From positions 2,073,001-2,137,000 of the forward strand of contig NZ_CP051183.1 of the NCBI RefSeq assembly GCF_012295615.1: a stretch of 64,000 nucleotides of DNA. Reading direction: 5' to 3'. Below are positions 1 through 64,000 of this stretch, one piece after another. Each line of letters starts with the position of its first letter. The first letter of the stretch is position 1. The DNA comes from Bermanella marisrubri (GTDB lineage: Bacteria > Pseudomonadota > Gammaproteobacteria > Pseudomonadales > Oceanobacteraceae). The notes beneath the pieces were generated by a model. The model was given only the letters and a program-made list of their open reading frames with translations, did no database searches and had not been told where the DNA came from. The position numbers were made by a program, and so were the translations under genes.

Positions 1-68
1 ATTTTTTGGATTGCCTCATCTAATCTACAGCCTACAGCACTCACTCGACCTCCCTATGCATAACATCT
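1..68. other. Left flank of the insertion sequence, unassigned
   Basis: Only 68 bases precede the insertion sequence, too few to identify a gene. Read on the minus strand there is a GTG at 44-42 behind a purine-rich GGGAGG, followed by 14 open codons to the window edge. This could be the start of a cassette gene, but a stretch that short is easily open by chance. If the neighbouring intI is a functional integron, its first cassette should lie here, outside the insertion sequence. Confidence 0.3.
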
Positions 69-80
69 ATGGACACCCCT
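69..80. repeat. IS sub-terminal inverted repeat, transposase 3' side
   Basis: ATGGACACCCCT is perfectly complementary to 1365-1376. It marks the end of the insertion sequence that contains the long non-coding segment. Confidence 0.88.
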
Positions 81-311
81 GTTTTTTGCAAGCAAAATAT
101 TTAGTAACAAGAGTAGTTTTGCAGCCATCTATTCGGATTCTATTTAAGGCCTGCAGCCTTGATCCCTGATGAACTCCGCTGACTTGGCTCTAATCATTTT
201 ACCGTTTTCAAAGAAACGATGTTAGGCACAGAATCTCCAAGTCACGGTCTTACCTGTCTTGTCATCAACTATTTTACTAAGCAAAACTGGATGATCTTTA
301 ATTTAAAAGCT
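81..311 (-). ncRNA. Candidate seek/bridge RNA region of the IS1111-group element
   Basis: This 231-base segment lies between the transposase stop codon and the inverted repeat and has no convincing ORF. IS1111-group elements encode their guide RNA in the non-coding part downstream of the transposase gene, whereas classical IS110 elements have it upstream. The size and side fit. Visible structure includes a short hairpin, AAGGC (146-150) with GCCTT (156-160) around a CTGCA loop. The RNA ends and the guide loops cannot be fixed from sequence alone. A GTTAGGC heptamer at 221-227 matches the integron R' core consensus and may be relevant to targeting, or may be chance. Confidence 0.5.
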
Positions 312-1328
312 TTAGATTGTAGCGCAATACTGTGATTGCTTTGCAAGTATTGCCCATGCAATACGCACTAACTTGTTTGCCAATGCAACAATCACTTTAT
401 TTTTGTGCATTCGTTTGAGCAATGCCATGATCCATTCATGAAATGGCTTACCCTCTTTTGTGTGCCTAATTACTGCCCTAGCTCCATGAATAAACATACG
501 TCTTAAATATGCGTCTCCACGCTTGCTTATACCAAGTAATAATGCCTTACCGCCACTCGAATGCTGACTCGGAACAAGACCTAGCCAAGCAGATAGTTGA
601 CGGCCAGATTTAAATTCCTTTGCATCACCAATACTTGCGACCAATGCCGAAGACGTTAACCGCCCTACACCCGGAATTTCTTGAACCTTCTTGCACTGTT
701 CACTTTTACGACTTGCAGAATCAATCTGCCTATCTAATTCCTCTAAGTAAGCTTCGATATCAACCAAACGCGTGTGCATAAGCTTGATATGATTCAACAG
801 CATGCTTGGTATCTTGCTTTCTAATACCCCAAAATCTTCTCGGAACCACTTTCTAAGTCGAAATCTTCCTGCCGGTATTGATATACCAAACTCATGGAGA
901 CTAGCTCTTATTCGATTTATTAGGGAAGTGCGATCCCGAACAACACCGTCACGTTCCCGATGCAATAAAAGCAGTGCTTGCTGCTCTTCACTCTTAACTG
1001 TCACAAATCGCATCGTGGGGCGACTAACAGCTTCACATATAGCCTCAGCATCAGCACTATCATTCTTGTTTGTCTTAACATAAGGCTTTACGTATTGTGG
1101 CGGCATCAGCCTCACCTTATGACCGAGCTTTTTTATCTCTCGAGCCCAGTAGTGAGCGCTGCCGCAGGCTTCCATCCCTACGAGACAAGGCTCTATGTTT
1201 GCCAAAAACTTTAATACTTGGTTTCTACGCAGCGCTTTATTTAGGAGCTTCTTTCCATACTCATCAAAAGCACATACTTGAAAAACAGACTTAGCTAAAT
1301 CAATACCTATTGCATGAATCTGGTTCAT
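312..1328 (-). CDS. IS110-family transposase (IS1111 group)
   Basis: This 338-residue protein is a full-length DEDD transposase/recombinase of the type that moves circular insertion sequences with a guide RNA. The RuvC-like N-terminal domain shows GIDLAKSVFQV with D10, then E53 in GMEACGSAHYWARE, and D90 and D93 in KNDSADAE, which together make the DEDD set. The C-terminal transposase_20 domain begins near residue 213 (VQEIPGVG) and contains the serine-rich PSQHSSGGK at about 253-261, where the family's catalytic serine is expected. There is no frameshift or internal stop, so the gene appears intact. The ATG lies 36 bases inside the right inverted repeat. Confidence 0.95.
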   Translation of the reverse strand: MNQIHAIGIDLAKSVFQVCAFDEYGKKLLNKALRRNQVLKFLANIEPCLVGMEACGSAHYWAREIKKLGHKVRLMPPQYVKPYVKTNKNDSADAEAICEAVSRPTMRFVTVKSEEQQALLLLHRERDGVVRDRTSLINRIRASLHEFGISIPAGRFRLRKWFREDFGVLESKIPSMLLNHIKLMHTRLVDIEAYLEELDRQIDSASRKSEQCKKVQEIPGVGRLTSSALVASIGDAKEFKSGRQLSAWLGLVPSQHSSGGKALLLGISKRGDAYLRRMFIHGARAVIRHTKEGKPFHEWIMALLKRMHKNKVIVALANKLVRIAWAILAKQSQYCATI

Positions 1329-1364
1329 AACAACCTCCTATTTAACTGACCAACTCAGTATAGA

Positions 1365-1376
1365 AGGGGTGTCCAT
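1365..1376. repeat. IS sub-terminal inverted repeat, transposase 5' side
   Basis: AGGGGTGTCCAT is the exact reverse complement of 69-80. A 7-bp inverted repeat, CATTATT (1379-1385) with AATAATG (1388-1394), lies directly outside it and may be part of the insertion target. Confidence 0.88.
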
Positions 1377-1590
1377 TTCATTATTTTAATAATGCGCGTG
1401 CGCGTTTTTCCGGTTTCGGAGATAAGGCGCAATCGAAGCTAAGTATTTGAAAGTAATGGTTTTTTTGGAGAATTCCATTTCATGCTCAGCGGCAAAAACG
1501 CGCATGCTCGTTTTTCCAGAAACACGAGGTCCTCTATGCACAGCGCTTGATTTTATAATGCCTTGATTTTGCAGGTTTTTTCTAAGAACC

Positions 1591-1631
1591 GCCAGTATAA
1601 ACGCGCATTTTTTGTGCGCGTTTATACTGGC
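1591..1631. repeat. Perfect 17-bp inverted repeat upstream of intI
   Basis: GCCAGTATAAACGCGCA (1591-1607) pairs perfectly with TGCGCGTTTATACTGGC (1615-1631) around a 7-base T-rich loop. It ends 34 bases before the LexA box. It has no immediate T run after the right arm, so it is not a classic terminator. It might be a protein-binding palindrome, a transcription insulator, or a structured single-stranded recombination element like those used by integrons. Confidence 0.85.
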
Positions 1632-1664
1632 ATCTGTGTTGATTTTCTCTTTTTTAGAAATACA

Positions 1665-1680
1665 CTGTATATATATACAG
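1665..1680. promoter_or_regulatory. LexA (SOS) box upstream of intI
   Basis: CTGTATATATATACAG is a perfect CTGT-N8-ACAG palindrome with an AT-rich centre, the gammaproteobacterial LexA operator. It ends 23 bases before the intI ATG and overlaps the likely -10. LexA repression with SOS induction of integrases is established for several mobile and chromosomal integrons. Here it is inferred from the site. Confidence 0.88.
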
Positions 1681-1703
1681 ACCTAAAAAGAAGGGATTGA
1701 AGC

Positions 1704-2663
1704 ATGGCAAGGAGCCCATTTTTAGACAAGGTGCGCAACCGTATGCGCATGGCTGGTTACAGTGAACGCACGATCAAAACCTATATTTATTGGATTAAGT
1801 ATTTCATTCATTTCCATGGTAAGCGTCACCCAGAAACCCTCCATAATGATGAGGTTTGTAGCTTCCTATCTCATCTCGCTTCAAATAAACATATGGCAAT
1901 TAACTCTCAAAAGACAGCATTAAATGCTTTAGCTTTTTTATACAACCAGTTCCTAAAGCAGCCATTAGGAGATCTGGGCTTTGTTTACGCTCAAAGGCAG
2001 AGACGATTACCACAGGTGCTCACTCAGCAAGAGGTGAAACGCATTATCAATGAGCTTGGTGAACGTGATCGTTTAATCGTTTCATTAATGTATGGTTCGG
2101 GTTTGAGGATTAGCGAGTGTCTGCGCCTTAGAGTTAAGGATATCCACTTTGAGACTGGCAGTCTGGATGTGATTGATGGCAAGGGTGGTAAAGATCGTAA
2201 AACTATTTTGAGCAAGAATATTGTTGGTGATTTACAAAATCAGATACAAAACTCAATAGCCCTGCAGGAAAAAGATAACTTGAGTGGGCTTGGCCCTTCC
2301 CTTCCGGGTGCGCTTGGCCGTAAATTACCCAATGCGTATCGCCAACCTGCTTGGATGTTTGTTTTTCCATCAACCACTATTTGCAAACATCCAATTACAG
2401 GTATCCATTGTCGTCATCACTTGCACGAAACGGTTATGCGCAAGGCTTTAGCTAAGGCTTGTAAATCGGCTGGCATTTATAACAAGAGAATTACTTGCCA
2501 TACTTTTCGTCATTCTTTCGCCACTGAGCTTTTGCGGGCAGGTAGGGATATCAGAACCGTTCAAGAGTTGCTGGGTCACAAAGATGTCTCAACGACACAA
2601 ATTTATACTCATGTCGTTGGACAACATTTCGCGGGGACTGATAGCCCCCTAGATTTGATTTAA
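1704..2663 (+). CDS. intI: Integron integrase IntI (tyrosine recombinase)
   Basis: This 319-residue tyrosine recombinase would catalyse insertion and excision of gene cassettes at attI and attC. The SAM-like N-terminal domain covers about 1-90. The catalytic domain shows R135 (GSGLRISE), K160, H266 and R269 (CHTFRHSFA), H292 (LLGHKD) and Y301 (IYTHV). All are offset by 11 from the catalytic residues of IntI1, so the set is complete. The extra segment at about 194-225 (LGPSLPGALGRKLPNAY... then FVFPS) is the additional IntI-specific helix that separates integron integrases from XerC/D. An AAGAAGGG ribosome site precedes the ATG. Expression is probably under SOS control through the LexA box. 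The gene points away from the left edge, so cassettes would lie leftward in the opposite orientation. Confidence 0.95.
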   Translation: MARSPFLDKVRNRMRMAGYSERTIKTYIYWIKYFIHFHGKRHPETLHNDEVCSFLSHLASNKHMAINSQKTALNALAFLYNQFLKQPLGDLGFVYAQRQRRLPQVLTQQEVKRIINELGERDRLIVSLMYGSGLRISECLRLRVKDIHFETGSLDVIDGKGGKDRKTILSKNIVGDLQNQIQNSIALQEKDNLSGLGPSLPGALGRKLPNAYRQPAWMFVFPSTTICKHPITGIHCRHHLHETVMRKALAKACKSAGIYNKRITCHTFRHSFATELLRAGRDIRTVQELLGHKDVSTTQIYTHVVGQHFAGTDSPLDLI

Positions 2664-2684
2664 TTGCGTTTTAAAACTATGCGT

Positions 2685-3719
2685 TTATGGCGCTGGGTTA
2701 CTATAGCGCTTGTGAATGGCATTAATCTCATCAATGATTTCTTGCTTGAGTTCAATATTGATTGAATCAATATTTTCTTTTAATTGCTCCATATTAGTCG
2801 CGCCAATAATATTAGCGGTTAAAAAGCCTTGCTGGTTTACAAACGCTAATGCTAGCTGTGTCGGTGTTAAGCCATTGTCTTTGGCGAGTTCTGCATAGAG
2901 CTTAGTTGCTGCTGTTGCTTCGTCATTGGTGTAGCGCGAGAAACGCTCCCACAACGTTAGGCGCGCGTTAGCGGGTGCGTCGTTTAGGTATTTACCAGTT
3001 AGTACGCCAAAGCCCAATGGGCTGTAGGCAAGTAAACCAATCTGCTCGCGCCAGCTGATTTCTGCCAAACCTACTTCGTAACTTCTGTTCAATAAGTTGT
3101 AGGGGTTTTGAATACTTACTGGGCGATCAAAGCCTTTTTCATCACAGATTTGCAAAGCTTTCATCACACCCCATGGGGTTTCATTACTAAAGCCCCAGTG
3201 TCGTATCTTACCCGCTTGCTTGAGTTCATTCAGCGCGCTTAACGTTTCTTCTAGATCTGTACTTTGTTCTTCCTGTTTTGGAGTAAAACCTAATTGACCA
3301 AAGAAGTTGGTATTGCGATCAGGCCAGTGTAATTGATAGACGTCGACATAGTCTGTTTGCAGTCGTTCTAAACTCGTATCTATGGCTTGCATGATATGGT
3401 CACGGTTCAAGCGCGAGCCACCGCGAATATGACTTAACCAATCGCCAGGCCCTGCCACTTTGGTAGCCATGATGATGTCTTCACGTTTTTTATGCTTGGC
3501 AAACCAAGTGCCGATGTACTGTTCAGTTAACCCTTGGGTTTCGGGCTTAGGCGGTACTGGGTACATTTCAGCCGCATCAAAAAAGTTGATGCCCTGTTCT
3601 ACGGCGTAATCCATTTGTTCATGTGCTTCGGCTTCGGTGTTTTGTTCACCCCATGTCATGGTGCCCAAACAAATACGACTGACGTCAATAGATGTATTGC
3701 CCAGCTTTGAATGCTTCAT
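2685..3719 (-). CDS. tas: Aldo/keto reductase, Tas-like
   Basis: This 344-residue NADPH-dependent aldo/keto reductase has a TIM-barrel fold and is close in length to E. coli Tas (346). The catalytic tetrad is visible as D48 (FFDAAEMYP), Y53, K87 (MATKVAG) and H131 (YQLHWPD). The C-terminal NADP-binding region includes IIGATN near 309-314. An AGGGCAGG ribosome site precedes the ATG. It stands alone between intI and the lipoprotein gene. The physiological substrate is unknown; Tas was named for suppressing a tyrosine auxotrophy in E. coli. It marks the return to ordinary chromosomal sequence after the mobile segment. Confidence 0.88.
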   Translation of the reverse strand: MKHSKLGNTSIDVSRICLGTMTWGEQNTEAEAHEQMDYAVEQGINFFDAAEMYPVPPKPETQGLTEQYIGTWFAKHKKREDIIMATKVAGPGDWLSHIRGGSRLNRDHIMQAIDTSLERLQTDYVDVYQLHWPDRNTNFFGQLGFTPKQEEQSTDLEETLSALNELKQAGKIRHWGFSNETPWGVMKALQICDEKGFDRPVSIQNPYNLLNRSYEVGLAEISWREQIGLLAYSPLGFGVLTGKYLNDAPANARLTLWERFSRYTNDEATAATKLYAELAKDNGLTPTQLALAFVNQQGFLTANIIGATNMEQLKENIDSINIELKQEIIDEINAIHKRYSNPAP

Positions 3720-3757
3720 ACCTGCCCTCGCTCATTCGATTTAGAGTCTTGTAAAAC

Positions 3758-3786
3758 AAAAAACCAGAGACGTGCTCTGGTTTTTT
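3758..3786. terminator. Bidirectional rho-independent terminator
   Basis: The stem is CCAGAG (3764-3769) with CTCTGG (3775-3780), flanked by six A on the left and six T on the right. It therefore works in both directions. It mainly serves the leftward lipoprotein gene that ends at 3823, and it separates that gene from tas. Confidence 0.85.
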
Positions 3787-3822
3787 AGTCTATGTTAACG
3801 TGCTGCTAAATACGTAACAGTG

Positions 3823-4530
3823 CTATTTTTGGATTTTACAGTTGCGCCACTCACAACGAATCAACATGAAGCTATCATCTGCGCAGGTTGCCTCTAAGAC
3901 CTCATTTGGTCCGTTTGCTTTTAGTGTACGCACCTTAGGCTTCACACAACCTTGGCGTTTTACTAAACGCTCTACAGTATAAGCACTGCGTGAATATTGC
4001 TCACCTTTCTGCTTCTCTAGGCGGCTTATTTTTAGGTAGTGATCATCGCCTTGCGCTTCTCGCTCTTGCTGCAATTTAACCAATACGGGGTAGTGCTCGG
4101 ACTCTTGCTGTAAATCACGATCACCATCGCGGTATTCGCTCATGACGTTCATACAGGCCTTTTCTTTGTCATCACCCGCCAGTAATGCTTTCACATTCTC
4201 TTCGGCGGCATGCACGATGTCGAAAGTGAGACCCATGGCATATCGTGCTCCGGTTTCTAAACGATCATCGGTAAGTGTTACAACATTGTAACTTAGGCCA
4301 TAGTCTGCCGCTTTTACCAAACCACCATTGCGCTTCCACCAACTACGCTGACCGCGCCAAGCAGACTGCTTGGCAGAAGTGCTAACATCTGTGCATTCTT
4401 CTTGAAGTTTTCGCAGCGTTACATCTTCGATGAGTGCGTAACTGATGGCTTGTTCTTGGGGTGTTCGAGATGGGCCACTACAAGCCACCAATGACAATGC
4501 GACAACCGCCGCTAAAACAGTCTTGATCAC
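3823..4530 (-). CDS. Hypothetical lipoprotein
   Basis: I do not recognise this 235-residue protein. A longer reading frame reaches 4626, but the better start is the GTG at 4530-4528. AAGGAG sits 7 bases upstream, and the product then opens with a lipoprotein signal peptide ending in the lipobox LVAC, with Cys17 as the lipidated residue. The longer start would also overlap the next gene and bury the signal. The mature part is hydrophilic, with a likely helical Q/E/K-rich segment around 145-185 and several cysteines in the last 60 residues (QGCVKP, ATCADD, IRCEWRNCK) that could form disulfides. It is probably anchored in a membrane facing the periplasm. Confidence 0.75.
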   Translation of the reverse strand: MIKTVLAAVVALSLVACSGPSRTPQEQAISYALIEDVTLRKLQEECTDVSTSAKQSAWRGQRSWWKRNGGLVKAADYGLSYNVVTLTDDRLETGARYAMGLTFDIVHAAEENVKALLAGDDKEKACMNVMSEYRDGDRDLQQESEHYPVLVKLQQEREAQGDDHYLKISRLEKQKGEQYSRSAYTVERLVKRQGCVKPKVRTLKANGPNEVLEATCADDSFMLIRCEWRNCKIQK

Positions 4531-4576
4531 AATAAACTCCTTGCTTTGATTTTTCTTGAGTATAGTTGAAACCGAT

Positions 4577-4834
4577 TTAAACGGCATTGATGCTACGCAG
4601 CCATTGTTCGCATTGGCTCTCATCAAATGGCCAACCTAAATCTTGTGTTTGCGTATCATCTTTTAGTCGCACTACGGGAATGCGAATACCATACAATTCT
4701 GTCAGTTTTGGATCATCTGCGATGTCCACCTGCTCAACTTTTATGCCATACATTTTGGCCACAGAATAGACAATGGGTTCTGCTAATTCGCATAAGTGGC
4801 AGCCCAATGTACCGAGTAATTCTATTTTTTTCAT
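4577..4834 (-). CDS. Glutaredoxin-like protein (DUF836 type)
   Basis: This is an 85-residue thioredoxin-fold protein with a redox motif GCHLC (C12, C15) near the N-terminus and the cis-proline IPVV at about 52-55. These small DUF836/YfaA-like glutaredoxins are often annotated only as glutaredoxin family. The ATG at 4834 gives the family-typical start MKKIELLGTLGCHLC; the frame extends upstream to a GTG at 4861 without a better ribosome site. It lies just upstream of the lipoprotein gene on the same strand. A disulfide exchange role is inferred; the substrate is unknown. Confidence 0.8.
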   Translation of the reverse strand: MKKIELLGTLGCHLCELAEPIVYSVAKMYGIKVEQVDIADDPKLTELYGIRIPVVRLKDDTQTQDLGWPFDESQCEQWLRSINAV

Positions 4835-4887
4835 AATACAACGTCTTTTTAGTTTTCGCACTTTAGCATGAATCCCTTTGACTCACC

Positions 4888-6015
4888 TTAAGAACGCACG
4901 CCCAGTATGACCGGCGTCACGCTCAGGGTAATGCCAACCGAACTCGCACCCTCATCCGATAAGATAAAATAACCACCGAGCCCCCAGCCATTCTGATGTT
5001 GAAAAATCGGAAATATATTTATATTGAGTTGCGCGCTGGGATACACACTTAAGGCTGCACTGGCCATCAATGAACCCTTACGATCCCAGTAGGTGTTTAT
5101 CGCCAAAGTATATTCATCAGCCACATCGCTAGCGCTAAATTGATATCCTCGATCATGTTTTTCACGCTCAATGATTTCATCGCGTTTGGGAATTAATACA
5201 TCACTTCCAAGCAACACAGTGAAATACTCAAATTCCATATCATCAAGCGGAAAAGAAAAACCAACTCCGTTGGCAGGCATACCAGTAGCCACTGCCCACT
5301 TCGTGCCTTCACCGAATCGAAATAAATAGCTTTCACCTTGATTGAATAAGCCCTGATCGTAAGGATCGATCACTGGCTGCCCAGGCCAATAATAGTATTC
5401 TCGTGTGCCGCTGTTAAACCATTTTGCAAAACCATCGAAGGAAAATGCAATCATCCCGGCCACGTTAAAATATAAGTCCGCAACTGGGTCAAGTCGTTGC
5501 TCCCAGGGGAGTTCAATTTCCGCGACTTCGTTCGTAATTTGTGCGGCCGTAACGGTAGAGATCGCGAGAATTTTTGGCCAATATTGCCCAGTAACTCCAT
5601 GGTAGCGGTAGTATTCTTCCATCTTTCGCGTGAGCATGCCCTCACCTAAAAAATGCAACGTATAATTGGGTACCCAAGCGCCGGATTCATGTGCGAATGG
5701 AATAAACTCTTTTTCTAGTGCACTCTGATAACCGCCACTTGCTTCGAATACATCTTCTTGATGGCTGAGTGCCTCTTTCCACTGTGACCAGCCTTCATCG
5801 AAGCGAACGTCGTCAAGACGATTGGTGGTCCCTAAACGCCCAGGTACAACCAACCCAACGTTAATCAATACATTCAGTGGACCAAATTGCGACTCGCTGC
5901 CATAGTCTTGGCCATAATAGAACAAGCTATCATCTGGTGCCGACTGAACCCACAAGGCATGAATGGACATACCTATGAGAACGACAATGTTGAGAAAAAC
6001 GTTCGGAGTTTTCAT
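4888..6015 (-). CDS. Hypothetical exported protein
   Basis: I do not recognise this 375-residue protein. The first 25 or so residues form a signal peptide, with a hydrophobic core VFLNIVVLIGMSIHALW and cleavage near VQSA. The remainder is rich in aromatic residues (YYYWPG, GYQF, EYFTVLL). It ends in alternating segments such as LNINIFPIFQH and SSVGITLSVTPVILG that look like beta strands, compatible with an outer-membrane or surface-associated beta protein. A central helix-like segment (NVAGMIAFSFDGFAKWF) is also present. No strong ribosome site precedes the ATG. Neighbours give no functional clue. Confidence 0.65.
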   Translation of the reverse strand: MKTPNVFLNIVVLIGMSIHALWVQSAPDDSLFYYGQDYGSESQFGPLNVLINVGLVVPGRLGTTNRLDDVRFDEGWSQWKEALSHQEDVFEASGGYQSALEKEFIPFAHESGAWVPNYTLHFLGEGMLTRKMEEYYRYHGVTGQYWPKILAISTVTAAQITNEVAEIELPWEQRLDPVADLYFNVAGMIAFSFDGFAKWFNSGTREYYYWPGQPVIDPYDQGLFNQGESYLFRFGEGTKWAVATGMPANGVGFSFPLDDMEFEYFTVLLGSDVLIPKRDEIIEREKHDRGYQFSASDVADEYTLAINTYWDRKGSLMASAALSVYPSAQLNINIFPIFQHQNGWGLGGYFILSDEGASSVGITLSVTPVILGVRS

Positions 6016-6100
6016 TCAGATTCGATGTTTCTTTTTATGGCGCGGGCAAGCTTATCATGTTTAAAGGCTTTATAATGACCGCATAAGATATGGAATACGT

Positions 6101-6802
6101 ATGAAAATCGAATTACAACCCATTGGCTATATTAACAGCCCCTACCACGAGAAGTTCGCTACGCCCCGCCAACCCGGATTGGTGTCACAAGCACAAGGCT
6201 ATGTTGAGCTCGTGTCACCATACAATCAGGCCGATTCGGTAGCCGGATTAGAAACATGCTCACATATTTGGATAGAGTTTGTGTTTCACGAAGTAATGAA
6301 CCAAGGGTGGAAACCCAAAGTAAGACCACCGCGCTTGGGCGGCAATGAAAAAATGGGCGTATTCGCCACACGCTCGACTCATCGTCCCAATCCCATTGGC
6401 CTATCTGTCGTAAAACTCGATCGTATTGATATCAATAACGGCGTGAGGTTATGGATCAGCGGATTGGACTTAATCGACGGCACGCCGGTTGTCGATATCA
6501 AACCCTATGTGCCCTATAGCGATTGCTTGCCTGATGCTCAATATCCCTTTGCTCAAGACAAGCCGCCTGCTATTGATGTTATATTTAGCCAAGCCTGCGA
6601 AACGCGGTTGAATAATCAACCACAGCTAAAAACGTTTTTATTACAAGTACTAGAGCAAGATCCTAGACCTGCGTTTCATAAGTTTGACCAAGAACGCGAA
6701 TACGGCGCGGCATTGATGCAACACAATGTAAAGTGGCGTTATCAAAAAGATGACTCGGGCAATATTTCTCTATACGTTGAATCTATTACGCCGCTTGCCT
6801 GA
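6101..6802 (+). CDS. trmO: tRNA (N6-threonylcarbamoyladenosine37-N6)-methyltransferase TrmO
   Basis: This 233-residue protein matches TrmO (YaeB/TsaA family, 235 residues in E. coli). TrmO methylates the t6A37 base of threonine tRNAs using S-adenosylmethionine. The N-terminal single-sheet beta-barrel domain carries the family signature FATRSTHRPNPIGLS at about 88-102 and DLIDGTPVVDIKPY at about 131-144. The C-terminal part has DPRPAF near 186-191. Its last 17 bases overlap the 3' end of the convergent reductase gene at 6786-6802, so neither gene has room for a terminator. Confidence 0.93.
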   Translation: MKIELQPIGYINSPYHEKFATPRQPGLVSQAQGYVELVSPYNQADSVAGLETCSHIWIEFVFHEVMNQGWKPKVRPPRLGGNEKMGVFATRSTHRPNPIGLSVVKLDRIDINNGVRLWISGLDLIDGTPVVDIKPYVPYSDCLPDAQYPFAQDKPPAIDVIFSQACETRLNNQPQLKTFLLQVLEQDPRPAFHKFDQEREYGAALMQHNVKWRYQKDDSGNISLYVESITPLA

Positions 6803-8330
6803 TGGTTTCGCGCTTACGCTTTTTCACATGCTTGGGCTTCAGTTCCTGCCTGTCCGCTAGGGCGTATTTGTGTAGTCCATCCATGTGTACCTCTTGCAAA
6901 TAATATTTCCAATCAAAGTGATCGGCGCGAATATCGTATAAGCGCTGTTCTGTGGTGTCGAACTGCTTGACTAACTGTTCAAGTTTCTGACTACTAAAAC
7001 GATAATTAGGGGCGGTATAAAAACCAAAAATATTCGCCAGTGACGCCGTGGTTTTCGCTTTTAACATATGCTGCGACGCAGCGTTGGAACCGAACACTCG
7101 TCCGATAATCGTTTTTGCCCAAGTGATAGCCGTGAAGCCACTCATATACAATTTGAAACGTTTTGGGGAAACCGTTTTGAAGGCTTCTTGTGGCTTATCT
7201 GCGAACAATTTTGGCCACTCCTGATAGCGAGCTTGCGCCACGTTTTGAATATGGCGAATAAACTCCTTCAACTTTATGGGATTGCGACTACCGCTACAGC
7301 ACTGATAAATGCGATACCCCGTCTGCTGATTAGATTCCATTAATTGCGCCGCTGACAAGGCTGCCGCATTAGCCACCAAATCCACAGGAATGACGTCAAG
7401 GATGCCTTCATCACGACCTGGGAAAATAGAAACACGACCCTTGGCGTAAGCGTAAATCAACGCATCCGCTACTTTCACGCCCTCGACCCAACCCGGCGCA
7501 GGTTCACGTACAGCACTCTCGATAATACTCGGACGCAAAATAGTTAAACTCTGCTTACCCAGTTTTTGAATGAGTAGCTGCTCACCTAACCACTTTGTGA
7601 ATGTATAGGTATCGTTCCAACCAAAATGCTGGCTGGTCTTTATGCCTAATTTAATCAGTGCTTGTTCTTGTTGTTCTATGTCTGTTTTGCGCTTTTTGAC
7701 CTGCTCTATCTGGCTATGTACTCGTTTAAAAACCGAATCGATGTCATAACAATCCTGAGACAACTGTGGGATCAGTCCGCTTGCTGGACCAACCACTTCT
7801 TCATTGATTTGACCTTTATTGAAACCGTTTACATAACATGTAGATATCTGCATCACCGGCGTTTGAGCGGCCACATTGTACTGCGCTAACGCAATGATAT
7901 TGTTTAAACACAAGGTGTTGATGTTGAGCGCTTTCTCAAGGTTTTCGCGGAAATTAACACTGGCAGCGGAGTTAATAATTAAGTCCAGTTGATTGGCCAA
8001 ACCCGCAAATTCAGCACTAGGCAAATCAAACATGGGTTGTGTCAATTCACCTTCCACCAGATTGATTTTTGATTGCACCCATTCTTCAAAGTGCTCGCCA
8101 TGCTGCTCTTTCAGGCGCTCAAAAATACTGGAGCCGAGGATATCGTGTTGAAAACGCTTTTTGGCTGAAACTTTGCCACCGCGCACCAAAATGTGGATTT
8201 GTGCTAGCTGCGGTACACTGTACAAGAGCTTTTCTAAAATAGCTTTGCCTAAAAAACCTGTCACACCCGTTAAAAAGATGTGCTTACCTTTGAGAGACTG
8301 AGACACTGAAAATGCAGAATACTGACTCAT
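6786..8330 (-). CDS. Alcohol-forming fatty acyl-CoA reductase
   Basis: This 514-residue protein reduces fatty acyl-CoA (or acyl-ACP) to a fatty alcohol with NADPH, the first step towards wax esters. The extended SDR Rossmann domain starts with TGVTGFLG (21-28) and has the catalytic Y242-x3-K246 in TYTFTKWLGE. The substrate and C-terminal sterile-like domain follows (about 360-490; HFDWKYYLQEV near the end). Length and layout match the single-domain marine enzymes of the Marinobacter Maqu_2507 type (about 513 residues) rather than the larger two-domain type. The C-terminus is very basic (KPKHVKKRKRE). No wax synthase is in this window. Confidence 0.88.
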   Translation of the reverse strand: MSQYSAFSVSQSLKGKHIFLTGVTGFLGKAILEKLLYSVPQLAQIHILVRGGKVSAKKRFQHDILGSSIFERLKEQHGEHFEEWVQSKINLVEGELTQPMFDLPSAEFAGLANQLDLIINSAASVNFRENLEKALNINTLCLNNIIALAQYNVAAQTPVMQISTCYVNGFNKGQINEEVVGPASGLIPQLSQDCYDIDSVFKRVHSQIEQVKKRKTDIEQQEQALIKLGIKTSQHFGWNDTYTFTKWLGEQLLIQKLGKQSLTILRPSIIESAVREPAPGWVEGVKVADALIYAYAKGRVSIFPGRDEGILDVIPVDLVANAAALSAAQLMESNQQTGYRIYQCCSGSRNPIKLKEFIRHIQNVAQARYQEWPKLFADKPQEAFKTVSPKRFKLYMSGFTAITWAKTIIGRVFGSNAASQHMLKAKTTASLANIFGFYTAPNYRFSSQKLEQLVKQFDTTEQRLYDIRADHFDWKYYLQEVHMDGLHKYALADRQELKPKHVKKRKRETIRQAA

Positions 8331-8549
8331 AGGACGCCTTACATATTGTTTTTATTATTTTTAAATACTGTTTTACTCTGTAAAATGGCGCGATGCACCC
8401 GGACAGTCCACTTGTTGGACAATATATTCCAATGAATCGCTATCATGCATCACTGGAGCGCTGGCTGTGCGCATTATATGAGCTAAACAGAGCGGTTAAG
8501 TCTCTGCTAATCTTATAAAAAGTTCAAATCATGATGGAAACTATCGACA
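8331..8549. other. Divergent intergenic region, no clear site
   Basis: These 219 bases separate the divergent acyl-CoA reductase and histidine kinase genes and must carry both promoters. I see an AT-rich stretch at 8341-8385 but no recognisable operator, terminator or RNA. Confidence 0.5.
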
Positions 8550-10055
8550 TTGACGGTCCTCACTCGACATAACAGCCTCTTTAGGCGGATGCTTTCTGTT
8601 GCGATCCCAGTAACTTTGCTGGTTGGTGTGCTTTACGCCGGCATCATATCCGTTATCGAAACGCAAAGTTTGAAGAACCGCCAGACCGAACAGGTCATTG
8701 CTAACGTGGCTCAATTGGCGCAAGTCGTCGCTATCCCGACATGGAATCTGGATCAACAATTTATCGCCAGCTATCTGGAGCAATACGCACTCAGCCCCTA
8801 TATAAAGTGTATAGAGCTACTAAGTGATGCCAGCCTCAAAGAGTATGCACCAAAGGGCTGCGAACACCCTAAAGATGGCGCTTCGTTGCATAGCGAGCCT
8901 ATTATCTATGAAGATCAATATATCGGTGTTGTCGTCGCTTCGTTCGAGATCGAACTCGATCAAGACCGATTAATGTTCATTCTATTGAGCCGCATTCCTG
9001 TCGCGCTTATGGCACTTCTGACCATATTTGCCGTTTTCTTCTTACTTTTTAACCGTTGGGTCATGGGCCCTATCCAGGCCATGATCAGCAGTTTACAAGA
9101 GTTTCAGCGCACCAGCATTCATCAACCAGTAGATTGGCAAAGCAATGATGAAATGGGCACTTTGGTGAACACCTTTAACAGAACACAAGTATTGCAAGTA
9201 GAGCACGATGAGATGCTGCTCTCAGAGAAAGAAAAAGCTGAACAGGCTTTGCGCGAATTACAGAGCGCTCAAGACCAGTTAGTCGAAAGTGAAAAAATGG
9301 CGTCTCTAGGCTCTTTGGTAGCAGGCATAAGCCATGAAATTAATACCCCCCTAGGTGTCGCACGCACAAGTGCCAGCCACGTGGAGGACTCTCTCAATCA
9401 GATTCGTATTCGCTTTGAAGAAGGCACGATCACAAAGCAAGACATGAAAAACTTTTTAGATGTTACGTCTGATGGAATACGCCTAATGACAATCAATTTG
9501 GTGCGCGCTAGTGAGCTCATGACCAGTTTCAAACAAGTAAGCTCAGATCAAAGTCACGATGAAATACGTGAATTCAGTCTATACGATTATTTGCAAGAGA
9601 CCCTATACACGCTGAAACCGAATCTAAAACGCTATCAAATTGCTGTTTTATTGGATTGCGACGATGATTTAATTATCCGCAGCTACCCAGGGGCCTTTTC
9701 ACAAATTTTAACGAATTTGGTCATGAATAGCCTGACCCATGCCTATGATGTAGAAGACCAAGGTACGATTCATATCGAAGTGACCACTCAGGATGATGAT
9801 ATCCAGATACACTATCAAGATGATGGGCGCGGCATGTCAGAGGACGTTCAACAAAAAATATTCGACCCGTTTTTTACCACTCGTCGAGGCGAAGGTGGAA
9901 CCGGACTTGGAATGCACATTGTCTACAACATTGTTAATCACAAGTTGCGCGGCAGCATAAAGGTCAGTTCTGAGCTGGGCCGAGGTACCCATTTTACAAT
10001 GCGGCTACCTCAACAAATCGAAACCAAAGACTCCCAAACAAAATTCGGAGACTGA
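8550..10055 (+). CDS. Membrane sensor histidine kinase
   Basis: This 501-residue sensor kinase has transmembrane segments at about 17-37 and 146-168, enclosing a roughly 108-residue periplasmic sensor with two cysteines (C87, C104). A HAMP-like linker and coiled coil (about 169-250) follow, then HisKA with the phospho-accepting H262 in GISHEINTPLG. The HATPase_c domain has an N box (NLVMNSLTHAYD), DDGRGM and GEGGTGLGMHIV. All catalytic motifs look intact. The start is uncertain: TTG at 8550 has GGAAA 10 bases upstream, and an in-frame ATG at 8589 has no properly spaced site. No response regulator is adjacent, so it is an orphan kinase here. Confidence 0.88.
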   Translation: MTVLTRHNSLFRRMLSVAIPVTLLVGVLYAGIISVIETQSLKNRQTEQVIANVAQLAQVVAIPTWNLDQQFIASYLEQYALSPYIKCIELLSDASLKEYAPKGCEHPKDGASLHSEPIIYEDQYIGVVVASFEIELDQDRLMFILLSRIPVALMALLTIFAVFFLLFNRWVMGPIQAMISSLQEFQRTSIHQPVDWQSNDEMGTLVNTFNRTQVLQVEHDEMLLSEKEKAEQALRELQSAQDQLVESEKMASLGSLVAGISHEINTPLGVARTSASHVEDSLNQIRIRFEEGTITKQDMKNFLDVTSDGIRLMTINLVRASELMTSFKQVSSDQSHDEIREFSLYDYLQETLYTLKPNLKRYQIAVLLDCDDDLIIRSYPGAFSQILTNLVMNSLTHAYDVEDQGTIHIEVTTQDDDIQIHYQDDGRGMSEDVQQKIFDPFFTTRRGEGGTGLGMHIVYNIVNHKLRGSIKVSSELGRGTHFTMRLPQQIETKDSQTKFGD

Positions 10056-10382
10056 TTAGTACCCGCGAGACACCTCGCCTGCCGTCATGCATTGAATCTG
10101 TGCACGACTCTCTACATATAAATCGCGCCAGCCCATGCGGTCTGCCTCTATCATAATGGCAAGATCAGATTCTTCATCCAACGTGGCTAATTGTTGGTTT
10201 AATTCTTGTTCGCTAATCGGATCAGGGCATTTAAAATCATAACTTTGTACAAAATCCTGCAAAACCGATAACTCTAATCCATGAGCGTTGGCTTTCGCAG
10301 ATAGATCAAGGTCTGATTCTGCCATCGCGTTGCTAGATAGCAAAACCACGGCGGCTAGTGCATAAGTCATTACCGTACGCAT
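10056..10382 (-). CDS. Small hypothetical secreted protein
   Basis: This 108-residue protein has a clear signal peptide (MRTVMTYALAAVVLLSSNAMA, cleaved after about residue 21). The mature part is acidic, with two cysteines (FKCPDP and IQCMTAG) that could form a disulfide in the periplasm. I recognise no family. It abuts the convergent histidine kinase gene with no gap. Confidence 0.7.
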   Translation of the reverse strand: MRTVMTYALAAVVLLSSNAMAESDLDLSAKANAHGLELSVLQDFVQSYDFKCPDPISEQELNQQLATLDEESDLAIMIEADRMGWRDLYVESRAQIQCMTAGEVSRGY

Positions 10383-10627
10383 GAAATTTCTCTTTTAAAT
10401 AGTAAGTAGCCAATCATGTCATTAACGTGTGACATTTTTGTGGCCTAAGTGAAGGATGATACGCATTTTACTCAGATTGGCAGAGTTAGACTAGCGATCA
10501 CTTTGCATCACACAGTGGCCGCAATAGTAGCATCTCAACGCTATTAGGGATAAAGTCTTGTTATGGCTTGATTTTTCAGACAAGCAGCACTATCTGTAAT
10601 GTAAACAGCGCAATAAATGGAATCGCT

Positions 10628-10912
10628 ATGATCAAGGTAATTATTGAACGCAATATCGCAGAGGGGTTGGAGCCCAACTATCTACAGGCTGCGCGAGATA
10701 CCCTCAAAGCAGTGCTTGATGCACCTGGATATATTTCTAGTGAATCACTGGTGGATATCAACAAACCAAATCACAAGTTGATCATTACCAACTGGACCTC
10801 TATTCAAGCATGGGACCGCTGGTATCAAAGTGCAGAGCGCAAACAGGTCATTTCTCAAATTGCACCAATCTTAGACGGTGATGAGAAAATCACAATTACG
10901 GAAATTCGTTAG
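10628..10912 (+). CDS. Antibiotic-biosynthesis-monooxygenase (ABM) domain protein
   Basis: This is a 94-residue single-domain protein with the dimeric alpha/beta-barrel ABM pattern: an N-terminal strand (MIKVIIERNI), helix, YISSESLVD, a strand LIITNWTSIQAWDRWYQS and a C-terminal strand KITITEI. Members bind small aromatic or haem-like ligands; the role here is unknown. The frame opens at 10568, but the ATG at 10628 follows TGGAA and gives the family-typical N-terminus. A terminator follows directly, so it is probably a single-gene transcript. Confidence 0.82.
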   Translation: MIKVIIERNIAEGLEPNYLQAARDTLKAVLDAPGYISSESLVDINKPNHKLIITNWTSIQAWDRWYQSAERKQVISQIAPILDGDEKITITEIR

Positions 10913-10947
10913 CGGATTTAATTTTTGCTAACGACAAAAGTAGGAAT

Positions 10948-10976
10948 AAAATAGCCTGTTCAAACTAGGCTATTTT
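10948..10976 (+). terminator. Rho-independent terminator
   Basis: AAAATAGCCT (10948-10957) pairs with AGGCTATTTT (10967-10976), a perfect 10-bp stem with flanking A and T runs. It ends the ABM gene and may also work in reverse. Confidence 0.85.
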
Positions 10977-11039
10977 GCCTATTATGCTGGCCAACTCGAA
11001 TAATCAAACGCTTGAGATTAGCGTTGTCGTGGAGGCCAT

Positions 11040-12068
11040 ATGGAATCTGCCATCATGTCATCACAGCCCGAACCCACCATCGGTATCGCCTCAGCTCGTG
11101 CTTTGATTGAGTACTATCAAAACTTTGATTGGTCTCCTTCAGATATCGCACGTCACCTTGGCTGTGATATCGCTTTACTAACTGAAGAAGAACAACGTCT
11201 TCCATACAATTTGTATGAGCGCATTTGGCAACTGGCCAAAGAACTCAGCCACGACGAAGCCTTGGGCCTTACTATCGCTTCGAAAGATACGTTTGCCGAC
11301 TTAGGTCTAGTCGCCCATGTAGTCTATAACAGCCCCACTTTACGCGAAGGACTACAACATTATCAGCGTTTATTTTCCGTCGTGAATGAAGCAATCAAAC
11401 TTGAATTCACTGAAGAAAATAACGAAGGTATTTTAGTATTCAAGTACTTTAACGCAGAGCAATACAATCAGTCTGACATGGAGCGTACTTTAGGTATCGT
11501 CGTGAAGCGTACACAGACCGCGATAGGCCCTATGGCGAAATTCACCTGCGCTAAATTTGCTCATAGTAAACCAGACTATGCAGCTGCATATGAAGAATTA
11601 TTCCCTTGTAAAGTCAGTTTTGAGAGTGAATTTTGTGAGCTACGCTTTGATGCTCAAATGCTTAACCTAAAGCCGAAGCGTCGCAATCCTCATATTGGCA
11701 GAGCCACCCTCAACTATGCGAATCAAATTTTATCTCGACTGTTTAAGCGCTCCATCAGCGATAAAGTGCGCCGTTTGGTAGAGGTCAATATTGCAGACAG
11801 TGAGTTTGACGCAGAACAAGTGGCAAAAGCGCTAAACATGAGTAGACAAACACTGTATCGTAAACTGAAAAACGATAATTCGTCTTATAGTGATATTGTT
11901 GAAGCAGTTAAAAAAGAGAAGGCATTTAAGCTTTTGAAAACCACCAGTACACCCTTAACTGTCATCGCTTATGATTTAGGTTTTTCTGAATTGAGTGCGT
12001 TTACACGAGCATTTAAACGTTGGACGGGCTTGTCACCGGCGGAGTTTCGCCGTCAAAATCAACTTTAG
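11040..12068 (+). CDS. AraC-family transcriptional regulator
   Basis: This 342-residue regulator has an N-terminal ligand-binding domain of the arabinose-binding/OruR type (about 20-205; LGLTIASKDTFADLGLVAHV is typical) and a C-terminal double helix-turn-helix. The first HTH includes VAKALNMSRQTLYRKLK (about 262-278) and the second VIAYDLGFSELSAFTRAFKRWTGLSPAEFR (about 307-336). GGAGG lies 4 bases before the ATG at 11040; a second ATG follows at 11055. It converges on the fatty-acid synthesis operon. Regulators of this subtype often control lipid or amino-acid catabolism, but the target is not visible here. Confidence 0.9.
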   Translation: MESAIMSSQPEPTIGIASARALIEYYQNFDWSPSDIARHLGCDIALLTEEEQRLPYNLYERIWQLAKELSHDEALGLTIASKDTFADLGLVAHVVYNSPTLREGLQHYQRLFSVVNEAIKLEFTEENNEGILVFKYFNAEQYNQSDMERTLGIVVKRTQTAIGPMAKFTCAKFAHSKPDYAAAYEELFPCKVSFESEFCELRFDAQMLNLKPKRRNPHIGRATLNYANQILSRLFKRSISDKVRRLVEVNIADSEFDAEQVAKALNMSRQTLYRKLKNDNSSYSDIVEAVKKEKAFKLLKTTSTPLTVIAYDLGFSELSAFTRAFKRWTGLSPAEFRRQNQL

Positions 12069-12095
12069 ATTATTGACTATCGTTAATAATCAATT

Positions 12096-12193
12096 GCCAA
12101 ATGCTTTATAGTTTATGAAGAAAAGAAGCACCGCCTAGCAGGTCTACTCCATTCCCCCGAACACCATAAACTTTGCTAGGCAAAGCATTTGGC
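12096..12193. repeat. Complex nested inverted repeats between convergent genes
   Basis: Three perfect complementary pairs fit in 98 bases: GCCAAATGCTTT (12096-12107) with AAAGCATTTGGC (12182-12193), GTTTATG (12111-12117) with CATAAAC (12165-12171), and GCCTAGCA (12133-12140) with TGCTAGGC (12174-12181). The last two cross each other, so both can form only as a pseudoknot or as alternatives. It may end both convergent transcripts. No T run supports a simple terminator. Confidence 0.75.
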
Positions 12194-12211
12194 AAATGAA
12201 ACCATATAAGT

Positions 12212-12451
12212 TTATGCAGTCTCTAGCGACTGAACAAACTCGACAATATCTTTTACAGTCGTTAATTTTTCAGCTTTGTCTTCTTCGATTTCGCAATCGA
12301 ATTTTTCTTCTAAAGCCATCAACAACTCAACAGTATCCAATGAATCTGCACCCAAATCTTCAATGAAATGTGATTCCATTTTCACTTGGTCTACTTCTAC
12401 GCCGAGTTGCTCTACGACAACTTCTACTACTTGATTATAAATATCGGACAT
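12212..12451 (-). CDS. Acyl carrier protein
   Basis: This 79-residue acidic protein has the phosphopantetheine site LGADSLDTVELLMALEE with Ser37, which carries the 4'-phosphopantetheine arm that tethers growing acyl chains. It is the last gene of a fatty-acid synthesis operon with FabV 31 bases upstream, not the usual fabD-fabG-acpP-fabF context. It is therefore likely a second, dedicated ACP. GGAG lies upstream of the ATG. Confidence 0.93.
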   Translation of the reverse strand: MSDIYNQVVEVVVEQLGVEVDQVKMESHFIEDLGADSLDTVELLMALEEKFDCEIEEDKAEKLTTVKDIVEFVQSLETA

Positions 12452-12482
12452 TGCTTTCTCCTTTTAAGAAATCAGTTTTATT

Positions 12483-13694
12483 TTATACTGCTTCGCTCAA
12501 GTGCGAGCGATATTCGAAACTACAGGTTGCCGGTGGCATTAATGGATCGGGTTTGTTTTCGTAATCAATGAAGTCATGTTCAAATCCAAATTGCTTAAGG
12601 AACGCCTGTCGAAAATCATCAACATTGATGATTTCTTTCAGGTTGTCCTCTGTCACCATCTCTAATAATTCATTAACGCGCTTTTGCGTGATGGGATCGC
12701 GTTCGATGTCATCGACTCGAATCTTGATATCATTGTCGTTTTGCATGAACCCATCGCGGTACATACGCAAAACCTGATCCAGTGTTGATTCATAAGTGCC
12801 TCGCTGTTTTTGTATTTGATGCAAGGCAGAAATATACAGAGGTAAACTTGGAATTACTGAACTCGAAGGCGTCACTAGTGCTTCGAACAAACCGATATGC
12901 GCTCTACCCTTAATGCCTTTTAGTTTTTGATCTAAAGCAATAGCAGTTTCATGTAAGTGACGCTTGGCTGCACCCAGGGTACCGCGACCATATATCGCTT
13001 GCGTTTGTTCAGGGCCTAAATAGCTATACGCAATCGTTTTGAAGTTTTCCGCCAAAACACCCGCTTTTTGCAAACGTATCACCCAGTTCTGCCAGTCTTC
13101 ACCACCCATCACTTTAACAGTAGCTTCAACCTCTTCGGGTGTGGCTGTATCCAATTGCAATGGGCGCAATTTCCCTTTCACGATATCCAGCGTAGTGCCA
13201 GTAAAATTTTCATGTATGGGCTTAATAGTACTTTGATAGTCACCAACACCTTCAATCGATCGTCTAGGAGCGGCTAGAGAATATACAAGCACCTCAAGCT
13301 TTTTGCCTTGCTGTTGTAATTTTTGAATGACCCAGTCTTTAGCTTTTTCTTGAAACGCATCTTGGTTGGTACTCAATGCCGTACGATTGGAACGACGCGC
13401 ATAGTATTCTAAGGCTTGGTTATTGTACCAACCAGCACTACCAAATTTGTGTGCCTGACCAGCGCGTTCATAATATACACCCAGCGTGTCCATGCCGTAG
13501 GCAAAGCTAAGTGCGATACGTGAAGCCAAACCAATACCAGAGCTGGCACCCACGACTAAAGCTGTCTTGCCATCTAAATCGGTATTGATGCGATTATCTA
13601 ATGCATCCATGACTTGTTCATGAACGTTGTAGTAGCAACCTTTGGGGTGTGCATTTGTGCAAATATTGTTTTTTATTCTCGCTTTGTAACTCAT
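12483..13694 (-). CDS. fabV: trans-2-Enoyl-ACP reductase FabV
   Basis: This 403-residue enoyl-ACP/CoA reductase of the FabV class uses NADH for the last step of each fatty-acid elongation cycle. It is an enlarged SDR: the cofactor motif VVGASSGIGLASRIA is at about 48-62. The active site Y235-x8-K244 (YGRGTLGAAK) has exactly the FabV spacing. The N-terminal CTNAHPKGC (12-20) and substrate segment YSYLGPEQT are also typical. FabV enzymes are naturally insensitive to triclosan. It is the third gene of a four-gene operon, 55 bases after the synthase gene and 31 before the ACP gene. Confidence 0.95.
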   Translation of the reverse strand: MSYKARIKNNICTNAHPKGCYYNVHEQVMDALDNRINTDLDGKTALVVGASSGIGLASRIALSFAYGMDTLGVYYERAGQAHKFGSAGWYNNQALEYYARRSNRTALSTNQDAFQEKAKDWVIQKLQQQGKKLEVLVYSLAAPRRSIEGVGDYQSTIKPIHENFTGTTLDIVKGKLRPLQLDTATPEEVEATVKVMGGEDWQNWVIRLQKAGVLAENFKTIAYSYLGPEQTQAIYGRGTLGAAKRHLHETAIALDQKLKGIKGRAHIGLFEALVTPSSSVIPSLPLYISALHQIQKQRGTYESTLDQVLRMYRDGFMQNDNDIKIRVDDIERDPITQKRVNELLEMVTEDNLKEIINVDDFRQAFLKQFGFEHDFIDYENKPDPLMPPATCSFEYRSHLSEAV

Positions 13695-13749
13695 AAACCC
13701 TCCGAATTCTTTGAAATACTGTTATTGCGTGCTGTTTGCTTATACACCT

Positions 13750-14961
13750 TTAGGCTTGCTTCATAATCAAGCAGGCGTTGGTCCCACCAAAGCCAAAGCT
13801 ATTGCTAAGAGCGGTACTGAATGATTGATCCAAACGCTGACGAAGAAGCGGCATGTCTTGCGCGATGTCTTCGGGGTTTTCAAGATTGGCACTGGCTGCT
13901 AAAAATCCCTCTCGCATCATGATCAGGCTGAAAATAAATTCATGAACACCTGCTGCACCCAAACCATGACCAGAAAGAGATTTGGTGGAGCTGATATAAG
14001 GTATGTTGTTTTCAAAAACGTTTTTAATGGCTTGAAGTTCGGTAAGATCCCCGCGCGGTGTGCTGGTCCCATGAGTATTGATGTAGTCAACCGTTTCTAA
14101 TCCAGCATCATTTAGCGCGTGCTTCATAGCACGCTCTGCTCCTTCACCACTTGGGGCCACCATGTTGTCACCATCACTGCTTTGACCAAAACCAATGACT
14201 TCGCCAATGATGTTTGCGCCTCGTTCTTGAGCGGTTCCCCAATCTTCCAAAACGACGATGCCGGCACCACCACTAATGGCAAATCCATCGCGATCCAAAT
14301 CGTAAGGCCGCGATGCCTTGCTTGGTTCGTCATTACGTTTTGTCGTAAGCGCACCCATCGCATCGAATTGCATCGCATGGGACCAGTGAGCTTGATCAAC
14401 CCCACCTGCAACAACACGCTTTTGCAAACCGGTTTTAATGAGTTGATAACCTTGACCAATACAATGAGCACTGGTGGCACAAGCCGAAGAAACTGAATAA
14501 CTGGGGCCGCGAATTTTAAATGCGGTCGCTAGGTTCGCGGATGGCGCACTACCCATTTCTCGCGTTACGCGGTAGGGACCGACTTTTTTGATGCCCGACT
14601 TTTCCAACACATTAATTGCGTCTACTAGATCGTCACTGGCGACGCCGCCCGCGCCGACGATCAAAGCTGTCGATTCGTCGCTCAATTCTGTTTGTGTTAA
14701 TCCCGCTTGCTCTACTGCATTTTTCATTGCCACATAGCACCATTCACCATTGGTACCCATAAAGCGGCGTAATTTACGATCAATATTCTCTACTTCTGGA
14801 CAATCAATAAATCCACTAACGTGAGAACGCAGACCCTTTTCAATAAAAGATTCATTGATACGGATTCCGCTTTTGCTCAGGTGCAACGATTGAGCTACCG
14901 TTTTCCAATCGTTTCCTAAACTGGATACCAATCCAACACCCACAACAGCCACACGATTCAT
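13750..14961 (-). CDS. beta-Ketoacyl-ACP synthase, FabB-like
   Basis: This 403-residue condensing enzyme performs decarboxylative Claisen condensation of acyl chains with malonyl-ACP. The thiolase fold carries the nucleophile Cys161 in SSACATSAHC, the first His in NTHGTSTPRGD and the second in SLSGHGLGAAGVHE, the KAS I/II triad. The wording around the second and third motifs is nearer FabB than FabF. I chose the ATG at 14961 because GGAG sits 6 bases upstream and the product then starts MNRVAVVG. The frame extends five codons further to 14976. It lies between the FabA-like and FabV genes. Whether it replaces or supplements the main FabB cannot be told here. Confidence 0.9.
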   Translation of the reverse strand: MNRVAVVGVGLVSSLGNDWKTVAQSLHLSKSGIRINESFIEKGLRSHVSGFIDCPEVENIDRKLRRFMGTNGEWCYVAMKNAVEQAGLTQTELSDESTALIVGAGGVASDDLVDAINVLEKSGIKKVGPYRVTREMGSAPSANLATAFKIRGPSYSVSSACATSAHCIGQGYQLIKTGLQKRVVAGGVDQAHWSHAMQFDAMGALTTKRNDEPSKASRPYDLDRDGFAISGGAGIVVLEDWGTAQERGANIIGEVIGFGQSSDGDNMVAPSGEGAERAMKHALNDAGLETVDYINTHGTSTPRGDLTELQAIKNVFENNIPYISSTKSLSGHGLGAAGVHEFIFSLIMMREGFLAASANLENPEDIAQDMPLLRQRLDQSFSTALSNSFGFGGTNACLIMKQA

Positions 14962-14986
14962 TGATTGCTCCATCATTATGCTCGGG

Positions 14987-15472
14987 CTAAAACATGCCCA
15001 CTTTTATATCTTTCGCTTGATAAATCAGTTTGCCATCTACAAGTACATCCCCATCAGCCACGACCAAGGTACAGGCTGCTGATTTAATCTTTTTGATGTG
15101 TACTTGAAACTGTAATAACTGGTTACTTGGCAATACTTCTCCCAAGAATTTCAGCTCGCCAACACCTAACGCTCGGCCTTTTCCTTTGGCACCTTTAAAT
15201 GCCAAAAACAAACCAAGGCTTTGCCACAAACCCTCGATACCCAAACAACCCGGCATAATCGGATCGCCAGGGAAATGGCATTTGAAGAACCATAAGTCGG
15301 GGTGAATTTTCATTTGAGCAATGACCTGACCTTTTCCATAACGCCCACCTTGCTCGCTTATTAGCGGAACATGATTAAGGAGTTTTAATTCTCCTTGAGG
15401 TAGTTGCGCACCATGCATAGCATCCAATATGGACTCTACGTCTTGGTTAATCACATCCTTTACCGCGTTCAT
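14987..15472 (-). CDS. FabA-like 3-hydroxyacyl-ACP dehydratase with Asp-to-Glu active site
   Basis: This 161-residue hot-dog-fold protein aligns with FabA (171 residues) through PDLWFFKCHFPGDPIMPGCLG and GKGRALGVGELKF. The catalytic His is H66. The partner acid, 14 residues on, is E80 (CLGIEG), whereas FabA has Asp84 in CLGLDA; Glu is what FabZ uses. This may alter isomerase activity. I chose the ATG at 15472, preceded by GAGGGTGA, which matches FabA length. The open frame runs up to 15583 with no good site. It is the first gene of the operon with a FabB-like synthase, FabV and ACP. Together they could run a complete elongation cycle apart from ketoreduction. Confidence 0.85.
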   Translation of the reverse strand: MNAVKDVINQDVESILDAMHGAQLPQGELKLLNHVPLISEQGGRYGKGQVIAQMKIHPDLWFFKCHFPGDPIMPGCLGIEGLWQSLGLFLAFKGAKGKGRALGVGELKFLGEVLPSNQLLQFQVHIKKIKSAACTLVVADGDVLVDGKLIYQAKDIKVGMF

Positions 15473-15583
15473 ATCTTCACCCTCTTTCATTGAGCCTAGT
15501 CCGATGCCATCAATACGATGAATTAAGGTTATCCTGCGGCGATTAGATTGCATTTTTATGACCGCGACAAAAGCTAGACTCAA

Positions 15584-15810
15584 GATGTGACAGTAATGTA
15601 GGTTAGGCTACGTTTTGACTCTTGACCCAAGGTATCAACAGATTGATTGGTTGTGACATGAGGATAGATAAGAAGAAAATATCAGGGATAAAGTGTGACC
15701 AATGCACGGAACGTTAAATTCAAACGCTTGTTTTTAATGATTGAAAACACAAACGTTCGAATTGATGGAAAATGAGAGTTAAAAAGTGGAACCAATAAGT
15801 GCTTTAGTGT
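15584..15810. other. Intergenic region upstream of the fatty-acid operon
   Basis: These 227 bases should carry the promoter of the leftward FabA-like/FabB-like/FabV/ACP operon and the 3' end of rlmM. I see an imperfect inverted repeat around 15719-15762 (CAAACGCTTG and CAAACGTTCG) but no recognised operator. Confidence 0.4.
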
Positions 15811-16869
15811 TTAACTAATACGAGCGATATGTACTGTCACCTCTTCACGGTCGTGATAAAGATGTTTACATGCAATGGTGACCTCAATTTTGTTTTCTTC
15901 GAATGTTTGCTGCATATATTCTATGCATTGCTGCACTTCTTGAAAGCGCTTCTTCATTGGCAGTTTCAAATTAAATATGGTTTCGCCACACCAATCATTC
16001 ACTACCCACTGCACCATGCGCTTAGTCACTTTCATTGGGCTTTCTGCCATATCGCAGACCATCCAATGCACTTTTTTTGACGGTTGATAGCGAAAGCCAT
16101 CTTCACGCAAATGATTGACTTGTCCAGTATCCATCAAGTCACCCTTCATTGGGCCGTTATCAATCGCGTCCACCATCATACTGCGCTTGACTAATTGATA
16201 GGTCCAGCCACCTGGTGCGGCGCCCAAGTCAACCGCACGCATACCTAGTGCCAAACGTGTGTCCCATTGATGCTTAGGTACAAATACGTGCCACGCCTCT
16301 TCCAATTTCAATGTTGAGCGACTTGGCGCATCTTTTGGAAAACGCAGTCTTAAAATTCCATCTGGAATCGGATTCGAATTATTTGCGTGGTGATACCCCA
16401 TTAATGCACGTTTCCCATCCAATAAGAAAACCATCATTCTGGGCAGTTTACGATTCCTCTTTTTAGACAGGTATCCATGATTACGCATTTGTGTCGCAAG
16501 CGGTGCAGTTAAACTTTTACATAGTCTGCTTAACTCTTTACCCTCATTAGTATCCGTATGAATAAGTTCCAACTCACCGCATTCAGGTAATCCTTGCGAG
16601 TGTTCCAACAAACTCGCGACCCTATCATGTCCCTGCAAGGCGATCTCCTCACCTGCTACAAACCACTGTCGACTAAAAATAAAACGCTTGAAAGAGACAT
16701 GCTCAATGAGTGTCTTAAGGACGTCATCTTCAGCAATAAAGCTCACCCAACCATCATGAGTTTTACAATAGCCAAAGCAACCCGCTTCGGCCGCTAGATG
16801 TTGAATTTCTGCCGCCGATTCGCCTTCAAAACCTTGGCGACATAGAAGCACCACTTGCTGCATGGCCAT
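15811..16869 (-). CDS. rlmM: 23S rRNA 2'-O-ribose methyltransferase RlmM
   Basis: This 352-residue enzyme matches RlmM (YgdE), which methylates the ribose of C2498 in 23S rRNA. The N-terminal THUMP-like domain (QVVLLCRQGFEGESAAEIQ) is followed by a Rossmann methyltransferase domain with the SAM motif DLGAAPGGWTYQL (about 212-224), VCDMAESP and NLKLPMKKR. The last supplies the K of the K-D-K-E set. GGAG lies 8 bases before the ATG. It immediately follows the hydrolase gene, so the two are cotranscribed. Confidence 0.95.
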   Translation of the reverse strand: MAMQQVVLLCRQGFEGESAAEIQHLAAEAGCFGYCKTHDGWVSFIAEDDVLKTLIEHVSFKRFIFSRQWFVAGEEIALQGHDRVASLLEHSQGLPECGELELIHTDTNEGKELSRLCKSLTAPLATQMRNHGYLSKKRNRKLPRMMVFLLDGKRALMGYHHANNSNPIPDGILRLRFPKDAPSRSTLKLEEAWHVFVPKHQWDTRLALGMRAVDLGAAPGGWTYQLVKRSMMVDAIDNGPMKGDLMDTGQVNHLREDGFRYQPSKKVHWMVCDMAESPMKVTKRMVQWVVNDWCGETIFNLKLPMKKRFQEVQQCIEYMQQTFEENKIEVTIACKHLYHDREEVTVHIARIS

Positions 16870-17508
16870 TTACTGCTCTCCGTTTTTTGAGGCATATGAT
16901 GCGTGAATCTTTCCAGCAATATCATTGATCACTGTTTGAATATGTTCGTCATGTGTATAGCCGCTTTTTACTCGTGGCTTGAGATCGTGATCGCCATCTT
17001 CTAACCATGCGACTTCGATATTGGTCGGAAGCACTAAGGACTCAACCAAGCCTTGATCTCCCAGTTTATCCCTTTGCCCTTGATAAATAGTCATGGCGCA
17101 GGACATATTCGGGAAATGATCCACTCGTAATTTTTCTGGCTTGTTTAGGGGGTGAAATGGATAACCGAGTGCAAAGACTTGCTGAATGGGCAATTCTGAA
17201 TGCTCCGCTGCAAGAATGCTCGCCATGCGACCGCCCATGGACTTGCCCATCAAATAAACATCACCTTGTTGCGAGTCAACTAACTCTTTAAAACAAGCCA
17301 ACAACTCAGGCTGTCGATTTGGTGGACGCTTTTTACCTGTTTCGCGGCGCTCTTGCATGTAAGGAAATTCAAAACGAACCACTTTAATGCCTTTTTCACC
17401 CACGCCTTGCGCAACAGCTTCCATAAAATCACTGTCCATGGGCGCACCTGCACCGTGAGCAAATAAGCAAATGGGGCTATTTTCGGGACCATTAATCAGT
17501 GTATGCAT
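16870..17508 (-). CDS. Small alpha/beta hydrolase
   Basis: This 212-residue alpha/beta hydrolase belongs to the KANL3/Tex30-like group. The oxyanion region is LFAHGAGAPMDSDFM (about 15-29), the nucleophile Ser is in LMGKSMGGRMAS (about 85-96), and a late GDHDLKP supplies the His. This is a common companion in gammaproteobacterial housekeeping operons but has no assigned substrate. It abuts rlmM with no gap. No convincing ribosome site is seen at the start. Confidence 0.85.
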   Translation of the reverse strand: MHTLINGPENSPICLFAHGAGAPMDSDFMEAVAQGVGEKGIKVVRFEFPYMQERRETGKKRPPNRQPELLACFKELVDSQQGDVYLMGKSMGGRMASILAAEHSELPIQQVFALGYPFHPLNKPEKLRVDHFPNMSCAMTIYQGQRDKLGDQGLVESLVLPTNIEVAWLEDGDHDLKPRVKSGYTHDEHIQTVINDIAGKIHASYASKNGEQ

Positions 17509-17692
17509 GACAAACCAAGGCTAACGCAAATAAAACGCGGGAGTTTACGTAATTACACTCAAATTATCATCTTCATGACTTCAAGAAGCTCATTTTACTG
17601 CTAGCATATACATCTATATATGCTGATTTTATGAGCAACTATCGTTGGTGTTAGATAAATTGGCTAACTATTCCAACAAATTAGGCTTTTGC

Positions 17693-17706
17693 TTGATGTG
17701 CATCAG
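17693..17706. promoter_or_regulatory. Anr/FNR box 1
   Basis: TTGATGTGCATCAG matches the FNR/Anr consensus TTGAT-N4-ATCAA at 9 of 10 fixed positions. It lies 182 bases upstream of ccoN, while an anr gene is encoded 9 kb downstream in the same locus. Confidence 0.75.
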
Positions 17707-17796
17707 CACTGACACCCGCAAGGTGAATAAGCTTAAGCTTGTTCAGTGCAATTTTTAGGCAAAACGCCTAACTTATTGTTGAATCGAGGAAAAAGG

Positions 17797-17810
17797 TTGA
17801 TATGTATCAC
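17797..17810. promoter_or_regulatory. Anr/FNR box 2
   Basis: TTGATATGTATCAC matches TTGAT-N4-ATCAA at 9 of 10 fixed positions. It is 78 bases upstream of ccoN, a position suited to class II-like activation if transcription starts about 40 bases downstream. Confidence 0.75.
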
Positions 17811-17888
17811 GGCTTTTCGTTGCATTTAACGCCTCGTTTCCCGATAATTGCGCGGATTTTTTAACTTGCTGCTAATGGAACTAAAATC

Positions 17889-19319
<1,431 letters not shown>

Positions 19320-19333
19320 GGAAGGAATCATCA

Positions 19334-19942
19334 ATGAAACACGATATTGTTGAAAAGAATTTACCTCTGATGATTGCCTTGATTATTGTGGCAATCAGCT
19401 GGGGAGCATTAGCAGAAATCATTCCGTTGTTCTTCTTGAAGCAAACAACGGAACCTATCGAAGGTCTTGAGCCTTTGAGTGCTGTTGAACTAGAAGGCCG
19501 TGACATCTACATCCGTGAAGGTTGTCACGTATGTCATACGCAAATGATTCGTCCTTTCCGTGCGGAGACTGAGCGTTATGGCCACTACTCTTTGGCCGGT
19601 GAGCACGTTTACGAACACCCGTTCCTTTGGGGTTCTAAGCGTACTGGTCCTGACCTAGCTCGTGTAGGTCAACGTTACTCTGACGATTGGCACCGTGCTC
19701 ACTTATACAACCCACGTGACGTAGTACCTGAATCAAACATGCCATCATTCCCATGGTTGTTTGAGCAGACTATTGACGGCCGTGATACTCCGAAGAAAAT
19801 GAAAGCTCTGCGTGCTGTTGGTGTACCTTACACAGACGAGCAAATTGCAAACGCTAAGCAAGATGCCGATGGTGTACGTGAGATTGACGCCCTAGTCGCT
19901 TACCTACAGCAGCTAGGCACAGTATTAACGCAAAAACGGTAG
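19334..19942 (+). CDS. ccoO: cbb3-type cytochrome c oxidase subunit II, CcoO
   Basis: This 202-residue membrane-anchored monohaem cytochrome c passes electrons from CcoP to CcoN. One N-terminal transmembrane anchor (about 11-31, [25 protein letters not shown]) precedes the haem site CHVCHT (about 62-67) and [10 protein letters not shown], which provides the axial Met. GAAGGA precedes the ATG, 14 bases after ccoN. Confidence 0.97.
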
Positions 19943-19946
19943 AGCA

Positions 19947-20129
19947 ATGGATATTAATGACGTGCGTGGTTTGGGCACAGTTTTCGCCCTAATCGCTTTC
20001 ATAGGCATCATCGCTTGGGCTTATAGCTCAAGCCGTAAGAAGCGTTTCGAAGATGATGGAGACATGATCTTCAAAGATGACGATATCGCGCAGCGTTCAG
20101 CAGAAGCGGAGAAAAAAGAGAATGAGTGA
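19947..20129 (+). CDS. ccoQ: cbb3 oxidase small subunit CcoQ
   Basis: This 60-residue protein has a single transmembrane helix (about 10-27, TVFALIAFIGIIAWAYSS) and a basic then acidic tail, the usual CcoQ form. CcoQ stabilises the oxidase and is not catalytic. It is 4 bases after ccoO and overlaps the ccoP start by 8 bases. Confidence 0.93.
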   Translation: MDINDVRGLGTVFALIAFIGIIAWAYSSSRKKRFEDDGDMIFKDDDIAQRSAEAEKKENE

Positions 20130-21027
20130 ATTATCAACATTTTGGCACATATGGGTAAGTGCCATCGTGATTGGCTCCATGGTTGCTTGCGGCATCCTAT
20201 TGGTGGTCACTAAGCGCGGTCAAAACTACGACGAAGAAACTGACCAAACAACGGGTCATGCCTTCGACGGTATCGAAGAACTAGACAACCCTCTTCCTAA
20301 ATGGTGGAACATGTTCTTCTGGGTCACTATTGTGTTCGGTTTTGCTTACATCCTTATCTACGGTGTGGGTGACTGGCGTGGCTTCTCAAACTGGTCTTCT
20401 CATAGTCAATGGGAAGCAGAAGTTGCGAAAGCAGAAGAAAAATTCGCACCTTATTATGAAAAGCTTAACGCAATGGGCCCTGAAGAGCTGATCCAAAGTG
20501 ACGAAGCAATGGCCACTGGTCAGCGCATCTATGCGTCTAACTGCTCAATCTGTCACGGTTCTACTGCACAAGGTTCTCTGGGCTTCCCGAACCTTACAGA
20601 CAACGATTGGCTATATGGTGGTTCTTTCGAAGCAATCAAGACCACCCTACTTCAAGGTCGTCAAGGCGCAATGCCAGCTAACGGCCTAATGCCAAACATG
20701 ACAGAATCGCAACGTAACGATGTTACTGCATATGTGCTTTCTTTGTCTGGTCGTGAAGGTTCTGGTGATGCAGAAAACGGCAAGCCACTTTATATGCAGG
20801 CATGCGTTGCTTGTCACGGTGTGGATGCTAAAGGTAACCAAGCTGTGGGTGCACCGAACTTAACTGACAACATCTGGTTGTACGGCGGTAGCGAAAAGCA
20901 AATTAACTTTACGCTTAAGCACGGTCGCAATGGTGTGATGCCAGCTTGGAAAGAAATTTTGGGTGAAGATAAGATTCACGTGCTTGCGGGTTACGTTTAC
21001 TCTTTATCTAAGAAAGACCAAGAGTAA
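20122..21027 (+). CDS. ccoP: cbb3-type cytochrome c oxidase subunit III, CcoP
   Basis: This 301-residue dihaem cytochrome c accepts electrons from the bc1 complex or soluble cytochromes. Two transmembrane segments near the N-terminus (about 6-29 and 59-78) precede two haem sites, CSICHG and CVACHG, each followed by a PNLTD repeat and a Met ligand region (GAMPANGLMPNM, GVMPAWKEIL). I chose the ATG at 20122, which overlaps the end of ccoQ and gives the typical MSELSTFWHIWV start. The open frame begins at 20077 inside ccoQ. A strong terminator follows. Confidence 0.96.
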   Translation: MSELSTFWHIWVSAIVIGSMVACGILLVVTKRGQNYDEETDQTTGHAFDGIEELDNPLPKWWNMFFWVTIVFGFAYILIYGVGDWRGFSNWSSHSQWEAEVAKAEEKFAPYYEKLNAMGPEELIQSDEAMATGQRIYASNCSICHGSTAQGSLGFPNLTDNDWLYGGSFEAIKTTLLQGRQGAMPANGLMPNMTESQRNDVTAYVLSLSGREGSGDAENGKPLYMQACVACHGVDAKGNQAVGAPNLTDNIWLYGGSEKQINFTLKHGRNGVMPAWKEILGEDKIHVLAGYVYSLSKKDQE

Positions 21028-21052
21028 AATTGAGCTAGCTCAATACTTTATT

Positions 21053-21078
21053 AAAAGCGGCCAATGGCCGCTTTTTTT
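21053..21078 (+). terminator. Rho-independent terminator of ccoNOQP
   Basis: AAAAGCGGCC (21053-21062) pairs with GGCCGCTTTT (21066-21075) around an AAT loop and runs into seven T. It separates ccoNOQP from ccoG. Confidence 0.93.
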
Positions 21079-21200
21079 ATGTTTATTAGAAAGCCCTAAT
21101 CTATTACACTGAGTAAAACGAATACAACCACATATCACCTCACCTAATATAAAAAGAATAAATGTGCGGAAACGATAATGTGCATCATAAGGTGGTTAGG

Positions 21201-22625
21201 ATGAGCGAAAAAATACCTGTACAAGAACTCACACCTCACAGCATTGACGGCCAATACAAAGGGGTTTCCGCTAAGTATAACGACAAGCTTTATGTTAGAT
21301 CGGTGAATGGCTTATTCAACAAGATCCGTACGCTATCACTTTGGGCATTAATGATCGGTTATTTCGTTACTCCTTGGATTAGCATTGGTGGTCGCCAAGC
21401 CGTTTGGTTTGACCTACCCGCTCGTCAATTCCACATTTGGGGCATGACTTTCTGGCCGCAAGATTTCGTCTTACTTTCGTTTCTATTAATTATTTGTGCA
21501 TTCGGTTTATTTACCATTACCACGTTAGCAGGACGCATTTGGTGCGGTTATACCTGCCCGCAAACTGCTTGGACTTTTATATACATGTGGGTTGAGGAGA
21601 AAATCGAGGGTAATCGCAACAAGCGGATGAAGCTCGATAAAGAGCCCATGAGCACCAGTAAGTTTGTTAAGAAAGCCAGCAAACACTTCATTTGGCTAGT
21701 CATTGCACTTGCCACAGCAATTGCCTTTGTCGGTTACTTTTACCCTATTCGTGAACTCATTCCCGACCTCATTACCTTTAGTATTGAAAATCAATGGGCG
21801 AGCTTTTGGTTATTGTTCTTTACCTTGGCGACTTATGGCAATGCAGGCTGGCTGCGTGAGAAAGTTTGCTTGCACATGTGTCCATATGCCCGCTTCCAGT
21901 CGGTCATGTTCGACCAAGATACGCTAATCGTTTCCTATGACGAACGTCGTGGTGAGCGTGGTTCAGGCCGCGGTCCACGCAAAAAAGGCGTCGATCCTGT
22001 GGAAGCAAATATCGGGGATTGCGTCGACTGCAATATGTGCGTTCAAGTGTGTCCAACCGGTATTGATATTCGTGATGGCTTGCAATATCAGTGTATTGGC
22101 TGTGCGCTATGCATCGACGCCTGTGACGAAATCATGGATAAAATGCACTATCCCAAGGGTTTGATCCGCTATACAAACGAACACGCTTTAGAGGGCAAAG
22201 AAGTTCATATTTTCAGACCCAAACTAGTGGGTTACGCCATTGCGCTCGTTGCCATGTTTGGCCTATTTGGCTGGGCTGTTTATGATCGCACACCACTTGA
22301 ATTGGATGTCATGCGTGATCGCGGACAGTTGTATAGCAATACCAGTGATGGTCGCGTGCAAAATAGCTACAACGCTAAAGTAATGAATATGGACCAAAAA
22401 GCTCATGACTTCGTAATTACAGTGGTCGGGCTTGAGGGTGCGGAACTTGATGGCAAAACCGAACTCTCATTAGACGAAGGTGAAGTTGGCGATGTGCCTT
22501 TAAGCATAAAAGCAGTGCCTTGGGACCTGGAAAAATCCCGCACAGATATTCGCTTTATTGTGACACGAGATGATGGTTTGAGCGTTGAACAAGAAAGTCG
22601 TTTCATCGGCCCAGCAAGTCGCTAG
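21201..22625 (+). CDS. ccoG: cbb3 oxidase assembly protein CcoG (FixG)
   Basis: This 474-residue membrane ferredoxin of the CcoG/FixG/RdxA family is thought to reduce Cu(II) to Cu(I) for cbb3 oxidase assembly. It has several transmembrane helices, a GRIWCGYTCPQT motif, CLHMCPYARFQS, and two 4Fe-4S motifs (CVDCNMCVQVCPTG and CIGCALCIDACD). An Ig-like periplasmic C-terminal domain follows (about 370-474). I chose the ATG at 21201 because AAGGTGG lies 5 bases upstream; an upstream in-frame ATG at 21162 has no good site. It lies between ccoNOQP and ccoHIS, the common order. Confidence 0.95.
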   Translation: MSEKIPVQELTPHSIDGQYKGVSAKYNDKLYVRSVNGLFNKIRTLSLWALMIGYFVTPWISIGGRQAVWFDLPARQFHIWGMTFWPQDFVLLSFLLIICAFGLFTITTLAGRIWCGYTCPQTAWTFIYMWVEEKIEGNRNKRMKLDKEPMSTSKFVKKASKHFIWLVIALATAIAFVGYFYPIRELIPDLITFSIENQWASFWLLFFTLATYGNAGWLREKVCLHMCPYARFQSVMFDQDTLIVSYDERRGERGSGRGPRKKGVDPVEANIGDCVDCNMCVQVCPTGIDIRDGLQYQCIGCALCIDACDEIMDKMHYPKGLIRYTNEHALEGKEVHIFRPKLVGYAIALVAMFGLFGWAVYDRTPLELDVMRDRGQLYSNTSDGRVQNSYNAKVMNMDQKAHDFVITVVGLEGAELDGKTELSLDEGEVGDVPLSIKAVPWDLEKSRTDIRFIVTRDDGLSVEQESRFIGPASR

Positions 22626-22662
22626 CACTCACCCTCTTATTGGACAAGAATCTGTGTATCCA

Positions 22663-22693
22663 GCTAGCCAGTTTCCTGACAAAACTGGCTAGC
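22663..22693 (+). terminator. Strong hairpin between ccoG and ccoH
   Basis: GCTAGCCAGTTT (22663-22674) pairs perfectly with AAACTGGCTAGC (22682-22693) around a 7-base loop. No T run follows, so it could be a rho-independent terminator of reduced strength, an attenuator, or an mRNA-stabilising element setting the ratio of ccoG to ccoHIS. Confidence 0.6.
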
Positions 22694-22755
22694 ATTTATG
22701 TGCCATAGTGCTAGGATACGCACCATCTTCAAGACCTTATTTGGCAGTATTAAGC

Positions 22756-23244
22756 ATGCAAGAACAGAAGCGCCCTTGGTATAGAGAACCCTATGTTTGG
22801 TTACTGATTGGTATTCCCTCAAGCAGTGTAATCATGGGCATCTTTTTTATTAATTTGGCCGTGAGCACCAAGGATACTTTAGTAAGAGACAACTATTACA
22901 AAGACGGTCTAGCCTACAACCAAGAATTAGAATGGGACAACAAAGCCGAAGCCAATGATATCAAACTATCATTGACGGTAAGTAAAGATAGTGAAGTACG
23001 AATGACCATCGAGAATTCTCGCTTGGCGTTGCCAAACATCCTGCAAGTAGCGTTTAGCCACCCTACCCTTAAGGGAAAAGACCGAAATGCAGTGTTGCAA
23101 CAAGTGGATGGTCAAACCTATGTAGGCCTAACTGAACAGCCCATCGAATTTGGTCGCTACTACATCAACGTCGAAAGCCCACAGCAAGCGTGGCGCGTGC
23201 GTCATGTGAATCATGTAAATGCAGGTCAAACCCTCAAGTTCTAA
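22756..23244 (+). CDS. ccoH: cbb3 oxidase assembly protein CcoH (FixH)
   Basis: This 162-residue FixH/CcoH-family protein has one N-terminal transmembrane helix (about 14-36) and a periplasmic domain beginning with the family-typical DTLVRDNYYKDGLAYNQELEWDNKA. CcoH is needed for stable assembly of the cbb3 oxidase. I chose the ATG at 22756, giving MQEQKRPWYREPYVW; the frame opens at a GTG at 22708. It is followed 3 bases later by ccoI. Confidence 0.92.
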   Translation: MQEQKRPWYREPYVWLLIGIPSSSVIMGIFFINLAVSTKDTLVRDNYYKDGLAYNQELEWDNKAEANDIKLSLTVSKDSEVRMTIENSRLALPNILQVAFSHPTLKGKDRNAVLQQVDGQTYVGLTEQPIEFGRYYINVESPQQAWRVRHVNHVNAGQTLKF

Positions 23245-23247
23245 TAC

Positions 23248-25668
23248 ATGACTGATTGTTTTCACTGTGGTCAAGACGTTCCTAAGAACATTGATCTATC
23301 TGTCAAAATAAACAACCAAGTGCAGCCTATGTGCTGCCCTGGTTGCCAAGCCGTGGCACAAGCCATTGTCGACAGTGGTAACGAATCTTTCTATACCTAC
23401 CGAACAGACTTAAATGAAACACCTGAGTTTACTCTCGGTCAATTGCCACCAAGCGTGTCGGAAGAGCTTGCTCTATACGATAACCCAGATGTCCTGAAAG
23501 AACTAGGACAACAGGTTGAGAGCGGGCAACGCATTCAGCTGATGATAGAGGGCATTACCTGTGCTGCTTGCGCTTGGTTGATTGAGCAACAATTGCAACG
23601 ATTACCAGGTGTAAAAGAAGCAAACCTCAACCTCACCCAGCATCGCCTCAGTGTTACATGGGAACAAAATCAAACACCGCTTCGGCAAGTTATAGAAACT
23701 ATTTACTCTCTAGGCTTTAAAGCACAACCGTTTGAAACCGATACCTTCCAGCAACAATTAGAAGAAGAGCAAAAACGGGCCTTACGCCGAGTTTTACTGG
23801 CAGGCCTTGGAACCATGCAAGCGATGATGTTTGCTGTTCCACTGTACATTGGTGAGCTAGCAGGGATTCTAGAAAAGTTTGAGTTGTATTTCCGCTTTGC
23901 AGGAATGGCCATTACGACCCCCGTCATTTTAATCAGCGCTAGGCCATTCTTTAAAGGTTTCATTCGTGATATTAAAACAAAACATCTTACGATGGACGTC
24001 CCCGTGTCCATTGCCATTGGCGGCGCGTTCATAGCCAGTATTTATTCTACTTTTGTAGGTGGTGAAGAAGTTTATTTCGATAGCGTCTGTATGTTTACGT
24101 TCTTTTTATTAGTGGGGCGCTACTTTGAAACCCGCGCGCGATTACGTACCGGGGAAGCCGGCAATCAACTTAATAATGTATTGCCACGTTCGGTTACGCG
24201 TATCACTACCGATGATGAGAAATCAGAAGCTGTCATTCCAGTAAATCAACTTAACATTGGTGATCGGATTCGTGTATTGCCCGGCGCCACCATTGCCGCC
24301 GATGGTATTATTCAAACAGGCCACTCGAGCGTTGATGAATCTATTATGACGGGCGAGTTTTTGCCCATCCATAAAGACACCGGTGATCAAGTACTTGCAG
24401 GCAGCTTAAACGTTGAGAACCCTATTGAGATTGAAGTCACGGCCTTAGGCGACAACACCCAGCTTTCTACTGTTATGTCGCTATTGGATCGTGCCGAGTC
24501 AGAAAAACCTCGTATGGCCATAATGGCCGATGTAATAGCGCAATATTTTGTAGGCGCGGTTTTAATTTTGGCAGCGATTGTCTTCACTGCTTGGTACTTC
24601 ATTGATACTGATCGTGCGTTTTGGATCACACTTTCCGTTCTGGTTGCTACCTGTCCTTGTGCTCTATCACTTGCTACACCTACAGCGCTTACAGCCGCCA
24701 CGGGGGCTTTACGAAAAGCAGGTGTGCTAATAACGCGTGGCCATGTTTTAGAAAGCTTAACCCAAAGCAAGCGCATTATTTTCGATAAGACGGGCACCCT
24801 GACATTGGGTCAATTATCCATTGAATCTGTTTCAATTGCTCCTGAAACTGAGCTTGATCAAACAGAAGCACTCGCCATAGCATCAGCTCTTGAGTCCCAT
24901 AGCCAGCATCCTATTGCCAATGCTTTTCAAGCGTTAAGTCTGGAAAAACGATATGTCGCTGAAGACATTAACATGGTGGTCGGCCAAGGCATTGAAGGCA
25001 AGGTCAATGGTCAACTTTATCGTATTGGTCACCAAGGCTTTGCCGCCATCGACTCCGAGCTCAATCCGGATGAACAACGCCAACAAATCTTTTTATCTGC
25101 TGACGACAAAGCAATAGCCCGCTTTGTACTCTCAGATCAATTGCGACCTGGTAGTCAGCATGCCGTTTCAAGCCTCAATCAACAAGGCATCATCACTGAA
25201 ATGCTAAGTGGTGATCATAGCTATCAAGTGGAAAAGATTGCGAAAGAACTGAAACTACAAAAGGCGCAAGGTAGTATTTCGCCTCAAGGTAAGCTCGACT
25301 ATCTAAGTGGACTCAATAACCAAGATCATTCCATCATGGTTGGTGACGGCATTAATGATGTCCCCGTATTGGCTAGGGCGCCTATTTCAATCGCTGTCGG
25401 TAGTGCAAGTGATCTAGCTAAAACACACGCTGATGTGATTTTGCTGAATCAGAATCTAAAAACCATTGCACAATTGCTTCAACACGCACGAAAAGCCAAA
25501 CGTATAATTCGTCAAAATTTAAGCTGGGCTCTGCTCTATAATACCAGTGTGTTACCCTTAGCAGCGGCTGGCTTGTTACCGCCATGGGCAGCAGCAATTG
25601 GTATGTCTGCCAGTTCACTTATCGTTGTTTTCAACGCTTTGCGATTAAATTCACTCGCCAAACTATAA
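23248..25668 (+). CDS. ccoI: Copper-exporting P1B-type ATPase CcoI (FixI)
   Basis: This 806-residue copper P-type ATPase supplies copper for cbb3 oxidase. An N-terminal cysteine-rich segment (CFHCGQDVP and MCCPGCQAVA) typical of the CcoI/FixI group precedes an HMA domain with CAAC in GITCAACAW (about 105-113). Then come the TGE actuator (SIMTGEFLP), the transmembrane metal site CPC in VATCPCALSLATP, phosphorylation site DKTGTLT and hinge GDGINDVP. All catalytic motifs are intact. The Cys-rich N-terminus distinguishes it from the detoxifying CopA type. Confidence 0.96.
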   Translation: MTDCFHCGQDVPKNIDLSVKINNQVQPMCCPGCQAVAQAIVDSGNESFYTYRTDLNETPEFTLGQLPPSVSEELALYDNPDVLKELGQQVESGQRIQLMIEGITCAACAWLIEQQLQRLPGVKEANLNLTQHRLSVTWEQNQTPLRQVIETIYSLGFKAQPFETDTFQQQLEEEQKRALRRVLLAGLGTMQAMMFAVPLYIGELAGILEKFELYFRFAGMAITTPVILISARPFFKGFIRDIKTKHLTMDVPVSIAIGGAFIASIYSTFVGGEEVYFDSVCMFTFFLLVGRYFETRARLRTGEAGNQLNNVLPRSVTRITTDDEKSEAVIPVNQLNIGDRIRVLPGATIAADGIIQTGHSSVDESIMTGEFLPIHKDTGDQVLAGSLNVENPIEIEVTALGDNTQLSTVMSLLDRAESEKPRMAIMADVIAQYFVGAVLILAAIVFTAWYFIDTDRAFWITLSVLVATCPCALSLATPTALTAATGALRKAGVLITRGHVLESLTQSKRIIFDKTGTLTLGQLSIESVSIAPETELDQTEALAIASALESHSQHPIANAFQALSLEKRYVAEDINMVVGQGIEGKVNGQLYRIGHQGFAAIDSELNPDEQRQQIFLSADDKAIARFVLSDQLRPGSQHAVSSLNQQGIITEMLSGDHSYQVEKIAKELKLQKAQGSISPQGKLDYLSGLNNQDHSIMVGDGINDVPVLARAPISIAVGSASDLAKTHADVILLNQNLKTIAQLLQHARKAKRIIRQNLSWALLYNTSVLPLAAAGLLPPWAAAIGMSASSLIVVFNALRLNSLAKL

Positions 25669-25683
25669 ATTTCTGAGGTCAGC

Positions 25684-25911
25684 ATGGAAATAATTTTTAT
25701 AACGGTCCCTGTGACACTTGTTTTCATCGCGGTGGCCGCAGGCATATTCTTTTGGGCTAGTAAAAAAGGCCAATTTGATGACCTTGACAGTCCTGCCCAC
25801 CGAATTCTCTTTGATGAAGATCAGGGCCCCAATAAAAAGGACAAAAACGCATCGGAGAAAGAACTATCCGAAAGCGCTGAGCAAGACAAAGATTCCTCTC
25901 AAACCAAATAA
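25684..25911 (+). CDS. ccoS: cbb3 oxidase maturation protein CcoS (FixS)
   Basis: This 75-residue protein has an N-terminal transmembrane helix (about 3-25) followed by the family motif WASKKGQFDDLDSPAHRILFDED. CcoS is required for cofactor insertion into CcoN. The hydrophilic Lys/Glu-rich tail is longer than in many homologues. A GAGG site precedes the ATG. Confidence 0.95.
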   Translation: MEIIFITVPVTLVFIAVAAGIFFWASKKGQFDDLDSPAHRILFDEDQGPNKKDKNASEKELSESAEQDKDSSQTK

Positions 25912-25920
25912 TTTGTAATC

Positions 25921-26580
25921 ATGAATGAACCCCTTACATTCCTGACCGCTTGGCTTTTAGGTCTCATGGGTAGCGTCCACTGTATGGGCATGTGCGGCGG
26001 CATCGTTGGCGCACTTTCCATGAATGGACCCAAGCCAACACTGCAGCTGGGGTACCATATAGGGAGAATCTTGACCTATGGCGCTTTAGGTTTTGCAGCA
26101 GGCATCATTGGACTGTGGTTAAGTGAAAGCCACAGTAATGTCGGCCTAGTTTTACGAACCATATCTGGGATCTTATTAATCTTGATGGGGTTTTATCTAG
26201 CAGGACAAACTCAAATGCTTGCGTGGATCGAGCGTGCCGGCAGCGGCCTTTGGCGACGACTACAACCTCTCAGCAAAGGCCTTATCCCTACACACTCATT
26301 AAAGCAAGCCATTCCACTCGGTATGGTTTGGGGTTTCCTGCCTTGTGGTTTAGTCTACAGTACTCTGAGTTGGGCTTTAGTAGCCGCTGATCCAGTCAAA
26401 AGTGCGAGCTTAATGATGGTATTTGGCTTAGGTAATTTACCCGCCCTCTTTAGCTTTGCCCTGTTAACTCAACAGCTTACAAAGTTGAAGTCAAAGACAT
26501 GGGTCAAGTTAATGTCTGGTACTTTTGTGGTAGGATTTGGAGTGTGGACACTCTATGCCACATGGTCGACTCAAATCTAA
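25921..26580 (+). CDS. SafE/DsbD-like membrane protein of the cco locus
   Basis: This 219-residue protein has about six transmembrane segments and belongs to the sulfite exporter TauE/SafE (DsbD_2) group. Motifs are GSVHCMGMCGGIVG (about 17-30), with a metal- or thiol-capable C-x3-C pair, and WGFLPCGLVYSTL (about 139-151). This family regularly follows ccoS in gammaproteobacteria and is suspected to serve copper or redox handling during oxidase assembly. That role is inferred from context. It is 9 bases after ccoS, so it is cotranscribed. Confidence 0.88.
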   Translation: MNEPLTFLTAWLLGLMGSVHCMGMCGGIVGALSMNGPKPTLQLGYHIGRILTYGALGFAAGIIGLWLSESHSNVGLVLRTISGILLILMGFYLAGQTQMLAWIERAGSGLWRRLQPLSKGLIPTHSLKQAIPLGMVWGFLPCGLVYSTLSWALVAADPVKSASLMMVFGLGNLPALFSFALLTQQLTKLKSKTWVKLMSGTFVVGFGVWTLYATWSTQI

Positions 26581-26706
26581 CTTCTTACTGCACATGTTTG
26601 CAGCCTAAGTTAAGCACTGTTGCTCTTGACTAAGCAAATGGTTTTACCCAACATTTAGGTTATAGGTGCTAATAACATGCACCGTGCCAAGATTGAAGGA
26701 TTGTTT

Positions 26707-27477
26707 ATGGCAGTTGATAAAAACATTATTTCCCTGGCAAAAAGCGGTGCTGGTAAACCCCACTGCAGTACATGCAGTCTAAGCTCGCTTTGCCTACCGA
26801 TTGCTCTAGATAACGAAGATCTTGATGCACTAGACGAGATCATCAAACGTGGTCGTCCGCTGCAAAAAGGCGAAACTCTGTTTAAACAAGGCGACGATTT
26901 CAAAGCGGTATACGCCATTCGTACAGGGGCAATTAAGAGCTACACCGTTGCGCCCAGTGGTGAAGAGCAGATCACAGGCTTTCATCTAGCCAGTGAAATC
27001 GTGGGCCTATCTGGCTATAGCGAAGAAAGCTACCCGCTGACAGCAAAAGCCTTGGAAACCACGACTGTTTGTGAACTGCCTTTAGACAAGTTAGACAGCC
27101 TTTGTGACGAAATTCCAGGGTTACGTCGCCAAATGATGCGTAATATGAGTGGCGAAATTCGTCAGGATCAGCAAATGATGCTGCAATTATCGAAAAAAAC
27201 CGCTGACGAACGCCTAGCTTATTTTCTACTGGATCTAAGTAGCCGTTTCGAGCGCCGTGGTTTTTCACCCAAGACCTTCCGACTCTCAATGTCTCGTGTG
27301 GATATCAGTAACTATTTAGGTCTTGCAGTAGAAACTGTCAGCCGCATATTTACCCGTATGCAAAAGAGCGAGCTCATTAGTACGGAAGGTAAAGAAGTCA
27401 CACTCTTGGACATTCATGGCCTTAATAAGCTTGCCGGCAATCCTGATATTAAAGCGTCCTGTGAACATAGCATCTGA
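26707..27477 (+). CDS. anr: Oxygen-sensing CRP/FNR-family regulator Anr
   Basis: This 256-residue FNR/Anr-type global regulator senses oxygen through a 4Fe-4S cluster. N-terminal cysteines are in [11 protein letters not shown], with a fourth in TTTVCELP, the full ligand set. A cyclic-nucleotide-like beta roll and dimerisation helix follow. The HTH shows the DNA-contact E-x2-S-R in [18 protein letters not shown] sits 6 bases before the ATG at 26707; the frame extends upstream to 26677 with a weaker site. It is downstream of the oxidase locus it probably controls, through the two boxes before ccoN. Confidence 0.95.
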
Positions 27478-27718
27478 TTATTTACCTGATTTTGCACAGG
27501 TCTGTCGTGAAGGATAGGTCTGTGCCTACAACTTTAGTCTTACTAATTCTCGCATTTCTCTCTAACCCTCTCTTTTATAAGCAAAAATAAAATTGCAAGT
27601 ATTTTTTGCATTTTGTCAGTTTCCATCTAATGTTCAGTATAGAAAACAGAAACATGAGATTTTGCGTGATAGTAGATGCTAACTCGCTGATACAAAATCA
27701 TTAAAAGGAAAGGAAGAC

Positions 27719-28210
27719 ATGGGAATCTGTCCCAGCGAGCTAATACACTTGGTGATTCGCCCCACCCTCAAATACTTGGGCGAAGATAACGAAGATGCCC
27801 GTTTTCTTCTTATGGCTACTGCTGCCATGGAATCAGAACTGGGGTTTCACCTTATTGGCAGTAAGCATAAAGGCATTGGCGTTTACCAAATAAGTGCCAA
27901 ATGCCACCGCAACGTTTGGGATAAATATCTCGTCAATAACCCTGAGCTAGCAAGTAAAGTTCGAGGATTGGCAAGCCAACATGAGTTTCTAGCCAATCCT
28001 CACCAAGAATTGGCGACTAATCTTCGCTATGCCACGGCTATTGCTTGGTTGATCTATAAACGTAAGACCAGTGATATACCCAAAGCAAGAGATCTAGACT
28101 CAGTAGCGCGCTTTTGGCGCCGCCACTTTCACAGTCGTCCTCACGCTAGCGTTGAACGCTTCATGGAACGGGTTAAACCCCTCCTAGAGGCGGACTGCCG
28201 CGCCGCGTAA
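27719..28210 (+). CDS. Lysozyme-like (transglycosylase-type) protein, phage-related
   Basis: This 163-residue protein has no signal peptide. It resembles a phage-encoded family whose members begin VIRPTL..LG and contain LLMATAAMESELGFHLIG (about 30-47) and GIGVYQISAKCHRNVWDKYL (about 52-71). The Glu after ATAAMES lies where lysozyme-like transglycosylases have their catalytic acid, and G-x-YQI is a typical companion. Function is inferred from motif memory only. AAAGGAAG precedes the ATG. No other phage genes surround it, so it may be a domesticated remnant. It sits between anr and ttcA. Confidence 0.55.
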   Translation: MGICPSELIHLVIRPTLKYLGEDNEDARFLLMATAAMESELGFHLIGSKHKGIGVYQISAKCHRNVWDKYLVNNPELASKVRGLASQHEFLANPHQELATNLRYATAIAWLIYKRKTSDIPKARDLDSVARFWRRHFHSRPHASVERFMERVKPLLEADCRAA

Positions 28211-28259
28211 CATCCATGGGCCAGGTCTGTCAGCGGGTTACAAACCTGAGTAGGAACCC

Positions 28260-28285
28260 GCGCGGATTTACGTTAGAATCCGCGC
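28260..28285. repeat. Hairpin upstream of ttcA
   Basis: GCGCGGATT (28260-28268) pairs with AATCCGCGC (28277-28285) around an 8-base loop, 29 bases before the ttcA ATG. It has no T run. It could be a terminator remnant of the preceding gene or a leader structure of ttcA. Confidence 0.6.
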
Positions 28286-28314
28286 CCTAGTTCTAGGTTA
28301 AACCGAGTCGTATC

Positions 28315-29280
28315 ATGGTCCAATTTGTTGATGCTAGCGCCACTGCCTTAAATGCAGAAACGTCGCCGGCGGAAAAAAAGCAAAAAACCGAATTCAATAA
28401 ACTGCAAAAACGCTTGCGCCGTGAAGTTGGCCGAGCTATTGCAGACTTCAATATGATCGAAGACGGTGACCGTATCATGGTGTGCCTATCCGGCGGTAAA
28501 GACAGCTACACCATGCTTGATATCCTGCAGAATTTGCAGAAAAGCGCCCCAGTTTCGTTCGAATTAGTCGCGGTCAACCTTGACCAAAAACAACCCGGCT
28601 TTCCAGAACATGTTCTACCTGAATACCTAGACTCATTGGATATCGAATACTACATCGTCAACCGAGATACCTACTCTGTCGTAAAAGAAAAGGTACCCGA
28701 AGGTCGTACTACATGCGGTTTATGTTCACGTTTGAGACGTGGCACCTTATATGGCTTTGCTGAGGATATCGGTGCGAATAAAGTCGCTTTGGGTCACCAT
28801 CGTGACGACATCGTAGAAACCATGTTTCTCAATATGTTTTATGGTGCTCGTCTAGCCGCTATGCCGCCAAAACTGCTGTCTGACGATAAACGCAACATCG
28901 TCATTCGACCTATGGCTTATTGTAAAGAATCGGACATTGCGGCCTTCTCAGAATATAAACAATTTCCAATTATTCCGTGCAACCTTTGTGGCTCCCAAGA
29001 AAACCTACAGCGACAGAATATTAAAGCCATGCTGGAACAATGGGACAAGGAGCATCCTGGTCGAATTCAACAAATTTTTAATTCGATGCAAAACATTGCA
29101 CCATCACAAATGGCCGATAAACAACTGTTTGACTTTGAAAATTTACAAATCGATCGATCAAGTGAACGAGACGATCAAGGATTTGGCGATGGGCAAGTGA
29201 TAGAGGGAGTGGGGGATTTTGCTGAAGCTCCCCCGCGTCTACGACCAGACAACCTGATCGACACTCTAAACGTTAACTAG
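28315..29280 (+). CDS. ttcA: tRNA 2-thiocytidine32 synthetase TtcA
   Basis: This 321-residue PP-loop ATPase thiolates cytidine 32 of tRNA and uses a 4Fe-4S cluster. The PP-loop SGGKDS is at 59-64. The cluster ligands lie in [12 protein letters not shown] (C134, C137) and IPCNLCGS (C222, C225). The downstream location after anr is common in related bacteria. The stop overlaps the end of the convergent gene by 4 bases. Confidence 0.96.
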
Positions 29281-29714
29281 CGCTTCATTTCTAAACGATA
29301 AGTTCCCATATCAGTAACCCATATGTAGGCACGCTGTATGGACTTATCGTGTTTGTTTTCAAGACCTAACACCATTCGGCGCTCATGTTCATTGAGCACT
29401 TCCCTACGAATAAATGTTACCTTGAAATTACCTTCCGTTTGTAGCTCAGCAATTTGAGTGGTGTACTCTACAGAAACAGGGCCTTTTTTATTCCAACGAA
29501 CCCATTGGATGAACGCTCCATCTTGTTTCTCAGTGCGGGTCAGCACTAACCGAATCTGGCCTTTTCGCGAACCTTTCTGCCATTGCCCCATTCCTTTAAC
29601 ATCATAAATTAAAGGATCAAGCTGATGGACCATATTGAGATGTACGCTCGATTCATGATCGTTAGCCACAGCCCAAACAGACAAAAGTAAAAAAGCGCCA
29701 ATCCATTTCCACAT
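29277..29714 (-). CDS. Hypothetical periplasmic protein
   Basis: This 145-residue protein is not recognised. I chose the ATG at 29714 because GGGAG lies 7 bases upstream and the product then begins with a signal peptide ([17 protein letters not shown], cleaved near AVA-ND). The frame runs up to 29780 and would otherwise overlap greB. The mature part is probably a small beta-rich domain, judging from alternating strands such as [20 protein letters not shown] and [16 protein letters not shown]. It has no cysteine. Confidence 0.7.
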
Positions 29715-29773
29715 AATAGACTCCCAAAGTCTATTTAATTGTAGAACATATATCGGCCGATATTGCTCTGACC

Positions 29774-30265
29774 TTAGCAACCCTCCGAGAAACTTGAATA
29801 ACTTACCTTGTCTAAATACAGCTCACTTAAACCCTTAGGTGTTTGCACAGCAACATCATCGCCTGCTTGTTTGCCTAACAAGGCTTTTGCCACTGGGCTA
29901 TTGATGCTGATGTACTCGGGACGATGATCGATTTCATCAGGACCAACTATACGATAAATATGAACTTGCCCTTGCTCGTTTTCGATCTGAATCCAAGCTG
30001 AGAAAAAGACCTTGGTCTGATCAGCTGGCTTGTCTCGCACAACCGTCAATTTTTCTAAACGCTTGCTCAAAAACCGAACACGTCGATCTATTTCACGTAA
30101 TCGTTTCTTACCATATATGTACTCTGCGTTTTCAGAACGGTCGCCGAGGGCTGCAGCGTCTTTCACTTGCTGGGTGACTTTAGGACGCTCAGTCCTCCAT
30201 AAATAGTCGAGTTCGTCTTTTAAGGTTTGCTCCCCTTCTGGGGTAATTAAATCGGCTTTGCTCAT
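29774..30265 (-). CDS. greB: Transcription elongation factor GreB
   Basis: This 163-residue Gre factor stimulates transcript cleavage by backtracked RNA polymerase. The N-terminal coiled coil carries the loop acidic residues in GDRSENAEYIYGKKRLREIDRRV. The FY/YI-containing GKKRLREIDRR signature marks GreB rather than GreA, as does the C-terminal FKBP-like domain (ISINSPVAKALLGKQAGDDV). The ATG at 30265 gives the typical MSKADLITPEG start. It begins 5 bases after the prenyltransferase stop. Confidence 0.93.
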   Translation of the reverse strand: MSKADLITPEGEQTLKDELDYLWRTERPKVTQQVKDAAALGDRSENAEYIYGKKRLREIDRRVRFLSKRLEKLTVVRDKPADQTKVFFSAWIQIENEQGQVHIYRIVGPDEIDHRPEYISINSPVAKALLGKQAGDDVAVQTPKGLSELYLDKVSYSSFSEGC

Positions 30266-30269
30266 ACGT

Positions 30270-31307
30270 CTATGATAACCAAACACTTATCGAAATAGCT
30301 ATGCACAACAAGATTCCAAGTAATAAATGCGTTTTAGCAGCATCAAAACGAATATCTTTAAGCGAGTCATCACAACCGGTGTGTACGGAGTATAGCTTTT
30401 TACACTGGAGTGCGACCAAGGGCGTTGCGATTAGCGGTAATAATAGCCAAGGTCCAAAAAACCAAGCAAGTGCGCAGCTAGATAGTACTACACCCAGGTA
30501 ATAAATAATTTGAAGCAACCTCGCATTGGTGAACCCTAATTTAATCGCAAGAGTCGTGGCGCCACTTGCCAAATCAATTTTCATATCATTCATATTATTT
30601 GCATTTAATATCGCTGTGGCAGCAAAACCAAAGTAAAATCCCACAAACAAAACGGGCTCCCAAAATACCCCACTAACGGCACTACTCATGCCGAAGACCA
30701 AAAGCGGACCACAAAGTAACCAAACCACGACATCACCCAGCCCTTTATACTTAAAATAAAACGGCCACCCGCTGTATCCCAACACCCCAAAGAAAGCGAC
30801 AAGTGCGCAAATCAAAACTGGTACAGGAGCATACATTATCGCGGGCAACGCAAACAAACCTGATAAAAACAATGACGACCATGCCAAGTACGACATCTGC
30901 CGCGATGTAAGCCATGCTTGCTGTATGACACCACTACCGCCTAATGAATCGGGAAGATCGATCAATTTTTTGTAATCGGCAACATCATTAAATATGTTTA
31001 CAGCCACCTGAAGAAGCAGCAAAGCCAATATCGATGAAATGGTATTACCCCAATTGATAGGCACATCTAATAGGATTAACAGTAAAACCGTTGCCAGTGC
31101 AGGCATAAAAGTCGCAGTAAGACTAATTACGCGCATTGCTTTAAATATGCGCCATAAAAGACTAGGCTTAGGATCAGTGATGCGCTTAAAACTTATTCCT
31201 TCACTATTACTCTGAATGGCTACCCAACCATCGCTTTGGTCGAATACGCCACTATCTAGAGCCCTTTGAGTTTGCGGGTCATGCCAGGGTAAAAGAATAT
31301 GATCCAT
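30270..31307 (-). CDS. UbiA-family membrane prenyltransferase (MenA-like)
   Basis: This 345-residue protein has a hydrophilic N-terminus of about 55 residues, then eight or nine transmembrane helices of the UbiA superfamily. The first Asp-rich motif is NIFNDVADYKK (about 104-114) and the second NNMNDMKIDLASGATTLA. The overall pattern is like 1,4-dihydroxy-2-naphthoate prenyltransferases (MenA), but with no other menaquinone gene nearby the acceptor is uncertain. AAGGA 5 bases upstream supports the ATG at 31307; a GTG at 31328 is the longer alternative. It is cotranscribed with greB. Confidence 0.82.
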   Translation of the reverse strand: MDHILLPWHDPQTQRALDSGVFDQSDGWVAIQSNSEGISFKRITDPKPSLLWRIFKAMRVISLTATFMPALATVLLLILLDVPINWGNTISSILALLLLQVAVNIFNDVADYKKLIDLPDSLGGSGVIQQAWLTSRQMSYLAWSSLFLSGLFALPAIMYAPVPVLICALVAFFGVLGYSGWPFYFKYKGLGDVVVWLLCGPLLVFGMSSAVSGVFWEPVLFVGFYFGFAATAILNANNMNDMKIDLASGATTLAIKLGFTNARLLQIIYYLGVVLSSCALAWFFGPWLLLPLIATPLVALQCKKLYSVHTGCDDSLKDIRFDAAKTHLLLGILLCIAISISVWLS

Positions 31308-31361
31308 TAAAGTCCTTACTAGCAGCACTGAATTTTAGCTCCATTATAATAATGCCAATAT

Positions 31362-31952
31362 ATGTTTAACTTTGATATAAGCCAAGAGCTAGAGCAATAC
31401 TTACAAAAAAACAGCCCGTGTAAAGAGTATGAGATCATCATGTACCTTTGCTCCCAAGGCCGATTTCCCCGCTCTTGTTTGCAGGAGCCATTAGGTCTCT
31501 TCCGTAGCCACTTTTTGGTTTTTAATGCACTCTATCGATTACAAATCCATCACGCTGAAAAGTATGAAATAGATATTAGCCCCCTGCATATCGAATTAAA
31601 ACCAAGAGGCTCTCTAAAAAATGGGGAATCATTTAACGCAGTTAAAAGCCATGACCCGTTGCGTTTATTTTATTTAGACATTGACCGGCTGAATCAAACA
31701 GATGAAGTGGAGGTCTGCCGTCTATTGGATGAATTTTGGATCAAATACAAGCATTACCAGCAGAATGATGATGCATCTTGGGCATTTGAAGTATTGGAGC
31801 TTGATCCTAAGAAGGATGAAATTGACAGAAAAACCATTAAACAGCAATATCGTCGTCTTGCAATGAAACACCACCCAGATCGCGGCGGTGATGGCGTTAT
31901 GCTCAGAAAAATAAATGAGGCGGTTGAATGTTTAAATTTTTATTACTACTAA
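31362..31952 (+). CDS. DnaJ-related protein
   Basis: This 196-residue protein has an N-terminal DnaJ-related domain (about 1-125; FPRSCLQEPLGLFRSHFLVFNALYRLQ is the family pattern) and a C-terminal J domain (about 142-196). The J domain has the obligatory HPD in MKHHPDRGGDG, so it can stimulate a DnaK partner. Its 3' end overlaps the next gene by 25 bases in another frame, implying translational coupling. Confidence 0.9.
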   Translation: MFNFDISQELEQYLQKNSPCKEYEIIMYLCSQGRFPRSCLQEPLGLFRSHFLVFNALYRLQIHHAEKYEIDISPLHIELKPRGSLKNGESFNAVKSHDPLRLFYLDIDRLNQTDEVEVCRLLDEFWIKYKHYQQNDDASWAFEVLELDPKKDEIDRKTIKQQYRRLAMKHHPDRGGDGVMLRKINEAVECLNFYYY

Positions 31953-32974
31953 TCACCCTATCATTCACATTTGTCGTTCACGGCAAAACCGGATACGATC
32001 ATGCTGTTATATTGCAATACCATCATGTTTCAAACAGCACGCCACCCATCACAAGCGTAACCGCAGAACAATTAGAGCAGCACTTAAACCTAATTCAAAA
32101 AGAAGGTTTTCAGGTCTTACCGCTTCCGCAAGTCATCGAAACGCTACAGCAAGGTAATACGTTTGATAAACCCACTGCGGTCATCACTTTTGATGATGCC
32201 TACGAATCAATTTATACCGCTGGTTTCCCCCTGCTAAAAGAATATCAGTATCCTTTCACCATTTTTATTTCACCGAAACCGGTGGAAGATGGCTTTACAG
32301 ATATGTTGAGCTGGGGACAGCTCAAAGAGATGCAAGCGTATGGTGCTACGATGGCTAATCATAGTTATCAGCATGATCACCTTGCTTTCCGGTTAGAGGG
32401 TGAGAGCGACCAAGAATGGCTTGAACGCATTCGTAAAGATACCGAACAAGCACAAGCCAGTCTTGAACATCACCTTGGCTCTCTCAAAAAATACATGGCA
32501 TACCCTTATGGTGAATTTGACGAGCAGTTAAAATCACTCATGAAGGAAATGGGCTACATTGCATTCGGCCAACAATCTGGCCCCATTCATCAAACCAGTG
32601 AATATTTGGCTTTACCACGTTTCCCTGCTTCTGGGATCTATGCCAATACCAAAACACTGAAAACCAAATTGAATAGCCGTGCCTTTCATTTAATTGAAGA
32701 GTTACCCAAAGCCCAAGTACGCAGTGCCGGTGATGCTGTTCCAGAATTAATTTTAAAAGTGAAAGACAACGGCTTTCGTCACAAACAAGTACAGTGCTTC
32801 TTTTCTGGCAATCCTGTGGAGACTAAAACGAGTAAAGACGAACATGATATTGTGGTGATTCAAGCTAAAGCCAAGGCAAGTCTAAGCAAAGGGCGCAGTC
32901 GATATAACTGTACCGCCCCCAGCGAAGACGGTAGCAATTATTTTTGGCACTCTAAGGCGTTTGTGGCTCAATAA
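31928..32974 (+). CDS. Exported polysaccharide deacetylase
   Basis: This 348-residue NodB-homology carbohydrate esterase 4 protein has a signal peptide (about 1-19, KFLLLLITLSFTFVVHG). Motif 1 is TFDDAYESIY (metal Asp), motif 2 HSYQHDH (metal His pair), motif 3 MAYPYGEFDE. The domain covers about 25-215. A C-terminal extension of about 120 residues, with a CFFSGNP...YNCTAPS cysteine pair, is less familiar and may be a carbohydrate-binding or adhesive module. It is PgaB-like in its N-terminal half, but no pga genes are adjacent. It overlaps the convergent gene by 23 bases. Confidence 0.88.
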   Translation: MFKFLLLLITLSFTFVVHGKTGYDHAVILQYHHVSNSTPPITSVTAEQLEQHLNLIQKEGFQVLPLPQVIETLQQGNTFDKPTAVITFDDAYESIYTAGFPLLKEYQYPFTIFISPKPVEDGFTDMLSWGQLKEMQAYGATMANHSYQHDHLAFRLEGESDQEWLERIRKDTEQAQASLEHHLGSLKKYMAYPYGEFDEQLKSLMKEMGYIAFGQQSGPIHQTSEYLALPRFPASGIYANTKTLKTKLNSRAFHLIEELPKAQVRSAGDAVPELILKVKDNGFRHKQVQCFFSGNPVETKTSKDEHDIVVIQAKAKASLSKGRSRYNCTAPSEDGSNYFWHSKAFVAQ

Positions 32975-34061
32975 GCGTTTGCTTTGACTGATTTAAATTA
33001 ACCGTTTTACCCAGTGCGGTTTCATGCAAGCTACTGACGTAAAGTACTTCACCCGCTTCTGCAGCGCCAGTCACATGGCCATACATGCCAAGTGGGTCTT
33101 GTAAATCATGTACGACTTTTCCTTGGTCATTAATAGCAATCAAATGACCATAGTGCTTTGCTTTCGGTCTCATGAAAGCCGGTAATCGCTGCACTACTTT
33201 ACGTAAATAGGGGTATTCGCTAAGCGCATCTAACGGCGCGCTACGTGGGCTTACGAGCCCTACCCAATATAAACTATTGCTACCTGGATTAATGTTGTCT
33301 GGAAAGCTTGGTAGGTTATCAATGACCACTTGTTGATGCTGGCGATTATGCTCAGCAATACCTATTTTTAGCACGCGATATTTAGCGGTTTCGTTCACCA
33401 ACACCCACTCTTCGTCATGGCTCACGGCAACACCATTTGCGAAATTTAAGCCATCAAGAATGACCATTGCTTGCTTAGTATTAGTATCGTATTCGATAAC
33501 GCGCCCATGTCCACCATGCTCGTTTATATCTAGAAGACTTGCGGCATAAGTACCGTAATGTTTGGCATGGAATTTTGTCGACGCATCAGACAAATAAACT
33601 TTACCAGATGCGGTGATATCTAAGTCGTCCGCGTAGCGAATGGGACTATCACCCACGTGTGTCAGAACCGTTTCCAAATTGCCCTCTGGAGTAAGTTTTA
33701 ATAAACCTATATAAGCATCCGCTATCCAGAGATTTCCTTGTGTATCGTACTCAATACCCAAAGGTCGGCCACCCGTATTTACCAGACTCTCGTATTCTCC
33801 ATTGCTATTTAAACGCATGATGTCGCCGCCTAGTACGCCGAACACAGGCATACCGGATGCATCGATTGCCACATCCTCTGGTCCGATTTCGCCATTTAGC
33901 TCAAGTCTATGGATTTGGCTTAACGCTTGGTTTTTAGTAAAAGAACCTGTGTAACCCGGATTATCAGGGGCTTTCCATGCCACTGGTTCAATCTCTACAG
34001 GCCATGCCAATAGATACACTGCAACGATAATAAGCGAAGACAAGATAAAAAGTTTTTTCAT
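32952..34061 (-). CDS. Strictosidine-synthase-like / SMP-30 family six-bladed propeller
   Basis: This 369-residue protein has an N-terminal signal anchor (about 4-20, LFILSSLIIVAVYLLAW), then a six-bladed beta-propeller. The repeated pattern includes PEDVAIDASG, RPLGIEYDTQGNLWIADAYIGL, RYADDLDITASGKVYLSDAS, FANGVAVSHDEEWVLVNETAKYR and FPDNINPGSNSLYWVGLVSPR. These match bacterial homologues of strictosidine synthase and paraoxonase-like lactonases, which hydrolyse lactones or esters with a bound metal. It is monocistronic. Substrate unknown. Confidence 0.87.
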   Translation of the reverse strand: MKKLFILSSLIIVAVYLLAWPVEIEPVAWKAPDNPGYTGSFTKNQALSQIHRLELNGEIGPEDVAIDASGMPVFGVLGGDIMRLNSNGEYESLVNTGGRPLGIEYDTQGNLWIADAYIGLLKLTPEGNLETVLTHVGDSPIRYADDLDITASGKVYLSDASTKFHAKHYGTYAASLLDINEHGGHGRVIEYDTNTKQAMVILDGLNFANGVAVSHDEEWVLVNETAKYRVLKIGIAEHNRQHQQVVIDNLPSFPDNINPGSNSLYWVGLVSPRSAPLDALSEYPYLRKVVQRLPAFMRPKAKHYGHLIAINDQGKVVHDLQDPLGMYGHVTGAAEAGEVLYVSSLHETALGKTVNLNQSKQTLIEPQTP

Positions 34062-34223
34062 GAATCATCCATCGTTATTTTTATTTGGACATCATCATAG
34101 TAGCTGAAGTGATGAGTATTCAAGTTAAAGGTGCTATTTCAAGACACAAAATACCACGACATAATATTGGAATAGGATAAAGGACAGAGATTAAGGTGAT
34201 TGATTAGAGGTACACTTAAATCT

Positions 34224-34255
34224 CCAACTGAAACGCAGGAATGCGTATCAGTTGG
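34224..34255 (-). terminator. Hairpin after the acyl-CoA dehydrogenase operon
   Basis: CCAACTGA (34224-34231) pairs with TCAGTTGG (34248-34255), with an inner ACGC/GCGT stem. It lies 12 bases past the last operon stop at 34267. The T run on the minus strand is poor, so it is a probable but weak terminator. Confidence 0.55.
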
Positions 34256-34266
34256 ATGCGAAAGAG

Positions 34267-35034
34267 TTATCCGATGAGATAACCGCCATCGACATTGATG
34301 CAAGCGCCAGTGGTATAACTCGAGGCGTCACTGGCTAAATAAAGAACGGTGCCAGCCATTTCGTCAGGCTCCGCAACACGATTCATAGGAATATGCTCAA
34401 GGGCTTTCTCTAGAATCTGAGGGTTTTTAACCAAAGTAGCTGCGAACTTGGTATCGGTTGCACCTGGTAAAAGTGCGTTAACACGAATACCTAATTGCGC
34501 ACACTCTTTGGCGAAGGATTTGGTCATGGTAATGACCGAACCTTTGGTGATGCTGTAGATACCCTGCAGTGACCCAGGAATCACACCATTGACAGAAGCC
34601 ACATTAATGATTGAACCACCACCATTGGCTTTCATTAATTTACCACCTTCTACACACATGAAGAAGTAACCGCGAATATTAACATCCACAGTTTTTTGAT
34701 AAGCCATTAAGTCGGTATCTAAAATGTGGCCGAAGAAAGGATTGGTTGCTGCATTGTTCACCAGTACATCTAGCTTTCCATGTTTCTCTTTGATCTCGGC
34801 GAATAAGGATGCGATCTGTTCTAGCTCACCAATGTGACAAGGAATAGCCTCGGCACTAAAGCCCGCTTCCGTTATTTGATCGACAACCGCTTGGCAACCT
34901 TCAATCTTACGACTTGAAACAATAACATGCGCGCCCTGCTCTGCTAGGAGCTTTGCAATGCTTTCGCCGATGCCGCGACTTGCGCCAGTAACCAGTGCGA
35001 CTTTTCCTGAAAGATTAAATAATTCTGTACTCAT
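34267..35034 (-). CDS. Short-chain dehydrogenase/reductase
   Basis: This 255-residue classical SDR has the cofactor motif TGASRGIG (about 17-24), NNAA, and catalytic Ser-Tyr-Lys in NVASVNG...YSITK. Arg at S-R-K after the second strand suggests NADP(H) preference. It resembles 3-oxoacyl or 3-hydroxyacyl reductases. AAAGGAG precedes the ATG. It is the last gene of a five-gene operon with an acyl-CoA dehydrogenase and an APH-type kinase, so it probably oxidises a hydroxyacyl intermediate. Confidence 0.9.
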   Translation of the reverse strand: MSTELFNLSGKVALVTGASRGIGESIAKLLAEQGAHVIVSSRKIEGCQAVVDQITEAGFSAEAIPCHIGELEQIASLFAEIKEKHGKLDVLVNNAATNPFFGHILDTDLMAYQKTVDVNIRGYFFMCVEGGKLMKANGGGSIINVASVNGVIPGSLQGIYSITKGSVITMTKSFAKECAQLGIRVNALLPGATDTKFAATLVKNPQILEKALEHIPMNRVAEPDEMAGTVLYLASDASSYTTGACINVDGGYLIG

Positions 35035-35055
35035 TTTGTTCTCCTTTAATTCTCA

Positions 35056-35736
35056 TTAGCGATAGGTGACTTGGCTATCGGCATAGACTAAATGTTGATA
35101 ATTGTTATAAAAAGACAGGCTGATTTTTCCACTTTGATTAAACATAACTCGTGTAATCGCACTATTAGCCATGACTTCATTTAAAGCGAAAACTTGTTCA
35201 ATGGAAATGCCTAAAGCATCTTGCAAACACAATGCAATGGGGCCTGCTGAACTGACCGCCAAAGCACATCCGCCAGCAGGTGTTTGCTGTTGAATGTCCC
35301 GCAACGATTGCGTTACACGCTGCTTAAATTGATCAAAGCTTTCTTCGTAATCGCCTTCATTAGCCAGCCACTGTTTAACAGAGCGCTGATAAAGACGATG
35401 AAAATACTTTTTAGGATCATCTTGTTTTACGATGTGGGCGGCGAATGCTTCGCGATCCAAAAACTCTGGGTAATGAACCGCTAATACATTTTCGTGATTA
35501 AACTCGTTCAATCCTCTATTCTCAGTCGCGCGCAAGTCAGGAAAACTCTTGCCTATCTCCGAAAACGTTTGCTGCTGACGCACTAAACTACCATGAAAGG
35601 CGACATCTGGCTCACACACTTTTGCCAAATACTCACCAGCAATACGTGCTTGATCATGTCCTAGCTCCGACAGTGCATCGTAATTGACTTTACCGAAGCT
35701 GGCCTGACCATGACGCACAAAATAAATGTCCGCCAT
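35056..35736 (-). CDS. Histidine phosphatase family protein
   Basis: This 226-residue member of the phosphoglycerate-mutase-like branch has the catalytic RHG motif in YFVRHGQASFG (about 5-15, H9) and a phosphate-pocket Arg after SLVRQQQT. The second His, usually in a GGxxL/SHG-type motif late in the protein, is replaced by VSSAGPIAL (about 161-169), so the second pocket His appears to be missing and activity may be altered. It lies directly downstream of the kinase gene with 1 base between, suggesting they act on the same phosphorylated metabolite. Confidence 0.85.
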   Translation of the reverse strand: MADIYFVRHGQASFGKVNYDALSELGHDQARIAGEYLAKVCEPDVAFHGSLVRQQQTFSEIGKSFPDLRATENRGLNEFNHENVLAVHYPEFLDREAFAAHIVKQDDPKKYFHRLYQRSVKQWLANEGDYEESFDQFKQRVTQSLRDIQQQTPAGGCALAVSSAGPIALCLQDALGISIEQVFALNEVMANSAITRVMFNQSGKISLSFYNNYQHLVYADSQVTYR

Positions 35737-35737
35737 A

Positions 35738-36796
35738 TTAAGCAGCCTTAATTTTTGCCAAGCAACGAGCTTCTAAATATTTCGCTGCATGAACAAAACC
35801 CGCAAAGCGTTTATCTTTGGTTTGACCATGAAAATAACGATAATAAATTTGTTGAATAATTACCGCTAAACGGAACAAGCCATAGACTTCGTAAAAAACG
35901 AAGCTCTCGACGTTACGTCCGGTTTTCTCTAGATAGTAGTCCACCACTTCATCACGGGTAAGCATTCCCGGTATATGCGTCGGCTGGCGGCGCATCATTT
36001 GAAACTGAGCATCGTCGTCCACTTGCACCCAGTAGGCTAAGCTGTTCCCTAAATCCATCAAAGGATCGCCCACCGTTGCCATTTCCCAATCCAATACACC
36101 AATCACTTCGTTCGGGTTATCTGGGTTTAACACCACATTATCAAAACGGAAATCGTTATGAATTAAAACTTGGCCGCAGTCTTCAGGCATATTAGCTTTT
36201 AACCACTGCATCACTTCTTCAAAACCTGTCGCGTCATCGGTTTTGGCTTTTGTATAGCGATCGCTCCAGCCGTTAATTTGCCTTGCAACATAGCCATCTC
36301 CCTTTCCAAGCTTTTCTAGCTCGGTGCCGGTAATACTGACTTGATGCAGTTCAATTAGTTTGTCGACAACACTTAGACATAGCTGACGAGTTTTCTCCGG
36401 CGACAAATCCAGTTCCTTAGGCATGTTTTGTCTTGGAATAATCCCGGTCAGTTTTTCCATCACGTAAAAATCACAACCGAGTACCTCATGATCATCACAA
36501 ATGGCAAGAATATCTGGCACGTAAGGATAGACAGGCTTAAGCGCCTGCATAATGCGCGCTTCTCGCAACATATCATGGGCACCTTTTGCAATGCGCCCAA
36601 ATGGGGGGCGTCGCAAAATAAGTGCTCTCTCACCGAAATTCACTTGATAGGTTAGGTTACTCGCGCCACCTGGAAACTGAGTAATGCTAGGCTGACCTTC
36701 AAGTCCATCAATATGCTGCTTGAAGTAGGATTCAATCACTTGAGAATCCAGCTCTTCGCCTTCTCGAATATTTCCTGCCTGATCAATTAAAGACAT
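35738..36796 (-). CDS. APH-type phosphotransferase (ACAD10/11-kinase-like)
   Basis: This 352-residue protein kinase-like small-molecule kinase of the aminoglycoside phosphotransferase family belongs to the branch fused to acyl-CoA dehydrogenase in ACAD10/11. Visible features are QFPGGASNLTYQV (glycine-rich loop), ILRRPPFG, LGCDFYVMEKLTG (hinge), the catalytic loop LIHNDFRFDNVVLNP, and IGVLDWEMATVGDPLMDLG (metal Asp). With an acyl-CoA dehydrogenase in the same operon, it may phosphorylate a 4-hydroxyacyl-CoA. It is not expected to be an antibiotic-resistance enzyme. Confidence 0.9.
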   Translation of the reverse strand: MSLIDQAGNIREGEELDSQVIESYFKQHIDGLEGQPSITQFPGGASNLTYQVNFGERALILRRPPFGRIAKGAHDMLREARIMQALKPVYPYVPDILAICDDHEVLGCDFYVMEKLTGIIPRQNMPKELDLSPEKTRQLCLSVVDKLIELHQVSITGTELEKLGKGDGYVARQINGWSDRYTKAKTDDATGFEEVMQWLKANMPEDCGQVLIHNDFRFDNVVLNPDNPNEVIGVLDWEMATVGDPLMDLGNSLAYWVQVDDDAQFQMMRRQPTHIPGMLTRDEVVDYYLEKTGRNVESFVFYEVYGLFRLAVIIQQIYYRYFHGQTKDKRFAGFVHAAKYLEARCLAKIKAA

Positions 36797-36798
36797 AG

Positions 36799-37608
36799 TT
36801 ACCCCTGATTCGCTTTAGCATGAAACTTTTTAGCCGTGCGCTTCATATAAGCAAAATATAAGCTAGGAATGAAGCGCTTTATACGCCACAACCAAGTCTC
36901 TTTAGGGTGAGTGACTACGTAAAACTTATTGCTACTAACACCTTGGTAAACCATACGCGCGACATCTTCTGCTTGAATAGAAGACCTCTCCATCAGTTTG
37001 TTAGCGATTTTGATACCGCCTTCATGTGTCGCTCGCATGCTGTCAGTTAAATTGGTTTTGAAAAATGCCGGACAAACCACACTTACACCCACTCCAAATG
37101 GAGCAAGTTCGGACAATAGCGTTTCGGACATTGCAACAACCGCTGCTTTTGAAGTGTTGTACGCAGACATGCTCGACATATGAATCAAACCCGCGATAGA
37201 TGCAACATTGACTACGTGTCCTTTACTTTTCTTTAGCATGGGCACAAAGGTGTAACACCCCTTCGCTACACCCATGACATTGACGTCCAGCGTCCATTGA
37301 AAGTCTGCCATTGGTAGTTGATCAATATCACCACTAGAGGCAACACCCGCATTGTTGACAATAATGTCGAGACCTTGCCAGCGCTCGCCAATCGCTTGCT
37401 GAATGATCTGCCATTCGTCTTCACTCGTCACATCTAGCCTATGATAAAAACAGTCATTACTGTATTTGCTACTTAATGCTGCAGCCAAGGCTTCACCGTC
37501 TTCTTGATTAATATCGGCAATGCAGACACCAAAACCTTGCTGAGCATACTTTTCGGCTAAGGCTTTGCCCAAACCGCTGGCACCACCTGTGATTAAAATA
37601 CGTTTCAT
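36799..37608 (-). CDS. Short-chain dehydrogenase/reductase
   Basis: This 269-residue SDR has the cofactor motif TGGASGLGKALAE (about 7-19), an acidic D after strand 2 (CIADINQEDG, favouring NAD), NNAGVASSG, and catalytic NVASIAG...YNTSKAAV. A basic C-terminal tail (WRIKRFIPSLYFAYMKRTAKKFHAK) may associate with membranes. It lies in the acyl-CoA dehydrogenase operon, upstream of the kinase by 2 bases. Confidence 0.9.
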   Translation of the reverse strand: MKRILITGGASGLGKALAEKYAQQGFGVCIADINQEDGEALAAALSSKYSNDCFYHRLDVTSEDEWQIIQQAIGERWQGLDIIVNNAGVASSGDIDQLPMADFQWTLDVNVMGVAKGCYTFVPMLKKSKGHVVNVASIAGLIHMSSMSAYNTSKAAVVAMSETLLSELAPFGVGVSVVCPAFFKTNLTDSMRATHEGGIKIANKLMERSSIQAEDVARMVYQGVSSNKFYVVTHPKETWLWRIKRFIPSLYFAYMKRTAKKFHAKANQG

Positions 37609-37640
37609 TGTTAACCCCTGTTGATCGTGTCAGCCAGATT

Positions 37641-38870
37641 TTATTTTGCTAACTGCTTTATCTTTTGGCTGTATTTTTTTAATTCGATTTTTGCCACCAT
37701 ACCGCGATGCACTTCATCTGGACCGTCCGCTAAGCGTAAACAACGGGCATAAGCAAAAATACTGGCAACATCATAGTCGTCACTAACACCACCACCACCA
37801 TGAATCTGAATAGCTTGATCCGCAATGGTTTGAAGCATGTTAGGAACAACTACTTTAATCTGTGATACCTCACTCAATGCGCCAATCACACCTTTGGTAT
37901 CTAACAACCAAGCACATTTCAATGTGAGAAGACGCGCCTGCTCAATAGCCATACGAGCATTTGCAACAATGTCACGATTACCACCTAAATTAATAATTGG
38001 CTTACCAAAAGCCTCTCGCTCAATGCCTCGATTAATCATTAACTCCAAGGTGCGTTCTGCAGCACCGATGGCACGCATGCAGTGATGAACTCGGCCAGGT
38101 CCTAAACGGCCTTGTGCGATTTCAAAACCTTTACCCGGACCAGCGATAATGTTTTCTTTTGGTACGCGCACGTCAGTGAAGCTCACCTCACCATGACCAT
38201 AAGGTTCGTCATATTCTCCGAACACTGGCAACATACGCTCGATTTTCACCCCTGGTGTATTTTTGGGTATGAGAACCATTGAGTGTTGAGCGTGCTTAGG
38301 GGCATCTGGGTCAGTAAGACCCATAAAGATCAGAACTTCGCAATTTGGATGTCCTATACCTGTACTCCACCACTTGCGGCCATTGATTACGACTTCGTCG
38401 CCTTCAACCACAGCGGTCGCTGCCATATTTGTCGCATCACTGGATGCCACGCCTGGTTCTGTCATACAGAACGCACTGCGAATCTCTCCAGCCAGCAGTG
38501 GCTTTAACCATTTGTCTTGCTGCTCTTTGTTTCCATAGTGAACCAAGACTTCCATGTTGCCCGTATCTGGAGCATTGCAATTGAAAATTTCAGGGGCGAT
38601 GAAGCTACGACCCATTTGCTCTGCCATCATTGCGTAATCAGCATTGCTAATGCCTGCACCAAATTCGCTTTTTGGCAAAAATAGGTTCCATAGACCTTGA
38701 GCCTTGGCTTTGGCTTTTAGTTCATCAATGATGGGCAACACAACCCAAGAGTTGTCTAAGCTTCGTAATTCTTGAAAATATTCTTTTTCGATAGGAATGA
38801 TTTCATTATTGACGAAGTCGGTAACTTGTTTGAGGACTTTGGCCCCCTGCTCTGATGGGTTGAAATCCAT
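37641..38870 (-). CDS. Acyl-CoA dehydrogenase (ACAD10/11-like)
   Basis: This 409-residue flavoprotein dehydrogenase has an N-terminal helical domain, FAD-binding strands (FCMTEPGVASSDATN, KWWSTGIGHPNCEVLIFMG) and a C-terminal helical domain with IHGGGGVSDDYDVASIFAYARCLRLADGPDEVHRG, the FAD/ETF contact region. The wording matches the ACAD10/ACAD11 subgroup rather than the straight-chain beta-oxidation enzymes. It is the first gene of the operon, divergent from the LysR gene with 158 bases between. Confidence 0.92.
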   Translation of the reverse strand: MDFNPSEQGAKVLKQVTDFVNNEIIPIEKEYFQELRSLDNSWVVLPIIDELKAKAKAQGLWNLFLPKSEFGAGISNADYAMMAEQMGRSFIAPEIFNCNAPDTGNMEVLVHYGNKEQQDKWLKPLLAGEIRSAFCMTEPGVASSDATNMAATAVVEGDEVVINGRKWWSTGIGHPNCEVLIFMGLTDPDAPKHAQHSMVLIPKNTPGVKIERMLPVFGEYDEPYGHGEVSFTDVRVPKENIIAGPGKGFEIAQGRLGPGRVHHCMRAIGAAERTLELMINRGIEREAFGKPIINLGGNRDIVANARMAIEQARLLTLKCAWLLDTKGVIGALSEVSQIKVVVPNMLQTIADQAIQIHGGGGVSDDYDVASIFAYARCLRLADGPDEVHRGMVAKIELKKYSQKIKQLAK

Positions 38871-39028
38871 ATAGCACCTTTACAATGTGTGATCAGTGTC
38901 TCTAATTAGCAATTACCATAATCAGCTTAGAACTATAAATCTAATGAATGTTTTGAATTTTTCCCAATAAACAGGTTTAATAGTAAAAGTAAGCCAATAG
39001 CATGAGCCATGAGTGGTAGGTAGACGTC
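38871..39028. promoter_or_regulatory. Divergent promoter region of the LysR gene and acyl-CoA dehydrogenase operon
   Basis: 158 AT-rich bases separate the divergent genes. This is the classical arrangement for a LysR regulator acting on its neighbour. No exact T-N11-A palindrome stands out by eye. Confidence 0.5.
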
Positions 39029-39949
39029 ATGAAAATCGATCTAAATCTTTTCACTGTATTCGAGGCCATATACCTCGAAGGTAGCCTGACCCGAGCGGCA
39101 GAAAGACTAAACCTGACCCAACCCGCTATCAGTCACGCATTATCACGCCTACGAGAACGCCTTGATGATCCATTATTTGTGCGGCAAGGCCATAAAATGC
39201 GTCCCACACCTTTGGCACAAAAACTAATTCCCGACATTCAAGCCGCACTACGTCAACTAAATGGAGCGTTACAGCAAAGCCACCACTTCAACCCCGCTGA
39301 AGCGGAAAAAACATATCGTGTTGCCATGCGGGATGTAATGGAGGCCACCTTGCTTCCTCCTGTGTTAAAGGGTTTAGATAACATTGCTCCTAACATTCAA
39401 TTAGCCAGTGTGCATATCGAACGTCGTGACATGGAATCGAAATTGGCCAGTGGAGAATTAGATTTCGTAGTAGACGTCTTGCTGCCTACGTCTGAACAGA
39501 TCTATAAAAAGAAGTTGCTTAATGATGAATTAGTAGTGATCTATAACCCGGCGTTGAGCCAATTACCAGAAGGTTTTACGGAAGAAGAGTACTTGCGAGC
39601 GAAACATATTTTAGTCAGTACACGAGCCAGCGGACCTAGCTTAGTCGATTACGCATTGAGCGCCGAAGGGTTGAATAGAAATGTAGCTCTGCGATGCCAG
39701 CACTATTATGCAGCCTGTCAGGTAGCCAGTGATAACGGTATGCTACTTACCATGCCGAGCCGTTACGCCAGCATTTTATTGCAGCACTTCCCTACTTTGC
39801 AGCGCAGCAGTTTACCTTTTAAAACCAGCAGTATTGACGTCTATTTATATTGGCATGAAAGCCTGAATGAAGACGGCGCCAACGCCTGGTTTAGAGATAT
39901 GCTGCAACAGGTATTAGAAACCCATCAACCTCTATTGCAAGCGAGCTAG
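39029..39949 (+). CDS. LysR-family transcriptional regulator
   Basis: This 306-residue LysR regulator has an N-terminal winged HTH (LNLFTVFEAIYLEGSLTRAAERLNLTQPAISHALSRLRERLDDPLFVR, about 4-52 in parts) and a PBP2-type effector domain. The sequence is of the NodD/SyrM-like subgroup with HALSRLR. Its divergent position implies control of the acyl-CoA dehydrogenase/kinase operon. The inducer is unknown. Confidence 0.92.
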   Translation: MKIDLNLFTVFEAIYLEGSLTRAAERLNLTQPAISHALSRLRERLDDPLFVRQGHKMRPTPLAQKLIPDIQAALRQLNGALQQSHHFNPAEAEKTYRVAMRDVMEATLLPPVLKGLDNIAPNIQLASVHIERRDMESKLASGELDFVVDVLLPTSEQIYKKKLLNDELVVIYNPALSQLPEGFTEEEYLRAKHILVSTRASGPSLVDYALSAEGLNRNVALRCQHYYAACQVASDNGMLLTMPSRYASILLQHFPTLQRSSLPFKTSSIDVYLYWHESLNEDGANAWFRDMLQQVLETHQPLLQAS

Positions 39950-39961
39950 ATCTCATTGAAT

Positions 39962-39990
39962 TGGCGTCCTAATAAAGTATTAGGCCGCCA
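39962..39990. terminator. Hairpin at the convergent LysR / DUF5610-like gene ends
   Basis: TGGCG (39962-39966) plus CCTAATA (39968-39974) pair with TATTAGG (39978-39984) plus CGCCA (39986-39990), with one mismatch. It overlaps the last codons of the leftward gene. No long T run is present, so it is a modest candidate. Confidence 0.45.
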
Positions 39991-41107
39991 GTTTATCCAT
40001 CAATGGCTTCATGAAATCCAACATAGACGTCTTACTTTCTTCGGGCTTCGGCTGCATTTTTTCTGTCAATTCGGCCAGTAATTCCTGAGAGTTCTGGAAG
40101 AATTTAGCTTTATCAAATGCTTGTTGAACACTATTCGCGAAATCGGCTAACGGTTCAGATAAACCTTTAGGCAAGGATTCTTGATTGTATCCAGATACTC
40201 CTTTGCCGTATTCGACAGCCTGAGTTTGCTGTTGACGTAGATTTAAGCTGAACTCAGCGATTTGCGAAGCATCACTGGTTAGACCCATTGCCATATCGAA
40301 GGCTTTGTCTAAATCGCCTCCATAAAACTCTTCACTTAATGAGTTTACTTGCGACATCAAATCCTCAATGGCCGCCATTTCTGCTTCGCTAATATCGCCT
40401 TCCACCGACAATGAATAACCACTGTTCATACTTTGCGATACCCCCGCCACTTGGGTTTGTCCGCTTTCACTTTGTGCCTTCATGAAAGCAGCATAAGACT
40501 CAAATTGACTATTAGCCTTAATGGTTACCTTATCTCCCTCTTGTGTTGTTAATTCGAAATTGAAGTCATTGCGAGCTTGCTGAAATACACGTCCATACTC
40601 AAAAGAACTCTGCTCCGTTTTTACCGCATCTTTTACATTTTGGGACGCAAAAGTGTTTTCTTTAAGCTGATCGATACCTTCGTAAATTCCGTTCTCCGCC
40701 GCATCAATTTTTTCAGCTAATGGTTCATTCATTTTGCTGAGCGCTTCTATTTGCTCTCGGGCTTGACCAAAGCCCTTTTCAACCCCCGAACGCGCTGCTT
40801 CAAACATGCTTTCTAGTTCTTTGTCGCTAGCACCCGCGGATTTGGCCTCATCTATACGCTTACCGATTTGCTTCATTACAGTATCAATCACTACATCCAC
40901 ATCGAACGGTTTGGTTGCTTCATTGACCGTTTTATCCGAAGCCAAATCCACATCGGCGTTTTTCTTTAGATTTTCACCCAAACGCTGCATAGCAAACTGG
41001 TCTTGCTCAGTTTTTTCTTGGCCGTATGCATTGGGCTGAACTTGCGGCTTAATGGTCTGGGAGTACAGCGTGGACTGGTTAAAAAACGATGAATTAAATG
41101 AAAGCAT
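39980..41107 (-). CDS. Hypothetical protein, DUF5610-like
   Basis: This 375-residue soluble protein has no signal peptide. The N-terminus is Ser/Asn/Gln-rich. The middle (about 65-175) is strongly helical and charged (VVIDTVMKQIGKRIDEAKSAGASDKELESMFEAARSGVEKGFGQAREQIE), resembling the DUF5610 pattern. The C-terminal half contains further helices and a FELTTQEGDKVTIKANSQFESYAAF strand-rich insert. AAGGGGTG precedes the ATG. Neighbours give no function. The Met/Leu-rich MLSFNSSFFNQSTLYS start resembles secreted or flagellar-associated proteins without a cleavable signal, which is only a guess. Confidence 0.65.
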   Translation of the reverse strand: MLSFNSSFFNQSTLYSQTIKPQVQPNAYGQEKTEQDQFAMQRLGENLKKNADVDLASDKTVNEATKPFDVDVVIDTVMKQIGKRIDEAKSAGASDKELESMFEAARSGVEKGFGQAREQIEALSKMNEPLAEKIDAAENGIYEGIDQLKENTFASQNVKDAVKTEQSSFEYGRVFQQARNDFNFELTTQEGDKVTIKANSQFESYAAFMKAQSESGQTQVAGVSQSMNSGYSLSVEGDISEAEMAAIEDLMSQVNSLSEEFYGGDLDKAFDMAMGLTSDASQIAEFSLNLRQQQTQAVEYGKGVSGYNQESLPKGLSEPLADFANSVQQAFDKAKFFQNSQELLAELTEKMQPKPEESKTSMLDFMKPLMDKLAA

Positions 41108-41313
41108 TGGGCACCCCTTGTATGAGCATATGCGCCATCGGTCGATGGCGCCGCTATAGAGGTTAACGGCTCGCGTATAGCAAACTTAATTGAGATATAT
41201 AGAACGCTTAGCGATTAAAAATAGATATGTAAGCATTTAATCTTTTATCAGGTTACAGCAGTCTAACGACTTAACGCTTAAGTTGAACAATAGAGTGATG
41301 GTACTAACAATAA

Positions 41314-42081
41314 TTAACCATTCAAATTGGCAAGAAGATATTGCTTAAACACCGCTTCTACATTGATGCGCGTTAATCCTTCATTAAACCACTCAAGCCA
41401 AAGACGTCCTTGTTCCGTCTTTTTAAAGCAGACATACAAGGGTTTTACCTCTAAATATGGCCGCGCCATCTCGAACTGGTCACGATAATCAGCAAGCTCT
41501 GCCTCAGTTAGTGCCAAGTAACGCATGACGTTTTCATCCATCACCGCAACATCTAATCTTCGATAGGCAAGCTTTACTAGATTTCGAGCATCATCTTCAA
41601 CGGGCTCCGCTCTAAAAACGTTATCCCTAACGGCTTGGTCAAATTCTTCCGTATTCACATACCCGCGCACAACGCCAATACGATGGGGCGTTAGATCGTC
41701 TAGGCTTGACCAAGAAAAATCCATATCTTTACGCTTGGCGAACCCCAATGGTCCAGAGCCAATTTGATCGCTAAAGTAGAATTCTTCTGCCCTATCATCG
41801 GCAAAATACTCTGGAACATAGCCTGCGAAATCACTTTCAAGGTTTCTCGCCAGACCTAGTGTTCTAGCCCAAGGGAAAAAGCTCACTTTCAGTTCCACAT
41901 TAACAGCCGCAAAAGCAGCACGCGCTACAGCGATATTGGCACCCTGCTGCACCAAGTCTGGTCCAGAATATGGGGGCCAATATAGACTGACCAATTTTAT
42001 TTCATTGGCAGGCGGTGGCTCGCTAGGCTCAGCCCAACCAGCAAAAGACAATAAACACATCAACAATGCGAAGAACGGCAT
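41314..42081 (-). CDS. Periplasmic solute-binding protein-like (SBP_bac_3)
   Basis: This 255-residue protein has a signal peptide (MPFFALLMCLLSFAGWAEP) and a type II periplasmic binding fold: IKLVSLYWPPYSG..., GANIAVARAAFAAVNVELKVSFFPWARTLGLARN, RIGVVRGYVNTEEFD, LDVAVMDENVMRYL. It belongs to the stand-alone amino-acid-type binding proteins common in marine gammaproteobacteria. No permease or ATPase is adjacent. The ATG at 42081 is preceded by GAGG; the frame extends to 42129, but that would place a charged segment before the signal. Confidence 0.8.
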   Translation of the reverse strand: MPFFALLMCLLSFAGWAEPSEPPPANEIKLVSLYWPPYSGPDLVQQGANIAVARAAFAAVNVELKVSFFPWARTLGLARNLESDFAGYVPEYFADDRAEEFYFSDQIGSGPLGFAKRKDMDFSWSSLDDLTPHRIGVVRGYVNTEEFDQAVRDNVFRAEPVEDDARNLVKLAYRRLDVAVMDENVMRYLALTEAELADYRDQFEMARPYLEVKPLYVCFKKTEQGRLWLEWFNEGLTRINVEAVFKQYLLANLNG

Positions 42082-42140
42082 GACTCCGCCTCTAAGTTTG
42101 ATACGCTCAAGGAAGTATAGTTGTTTCATCGGATTGATGA

Positions 42141-42629
42141 TTATTCATTGTCTTCGAAACGCTTGGTTTCATAATTTTTGTAAACCTTGCTCGCTAAAAA
42201 GACTTGACCACTCATCGCCACATAGACCCCTTTCGGGGCACTATTCAAAGCGCCAATGGCGGTACCAATGTTGAAAATGGCATCTGTATTGGCAAACGCC
42301 GCAGGCTGCATAGCACCGGTGAACACAATGGTTTTCTCAGGCTGTTCACCCAGAAACTGCGCCGTTTGCACCATAGTATCTGTCCCATGGGTGACCAATA
42401 CATGATCATGTTCGCAACCATCAATAGCTTGCTTAATCAGTGCACGATCTTGGTCTGTTATTTCGAGACTGTCTTTACGACAGATTTCTTTATGCTCGTA
42501 GCAGAAGTTCACATTCATGCGCTGTAATATTTCGGGCGCTACTGCATTACCAACTTGATATTCGCTCAGCGCATCAAAGTACACCTTGTCTAAAGTGCCA
42601 CCTGTGGTAATCAATAAAATCGTTTTCAT
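42141..42629 (-). CDS. Short asparaginase-family protein (N-terminal domain only)
   Basis: This 162-residue protein covers only the N-terminal catalytic domain of L-asparaginase (about 330 residues normally). Both nucleophile-site motifs are present: ITTGGTLD (about 6-13, catalytic Thr) and LVTHGTDTMVQTA (about 77-89, Thr-Asp pair), plus VFTGAMQPA. The C-terminal domain that completes the active site across the dimer is absent, and the stop is followed by an unrelated gene, so this is not a frameshift in view. Similar half-length proteins occur as a separate family. The substrate may not be asparagine. Confidence 0.8.
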   Translation of the reverse strand: MKTILLITTGGTLDKVYFDALSEYQVGNAVAPEILQRMNVNFCYEHKEICRKDSLEITDQDRALIKQAIDGCEHDHVLVTHGTDTMVQTAQFLGEQPEKTIVFTGAMQPAAFANTDAIFNIGTAIGALNSAPKGVYVAMSGQVFLASKVYKNYETKRFEDNE

Positions 42630-42930
42630 TTTGTTTCGTCCAACGTCCAACGCAATAAGACCGTCAGTATAAAAGGCTATGCACTTTGTACCAAGGATGT
42701 TTATTGCAACTTAGGCCATCCGCAGTATTGTACCTAGTGAGCAACACTATAATAAGACCGTCAGTATAAAAGGCTATGCACTTTGTACCAAGGATGTTTA
42801 TTGCAACTTAGGCCATCCGCAGTATTGTACCTAGTGAGCAACACTATATTGCGTTGCGTTCCTTTAATAGAATAATTACTCTAGACATCTATAGCAGTGC
42901 GCACTGTATCGATATCGAATGAGGAAACCC
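42630..42930. other. Divergent intergenic region with tandem duplication
   Basis: These 301 bases lie between the divergent asparaginase-like and 2Fe-2S subunit genes. Two-thirds is a perfect 97-bp tandem repeat. The remaining 83 bases before the oxidoreductase genes are unremarkable. No ORF is present. Confidence 0.7.
42654..42847. repeat. Perfect 97-bp tandem duplication
   Basis: Bases 42654-42750 and 42751-42847 are identical over 97 positions, starting AATAAGACCGTCAGTATAAA and ending GAGCAACACTAT. Each copy contains an AT-rich TATAAAA that could be a promoter -10 element. Complete identity implies a recent event or an assembly artefact. Confidence 0.95.
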
Positions 42931-43458
42931 ATGATCACATTCTCTCTAAACGGGCAATCTATAGAAGTGGATGCCGCACCTGACACCCCTCTATTATGGG
43001 TTGTGCGTGACCATTTAAAAATGAAGGGTACCAAGTTTGGATGCGGCATGGGCCTTTGCGGTGCCTGCAGTATGCTCATTGATGGGAACTCGTCGCGAAC
43101 CTGCATTACTCCAATCTCATCTGTAGCTGGTAAGGATGTGGTCACGATCGAAGGCATTGGTGATCAACAAACTTTATCAATCCTACAAGAAGCCTGGGTC
43201 GAAGCCGGTGTGCCTCAATGCGGCTATTGCCAATCGGGTCAAATAATCAGTGCAACGGCCTTACTAAAACAAAACCCGAATCCCTCAGACGATGATATCA
43301 ACAATGCCATGAGCGGGAATATCTGCCGCTGTGGTACATACCCCAATATTAAAAAAGCCATCAAGCAAGCCGCCAGCTCTCTCAAACAAGGCAAGGGTCA
43401 GTTACAAGCAGTGCGTATTTTTGATCCGCAAAGTAATTCACAAGGAGTGCAAGCATGA
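42931..43458 (+). CDS. Molybdenum hydroxylase 2Fe-2S subunit (IorA/CoxS-like)
   Basis: This 175-residue small subunit of the xanthine oxidase family carries two 2Fe-2S clusters. The N-terminal plant-type cluster is in GCGMGLCGACSMLIDG plus RTC, and the C-terminal cluster is in QCGYCQSGQII and NICRCGTYP. It passes electrons from the molybdenum centre to an acceptor. I chose the ATG at 42931, which has GAGGAA upstream. It overlaps the large-subunit gene by 4 bases. There is no FAD subunit, as in isoquinoline 1-oxidoreductase-type enzymes. Confidence 0.93.
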   Translation: MITFSLNGQSIEVDAAPDTPLLWVVRDHLKMKGTKFGCGMGLCGACSMLIDGNSSRTCITPISSVAGKDVVTIEGIGDQQTLSILQEAWVEAGVPQCGYCQSGQIISATALLKQNPNPSDDDINNAMSGNICRCGTYPNIKKAIKQAASSLKQGKGQLQAVRIFDPQSNSQGVQA

Positions 43459-45677
43459 ACCCAGTTATAGATGATTCACGCCGTCGCTTCTTGAAAGGCT
43501 TAGGTCTTGCCAGTGGTGGTTTAATCGCGGGTATCCCATTAACAGGCTGTGCCTCAACTGCTCTTCCAAATGAGCAAACGGGCGACATTCAACCAAATGC
43601 ACTCTTACAAATCACACGCGATAATCAGATCAACTTTTATTTACCGCGAACGGAAATGGGACAAGGAGTTTATACCGGCTTAACGACCATTTTGGCTGAA
43701 GAGTTAGATATCGCGCCAGAGAAAATCAATGTCATCAACGTCGGCGATCATCCTGATTACAATAACCCTGAATACGGTTTACAGGTAACAGGGGGTAGTA
43801 ATTCTATTCGCGTGCATTTCAAACCATTGCGTCAGCTAGCCGCAAACATGCGTTTAGTCATTCGCCAAGCAGCTTCGAGAGTGACTCAAGAACCTATTGA
43901 AAATATTAGTACAGAGAACGGTAATGTTGTCATCGCTGGAAAGTACCTACCGTACGGTGACTTTGCAGAAGTCGCTTCGCAACTAGAATTTCCAGAGAAC
44001 GCGACGCTGACACCAAAATCAAACTTTAAATATATAGGTAAACTTAATCAGCGCTTAGATGCGAAGGCAAAAAGTACCGGCACCGCTCAATTTGGCTTAG
44101 ATATCGAATTTGACGGGCTGCATCGTGCAGCACTCAAACGCTGTCCGCAATTTGGTGGCACAGTTAAATCGTTTGATGGATCAAAAGCCAAAGATATGCC
44201 AGGCGTAAAGTCTGTGGTAGCAATTCATAATGGCGTAGCAGTGGTGGCTGAACATTATTACCAAGCGAAAGCAGCGTTGCAGAAGCTGGAGATAAAATGG
44301 AACCTACCAGAAACCCTTTCGGCTTTTAGCTCCAATTCCACAGCAAAAGGTAATGGTCAAAACCTTTTCAAAGAAGCGTTAGACCTTGGTGATTATGACA
44401 ATGCTCATGAAGAAGGTGATGGTCTAGAAGCGTTGCAAAAGTCCGACAATGTTATTGAAGCCGATTACTGGGCGCCATACCTAGCACACGCCACTATGGA
44501 ACCCATGAATTGCACTGCAAAATTCAATGGCGATAAATTAGAGATTTGGACTAGCACGCAAAATCCCCAAGTAGCAAAAAATATTGCGGCATTTTATGGC
44601 GATGTGAGCAAAGATGATGTGACTGTTCATGGCTGCTTTATCGGCGGTGGCTTTGGTCGTCGAACCGTTAGTGACTATGTGGCAGAAGCGGTTGCAATCG
44701 CCAAAGCAGCAGGCGTTCCCGTTCAATTAGTATGGAGCCGCGAAGATGATACCCAACATGATTATTATCGCCCTGCTTCCATGGCTCGTTTCAAAATAGG
44801 TGTCAGCAATGAAGGCATGATTGATAGCTGGAATGTCACTCGCTCCGGCCCCAACATTATGCCTTATACCATTGATGAAGTGGCAGATGCGATGATGCCG
44901 GGCTTCTTACCCAATGGCATGGTCGATTGGATAAGCAAAGCTGGCTATGGGCTTTTCGATGGCTGGACTGTTGACCCTGCCAGTGTTGAAGGTTTATTTG
45001 AAGACTATGATGCACCGCATAAAAATGTCGATCATGTAACAGTAGACCCTGGCCTACCACTAGGCTTTTGGCGCAGTGTTGGTCACAGTTATTCTGGCTT
45101 CTTTAAAGAAAGTATGATGGATGAGATTGCGATCAAGCAAAAAGTCGATCCCATTGAGTTTCGCCTGAAGCATTTAAACAACAATCCCCGTTTAGCAAAT
45201 GTACTGAAGCAAGCCGCTGAAAAAGCAGGCTGGAATAAAAACTTAGCAAACGGCCATTATCATGGTGTTGCAGTACATACGTCTTTTCAGAGTTATGTCG
45301 CAGAAATTGCTGAAGTATCTGTCGAAAACAATCAAATCAAAATACACAAGGTTACTTGTGCCGTTGATTGTGGATTAGCAGTGAATCCTGACATTGTTCG
45401 CGATCAAATGGAGAGCGGTATTATCTTCGGTTTAACGACCGCTTTGCATGGCGAAATCACCTTAAAAGACGGCGCGGTAGAACAAAGTAACTTCCACAAT
45501 TACCCTATCTTACGTATCAACGAAACACCGGATATCGAAGTACTGATCGTCGACAGCGATGAATCACCTAGCGGTGTTGGTGAACCTGGTCTCCCGCCTA
45601 TCGCTGCTGCTGTGGGTAACGCCATTTTTGCCGCTACGGGGAAACGTTTACGTAGTCTGCCATTGAAACTGAGTTGA
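43455..45677 (+). CDS. Molybdopterin-binding aldehyde/isoquinoline-type dehydrogenase subunit
   Basis: This 740-residue catalytic subunit of the IorB type begins with a Tat signal ([19 protein letters not shown]), so the enzyme is exported folded to the periplasm. Molybdopterin motifs include the GGGFGRR loop in [47 protein letters not shown] and the terminal catalytic Glu in [15 protein letters not shown]. The family oxidises aldehydes or N-heterocycles; the substrate is unknown. XdhC and MocA follow for cofactor maturation. Confidence 0.93.
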
Positions 45678-46633
45678 CTTGTATGCAGGGATCACAACTT
45701 GATGTGTTGAAAGGCTGTCACGATTGCTTGAATTCAGGCAATCGTGTCACCTTAGTAAGCGTTGTTAAGACTTGGGGAACGTCTCCCAGGCCTGTGGGCT
45801 CATTACTGGCTGTAGCGGACGATGGGCGCTTTTATGGAAGTGTTAGCGGTGGCTGCGTAGAAGAAGATCTCATCCGTGAGCTAATTAACAATCCCGTGTC
45901 ATCTCCTCAGCAATTTATCTACGGCGAAACTCAAGAAGAGCGACACCGCTTTGGCTTGCCTTGTGGCGGTGCTCTGGAATTAATCGCCGAACCACTATCT
46001 AAACTTGACGAAGTGGAAGTGCTCATTACAGCTATTGAACAGCGTAAAACCGTGACTCGATCACTCAATGTCGACAATGGCCAAGTGAGTGTCTCACCGT
46101 GGGAAGCAGAAGAGCCCGAATTAATTCAATTTGAAAATCATACATACTGGAAAAATGTTATCGGTCCACAATGGCGACTGGTTATTGTAGGTGCCGGTGA
46201 AACTGGTCGATTTCTCGCTGAATTTGCTCAAGGTTTGGGCTTTAGTATTGTTGTCAGTGATCCGCGGCCTGATTATCGAAACAACTGGTTAATGAAGGAT
46301 ATTCCCTTAGCGGAAGGGTTTCCTGACGATGTCATAGATTCTCTGAATATCGATAAGCGCACAGCGATTGTTACCGTGGCGCACGATCCCAAGGTCGACG
46401 ATATGGCACTATTAACAGCATTAAAAAGTGAAGCGTTTTACATAGGAGCCTTAGGCTCCAAACTCAACAATAAAAACCGTCGAGCGCGGCTTATGGAACA
46501 TTTTGATTTTACCCAAGAGCAAGTCAATCATTTACATGGTCCGGTTGGAATCGATATTGGTAGTAAGACACCCAGTGAAATTGCTATTTCGATTTTAGCG
46601 GAGATCATTGCGACTAAAAATGGAAAAACATAA
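45674..46633 (+). CDS. XdhC-family molybdenum enzyme maturation protein
   Basis: This 319-residue XdhC/CoxI-family protein has an N-terminal XdhC domain ([46 protein letters not shown]) and a C-terminal Rossmann domain ([55 protein letters not shown]). XdhC binds molybdenum cofactor, helps sulfurate it and inserts it into the partner enzyme. It overlaps both neighbours by a few bases, so it is translationally coupled. Confidence 0.93.
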
Positions 46634-47225
46634 ACGCGCTAACGCTGATCAAGTCACAGCTATAGTTTTGGCTGCTGGTCAAGGTTCTCGCTTTAAACAC
46701 CCAAGCGGTGTGTTTAAACTCGCCCATCAGATTCAACTGAATAATAAATCGTTGCCAATCTTGTCGCACACTCTAAACCATCTCAATCAAATAGCGGCAC
46801 ATTGCATTTGCGTTGTGGATCCTTTGCGGCGCGACGCGCTTCATTTTTTGAGCGAACACAAATCTGTGCAGGTGATTGATAATCCAAACACCAAACTTGG
46901 TATGTCAGAATCGTTAAAAAGAGGAGCCGCACTAATACCGCCAAACCACGGTATCATGATTTGCCTTGCTGATATGCCCTATATACAAGCATCCACTTAT
47001 CAATTACTGCTAGACACATTCAAACAAAACCATGGGACAAAAATAGTGCGTCCTACTTTTAATGGACATGATGGACACCCCGTCATTTTTCCATATCGGT
47101 ATTGTCCAGATCTCTTACAACTAAACGGCGATCAAGGAGCAAAAGCACTGATAAAAGAAACAGATTTATTACGCATTGATTGCGATGATGAAGGTATTCT
47201 CATGGATATCGATCACTTTGCATAA
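46620..47225 (+). CDS. Molybdenum cofactor nucleotidyltransferase, MocA-like
   Basis: This 201-residue nucleotidyltransferase of the MocA/MobA group attaches CMP (MocA) to molybdenum cofactor. The nucleotide-binding start is AIVLAAGQGSRFKHPSGVFKL. A metal site lies in CLADMPYIQASTYQLLL, and the GHPVIFPYRYCPDLLQLNGDQGAKALI segment is typical. Cytidylyl transfer is expected because the partner is in the xanthine oxidase family. The ATG at 46620 overlaps the end of the XdhC gene. Confidence 0.88.
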   Translation: MEKHKRANADQVTAIVLAAGQGSRFKHPSGVFKLAHQIQLNNKSLPILSHTLNHLNQIAAHCICVVDPLRRDALHFLSEHKSVQVIDNPNTKLGMSESLKRGAALIPPNHGIMICLADMPYIQASTYQLLLDTFKQNHGTKIVRPTFNGHDGHPVIFPYRYCPDLLQLNGDQGAKALIKETDLLRIDCDDEGILMDIDHFA

Positions 47226-47430
47226 CAGTTAACTCCCTTTATAACCAATAAACATGCTCGAGCCGCACTGTCTGCGTTTACCTATCAAAAGTCAGACTTT
47301 ATTCGCCAGAGTGAACTAAGTAAGAAAATGACGCGTAGTTTTTGTGGATAGTTGAGAAAAACCCGACTATAAAAACAAGTGACAATAAGCATTTTACGCT
47401 ACAGCCGAATAGTCCATTAAGGGGGCCGCT
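47226..47430. other. Intergenic region, nothing identified
   Basis: These 205 bases between the MocA-like gene and the Yip1-family gene contain no convincing ORF, terminator or site. Confidence 0.4.
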
Positions 47431-48048
47431 ATGCTACTCAGTCATATGTTTGGAATGTTCACTCACCCAGATCAAGAGTGGGCTGAAATTCGAAAAGAAC
47501 ATACCCAACCCACGCGCCTCTATATCGCCTATGTAGGGATTCTCGCACTCATCAGTCCCATTTGTGCCTATGTTGCAACGACACAAATCGGTTGGACAGT
47601 AGGCGACGGCAACCTAGTTAAATTTACCCAAGAAAGTGCTCTGCCTTTGGTCGTGATGACCTACTTAGCCATGCTGGTTGGTGTATTCGGTTTAGGTTGG
47701 GCCATTGATTGGATGTCTAAAACCTACGGCAGTCACCACGATGAGTACTATGCATACGGTATTGCCTTAACCGCGTATTCCTGTACCCCCCTATTTTTGG
47801 CGGGCTTTGCTTTGCTATACCCCGAACCAATCTTCAATATGGTGGTGTTTGTTGCCGCTGCCGCGTACACGGGGTATCTAATGTACGACGGTCTACCCAT
47901 TGTTCTTGGCATCGAAAAAGAACGCGCTATCCCTTTCAGTGGTGCAATCTTGACGGTTGCTTTGGTTTATCTCGTGGTGACTCGCGTTGGTACGGTAATC
48001 ATTTGGGAATATGGTTTCGCACCCGAATTTATAACCGTCATTCCCTGA
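47431..48048 (+). CDS. Yip1-family membrane protein
   Basis: This 205-residue integral membrane protein has five or six helices, with an amphipathic N-terminus MFGMFTHPDQEWAEIRKE typical of bacterial YIP1/DUF1282 proteins. Conserved features include HHDEYYAYGIALTAYSCTPLFLAGF and YLMYDGLPIVLGIEKERAIPFS. Function is not established in bacteria. It ends at a bidirectional terminator shared with the convergent binding-protein gene. Confidence 0.85.
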   Translation: MLLSHMFGMFTHPDQEWAEIRKEHTQPTRLYIAYVGILALISPICAYVATTQIGWTVGDGNLVKFTQESALPLVVMTYLAMLVGVFGLGWAIDWMSKTYGSHHDEYYAYGIALTAYSCTPLFLAGFALLYPEPIFNMVVFVAAAAYTGYLMYDGLPIVLGIEKERAIPFSGAILTVALVYLVVTRVGTVIIWEYGFAPEFITVIP

Positions 48049-48065
48049 TACCGACATTCGAAAAT

Positions 48066-48091
48066 AAAAAAAGCCCCGAGGGGCTTTTTTT
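48066..48091. terminator. Bidirectional terminator
   Basis: AAAAAAGCCCC (48067-48077) and GGGGCTTTTTT (48080-48090) form a GC stem with A and T runs on both sides. It serves the convergent Yip1-family and ChoX-like genes. Confidence 0.93.
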
Positions 48092-49037
48092 ATTCGCTCA
48101 AACTAAGCTGCATTGATCTCGCAATAGCTTTAGCGTTTGCTTTGGCGCCGTTTTGATGCCTCACGCCTTTTAGCCAAGACTCAACCCGATCTGGGTTTTG
48201 GTACATCCAATGACGTGCTGCACGATCATGTGGGACAAATTGATTCAGTATCATATCCATTACTTGTCCTTCCATAGCCACAGAAAACTCAAGATTCTGT
48301 AAAAACTGGGCAACATTGGGACAGTCACTGGCAAAGCCTGCACGCGTATTGGTATACACTGTGGCACCGCCTTTATTGGGTCCAAAATAATCATCACCAC
48401 CCTCTAAATAAACGAGATCAAAGCGCTCGTTCATGGGGTGAGGCGCCCAAGCTAAGAAAACAATCCAGCGCTGATCTCGAATTTTTCCCTTTACTTGAGC
48501 GAGCATAAGACGCTCGGAAGTTTCAATGAGATTGAACGGCTTTAGACCAAAGGCATTGCTTTCAATCATATCAAGAATCAACTGATTGCCATCGTTACCT
48601 TTTTCAAGACCATAGATGCGTCCTTCAAATTGCTCTTGGAACGTTGCGATGTCTGCAAAGCTCGTAACGCCAGCATCATACACATACTGTGGGACAGCTA
48701 GCGTATATTTGGCTCCCTTTAAATTTGGACGCACTCGCTCAACTTGCTTGTTCTGCACAAATGGATCCGCCACAGGTGCCATACTAGGCATCCAATTTCC
48801 AAGGAAGATATCCACCTCATTATTTGCCATTGCTTCATAGGTATCGGGCACACTGTGTTTGGTAATCTCTACCTCATAGCCAAGAACCCGCAGAAGCTCG
48901 GCAGCTACCGCTGTGGTTGCTTTTACATCAGTCCAATCCACTACGCCGAAACGCACAGCATCACATTGCTCATCGGCATAAGCCGAGTGACCCACCACAA
49001 TCAAAGCAAAAACGGCCAAGATCAATATCGTTCGCAT
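48090..49037 (-). CDS. Choline/glycine-betaine substrate-binding protein, ChoX-like
   Basis: This 315-residue OpuAC-family binding protein has a signal peptide (MRTILILAVFALIVVGHSAYA). Substrate-pocket motifs are VRFGVVDWTDVKATTAVAAELL, DIFLGNWMPSM, GLEKGNDGNQLI and WIVFLAWAPHPMNERFDLVYLEGGDDYFGPNKGG. These aromatic-rich boxes match ChoX, which binds choline. No permease or ATPase gene is next to it, so it may serve a transporter encoded elsewhere. AAGGTG precedes the ATG at 49037; the frame extends to 49061. Confidence 0.88.
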   Translation of the reverse strand: MRTILILAVFALIVVGHSAYADEQCDAVRFGVVDWTDVKATTAVAAELLRVLGYEVEITKHSVPDTYEAMANNEVDIFLGNWMPSMAPVADPFVQNKQVERVRPNLKGAKYTLAVPQYVYDAGVTSFADIATFQEQFEGRIYGLEKGNDGNQLILDMIESNAFGLKPFNLIETSERLMLAQVKGKIRDQRWIVFLAWAPHPMNERFDLVYLEGGDDYFGPNKGGATVYTNTRAGFASDCPNVAQFLQNLEFSVAMEGQVMDMILNQFVPHDRAARHWMYQNPDRVESWLKGVRHQNGAKANAKAIARSMQLSLSE

Positions 49038-49209
49038 TTCACACCTTTTTATATTGAACATTCAATCAATAAAAATGAGCGGCGCATCATACAGAATAAC
49101 GATCAAAATTAATACAGTTGAACCCGCTAAATTTTGAGTATTTGGACTAAGCTTTAGACTATTCGAACGGCTCAGCTGAACTCACGCAAACATCGTAATA
49201 GGAAGAAGC

Positions 49210-50391
49210 ATGATCCACCTTCCCACCCTGATAGGGGTCTCTTTTCTAATTAACATGATGATTGGTGGTTTTCTATTTGCTCTATATTGGATGAAACACC
49301 AAAAGAGTTTTCTTTATTGGTCGCTTTCATGCTGGTTGTTCGCGGCAGCAGAGCTTACGGCCAGCTTACGTGTCTTCATCGACTTTGCAGTCGTCACGGT
49401 CGCCATCGCGGACTTTATGATCATTCTGGTCAATGTATTAGTCGTACAGGGTATTCGCTGCTACGTACAACCGCAGAAGGCACATTTCAAAATGTTTGCG
49501 CCCCTTCTACTAATCAGTGCGTTGGCCTTGGCCGGAAGCCTTCATGTGCCAGACCTTGCCCAGTTTATTACAACGATAATAGTCTGTGGTTTACTGTTTT
49601 ACTCTGTCAACTTGCTTGGAGGAAATCATCAAGCAACTAACCAACCATCCAAAATTCTTGTTGCTCTCTTGTCCATCCATGGCTTAGTAATGCTGTTACA
49701 GGCCAGTATCATCGCCCTTCACAGTTTTAATGTTTTGGCGCAATCCACAAGCAATGTGATGCCTGTCATTTTATTAATTCACATTATGCTAGCGACATGT
49801 ACCGCATTATTTTTTCCTTTATTATTTTTCATGCGCAATGAAGATCATTTGGTGGGCCTTGCCAGTTATGACCCGTTAACCGGTGTCTTTAATCGAAGAG
49901 GTTTTTTTGATCAATGGCAGATTCTCAGCAAACGTACTCATGATAAAAGTTGTCACCTTTCCGTCATGATGATCGATATAGACCACTTTAAGCACGTCAA
50001 CGATAAATACGGTCACGAAGCGGGAGATGCGGCATTAAAATGGCTAGCCGATCTTTTAGCCCATGAACTGCGTGAAAACGACGTTCTTGCGAGGATGGGA
50101 GGAGAAGAATTTGCCGTGATGTTGCCAGGCTGTGAATCGAGCCAAGCAGAAATCGTTGCAGAACGGTTACGAAATTGTATCTTTAAGACTCGTTTTGTTT
50201 ATTTAAATCAGGTTATTCCTATCACGATTAGCTTGGGTTTCATCACAGAAGATCAACCCATCACAGATATTAAGGGCTTATTAGTTCAAGCAGACAAAGG
50301 GCTCTACAAAGCCAAAGATCTTGGACGGAACCGTGCCATGCGTTACCACTCAGGTTTGGATCACACTCCAACCACATGGACGACGACATAA
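49210..50391 (+). CDS. Membrane diguanylate cyclase (GGDEF)
   Basis: This 393-residue protein has about seven transmembrane segments in residues 5-212 as a membrane sensor, then a C-terminal GGDEF domain (about 220-380). The active site is GGEEF in ARMGGEEFAVMLPG. The inhibitory I-site R-x2-D is present as REND five residues upstream. SYDPLTGVFNRRGFF and DIDHFKHVNDKYGHEAGD are also intact. It should make cyclic di-GMP. GGAAGAAG precedes the ATG. Its 3' end overlaps the convergent DUF2938 gene by 31 bases. Confidence 0.93.
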   Translation: MIHLPTLIGVSFLINMMIGGFLFALYWMKHQKSFLYWSLSCWLFAAAELTASLRVFIDFAVVTVAIADFMIILVNVLVVQGIRCYVQPQKAHFKMFAPLLLISALALAGSLHVPDLAQFITTIIVCGLLFYSVNLLGGNHQATNQPSKILVALLSIHGLVMLLQASIIALHSFNVLAQSTSNVMPVILLIHIMLATCTALFFPLLFFMRNEDHLVGLASYDPLTGVFNRRGFFDQWQILSKRTHDKSCHLSVMMIDIDHFKHVNDKYGHEAGDAALKWLADLLAHELRENDVLARMGGEEFAVMLPGCESSQAEIVAERLRNCIFKTRFVYLNQVIPITISLGFITEDQPITDIKGLLVQADKGLYKAKDLGRNRAMRYHSGLDHTPTTWTTT

Positions 50392-50861
50392 GCGGTCAAA
50401 AATAAACCTAACCCAAATATAATATGAGCCAAAATACTTAGCATCCTAGCATTCATTGGATTTGGGGTCTGACTTGCAAAAAATCCAAATCCTAAACACG
50501 GCTGCATAATTAAAAACGGCAGTAAAACGGTCGCTAGCCCAAAGCTAATAGCCTGTTGCACAGTTGGCATCAATAACCATCCATTGCCAACAATGGATAA
50601 AAACATCAAAGCCAGCATCACACCCGTAATGTAGTGAATCAACCAACCAATTACTTTTTCATGCTTTACAATCGGTGCACGAATAATGCTTTCATAGTAA
50701 AAGTGACCTGTTCGCATGTTTCCCACCCAACGACCAACCATGGCCCAATTTAGTGGCTGAACATTAAAGACTCGCTTTAAAAACAAGGCCCACAAATCCA
50801 TTAAAACCGTGGCGCAGACACCTAAAACAAGACTGAAAAACAACACATTCGGAAATGTCAT
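50361..50861 (-). CDS. DUF2938 family membrane protein
   Basis: This 166-residue integral membrane protein has four hydrophobic segments. The pattern VCATVLMDLWALFLKRVFNVQPLNWAMVGRWVGNM...GWLIHYITGVMLALMFL matches DUF2938, an uncharacterised family. The terminal segment HIIFGLGLFLTAYVVVHV completes it. Confidence 0.85.
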   Translation of the reverse strand: MTFPNVLFFSLVLGVCATVLMDLWALFLKRVFNVQPLNWAMVGRWVGNMRTGHFYYESIIRAPIVKHEKVIGWLIHYITGVMLALMFLSIVGNGWLLMPTVQQAISFGLATVLLPFLIMQPCLGFGFFASQTPNPMNARMLSILAHIIFGLGLFLTAYVVVHVVGV

Positions 50862-50957
50862 CGAACGATCCCTGTGAAAAATTAGGACTATAACGCGAAT
50901 GTTAAAGTGCTCGCCATAACCTAGATCAAAACACAGAGTTTTTATGTCTCGGAATAC

Positions 50958-50990
50958 AAAAAAAGCGCTACTCTTTCGAGCAACGCTTTT
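50958..50990 (-). terminator. Terminator of the ammonium transporter gene
   Basis: On the minus strand AAAAGCGTTGCTC pairs with GAGTAGCGCTTTT (two G-U pairs) around a GAAA tetraloop, followed by a T run. It lies 40 bases past the transporter stop. Confidence 0.88.
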
Positions 50991-51029
50991 ATGCGGGGGT
51001 TCTTTTAAGTTTATATCTTAAACAATCAA

Positions 51030-52244
51030 TTACTTATCTTCAGACGTTGCTGCGATTTTATGAATGGCCAAGTCCGCACCATCGAACTCTTCTTCTTCAG
51101 ATAGACGAAGACCAGAAACGGCATTAACCAAACCGTACACGATAAAGCCACCGATTAGTGCCACTGCAATACCTGTAAGCGTTCCGATTAGCTGAGACAT
51201 AAAGCTAACGCCACCAAGACCGCCGAAAGCTTCTGTACCAAAAATGCCAACAGCGATAGCACCCCAAGCACCGCACAAGCCGTGTAGCGGCCAAACACCC
51301 AATACGTCATCAATACGTGGTACTTTGTTTTGGAACAAGGTGAAGGTATAAACGAATAAACCACCTGCAATGCCGCCAACAACGAGCGCACCCATTGGAT
51401 GGAATAAATCGGAGCCCGCACACACAGCAACCAAACCTGCTAAAGGACCGTTATGGATAAAACCAGGGTCAACACGTCCCATTAGCATGGCTACAATAGT
51501 ACCACCTACCATCGCCATCAAGGAATTAACCGCTACCAAACCACTAATACCATCAAGAGTTTGTGCTGACATTACGTTAAAGCCAAACCAGCCTACGGTA
51601 AGAATCCAAGCACCAAGCGCTAAGAAAGGGATACTCGAGGGCGCAAATGCCACCGGACGACCATTTCGATAGCGACCGTTACGCGCACCAAGAATCAAAA
51701 TCGCCGCAAGCGCTAACCAGCCACCCACGCCATGAACAACAATAGAACCAGCAAAATCATGGAACTGTGCACCAAATGTGGTTTCCAACCAATCTTGGTA
51801 GCCATAATTACCATTCCAAATCATACCCTCGAAGAACGGATAAACAAAAGCCACAATCAAAGCAGAAGCAATTAGGAATGGATAAAACTTTGCGCGCTCT
51901 GCAATACCGCCGGAGACGATGGCTGGTATAGCGGCGGCAAACGTCAGTAAGAAGAAAAATTTCACTAACTCATAACCATTGTTACCGGTTAGATCGGAGG
52001 CACTAGCAAAGAAGTCTGCACCGTAGGCAATACTGTAACCCACGAAGAAATAAGCGATGGTTGAGATACCAAAATCAGTAATGATTTTCACCAACGCATT
52101 TACTTGGTTTTTATGGCGAACAGTACCCACTTCCAAGAACGCAAAACCTGCGTGCATGAAAAGCACCATAATGGCACCAAGTAGGATAAAGAATGTGTTA
52201 GAACTGCTGATCAGGGTTTCTACAGCACTGTTAATATTTTCCAC
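51030..52244 (-). CDS. amt: Ammonium transporter Amt
   Basis: This 404-residue Amt/Mep/Rh-family ammonium channel has eleven expected transmembrane helices. Conserved features are FMHAGFAFLEVGTVRHKNQVN, DFAGSIVVHGVGGWLALA (first pore His), the signature FLALGAWILTVGWFGFN and WPLHGLCGAWGAIAVGIFG (second pore His). The frame opens at a GTG at 52271. I prefer the GTG at 52244, which has GAGGGG with ideal 6-base spacing. No glnK follows, unlike the usual glnK-amtB pair. A sigma-54 promoter and an NtrC site lie upstream. Confidence 0.94.
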   Translation of the reverse strand: MENINSAVETLISSSNTFFILLGAIMVLFMHAGFAFLEVGTVRHKNQVNALVKIITDFGISTIAYFFVGYSIAYGADFFASASDLTGNNGYELVKFFFLLTFAAAIPAIVSGGIAERAKFYPFLIASALIVAFVYPFFEGMIWNGNYGYQDWLETTFGAQFHDFAGSIVVHGVGGWLALAAILILGARNGRYRNGRPVAFAPSSIPFLALGAWILTVGWFGFNVMSAQTLDGISGLVAVNSLMAMVGGTIVAMLMGRVDPGFIHNGPLAGLVAVCAGSDLFHPMGALVVGGIAGGLFVYTFTLFQNKVPRIDDVLGVWPLHGLCGAWGAIAVGIFGTEAFGGLGGVSFMSQLIGTLTGIAVALIGGFIVYGLVNAVSGLRLSEEEEFDGADLAIHKIAATSEDK

Positions 52245-52401
52245 AAGATTCCCCTCAAGGCTGACTTGCACACTTATTGTTCAGCGAGCACCACCAGCGA
52301 TCACATTTCGAACAAAAAGCACTTTTATATGATTTTATATTTCGATAATCCTTTATTTTCAGAAGAAAAGTGGATTACCCCCAAAAGATGCTCCGTCTTT
52401 A

Positions 52402-52417
52402 AGCAGAAGTCATGCCA
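52402..52417 (-). promoter_or_regulatory. Sigma-54 promoter of amt
   Basis: Read on the minus strand, TGGCATGACTTCTGCT matches the sigma-54 consensus TGGCACG-N4-TTGCW with intact GG and GC at the right spacing and two mismatches. It is about 160 bases upstream of the amt start. Confidence 0.8.
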
Positions 52418-52452
52418 ATCGCATCAATTGAAGGCATTTTTAATGATAGGCC

Positions 52453-52469
52453 TGCACCAACTTGGTGTG
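52453..52469. promoter_or_regulatory. NtrC-binding site upstream of amt
   Basis: TGCACCAACTTGGTGTG matches the NtrC palindrome TGCACCA-N3-TGGTGCA at 12 of 14 fixed positions. It lies 36 bases upstream of the sigma-54 element, so amt is probably induced by nitrogen limitation. Confidence 0.78.
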
Positions 52470-52471
52470 AA

Positions 52472-52487
52472 CCCCGTTGAAACGGGG
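52472..52487. repeat. Hairpin just past rlmKL
   Basis: CCCCGT (52472-52477) pairs with ACGGGG (52482-52487) around TGAA, 14 bases beyond the rlmKL stop at 52501. It has no good T run on the minus strand, so it is a weak terminator candidate. Confidence 0.5.
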
Positions 52488-52500
52488 CTGCTGAGGCTAT

Positions 52501-54717
52501 TTATTTAGCCGATATTTGGAAGCACTGATGTATTTTTGCATTGCGGGTAAAATCATCAGGGATGGTTTTTGCACTAACATCGATCACTTCGAACTTATTT
52601 AGTGCATCAAAATCCAATTTGAAGCGTTTTAGGTTGTTTGAAAAAATCAGGATGCCATTGGGTTTTAGCAGTCCCATCGCCAGTTCAATCAACTCCACAT
52701 GATCACGCTGCACATCGAGTACTCCGATCATTCGCTTGGAGTTGGAAAAACTCGGCGGATCCATAAAAATTAAGTCAAAGCGCTTGCTTTCACTCTGAAC
52801 ATCTTTTAACCACTGCATACAGTCTGCTTGTATGAAGTGATGATACTTCTCAGCAATCCCATTTAGAGTAAGGTTTCGTCGACCCCAATTTAAATAGGTC
52901 TGCGACATATCAACGCTGGTGGTCGATCGCGCCTCCCCGACAGCAGCGTGAACACTAGCCGTACAGGTGTAACTAAACAAATTCAAAAAGTCTTTGCCTT
53001 TGGCAAGGGTTTCAATATCGGTACGAATAGGACGATGATCCAAAAACAAGCCAGTATCCAAATAATCAGTCATATTCACATAAAAGCGACAGCTACCTTC
53101 TTGCACCTCAAAAAATGAAGCTTGCTCATCTACTTTTTGGTACTGTTTTTTACCCTTTTGTACTTGCCTTTGTTTTAACGCAATTCTCTCGCGATCAACA
53201 TTGAGCGCGACAGGAAGCGCATCAAGCACATCCCTCAATCGATTTTGTGCTTTTTCAGGATCCACACTTTTTGGTGGCGCATATTCTTGGACATGCACCC
53301 AGTCCCCATATACATCCACCGCAACTGCGTATTCAGGCATATCGGCATCATAAACACGGTAGCAATTGGTTTTTTGCTTTTTGGCGTAACGCACGATTTT
53401 TTTAAGATTCTTTTTGATTCGGTTTGCAACCATTTGCGCACCGTCGTTCAACTTAATATTGGCACTGTCACCACTCTCAATCGAACGCGCTTCAGTACTC
53501 TCTACAAAGTGTTTGTCACTATCTTTACTGATGCCATAAACCATTAACTTACTTGGAATAGCGCCGTTAAACATTTGATACTGTTTATCTGCACGCATTT
53601 TAAATTGGTATGCCTGCTGCGGATTCCCGGTAAAAATCGCCATCTTCCATCCTGGGAAAAACTGCTTAGCTTTATTCCCCATGGCGGCATATAGTGCACC
53701 AATTGCTACTTCGTCACTTAAACGTTCACCGTACGGTGGATTACAAACAATCAGACCTTCATCAGGTAAACCTTTTTCACGCCGCCAATCAGCCAAGGCT
53801 TGTACGCTAAAGTGTACATAATGCTGCACTCCGGCGCGGATAGCATTCTGTATAGCTTTCTGGATGACGCGCTCATCCATGTCGTAGCCGAGCAACGTCA
53901 ACTCGGTTTCTGTTTGCAAAGCTTGCTCTTTTTTCTCTTGAGCATCTGCTTTAACCACACGCCATTCATCTCTTTGATGTTGTTTCCAACGCTCCACAGC
54001 GTATTGTGAACGTAATAGACCCGGTGCGATATTTGCCGCTATAAGTGCCGCTTCAATCAGCAAAGTACCTGAGCCACACATGGGATCGAGTAAAGCGGCT
54101 TCGGTTTGTTTCATCATAGATGGCCAGCCACTTCGCATAACAATGGCTGCTGCTAGATTTTCTTTTAAAGGCGCTGCACCTTGGCTTTGACGATAGCCAC
54201 GTTTATGTAATGGTTCACCAGCAAAATCGATTGAGGTTTTAATAACACCTTTGTGTAAACGAACGTGAATATGAATATCCGGCTGGTCACTGACATCTGG
54301 GCGATTGCCTGTTAGTTCGCGAAAGTAATCACAGATCGCATCTTTGGCTTTTAATGCACCAAAATGCGTGTTGCGAATATCGGGACTTTTACCAGTGAAA
54401 TGGATTTTGAAGCTTTGGCGATCGCTAAAATGCTCAATCCAATTAATGGATTTAATACAATCATACAGAGCTTCTGCCGACTCTCCCTGGCCTTCCGCTA
54501 TCGGCCAAAGCACGCGACTGGCAAGTCTCGACCAGATGCAGGCTTTATATGCCAACTGAAGGTCTGCTCGGCATGCTACAAACGCAACTCCGAGTTTTAC
54601 CTCGCTAGCACCTAGAGACGTAAGCTCTTCTTCTAATAAACCTTCTAAGCCTTTAGGGCATGTAAACGTAAGAGCTTGTTGGTTTGGGCTATCTTGTATT
54701 GGTTTTTGAGATGTCAT
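52501..54717 (-). CDS. rlmL: Bifunctional 23S rRNA methyltransferase RlmKL
   Basis: This 738-residue fusion protein makes m2G2445 (RlmL, N-terminal half) and m7G2069 (RlmK, C-terminal half) in 23S rRNA. An N-terminal THUMP domain is followed by the RlmL methyltransferase with LLDPMCGSGTLLIEAALIA and IVCNPPYGERL (NPPY). The RlmK half has DTGLFLDHRPIR, FLNLFSYTCTASVHAA and LIFMDPPSFSNSKRM. Length is near the E. coli protein (702) with a longer linker near 400-450. All catalytic motifs are intact. Confidence 0.96.
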   Translation of the reverse strand: MTSQKPIQDSPNQQALTFTCPKGLEGLLEEELTSLGASEVKLGVAFVACRADLQLAYKACIWSRLASRVLWPIAEGQGESAEALYDCIKSINWIEHFSDRQSFKIHFTGKSPDIRNTHFGALKAKDAICDYFRELTGNRPDVSDQPDIHIHVRLHKGVIKTSIDFAGEPLHKRGYRQSQGAAPLKENLAAAIVMRSGWPSMMKQTEAALLDPMCGSGTLLIEAALIAANIAPGLLRSQYAVERWKQHQRDEWRVVKADAQEKKEQALQTETELTLLGYDMDERVIQKAIQNAIRAGVQHYVHFSVQALADWRREKGLPDEGLIVCNPPYGERLSDEVAIGALYAAMGNKAKQFFPGWKMAIFTGNPQQAYQFKMRADKQYQMFNGAIPSKLMVYGISKDSDKHFVESTEARSIESGDSANIKLNDGAQMVANRIKKNLKKIVRYAKKQKTNCYRVYDADMPEYAVAVDVYGDWVHVQEYAPPKSVDPEKAQNRLRDVLDALPVALNVDRERIALKQRQVQKGKKQYQKVDEQASFFEVQEGSCRFYVNMTDYLDTGLFLDHRPIRTDIETLAKGKDFLNLFSYTCTASVHAAVGEARSTTSVDMSQTYLNWGRRNLTLNGIAEKYHHFIQADCMQWLKDVQSESKRFDLIFMDPPSFSNSKRMIGVLDVQRDHVELIELAMGLLKPNGILIFSNNLKRFKLDFDALNKFEVIDVSAKTIPDDFTRNAKIHQCFQISAK

Positions 54718-54961
54718 ATCAAGTTGTCATATAAAAAACCGACACTGAACTCTATTGAATATAAGTCAGTATTCGGTCATTCGAAAATGGCCTATTTTCA
54801 GTAGCTTAGATTTTTAATAATATTTAGCTATATAGAAAACGCGTTTAAGTTCAATAAATTCATTAACATGGGCTGCCACTGTCACCATACTGAAACAGTG
54901 GCGTTTCGAAGTTCTAAAAGCCACACATTTCAAATCTTCTCCAAAGTAGAGGCAATCACTT
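54718..54961. other. Upstream region of rmf
   Basis: These 244 AT-rich bases between divergent rlmKL and rmf hold both promoters. I see no defined operator. AGAGG serves as the rmf ribosome site. Confidence 0.4.
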
Positions 54962-55156
54962 ATGAAGAGACAGAAGCGAGATATGGACCGCCGAGCCTTC
55001 CAAAAGGGTTACTTAGCGGGTGTACAAGGTCGATCAAAAGATCTATGCCCAGACGGTAACTCTCATTTCAATTGGATGGCGGGCTGGCGTGAAGGCCGAG
55101 CTGACCATTGGGATGGCTATTCTGGTGTCGCTGGCGTCCACAAGCTTCCGTTGTAA
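54962..55156 (+). CDS. rmf: Ribosome modulation factor Rmf
   Basis: This 64-residue basic protein matches Rmf, which converts 70S ribosomes into inactive 100S dimers in stationary phase. The pattern RRAFQKGYLAGVQGRSKDLCP...WMAGWREGR is characteristic. It is a single gene closed by a terminator. It is slightly longer at the C-terminus than E. coli Rmf (55 residues). Confidence 0.95.
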   Translation: MKRQKRDMDRRAFQKGYLAGVQGRSKDLCPDGNSHFNWMAGWREGRADHWDGYSGVAGVHKLPL

Positions 55157-55195
55157 GCTTCTAAACAATCAATAAAACAATCCTAGAGAAAAACA

Positions 55196-55218
55196 GGGCC
55201 CCACCCGGGCCCTTTTTT
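55196..55218. terminator. Terminator between rmf and pyrD
   Basis: GGGCCC (55196-55201) pairs with GGGCCC (55207-55212), followed by six T. A run of A on the other side lets it also serve convergent pyrD. Confidence 0.9.
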
Positions 55219-55244
55219 ATGGCTATCCCAAAATCGTTGTAACC

Positions 55245-56267
55245 CTAGCTTCGCTCAGCGGCAATTGCATCATTGGCCAAACGAATTAATTTCGGGCCCT
55301 CATAAATAAAACCACTATAGACCTGCACTAGACTTGCACCCAGTTTTACTTTTTCCGCCGCACTGACACCATCGGTGATTCCACCTACGCCAACAATCGG
55401 TATTTCGCCCTTTAACGCATCATTAAGCCAGCGCAACACACGATTACTCGGCTCTAAGGCAGGTGCGCCACTCAAACCGCCAGCCTCATCCGCAAACTCA
55501 CTGCCTTCTACAGCATCGCGCTCAAGGGTAGTGTTCGTGGCGATCACTCCATCCATCTTGTATTCACGTAAAGCATCGGCCACTAAACGGGTTTCATCTT
55601 CTGACATATCCGGAGCAATTTTTAACAAGATAGGCGTGTATTTTCCATATTCCTTAGTTAGCCGCGCTTGTCCTTCTTTCATGGTTTGAAGCAAGCTTGT
55701 CAGACTCTCACCAAACTGCAAATTACGCAGTCCTGGCGTATTGGGACTAGAAATATTGACCGTAACGTAATCTGCGTGCTCGTATACTTTTTCCAAACAA
55801 ATCTCATAGTCTCGATTCGCCTCTTCCACAGGAGTATCAAAGTTTTTACCGATGTTAATACCCAGCACACCTGTGAATTTACGCTTTTTGACTCGCTCTA
55901 CTAAATAATCAACGCCTTTATTATTAAACCCCATACGATTAATTATCGCTTGGTGCTCGGGTAATCGGAAAAGACGGGGTTGAGGGTTACCCGGTTGAGG
56001 GCGAGGGGTAATGGTGCCAATTTCAATGAATCCAAAACCAAGGGCACCTAGGGCATCGATAAAGTCACCATTCTTATCTAGGCCTGCGGCTAGGCCAACG
56101 GGATTTGGAAAGTCTACTCCAAAAACCGTTACAGGCTGCGGACTTGGTTTCTTTACCAGCATATCCAATACGCCCATACGCTTTGCTGCTCCCAACATAT
56201 CTAGGCTGAGATCATGCGACGTTTCTGGGTCGAGTTTAAATAGTAAAGAACGAAGTAGCGAATACAC
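55245..56267 (-). CDS. pyrD: Dihydroorotate dehydrogenase (quinone), class 2
   Basis: This 340-residue membrane-associated flavoenzyme oxidises dihydroorotate to orotate with quinone as acceptor, the fourth step of pyrimidine synthesis. The amphipathic N-terminal helices typical of class 2 ([24 protein letters not shown]) are present. So are [22 protein letters not shown], the catalytic Ser in [15 protein letters not shown] and FMN-binding [21 protein letters not shown] chose the GTG at 56267 because a GGGGG site lies 7 bases upstream; the frame extends to 56312. E. coli PyrD has 336 residues. Confidence 0.94.
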
Positions 56268-56369
56268 CTGAATACCCCCTTGAAATTTTGCGGCATTATA
56301 CAGGTTTTGCATGAAAATACGCGAGAATACGGGTTAATCTAAAAAGGGATTTTAAGTCCGATTTAGTGC

Positions 56370-56585
56370 CTAGAGCCTCTCGACCCGCTCAAACTTGTTG
56401 TGGTCATTGTAGGTAATCACGAAACGACCATGGATACCGTCATGGCCAATGAAAGACCACAGAATATTAACAGGAAAACGGATTCGACGGCCATCAAGAG
56501 CCTGTGCATAGACAAACTCCGCTCCGTGATAGGCCTTCAACACCTCTTCACTATCTATATGGATATCGACAACTATTTGGTTCAC
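56370..56585 (-). CDS. DUF2835 family protein
   Basis: This 71-residue small protein matches the DUF2835 pattern: IDIHID-like start, EEVLKAYHGAEFVYAQALDGRRIRFPVNILWSFIGHDGIHGRFVITYN. It is a PilZ-sized beta-rich protein of unknown function, widespread in gammaproteobacteria. It is often found near large glutamate dehydrogenase genes, as here. Confidence 0.88.
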   Translation of the reverse strand: MNQIVVDIHIDSEEVLKAYHGAEFVYAQALDGRRIRFPVNILWSFIGHDGIHGRFVITYNDHNKFERVERL

Positions 56586-56643
56586 AGGTCACTCCTAGCT
56601 GCACCAAATAATACAGTAGGAGTACCCTAATATGCCAAGTACT

Positions 56644-59600
56644 TTAATCCGTATGCTCAGGAGCCACTCCTGGGGCTTGGCCTAATAACGGATCTTCCTC
56701 TTCAAGACTGGCCAAACGACTTGCTTGCGCTAAATCAAGCAACTCTCGAAGCGCCACAGCAAATACCGCAAAATCGGATATCTCGCCCTCTTTGAGTTCC
56801 TTAATGGTTCGTCGCCACCGGCTAATCATAGGCTCACTTTGCTCTAGCCATGCTCTTATCCGTGCATCCATATCAGCATGAGGTAGTGTATTAATAATAC
56901 TCACCGTCAGAGTTCTCTGTTGCCAATCAAGGTCGTCTCGATAGGTTTCACGGGCCAGTGCCTGCCAGTGATTCATCACGGGCATCGTATTGAGTTGATC
57001 CAAGAACCACTCCAAGTCCAATTCACAGCCCACTTGATAATAGGTTGCAGCAACATCTTCTGCGTCTTGTCGAGTGTGCTCTGCCCCCTCAATAATACTG
57101 AGAACACTGAACATATTATTGGCACCTGCAATCACTGTCGCTAATTGCTCGGGCACCTGTGCTTCAACTAAGCGGTCGTAGTATTTCTGCCACATGGACT
57201 TACCCGCTCCAGCCAATAAGCTAGGTAAGTTTTCTCCCAACGACTGAGCACGTTCGCGAAATTTTTCTACTTCATCAGCTATCACCAGATCACGTCGCCG
57301 ATTACGCAAGAACCATCGACTCGCTCTTCTCACTAAGCGCATTAAGCTGGACATCATGGATTCTTGAATCTCAGCGCTAACTTTATAATCCAGTTTCTCG
57401 ATTTGCTCCCACAACTCGTTCATGCGAAACACGTCGCGCGCCGTCACATACGCTTTCACGATTGCCTCTATCGACGCACCAGTACTATCTCGCATGCGAT
57501 TCACGTAAGTAATACCCATACGATTGACCATTTCGTTCGCCAATTGTGTCGCCACAATTTCACTGCGTAACTGATGGTCGTACATAGCTTCAGGGTATTT
57601 ATCTGACAACACCTCAGGAAAAGCGGTTTCAACCGCCTTCGCTAGATAGGGATCTTCTGAAACCGACTCGATATTCAGTTGTTCTTTTAAATCGCCTTTG
57701 ATGTAACTGATCAAAACCGACAACTCTGGTCGAGTTAAACCCTTTTGCTGCGACTTACGCTCATCAAGATCTTCGTCTGCAGGAAGAAACTCAAGCTCAC
57801 GATTCAATTTTCCTTGCTCCTCAAGGTCATGAATCAAGCGCTTATATTCATCCATACGCGTTTTTGCTTCACGAAATGCCAATGCGATGGCTTGGGTTTG
57901 GCGATAGTTATTATCTAAAACCAGTTCAGCCACTTCATCAGTCATACTTTCAAGCAACTGATTGCGCTGCTTAACCGTCATATCGCCCGCTTGAACTAAA
58001 CTGTTCAGCAAAATCTTAATGTTGACTTCATGATCCGAACAATCAACACCGGCTGCGTTATCAATGAAATCAGTAAAGCTCTGCCCTTCAGTTGCCAATG
58101 CATACTCAATACGAGCACGTTGCGTAATACCTAAATTACCGCCTTCCCCAATGACTTTTGTACGTAGTTCCTTACCATCAATACGCAAACTATCATTGGC
58201 TTTGTCGCCCGCATCTACATGGGATTCTGCACTGGACTTCACATAGGTACCGATTCCTCCATTCCAAATTAAATCAACCGGTGCCTTTAATAATGCATGA
58301 ATAAGATCGTTGGGGGCTAAGCGATCAGCGCTAATATTGAAAGCCGCTTTCATTTCCGGCGAAATGGGAATTGATTTTGCGGAACGCTCAAAAATCCCTC
58401 CTCCTTTTGATAACAACTTGGTGTCGTAGTCGCTCCAAGCACTGCGAGGGGTTTCAAACAAACGTTTCCGCTCTTGATAATGATCCGTCAAATTTTTTGG
58501 ATCAGGATCAATATAGATATGTAAGTGGTTAAAGGCTGCTTTCAATGCAATAGTTTCTGAGCTCAGCATACCATTACCAAATACGTCACCAGCCATATCA
58601 CCAATGCCAATAACGGAAACACGATCGGTCTGAACATTCACACCACGTTCGCGGAAATGGCGCTGCACTGACACCCAAGCGCCCCGTGCGGTGATCCCCA
58701 TTTTTTTATGGTCATACCCAACAGAACCACCACTAGCAAACGCATCCCCTAACCAAAATCCACGTTCGACAGCGATACCATTGGAAATATCGGAAAACGT
58801 CGCCGTACCCTTATCCGCTGCAACAACGAGATATGGATCGTCCTCATCGTGACGTACGACTTGTTTTGGTGGCACGACTTCGCCTTCGACCAAGTTGTCG
58901 GTTACGTCAAGTAAAGCTGAAATAAAGATTTTGTAGCACTCTATCCCTTCTGCCATAAAGGCATCTCGATCACCTTCCGGTAACTGCTTGGCAACAAACC
59001 CTCCCTTAGCACCAACAGGCACTATCACCGAGTTTTTCACTTGCTGAGCTTTTACCAAACCTAACACTTCTGTACGAAAATCTTCGTTACGGTCAGACCA
59101 GCGCAAACCACCCCGAGCTACTTTTCCGCCACGCAAATGGACGCCCTCAACGCGAGGACTATAGACAAAAATTTCAAACATGGGTTTTGGTAACGGGATA
59201 TCTTCAATATCCCGAGGACTTAGTTTGAAGCTAAAATAGTTCTTAAACAGATTTTTATCTTTTTGGAAAAAGTTTGTACGCAAAGTAGCCGAAATTAATT
59301 CGTGATACCGACGGAATATGCGATCTTCATTAATGCTATCGACATTTTCCAATAGTTCGAAAAACTGCGTATCCAGCTTTTCTAGATGCTTATTGCGCGT
59401 CTCCATATTCATTTTTGTAGACGCAAAACGCATTTGGAAATACTTAACAATAAAGTTACTGATTTCAGGATAGCGACATAGCGTATCACTAATAAAAGTA
59501 TCAGAAAAAGCAAAACCAATCTGCTTCATGTAGCGTCCATAGGCGCGCAACAGAGCGACTTCACGCCAACCAATACGAGCACCAAGCAATAAGCGATTAA

Positions 59601-61545
59601 AGCCGTCACTTTCCGCATTACCCTGCCATATAGCCCTAAACGCTTCTTGAAATTGCTGCTTGCTTTCGTGCAAGTCAATTGTGTCACTAAAGCTATATTC
59701 CAAAGAGAAATCATGCATCCAATACTGTTTACCGTCAGTTCGTGTAATACCATAGGGATGCTCACCCAAGACCCGCAGACCTAGGTTTTCTAAAATTGGA
59801 ATGACGTCCGATAGCGGTAATAAAGAATCTGGATTATACAACTTGAATTTAAAGTGGTTGCCCTTATCAGCTACGTTCCGATACAGGCTCATAGCTACAT
59901 CGTCATCTTCTTGGGCTTTACTAATGTGCTGAATATCGAGCACAGCCGTTCGAGCACTAAACTGTTCTCGATAACTTGCACTAAAAGCATTGCGGTACAG
60001 TTGAAAATATTGGTTACCTTGTTCCTCGCCGACACCATCAACCAAAGCGGCAATTAAATCGTCTTGCCAAGAACGTGCGACCTCCTGGATGTCTCTTTCA
60101 AGCTGTCTTTCATCCACTTCCATTTGATTGCGGTTATCCAAACGCAACGTGAATAAGGTCCGAGCCAAGATCGATTCACTAAAGAAAGTCGTAAAACGTG
60201 CATCTTTAGGTTCGTATGCATCCACTAAGATATTTTGAATACGCTGGCGTAATTCTGTGTTGTACAAATCCCGTGGAATAAACACCATCACAGTGAGAAA
60301 TTTATTGAGCTTATCTTTGCGAATAAAAATCTGAGTTTTACGGCGTTCCTGTATATTTAAAATTCCGATCGCGGTATGGAACAACTGATCAACATCGGTG
60401 TGAAATAGCTCATCGCGAGGATAAATATCTAAAATATGCTGAAGTTCTTTACCGCTGTGACCTTCCAAATCCAATCCGGAGCGTTCTAACACCTGCTTTG
60501 CTTTTTTACGAATGATAGGAATACGGTATGGGCTTTCACTATATACATTCGATGTGAATAGCCCCATAAAGCGACGACCACCCGTCACCTGACCATTTTT
60601 ATCTACACGTTTGATCGTAATAAAGTCAGGATATGCAGGGCGATGAATTCGGGAACGACGTCCAGATTTAGTGATACTGACCAACTGCGGAGCCATAATC
60701 ATGGCCTGCATATCAGGCGCTAAATCATCAATAATGGTTTTATCTGGGCCATGTAATTCATGCTTGAATATGCCCAAAATACTTTTGCTATCCCGTTTAA
60801 CAATAGTTTTATCATTGGCATGCTCAACCGCAAAGTCTTCGCAACCTAAATAAGTAAAGTGATTGTCATGCATCCACTCAACGAATGCGCAAGCCTCTTC
60901 AATGTCACCTTGAGAGAACGGACCTTTGCTTTCTGCAATCCACTTAATAGACTCTTTGATTCTATCTTGGACCTGAGGAAAGTCGGATACCACCAAACGA
61001 ATATCGCGCAATATGGTTTCTAATGACGATTCCACACCAGCCAAAATTGAATCATCTGTATGGCGATCCACTTCAATATAAATAACGGCTTCCGGATCAG
61101 TCTCTTTTTCATTGAAGCTTTTTGCTAGATTCAACTTACCCGATTTATCACGTTTGAACGGCAACACAGCATGATTAATAAAGTGAATGGACATTTCACG
61201 TCGGTTCAATTCCATGCGAATAGAATCTACAAAAAACGGCACGTCTTTGTGCAATACCTCGACCACAGTGTGAGTACTTTGCCACCCATGCTCTTCGAAG
61301 TCGGGGTTAAATACGCGAATTTTGCTTTCACCCTTGCACTCTTGTACAAAATTCCAACAAGCGAGTGTTGCGCCATATAAGTCGTCTAAACTTCGGTTTT
61401 CAATTTCGTTAATCGGCGTAGTAGCGTAATAATGCTTTGTAAATTGTTCGATGCTCTCCGCCTGAGCACTGGGGACAGATTGCTTTAAACGCTCTATTAA
61501 CGCACTGATTTGCGGATGGACTTCCTGCTGAATCATGTGGTTCAT
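56644..61545 (-). CDS. gdhB: NAD-specific glutamate dehydrogenase, large (GDH-180) type
   Basis: This 1633-residue enzyme of the L_180 class converts glutamate to 2-oxoglutarate and ammonia with NAD. It has a long N-terminal regulatory region with ACT-like segments (about 60-650). The catalytic core holds RGGLRWSDRNEDFRTEVLGLVKAQQVKNSVIVPVGAKGGFV (substrate-binding lysines), DKGTATFSDISNGIA and VIGIGDMAGDVFGNGML (dinucleotide binding). The C-terminal domain has RPELSVLISYIKGDLKEQL. The family size is usually 1600-1650. AAGGA with 6-base spacing supports the ATG at 61545; the frame runs to 61611. Confidence 0.96.
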   Translation of the reverse strand: MNHMIQQEVHPQISALIERLKQSVPSAQAESIEQFTKHYYATTPINEIENRSLDDLYGATLACWNFVQECKGESKIRVFNPDFEEHGWQSTHTVVEVLHKDVPFFVDSIRMELNRREMSIHFINHAVLPFKRDKSGKLNLAKSFNEKETDPEAVIYIEVDRHTDDSILAGVESSLETILRDIRLVVSDFPQVQDRIKESIKWIAESKGPFSQGDIEEACAFVEWMHDNHFTYLGCEDFAVEHANDKTIVKRDSKSILGIFKHELHGPDKTIIDDLAPDMQAMIMAPQLVSITKSGRRSRIHRPAYPDFITIKRVDKNGQVTGGRRFMGLFTSNVYSESPYRIPIIRKKAKQVLERSGLDLEGHSGKELQHILDIYPRDELFHTDVDQLFHTAIGILNIQERRKTQIFIRKDKLNKFLTVMVFIPRDLYNTELRQRIQNILVDAYEPKDARFTTFFSESILARTLFTLRLDNRNQMEVDERQLERDIQEVARSWQDDLIAALVDGVGEEQGNQYFQLYRNAFSASYREQFSARTAVLDIQHISKAQEDDDVAMSLYRNVADKGNHFKFKLYNPDSLLPLSDVIPILENLGLRVLGEHPYGITRTDGKQYWMHDFSLEYSFSDTIDLHESKQQFQEAFRAIWQGNAESDGFNRLLLGARIGWREVALLRAYGRYMKQIGFAFSDTFISDTLCRYPEISNFIVKYFQMRFASTKMNMETRNKHLEKLDTQFFELLENVDSINEDRIFRRYHELISATLRTNFFQKDKNLFKNYFSFKLSPRDIEDIPLPKPMFEIFVYSPRVEGVHLRGGKVARGGLRWSDRNEDFRTEVLGLVKAQQVKNSVIVPVGAKGGFVAKQLPEGDRDAFMAEGIECYKIFISALLDVTDNLVEGEVVPPKQVVRHDEDDPYLVVAADKGTATFSDISNGIAVERGFWLGDAFASGGSVGYDHKKMGITARGAWVSVQRHFRERGVNVQTDRVSVIGIGDMAGDVFGNGMLSSETIALKAAFNHLHIYIDPDPKNLTDHYQERKRLFETPRSAWSDYDTKLLSKGGGIFERSAKSIPISPEMKAAFNISADRLAPNDLIHALLKAPVDLIWNGGIGTYVKSSAESHVDAGDKANDSLRIDGKELRTKVIGEGGNLGITQRARIEYALATEGQSFTDFIDNAAGVDCSDHEVNIKILLNSLVQAGDMTVKQRNQLLESMTDEVAELVLDNNYRQTQAIALAFREAKTRMDEYKRLIHDLEEQGKLNRELEFLPADEDLDERKSQQKGLTRPELSVLISYIKGDLKEQLNIESVSEDPYLAKAVETAFPEVLSDKYPEAMYDHQLRSEIVATQLANEMVNRMGITYVNRMRDSTGASIEAIVKAYVTARDVFRMNELWEQIEKLDYKVSAEIQESMMSSLMRLVRRASRWFLRNRRRDLVIADEVEKFRERAQSLGENLPSLLAGAGKSMWQKYYDRLVEAQVPEQLATVIAGANNMFSVLSIIEGAEHTRQDAEDVAATYYQVGCELDLEWFLDQLNTMPVMNHWQALARETYRDDLDWQQRTLTVSIINTLPHADMDARIRAWLEQSEPMISRWRRTIKELKEGEISDFAVFAVALRELLDLAQASRLASLEEEDPLLGQAPGVAPEHTD

Positions 61546-61785
61546 GAAGTATCCTTTATACTTAATCGATCTACTAACAGCATAGATGAAGAACAGGGAT
61601 TCGCTCAACATTGCAGTTCAAACGAATATCCTTGATTTTTGAAACTATTGCCCCCATTTCGGATCAAATCCTAGCGATAACAATTTTGCTTAAAAAGCGA
61701 TCAAAAAACGGCCTATCAGGTCTGACTATGAATCGCGTGAATAATTCGGTAAATTACTTTAAAAACAAAAACTTGGAATCGCCTA
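61546..61785. other. Divergent intergenic region, no clear site
   Basis: These 240 AT-rich bases separate the glutamate dehydrogenase and MoxR genes and hold both promoters. A frame that runs through here into the MoxR gene is not supported as a real gene. Confidence 0.4.
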
Positions 61786-62748
61786 ATGAGCACACGAGAA
61801 CACCTCATAAGTCTGCAATCATCGATGCAGTCGAGCATCATTGGTCAGCCAGATTTGGTCAACGCATTATTGGTAGCGCTACTGGCTGACGGTCACTTAT
61901 TAGTTGAAGGGGCGCCAGGCTTAGCCAAAACCAAAGCTATTAAAACCTTGGCAGATCGTCTTGAGGGGGCATTCCAGCGAATTCAGTTTACGCCTGATTT
62001 GTTACCGGCAGACATTACGGGAAGCGAAGTTTATCGCGCTGAAACTGGTAAATTTGAGTTTCAAGCTGGCCCTCTATTTCATAATTTGATCCTTGCCGAT
62101 GAAATTAATCGTGCCCCAGCCAAGGTACAATCTGCTTTGTTAGAAGCCATGGCCGAGCGCCAGGTGAGTGTTGCCGGCACAACCTATCCACTAGACAAAT
62201 TGTTCTTAGTGATGGCGACACAAAACCCTATCGAACAGGAAGGCACTTACCCTTTGCCAGAAGCTCAATTAGACCGCTTCCTGATGCACGTGCGTATTGA
62301 CTATCCAGATGCCCAATCCGAACTGCAAATTTTACGACTGGCGCGCGGTGAAGCACTGATGGATGAAGATAGCGTCCAACTACCTATATTGAGCGCTGAC
62401 AATATTTTTACTGCTCGCAAAGAAGTATTGGAAATGCACCTCAGCGAGCGTGTAGAGGAATATATAGTGCAACTAGTCATGGCTACCCGACAGCCACAAG
62501 CCTATGGCGAGGACATGGCAGGTTGGATTGAATTTGGCGCCAGCCCTCGCGCTACCATTGCCTTAGATCGATGCGCACGTGCCCACGCTTGGCTTGCTGG
62601 CAAAGACTATGTTAGTCCTGATGATGTACAAGCGGTTATTCACAATGTGTTACGCCACCGCATATTAGTGAGTTTTGAAGCCGAAGCATCGGGATTAAAC
62701 TCCGATCGTATCATTAATGAGCTTATCTTAAGAGTTGCTGTGCCATAG
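61786..62748 (+). CDS. MoxR-family AAA+ ATPase
   Basis: This 320-residue MoxR ATPase has Walker A GAPGLAKTKAIK (about 39-50), in which the usual Thr after GK is altered (AKTK), and Walker B LILADEINRAPAKVQSALLEAM. Sensor 1 is MATQNPIEQEGTYPLPEAQLDRF, and the C-terminal lid has GASPRATIALDRCARAHAWL. MoxR proteins act as chaperones for metal or cofactor loading with von Willebrand partners. It is the first gene of the MoxR/DUF58/DUF4381 cluster, with 2 bases to the next gene. Confidence 0.94.
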   Translation: MSTREHLISLQSSMQSSIIGQPDLVNALLVALLADGHLLVEGAPGLAKTKAIKTLADRLEGAFQRIQFTPDLLPADITGSEVYRAETGKFEFQAGPLFHNLILADEINRAPAKVQSALLEAMAERQVSVAGTTYPLDKLFLVMATQNPIEQEGTYPLPEAQLDRFLMHVRIDYPDAQSELQILRLARGEALMDEDSVQLPILSADNIFTARKEVLEMHLSERVEEYIVQLVMATRQPQAYGEDMAGWIEFGASPRATIALDRCARAHAWLAGKDYVSPDDVQAVIHNVLRHRILVSFEAEASGLNSDRIINELILRVAVP

Positions 62749-62750
62749 CC

Positions 62751-63710
62751 ATGACGTCTCAAGCTTCTACCACTCAAGCAGCTCTAGAACCATTTTTTCC
62801 TGCGGGCGCTTTATGCGAAGAAAAGCATCTGGTGCATTTGCGCATGCTTGCTAAACGTATTCGCATGGCAAGTCTGCCGCAACTACAAGGAATGCTCGCG
62901 GGTACACATCTTAGTAAACAGAAAGGTCGTGGTCTGGATCTTGATGAACTTCGCATTTATCAGCCAGGTGATGATATTCGAACCATAGACTGGCGCGTAA
63001 CAGCAAGAACACAGCTTCCTCATACTCGCCTTTATAAAGAAGAACGCGAACGGCCGGTAATGATCTTATGCGACCAACGCTCCCCCATGTTCTTTGGTTC
63101 AAAACGCTGTTTTAAATCGGTCACAGCCGCACAGTGCTTTTCACTTATTGCATGGGCCGCCATTGAGCATGGTGATAAAGTGGGCGCTTTTTTATTAGGT
63201 GATAATGGCGAAATAGACTTTCGCCCTAAGCAGCGAGCGCAGCACGTACTGCATATTTTACAACACTTAATCCAATTTAATCGTCAACTAGCGAACAGCG
63301 ACCACAATATCCAACGATCACTCAGCGAAAGCCTTCAGCATATTAAACGCTCCCTTAAACCAGGTACCACACTTTTTCTGATCAGTGACTTTTATGATTT
63401 AAACGAGGCCGACAAAGAAGTTTTGTTTCAATTAAAGCGGCATAATCATGTTGTAGCGCTGCAGGTTTTTGATCCGCTGGAGCGTGAAGTTCCACCAACC
63501 GGCACTTATGGCGTCAATGATGGTGTTCAAGAGTCGGTTCTCAATATTCAAGGAAACAACCGCAAACAGTACAAAGAAGCCTTAGATATTTGGCAGCAAG
63601 GCTTAAACTCACTCTTTCAAAAACTATCCGTCAGTCATCACCTTGTTAGTGCCGGTGACATCCCCTACTCCGCTATAAAATTGGCGTTAGAACAAAAGGG
63701 ACGTGTGTAA
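62751..63710 (+). CDS. DUF58 domain protein
   Basis: This 319-residue protein has the DUF58 core KGRGLDLDELRIYQPGDDIRTIDWRVTARTQLPHTRLYKEERERPVMILCD. A vWA-like region follows (SLKPGTTLFLISDFYDLNEADKEVLFQL). DUF58 proteins regularly pair with MoxR and BatA-type vWA proteins, possibly in envelope stress or assembly of surface complexes. Lacking the two N-terminal membrane helices seen in some homologues, it is probably cytoplasmic. Confidence 0.92.
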   Translation: MTSQASTTQAALEPFFPAGALCEEKHLVHLRMLAKRIRMASLPQLQGMLAGTHLSKQKGRGLDLDELRIYQPGDDIRTIDWRVTARTQLPHTRLYKEERERPVMILCDQRSPMFFGSKRCFKSVTAAQCFSLIAWAAIEHGDKVGAFLLGDNGEIDFRPKQRAQHVLHILQHLIQFNRQLANSDHNIQRSLSESLQHIKRSLKPGTTLFLISDFYDLNEADKEVLFQLKRHNHVVALQVFDPLEREVPPTGTYGVNDGVQESVLNIQGNNRKQYKEALDIWQQGLNSLFQKLSVSHHLVSAGDIPYSAIKLALEQKGRV

Positions 63711-63713
63711 TCC

Positions 63714-64000
63714 ATGCGAGCAATGCAACCAGATCCTTTGGCACAGTTACAAGATATAGAGTTACCACCAGAAGTTGGCTTTTGGCCGCCCGCTTGGCCT
63801 TGGTGGCTGCTAGTTATTGCCATTATTTGTCTCGCTACGGCCAGTGTCATTTATTATCGCCGCAATCGTTGGCGTAGAGCCGCAATTGCGCGTTTAAATG
63901 AATTAAATAGCAAAGATAATCAAGAGTACGTTATCGCCATTAATCGCTTACTGAAACAAATATATGTTAGCCGTTATGGACAGGGACAATCGCTATCAGG
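63714..64000 (+). CDS. DUF4381 domain protein, truncated by the window edge
   Basis: The reading frame is open from the ATG at 63714 to the end of the window (95 codons). A proline-rich start (QLQDIELPPEVGFWPPAWPWW) runs into one transmembrane helix (LLVIAIICLATASVIYY), followed by a basic region, the DUF4381 layout. It is the third gene of the MoxR cluster; a BatA-like vWA gene would be expected next. A second in-frame ATG lies at 63723. Confidence 0.85.
   Translation, partial: MRAMQPDPLAQLQDIELPPEVGFWPPAWPWWLLVIAIICLATASVIYYRRNRWRRAAIARLNELNSKDNQEYVIAINRLLKQIYVSRYGQGQSLS

What the first reader, a model, noticed from the sequence alone, without database searches (positions are those of the whole stretch)
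69..311. Probable guide (seek/bridge) RNA of an IS1111-group element
The transposase is an intact DEDD enzyme of the IS110/IS1111 family, and the element is defined by perfect 12-bp sub-terminal repeats (69-80, 1365-1376). Its non-coding space is asymmetric: 231 bases 3' of the transposase against 36 bases 5'. That is the IS1111 arrangement, in which a guide RNA made from the downstream end directs the recombinase. A short hairpin (146-160) is visible. The guide and its target are undescribed here.
Basis: partly seen in the sequence, partly recalled or inferred. Interest (0 to 1): 0.72.

Follow-up and report, generated by a model that had tools for sequence, protein, structure and literature searches.

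The report
RNA-guided IS1111 element targeting integron attI
A small jumping gene carries its own guide RNA, and that RNA is spelled to match the spot where integrons (bacterial gene-capture platforms) take in new genes; in this genome both such spots are already occupied by it.

Summary
Window 66-1383 is an intact IS1111-group element. Its 3' non-coding region (113-272, minus strand) is a conserved structured RNA. A covariance model built only from outgroup elements (56% or lower transposase identity) finds it with E = 1.3e-37; 20 of 25 modelled pairs show double-sided changes across 53 elements.

The element sits between attI (intI at 1704-2663) and the first cassette. Empty attI sites in family relatives, ...ATTAAAA|TGTTAGGC, mark the junction exactly.

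The RNA holds GCCUAACA (227-220), complementary to the top strand, and UAAAAUG (201-195), complementary to the bottom strand. This order is the published IS1111 seekRNA order. Across 41 diverse relatives, guide segments match their own flanks (0 of 20,000 permutations as good). A second loop matches the element's own joined ends: 4 nt identical in 53 of 53. The RNA is therefore probably a two-loop bridge RNA.

Published IS1111 integron elements target attC. I found no report of attI targeting, but ISfinder and the two key attC papers could not be read. New variant of a known kind. Expression and transposition are not shown.

The parts
66..1383 (-). Whole IS1111-group element, 1318 bp, including 7-bp left (1377-1383, TAATGAA) and 3-bp right (66-68, AGA) extensions beyond the repeats
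   Evidence: Junctions conserved in relatives and equal to the empty attI sequence in family genomes; 7/3 bp is the published IS1111 rule (PMC11187229)
312..1328 (-). DEDD (RuvC-like) transposase, 338 aa
   Evidence: PF01548 and PF02371; NF033542 IS110 family RNA-guided transposase
1365..1376 (-). Left sub-terminal inverted repeat ATGGACACCCCT
69..80 (-). Right sub-terminal inverted repeat AGGGGTGTCCAT
113..272 (-). Predicted guide (seek/bridge) RNA core, two stem-loops
   Evidence: Covariance model from outgroup elements, E = 1.3e-37; 94.4% of cells paired and covariation 0.53 vs 0.20 in shuffles
220..227 (-). Target guide, top-strand arm: GCCUAACA, complementary to TGTTAGGC (attI core, right of the insertion point)
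195..201 (-). Target guide, bottom-strand arm: UAAAAUG, same as attI ...TAAAA|TG across the insertion point
181..243 (-). Target stem-loop: outer stem 237-243/181-187, inner pairs, target internal loop, apical hairpin
   Evidence: Helices 2-4: 13 of 14 pairs with changes on both sides; also the predicted fold
167..174 (-). Donor guide arm 1: GUUCAUCA, complementary (6 of 7) to the left-end extension TAATGAA; may alternatively pair with UGAUGA upstream in the RNA
   Evidence: Covariation with LE bases 6-7; alternative pairing
125..133 (-). Donor guide arm 2: AAUAGAUGG, contains AUAGAU = right end CATAGA joined to left end T
   Evidence: 4-nt identity to RE extension + LE1 in 53 of 53 elements, 7 sequence types, 0 of 20,000 permutations
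146..160 (-).
   Evidence: Helix 6, all 4 counted pairs with double-sided changes
1384..1680 (-). Integron attI region left of the insertion; paralogous in the second copy
   Evidence: matches empty attI of genus member L089/L107
1704..2663 (+). Integron integrase gene intI
   Evidence: TIGR02249 integrase_gron, 380.6 bits against cut-off 265
1..65 (-). First gene cassette side: T then G|TTATGC core site and the start of cassette 1
   Evidence: attC with matching GCATAAC and ...GGCGTTA ends downstream

Best explanation
This is a mobile IS1111-group element whose 3' non-coding region makes a two-loop guide RNA. Loop 1 pairs with both strands of the integron attI core (...TAAAA|TGTTAGGC), so the transposase inserts the element 2 bp from the integrase crossover, between the integron platform and cassette 1. 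Loop 2 pairs with the element's own joined ends (...CATAGA|TAATGAA...) in the circular intermediate. The guide distinguishes attI (AAATGTTA) from the cassette attC ends (GGCGTTA) through its bottom-strand arm. Shown: element anatomy, RNA structure by covariation, match of guides to flanks across the family, exact empty site, attI location. Inferred: transcription, binding to the transposase, transposition, donor pairing, and any effect on integron function.
For: An outgroup-only covariance model finds the RNA in the window at E = 1.3e-37, with no other hit in 64 kb, and in all 19 relatives, copy B and two further elements. In the pair count, 20 of 25 pairs have double-sided changes, 94.4% of cells are paired against 22.7-43.9% when slid, and covariation exceeds all 500 shuffles. 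Guide versus own flank in 41 diverse elements scores 13.4 of 15 against 10.5 for other flanks; 0 of 20,000 permutations reach it. The window RNA matches an empty attI 15 of 15, and 0 of 2,000 random sequences do as well. The donor 4-mer is identical in 53 of 53. Empty attI-type sites with this junction (or the AATAAAC|TGTTA variant) occur in 8 of 45 family genomes, with zero control matches. intI is next to the element in the window, L005, L006, L007, L009, L014 and L017. In two further family members (L104, L105) the left flank reads AATAAAC and the guide reads TAAACTG at the expected place; the attI of another family genus carries the same variant, AATAAAC|TGTTA, beside its own intI in L110.
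Against: No expression or transposition data. The right flanks of the window's two copies are TGTTATGC and TGTTATGA, one or more mismatches from the guide; cassette exchange at G|TT after insertion, or tolerance, would explain this but is not shown. Several relatives (L011, L016, L019, L020) sit at sites that keep only the guide-paired bases and have no recognisable attI or intI within 3 kb, so attI is the main but not the only site. The minimum free energy alone is not unusual (z = -0.56). In L104 and L105 the top-strand arm matches 5 of 6 core bases.
Confidence: 0.9

Rival explanations
1. Seek-only RNA: only the first stem-loop guides (target), and the second stem-loop is structural; the transposase recognises the ends through the long inverted repeats.
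For: The published 82-nt seekRNA of ISEc11 suffices for transposition in an assay (PMC11187229), and only target matches were described there. One donor arm (CAUCA) can also pair inside the RNA.
Against: The other donor arm is identical to the right-end extension plus the first left-end base in 53 of 53 elements over 7 sequence types, and left-end bases 6-7 track the first donor arm. This is hard to explain without pairing to the donor, although shared ancestry of RNA and ends within each lineage inflates the count.
Confidence: 0.2
2. attC-targeting element (IS1111-attC group) that happens to lie at the platform end of the array.
For: It sits at a GTTRRRY-type core site, as attC does; the attC group is known and its members use an RNA guide (PMC11187229).
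Against: Left flanks are attI, not attC: attC ends in these arrays read GGCGTTA, while the flank and guide read TAAAATG. No copy of the element was found at an attC in this genome.
Confidence: 0.04
3. Protein- or hotspot-driven insertion at attI; the RNA-flank match is a coincidence of shared ancestry.
For: The subfamily is related, so its guides and flanks are not independent.
Against: The match rule holds over about 30 different targets in elements with diverged RNAs, with the same spacing of about 25 nt and the same positions relative to the insertion point.
Confidence: 0.02

Closest known systems
IS1111-family seekRNA elements (ISEc11, ISKpn4, ISPst6, ISPa11; Siddiquee et al. 2024, PMC11187229)
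   Same: DEDD transposase of 330-350 aa, perfect sub-terminal repeats, 7/3-bp extensions, 3' non-coding RNA, top-strand arm 5' of bottom-strand arm, junction promoter formed in the circle
   Different: Target here is attI; the RNA also shows a donor-matching loop that was not described for those elements
IS1111-attC group (Tetu & Holmes 2008; Post & Hall 2009), known here only through citing papers
   Same: IS1111 elements that enter integrons at a recombination core site, in one orientation
   Different: They target attC of cassettes; this one targets attI, and its guide reads TAAAATG where attC ends read GGCG. Original papers not held, so finer comparison was not possible
IS110-family bridge RNA (IS621; Durrant et al. 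2024, PMC11208160)
   Same: Two internal loops, target loop then donor loop, each with two arms pairing with both DNA strands
   Different: RNA lies 3' of the gene, ends carry 12-bp repeats, target arms are in IS1111 order; the donor arm may also pair upstream within the RNA (multi-loop, as Durrant et al. noted for IS1111)

Membership tests
IS1111 group | Sub-terminal inverted repeats of 11-13 bp | tested here: met
   12 of 12 bp perfect
IS1111 group | Extensions of 7 bp left and 3 bp right beyond the repeats, no target duplication | tested here: met
   TAATGAA and AGA; occupied junction equals the empty attI split without gain or loss
IS1111 group | DEDD transposase with GL-P----S(t)G motif, 330-350 aa | tested here: met
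   338 aa, GLVPSQHSSG; domains
IS1111 group | Long non-coding region downstream of the gene | tested here: met
   231 nt against 36 nt
IS1111 group | Circular intermediate with a junction promoter | tested here: inconclusive
   Joined ends give TTGCAA-18-GATAAT; family mean 5.4 of 6 (-10) and 4.0 of 6 (-35) matches; the circle itself was not observed
IS1111 seekRNA | RNA with top-strand match 5' of bottom-strand match to the target | tested here: met
   227-220 then 201-195
IS1111 seekRNA | RNA co-purifies with the transposase and is needed for movement | not testable with these tools
   Needs an experiment
IS1111-attC group | Insertion in attC of cassettes | tested here: not met
   Both copies at attI; guide does not match attC ends GGCGTTA
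IS110 bridge RNA | Donor-binding loop matching the element's own ends | tested here: met
   By sequence covariation only, 53 of 53
IS110 group | Long non-coding region upstream of the gene, no long repeats | tested here: not met
   Region is downstream; 12-bp repeats present

The most novel reading that the evidence does not exclude
A distinct IS1111 lineage is a specialised parasite of integron platforms. Its bispecific RNA guide is tuned to attI and not attC, has tracked attI variants between host genera (TAAAATG with ATTAAAA|TG sites, TAAACTG with AATAAAC|TG sites), and by filling every attI in a genome it may block or redirect cassette capture and use the integron's own transcription.
Probability: 0.35. 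Interest if true: 0.75.

Novelty: new variant of a known kind. Interest (0 to 1): 0.58.

Why it matters
It gives a natural RNA guide whose target is the entry point of integrons, the platforms by which bacteria collect genes, including resistance genes. The guide-flank rule over about 30 targets reads out a usable code for IS1111 RNAs. The donor-loop covariation bears on whether these RNAs are seek-only or true bridge RNAs. It also raises a testable question: whether such an insertion freezes cassette capture.

Tried and rejected
Rfam: no family matches window 1-3000 even at E up to 1, so no described model covers this RNA. Single-sequence folding energy is not distinctive (z = -0.56) and was not used as evidence. 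Direct comparison with the original IS1111-attC papers failed: the one tried is not held. A scan of 369 genomes of the class found no further close copy: the subfamily is rare. A short-pattern search of the own genome with 2 mismatches gave background only. A sigma-70 scan found no more promoter-like sites in and around the integrated element than shuffled sequence gives. Considered and rejected: an attC target; a chance match. No solved structure of an IS1111 transposase was found; the nearest are ISCro4 and IS621, matched weakly in the C-terminal part.

Full report
Observation. NCBIfam names the protein an IS110 family RNA-guided transposase (365 bits, cut-off 140). With the 7- and 3-bp extensions published for IS1111 (PMC11187229) the element spans 66-1383.

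Location. An identical copy lies elsewhere in the 3.55-Mb genome. Both copies share the attI-side flank (about 300 bp, diverged while the element itself is identical) and the first bases of the other flank, then differ. The window copy is next to an integron integrase gene (1704-2663; TIGR02249) and abuts gene cassettes in the same orientation as the transposase. Those cassettes carry attC sites, most of them ending in GCGTTA. The second copy has the same attI-type region but no intI; it is followed by a 738-aa ORF.

Target. In 19 relatives with 59-79% transposase identity, from Marinomonas, Shewanella, Pseudohongiella, Marinobacterium, Oceanisphaera, Marinobacter and Aliidiomarina, the left flank ends TAnnAAA or a close variant, and the right flank, where the contig reaches that far, begins TGTTA in all but one copy (L015, TGCTA). 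Genomes of the same family hold the unoccupied site GCATGCGCACGATTAAAATGTTAGGC or close variants: 8 of 45 genomes, with no control match, one beside an intact intI with a LexA-box-like site (L107). The occupied and empty sequences differ by exactly the element. No empty attI of this kind remains in the window's own genome; both are filled. The insertion point lies 2 bp from the integrase crossover G|TT. A minority of relatives (L011, L016, L019, L020) sit at sites that share only the guide-paired bases.

RNA. Fifty-three non-redundant elements were aligned over the conserved 160 nt. A two-stem-loop structure has 94.4% of cells paired, 20 of 25 pairs with changes on both sides, and a covariation score of 0.53, against 0.20 in shuffles and at most 0.10 when partners are slid. 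A covariance model built only from 37 outgroup elements finds one hit in the whole 64-kb window: 113-272, minus strand, 118 bits, E = 1.3e-37. It also finds the RNA in every relative of the attI group.

Guide rule. For each element with both flanks, the RNA was searched for a segment complementary to the first 8 bases right of the insertion and, 15-40 nt further on, a segment equal to the last 5 left-flank bases plus 2 right-flank bases. In 41 representatives the own flank scores 13.4 of 15 on average against 10.5 for others' flanks; no permutation in 20,000 reaches this. The spacing is 23-27 nt in nearly all. In the window the arms are GCCUAACA (227-220) and UAAAAUG (201-195). They match the window's own flank 14 of 15 and an empty attI 15 of 15. 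Of all other flanks tested, only attI flanks do as well; random sequences of the same make-up reach these scores in 3 and 0 of 2,000 cases respectively. The order, top-strand arm first, is that of IS1111 seekRNAs (PMC11187229). Two elements found later (L104, L105) have left flank ...AATAAAC, and their bottom arm reads TAAACTG at the expected place. attI sites of another genus of the family carry the same variant, in one case next to intI (L110).

Donor loop. In the second stem-loop the 4 nt at the RNA positions matching 'right-end extension + first base of the left end' are identical to those of the same element in 53 of 53 cases, over seven types such as AGA|T, GTA|T, GTA|C and CTA|T. Left-end bases 6-7 track the other arm: AA always with UU, GA always with UC, GG mostly with CC or the wobble UC. 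One arm can also pair inside the RNA. I therefore prefer a bridge-RNA reading, with a seek-only reading as the main rival.

Expression. No clear promoter was found in the integrated element. Joining the ends creates TTGCAA-18-GATAAT, and family-wide a -10 with 5.4 of 6 matches on average, in line with the junction promoters reported for this family (PMC11187229). At attI the element also lies downstream of the integron platform in cassette orientation, so platform transcription could reach it; this is inference.

Known or new. RNA-guided IS1111 elements are known, and IS1111 elements at attC are known. Searches for attI with IS1111 or IS110 gave no report of attI targeting. A 2022 survey of Shewanella integrons reports IS110-family insertions in cassette arrays, none in attC, and the passages read do not describe attI insertions (PMC9229058). 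ISfinder and the two original attC papers were not available, so the novelty claim is provisional.

Noticed in passing
L083:1752-3555 and L084:2182-3985 (outside the window, same genome): An IS1182-family element (525-aa transposase) lies in both cassette arrays exactly at an attC core (...GCGTT|GAGGCTG...CAGCCTC|GTTA...); five full copies (84-100%) are in the genome. Possibly a second, unrelated IS that targets attC.
   Followed up: partly
window 1669-1684: LexA-box-like CTGTATATATATACAG upstream of intI, suggesting SOS control of the integrase.
   Followed up: no
L084:6277-8820: At the second copy the attI region and LexA-box-like site are followed by a 738-aa ORF (the C-terminal part reads like a DnaQ-type exonuclease; not searched) instead of intI: an orphan attI.
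   Followed up: partly
G003 (same genus), loci L107, L114, L117 and two further places: One genome carries five attI-like sites, only one of them found beside intI; at least one orphan site starts its own cassette array.
   Followed up: partly
L008:2919-4502 and L005:1663-1836: L008 has two right ends and two RNA copies in tandem (250 bp apart); L005 has a second, weaker RNA hit (62.6 bits) about 2.4 kb upstream of the main one, perhaps a remnant of an older element.
   Followed up: no
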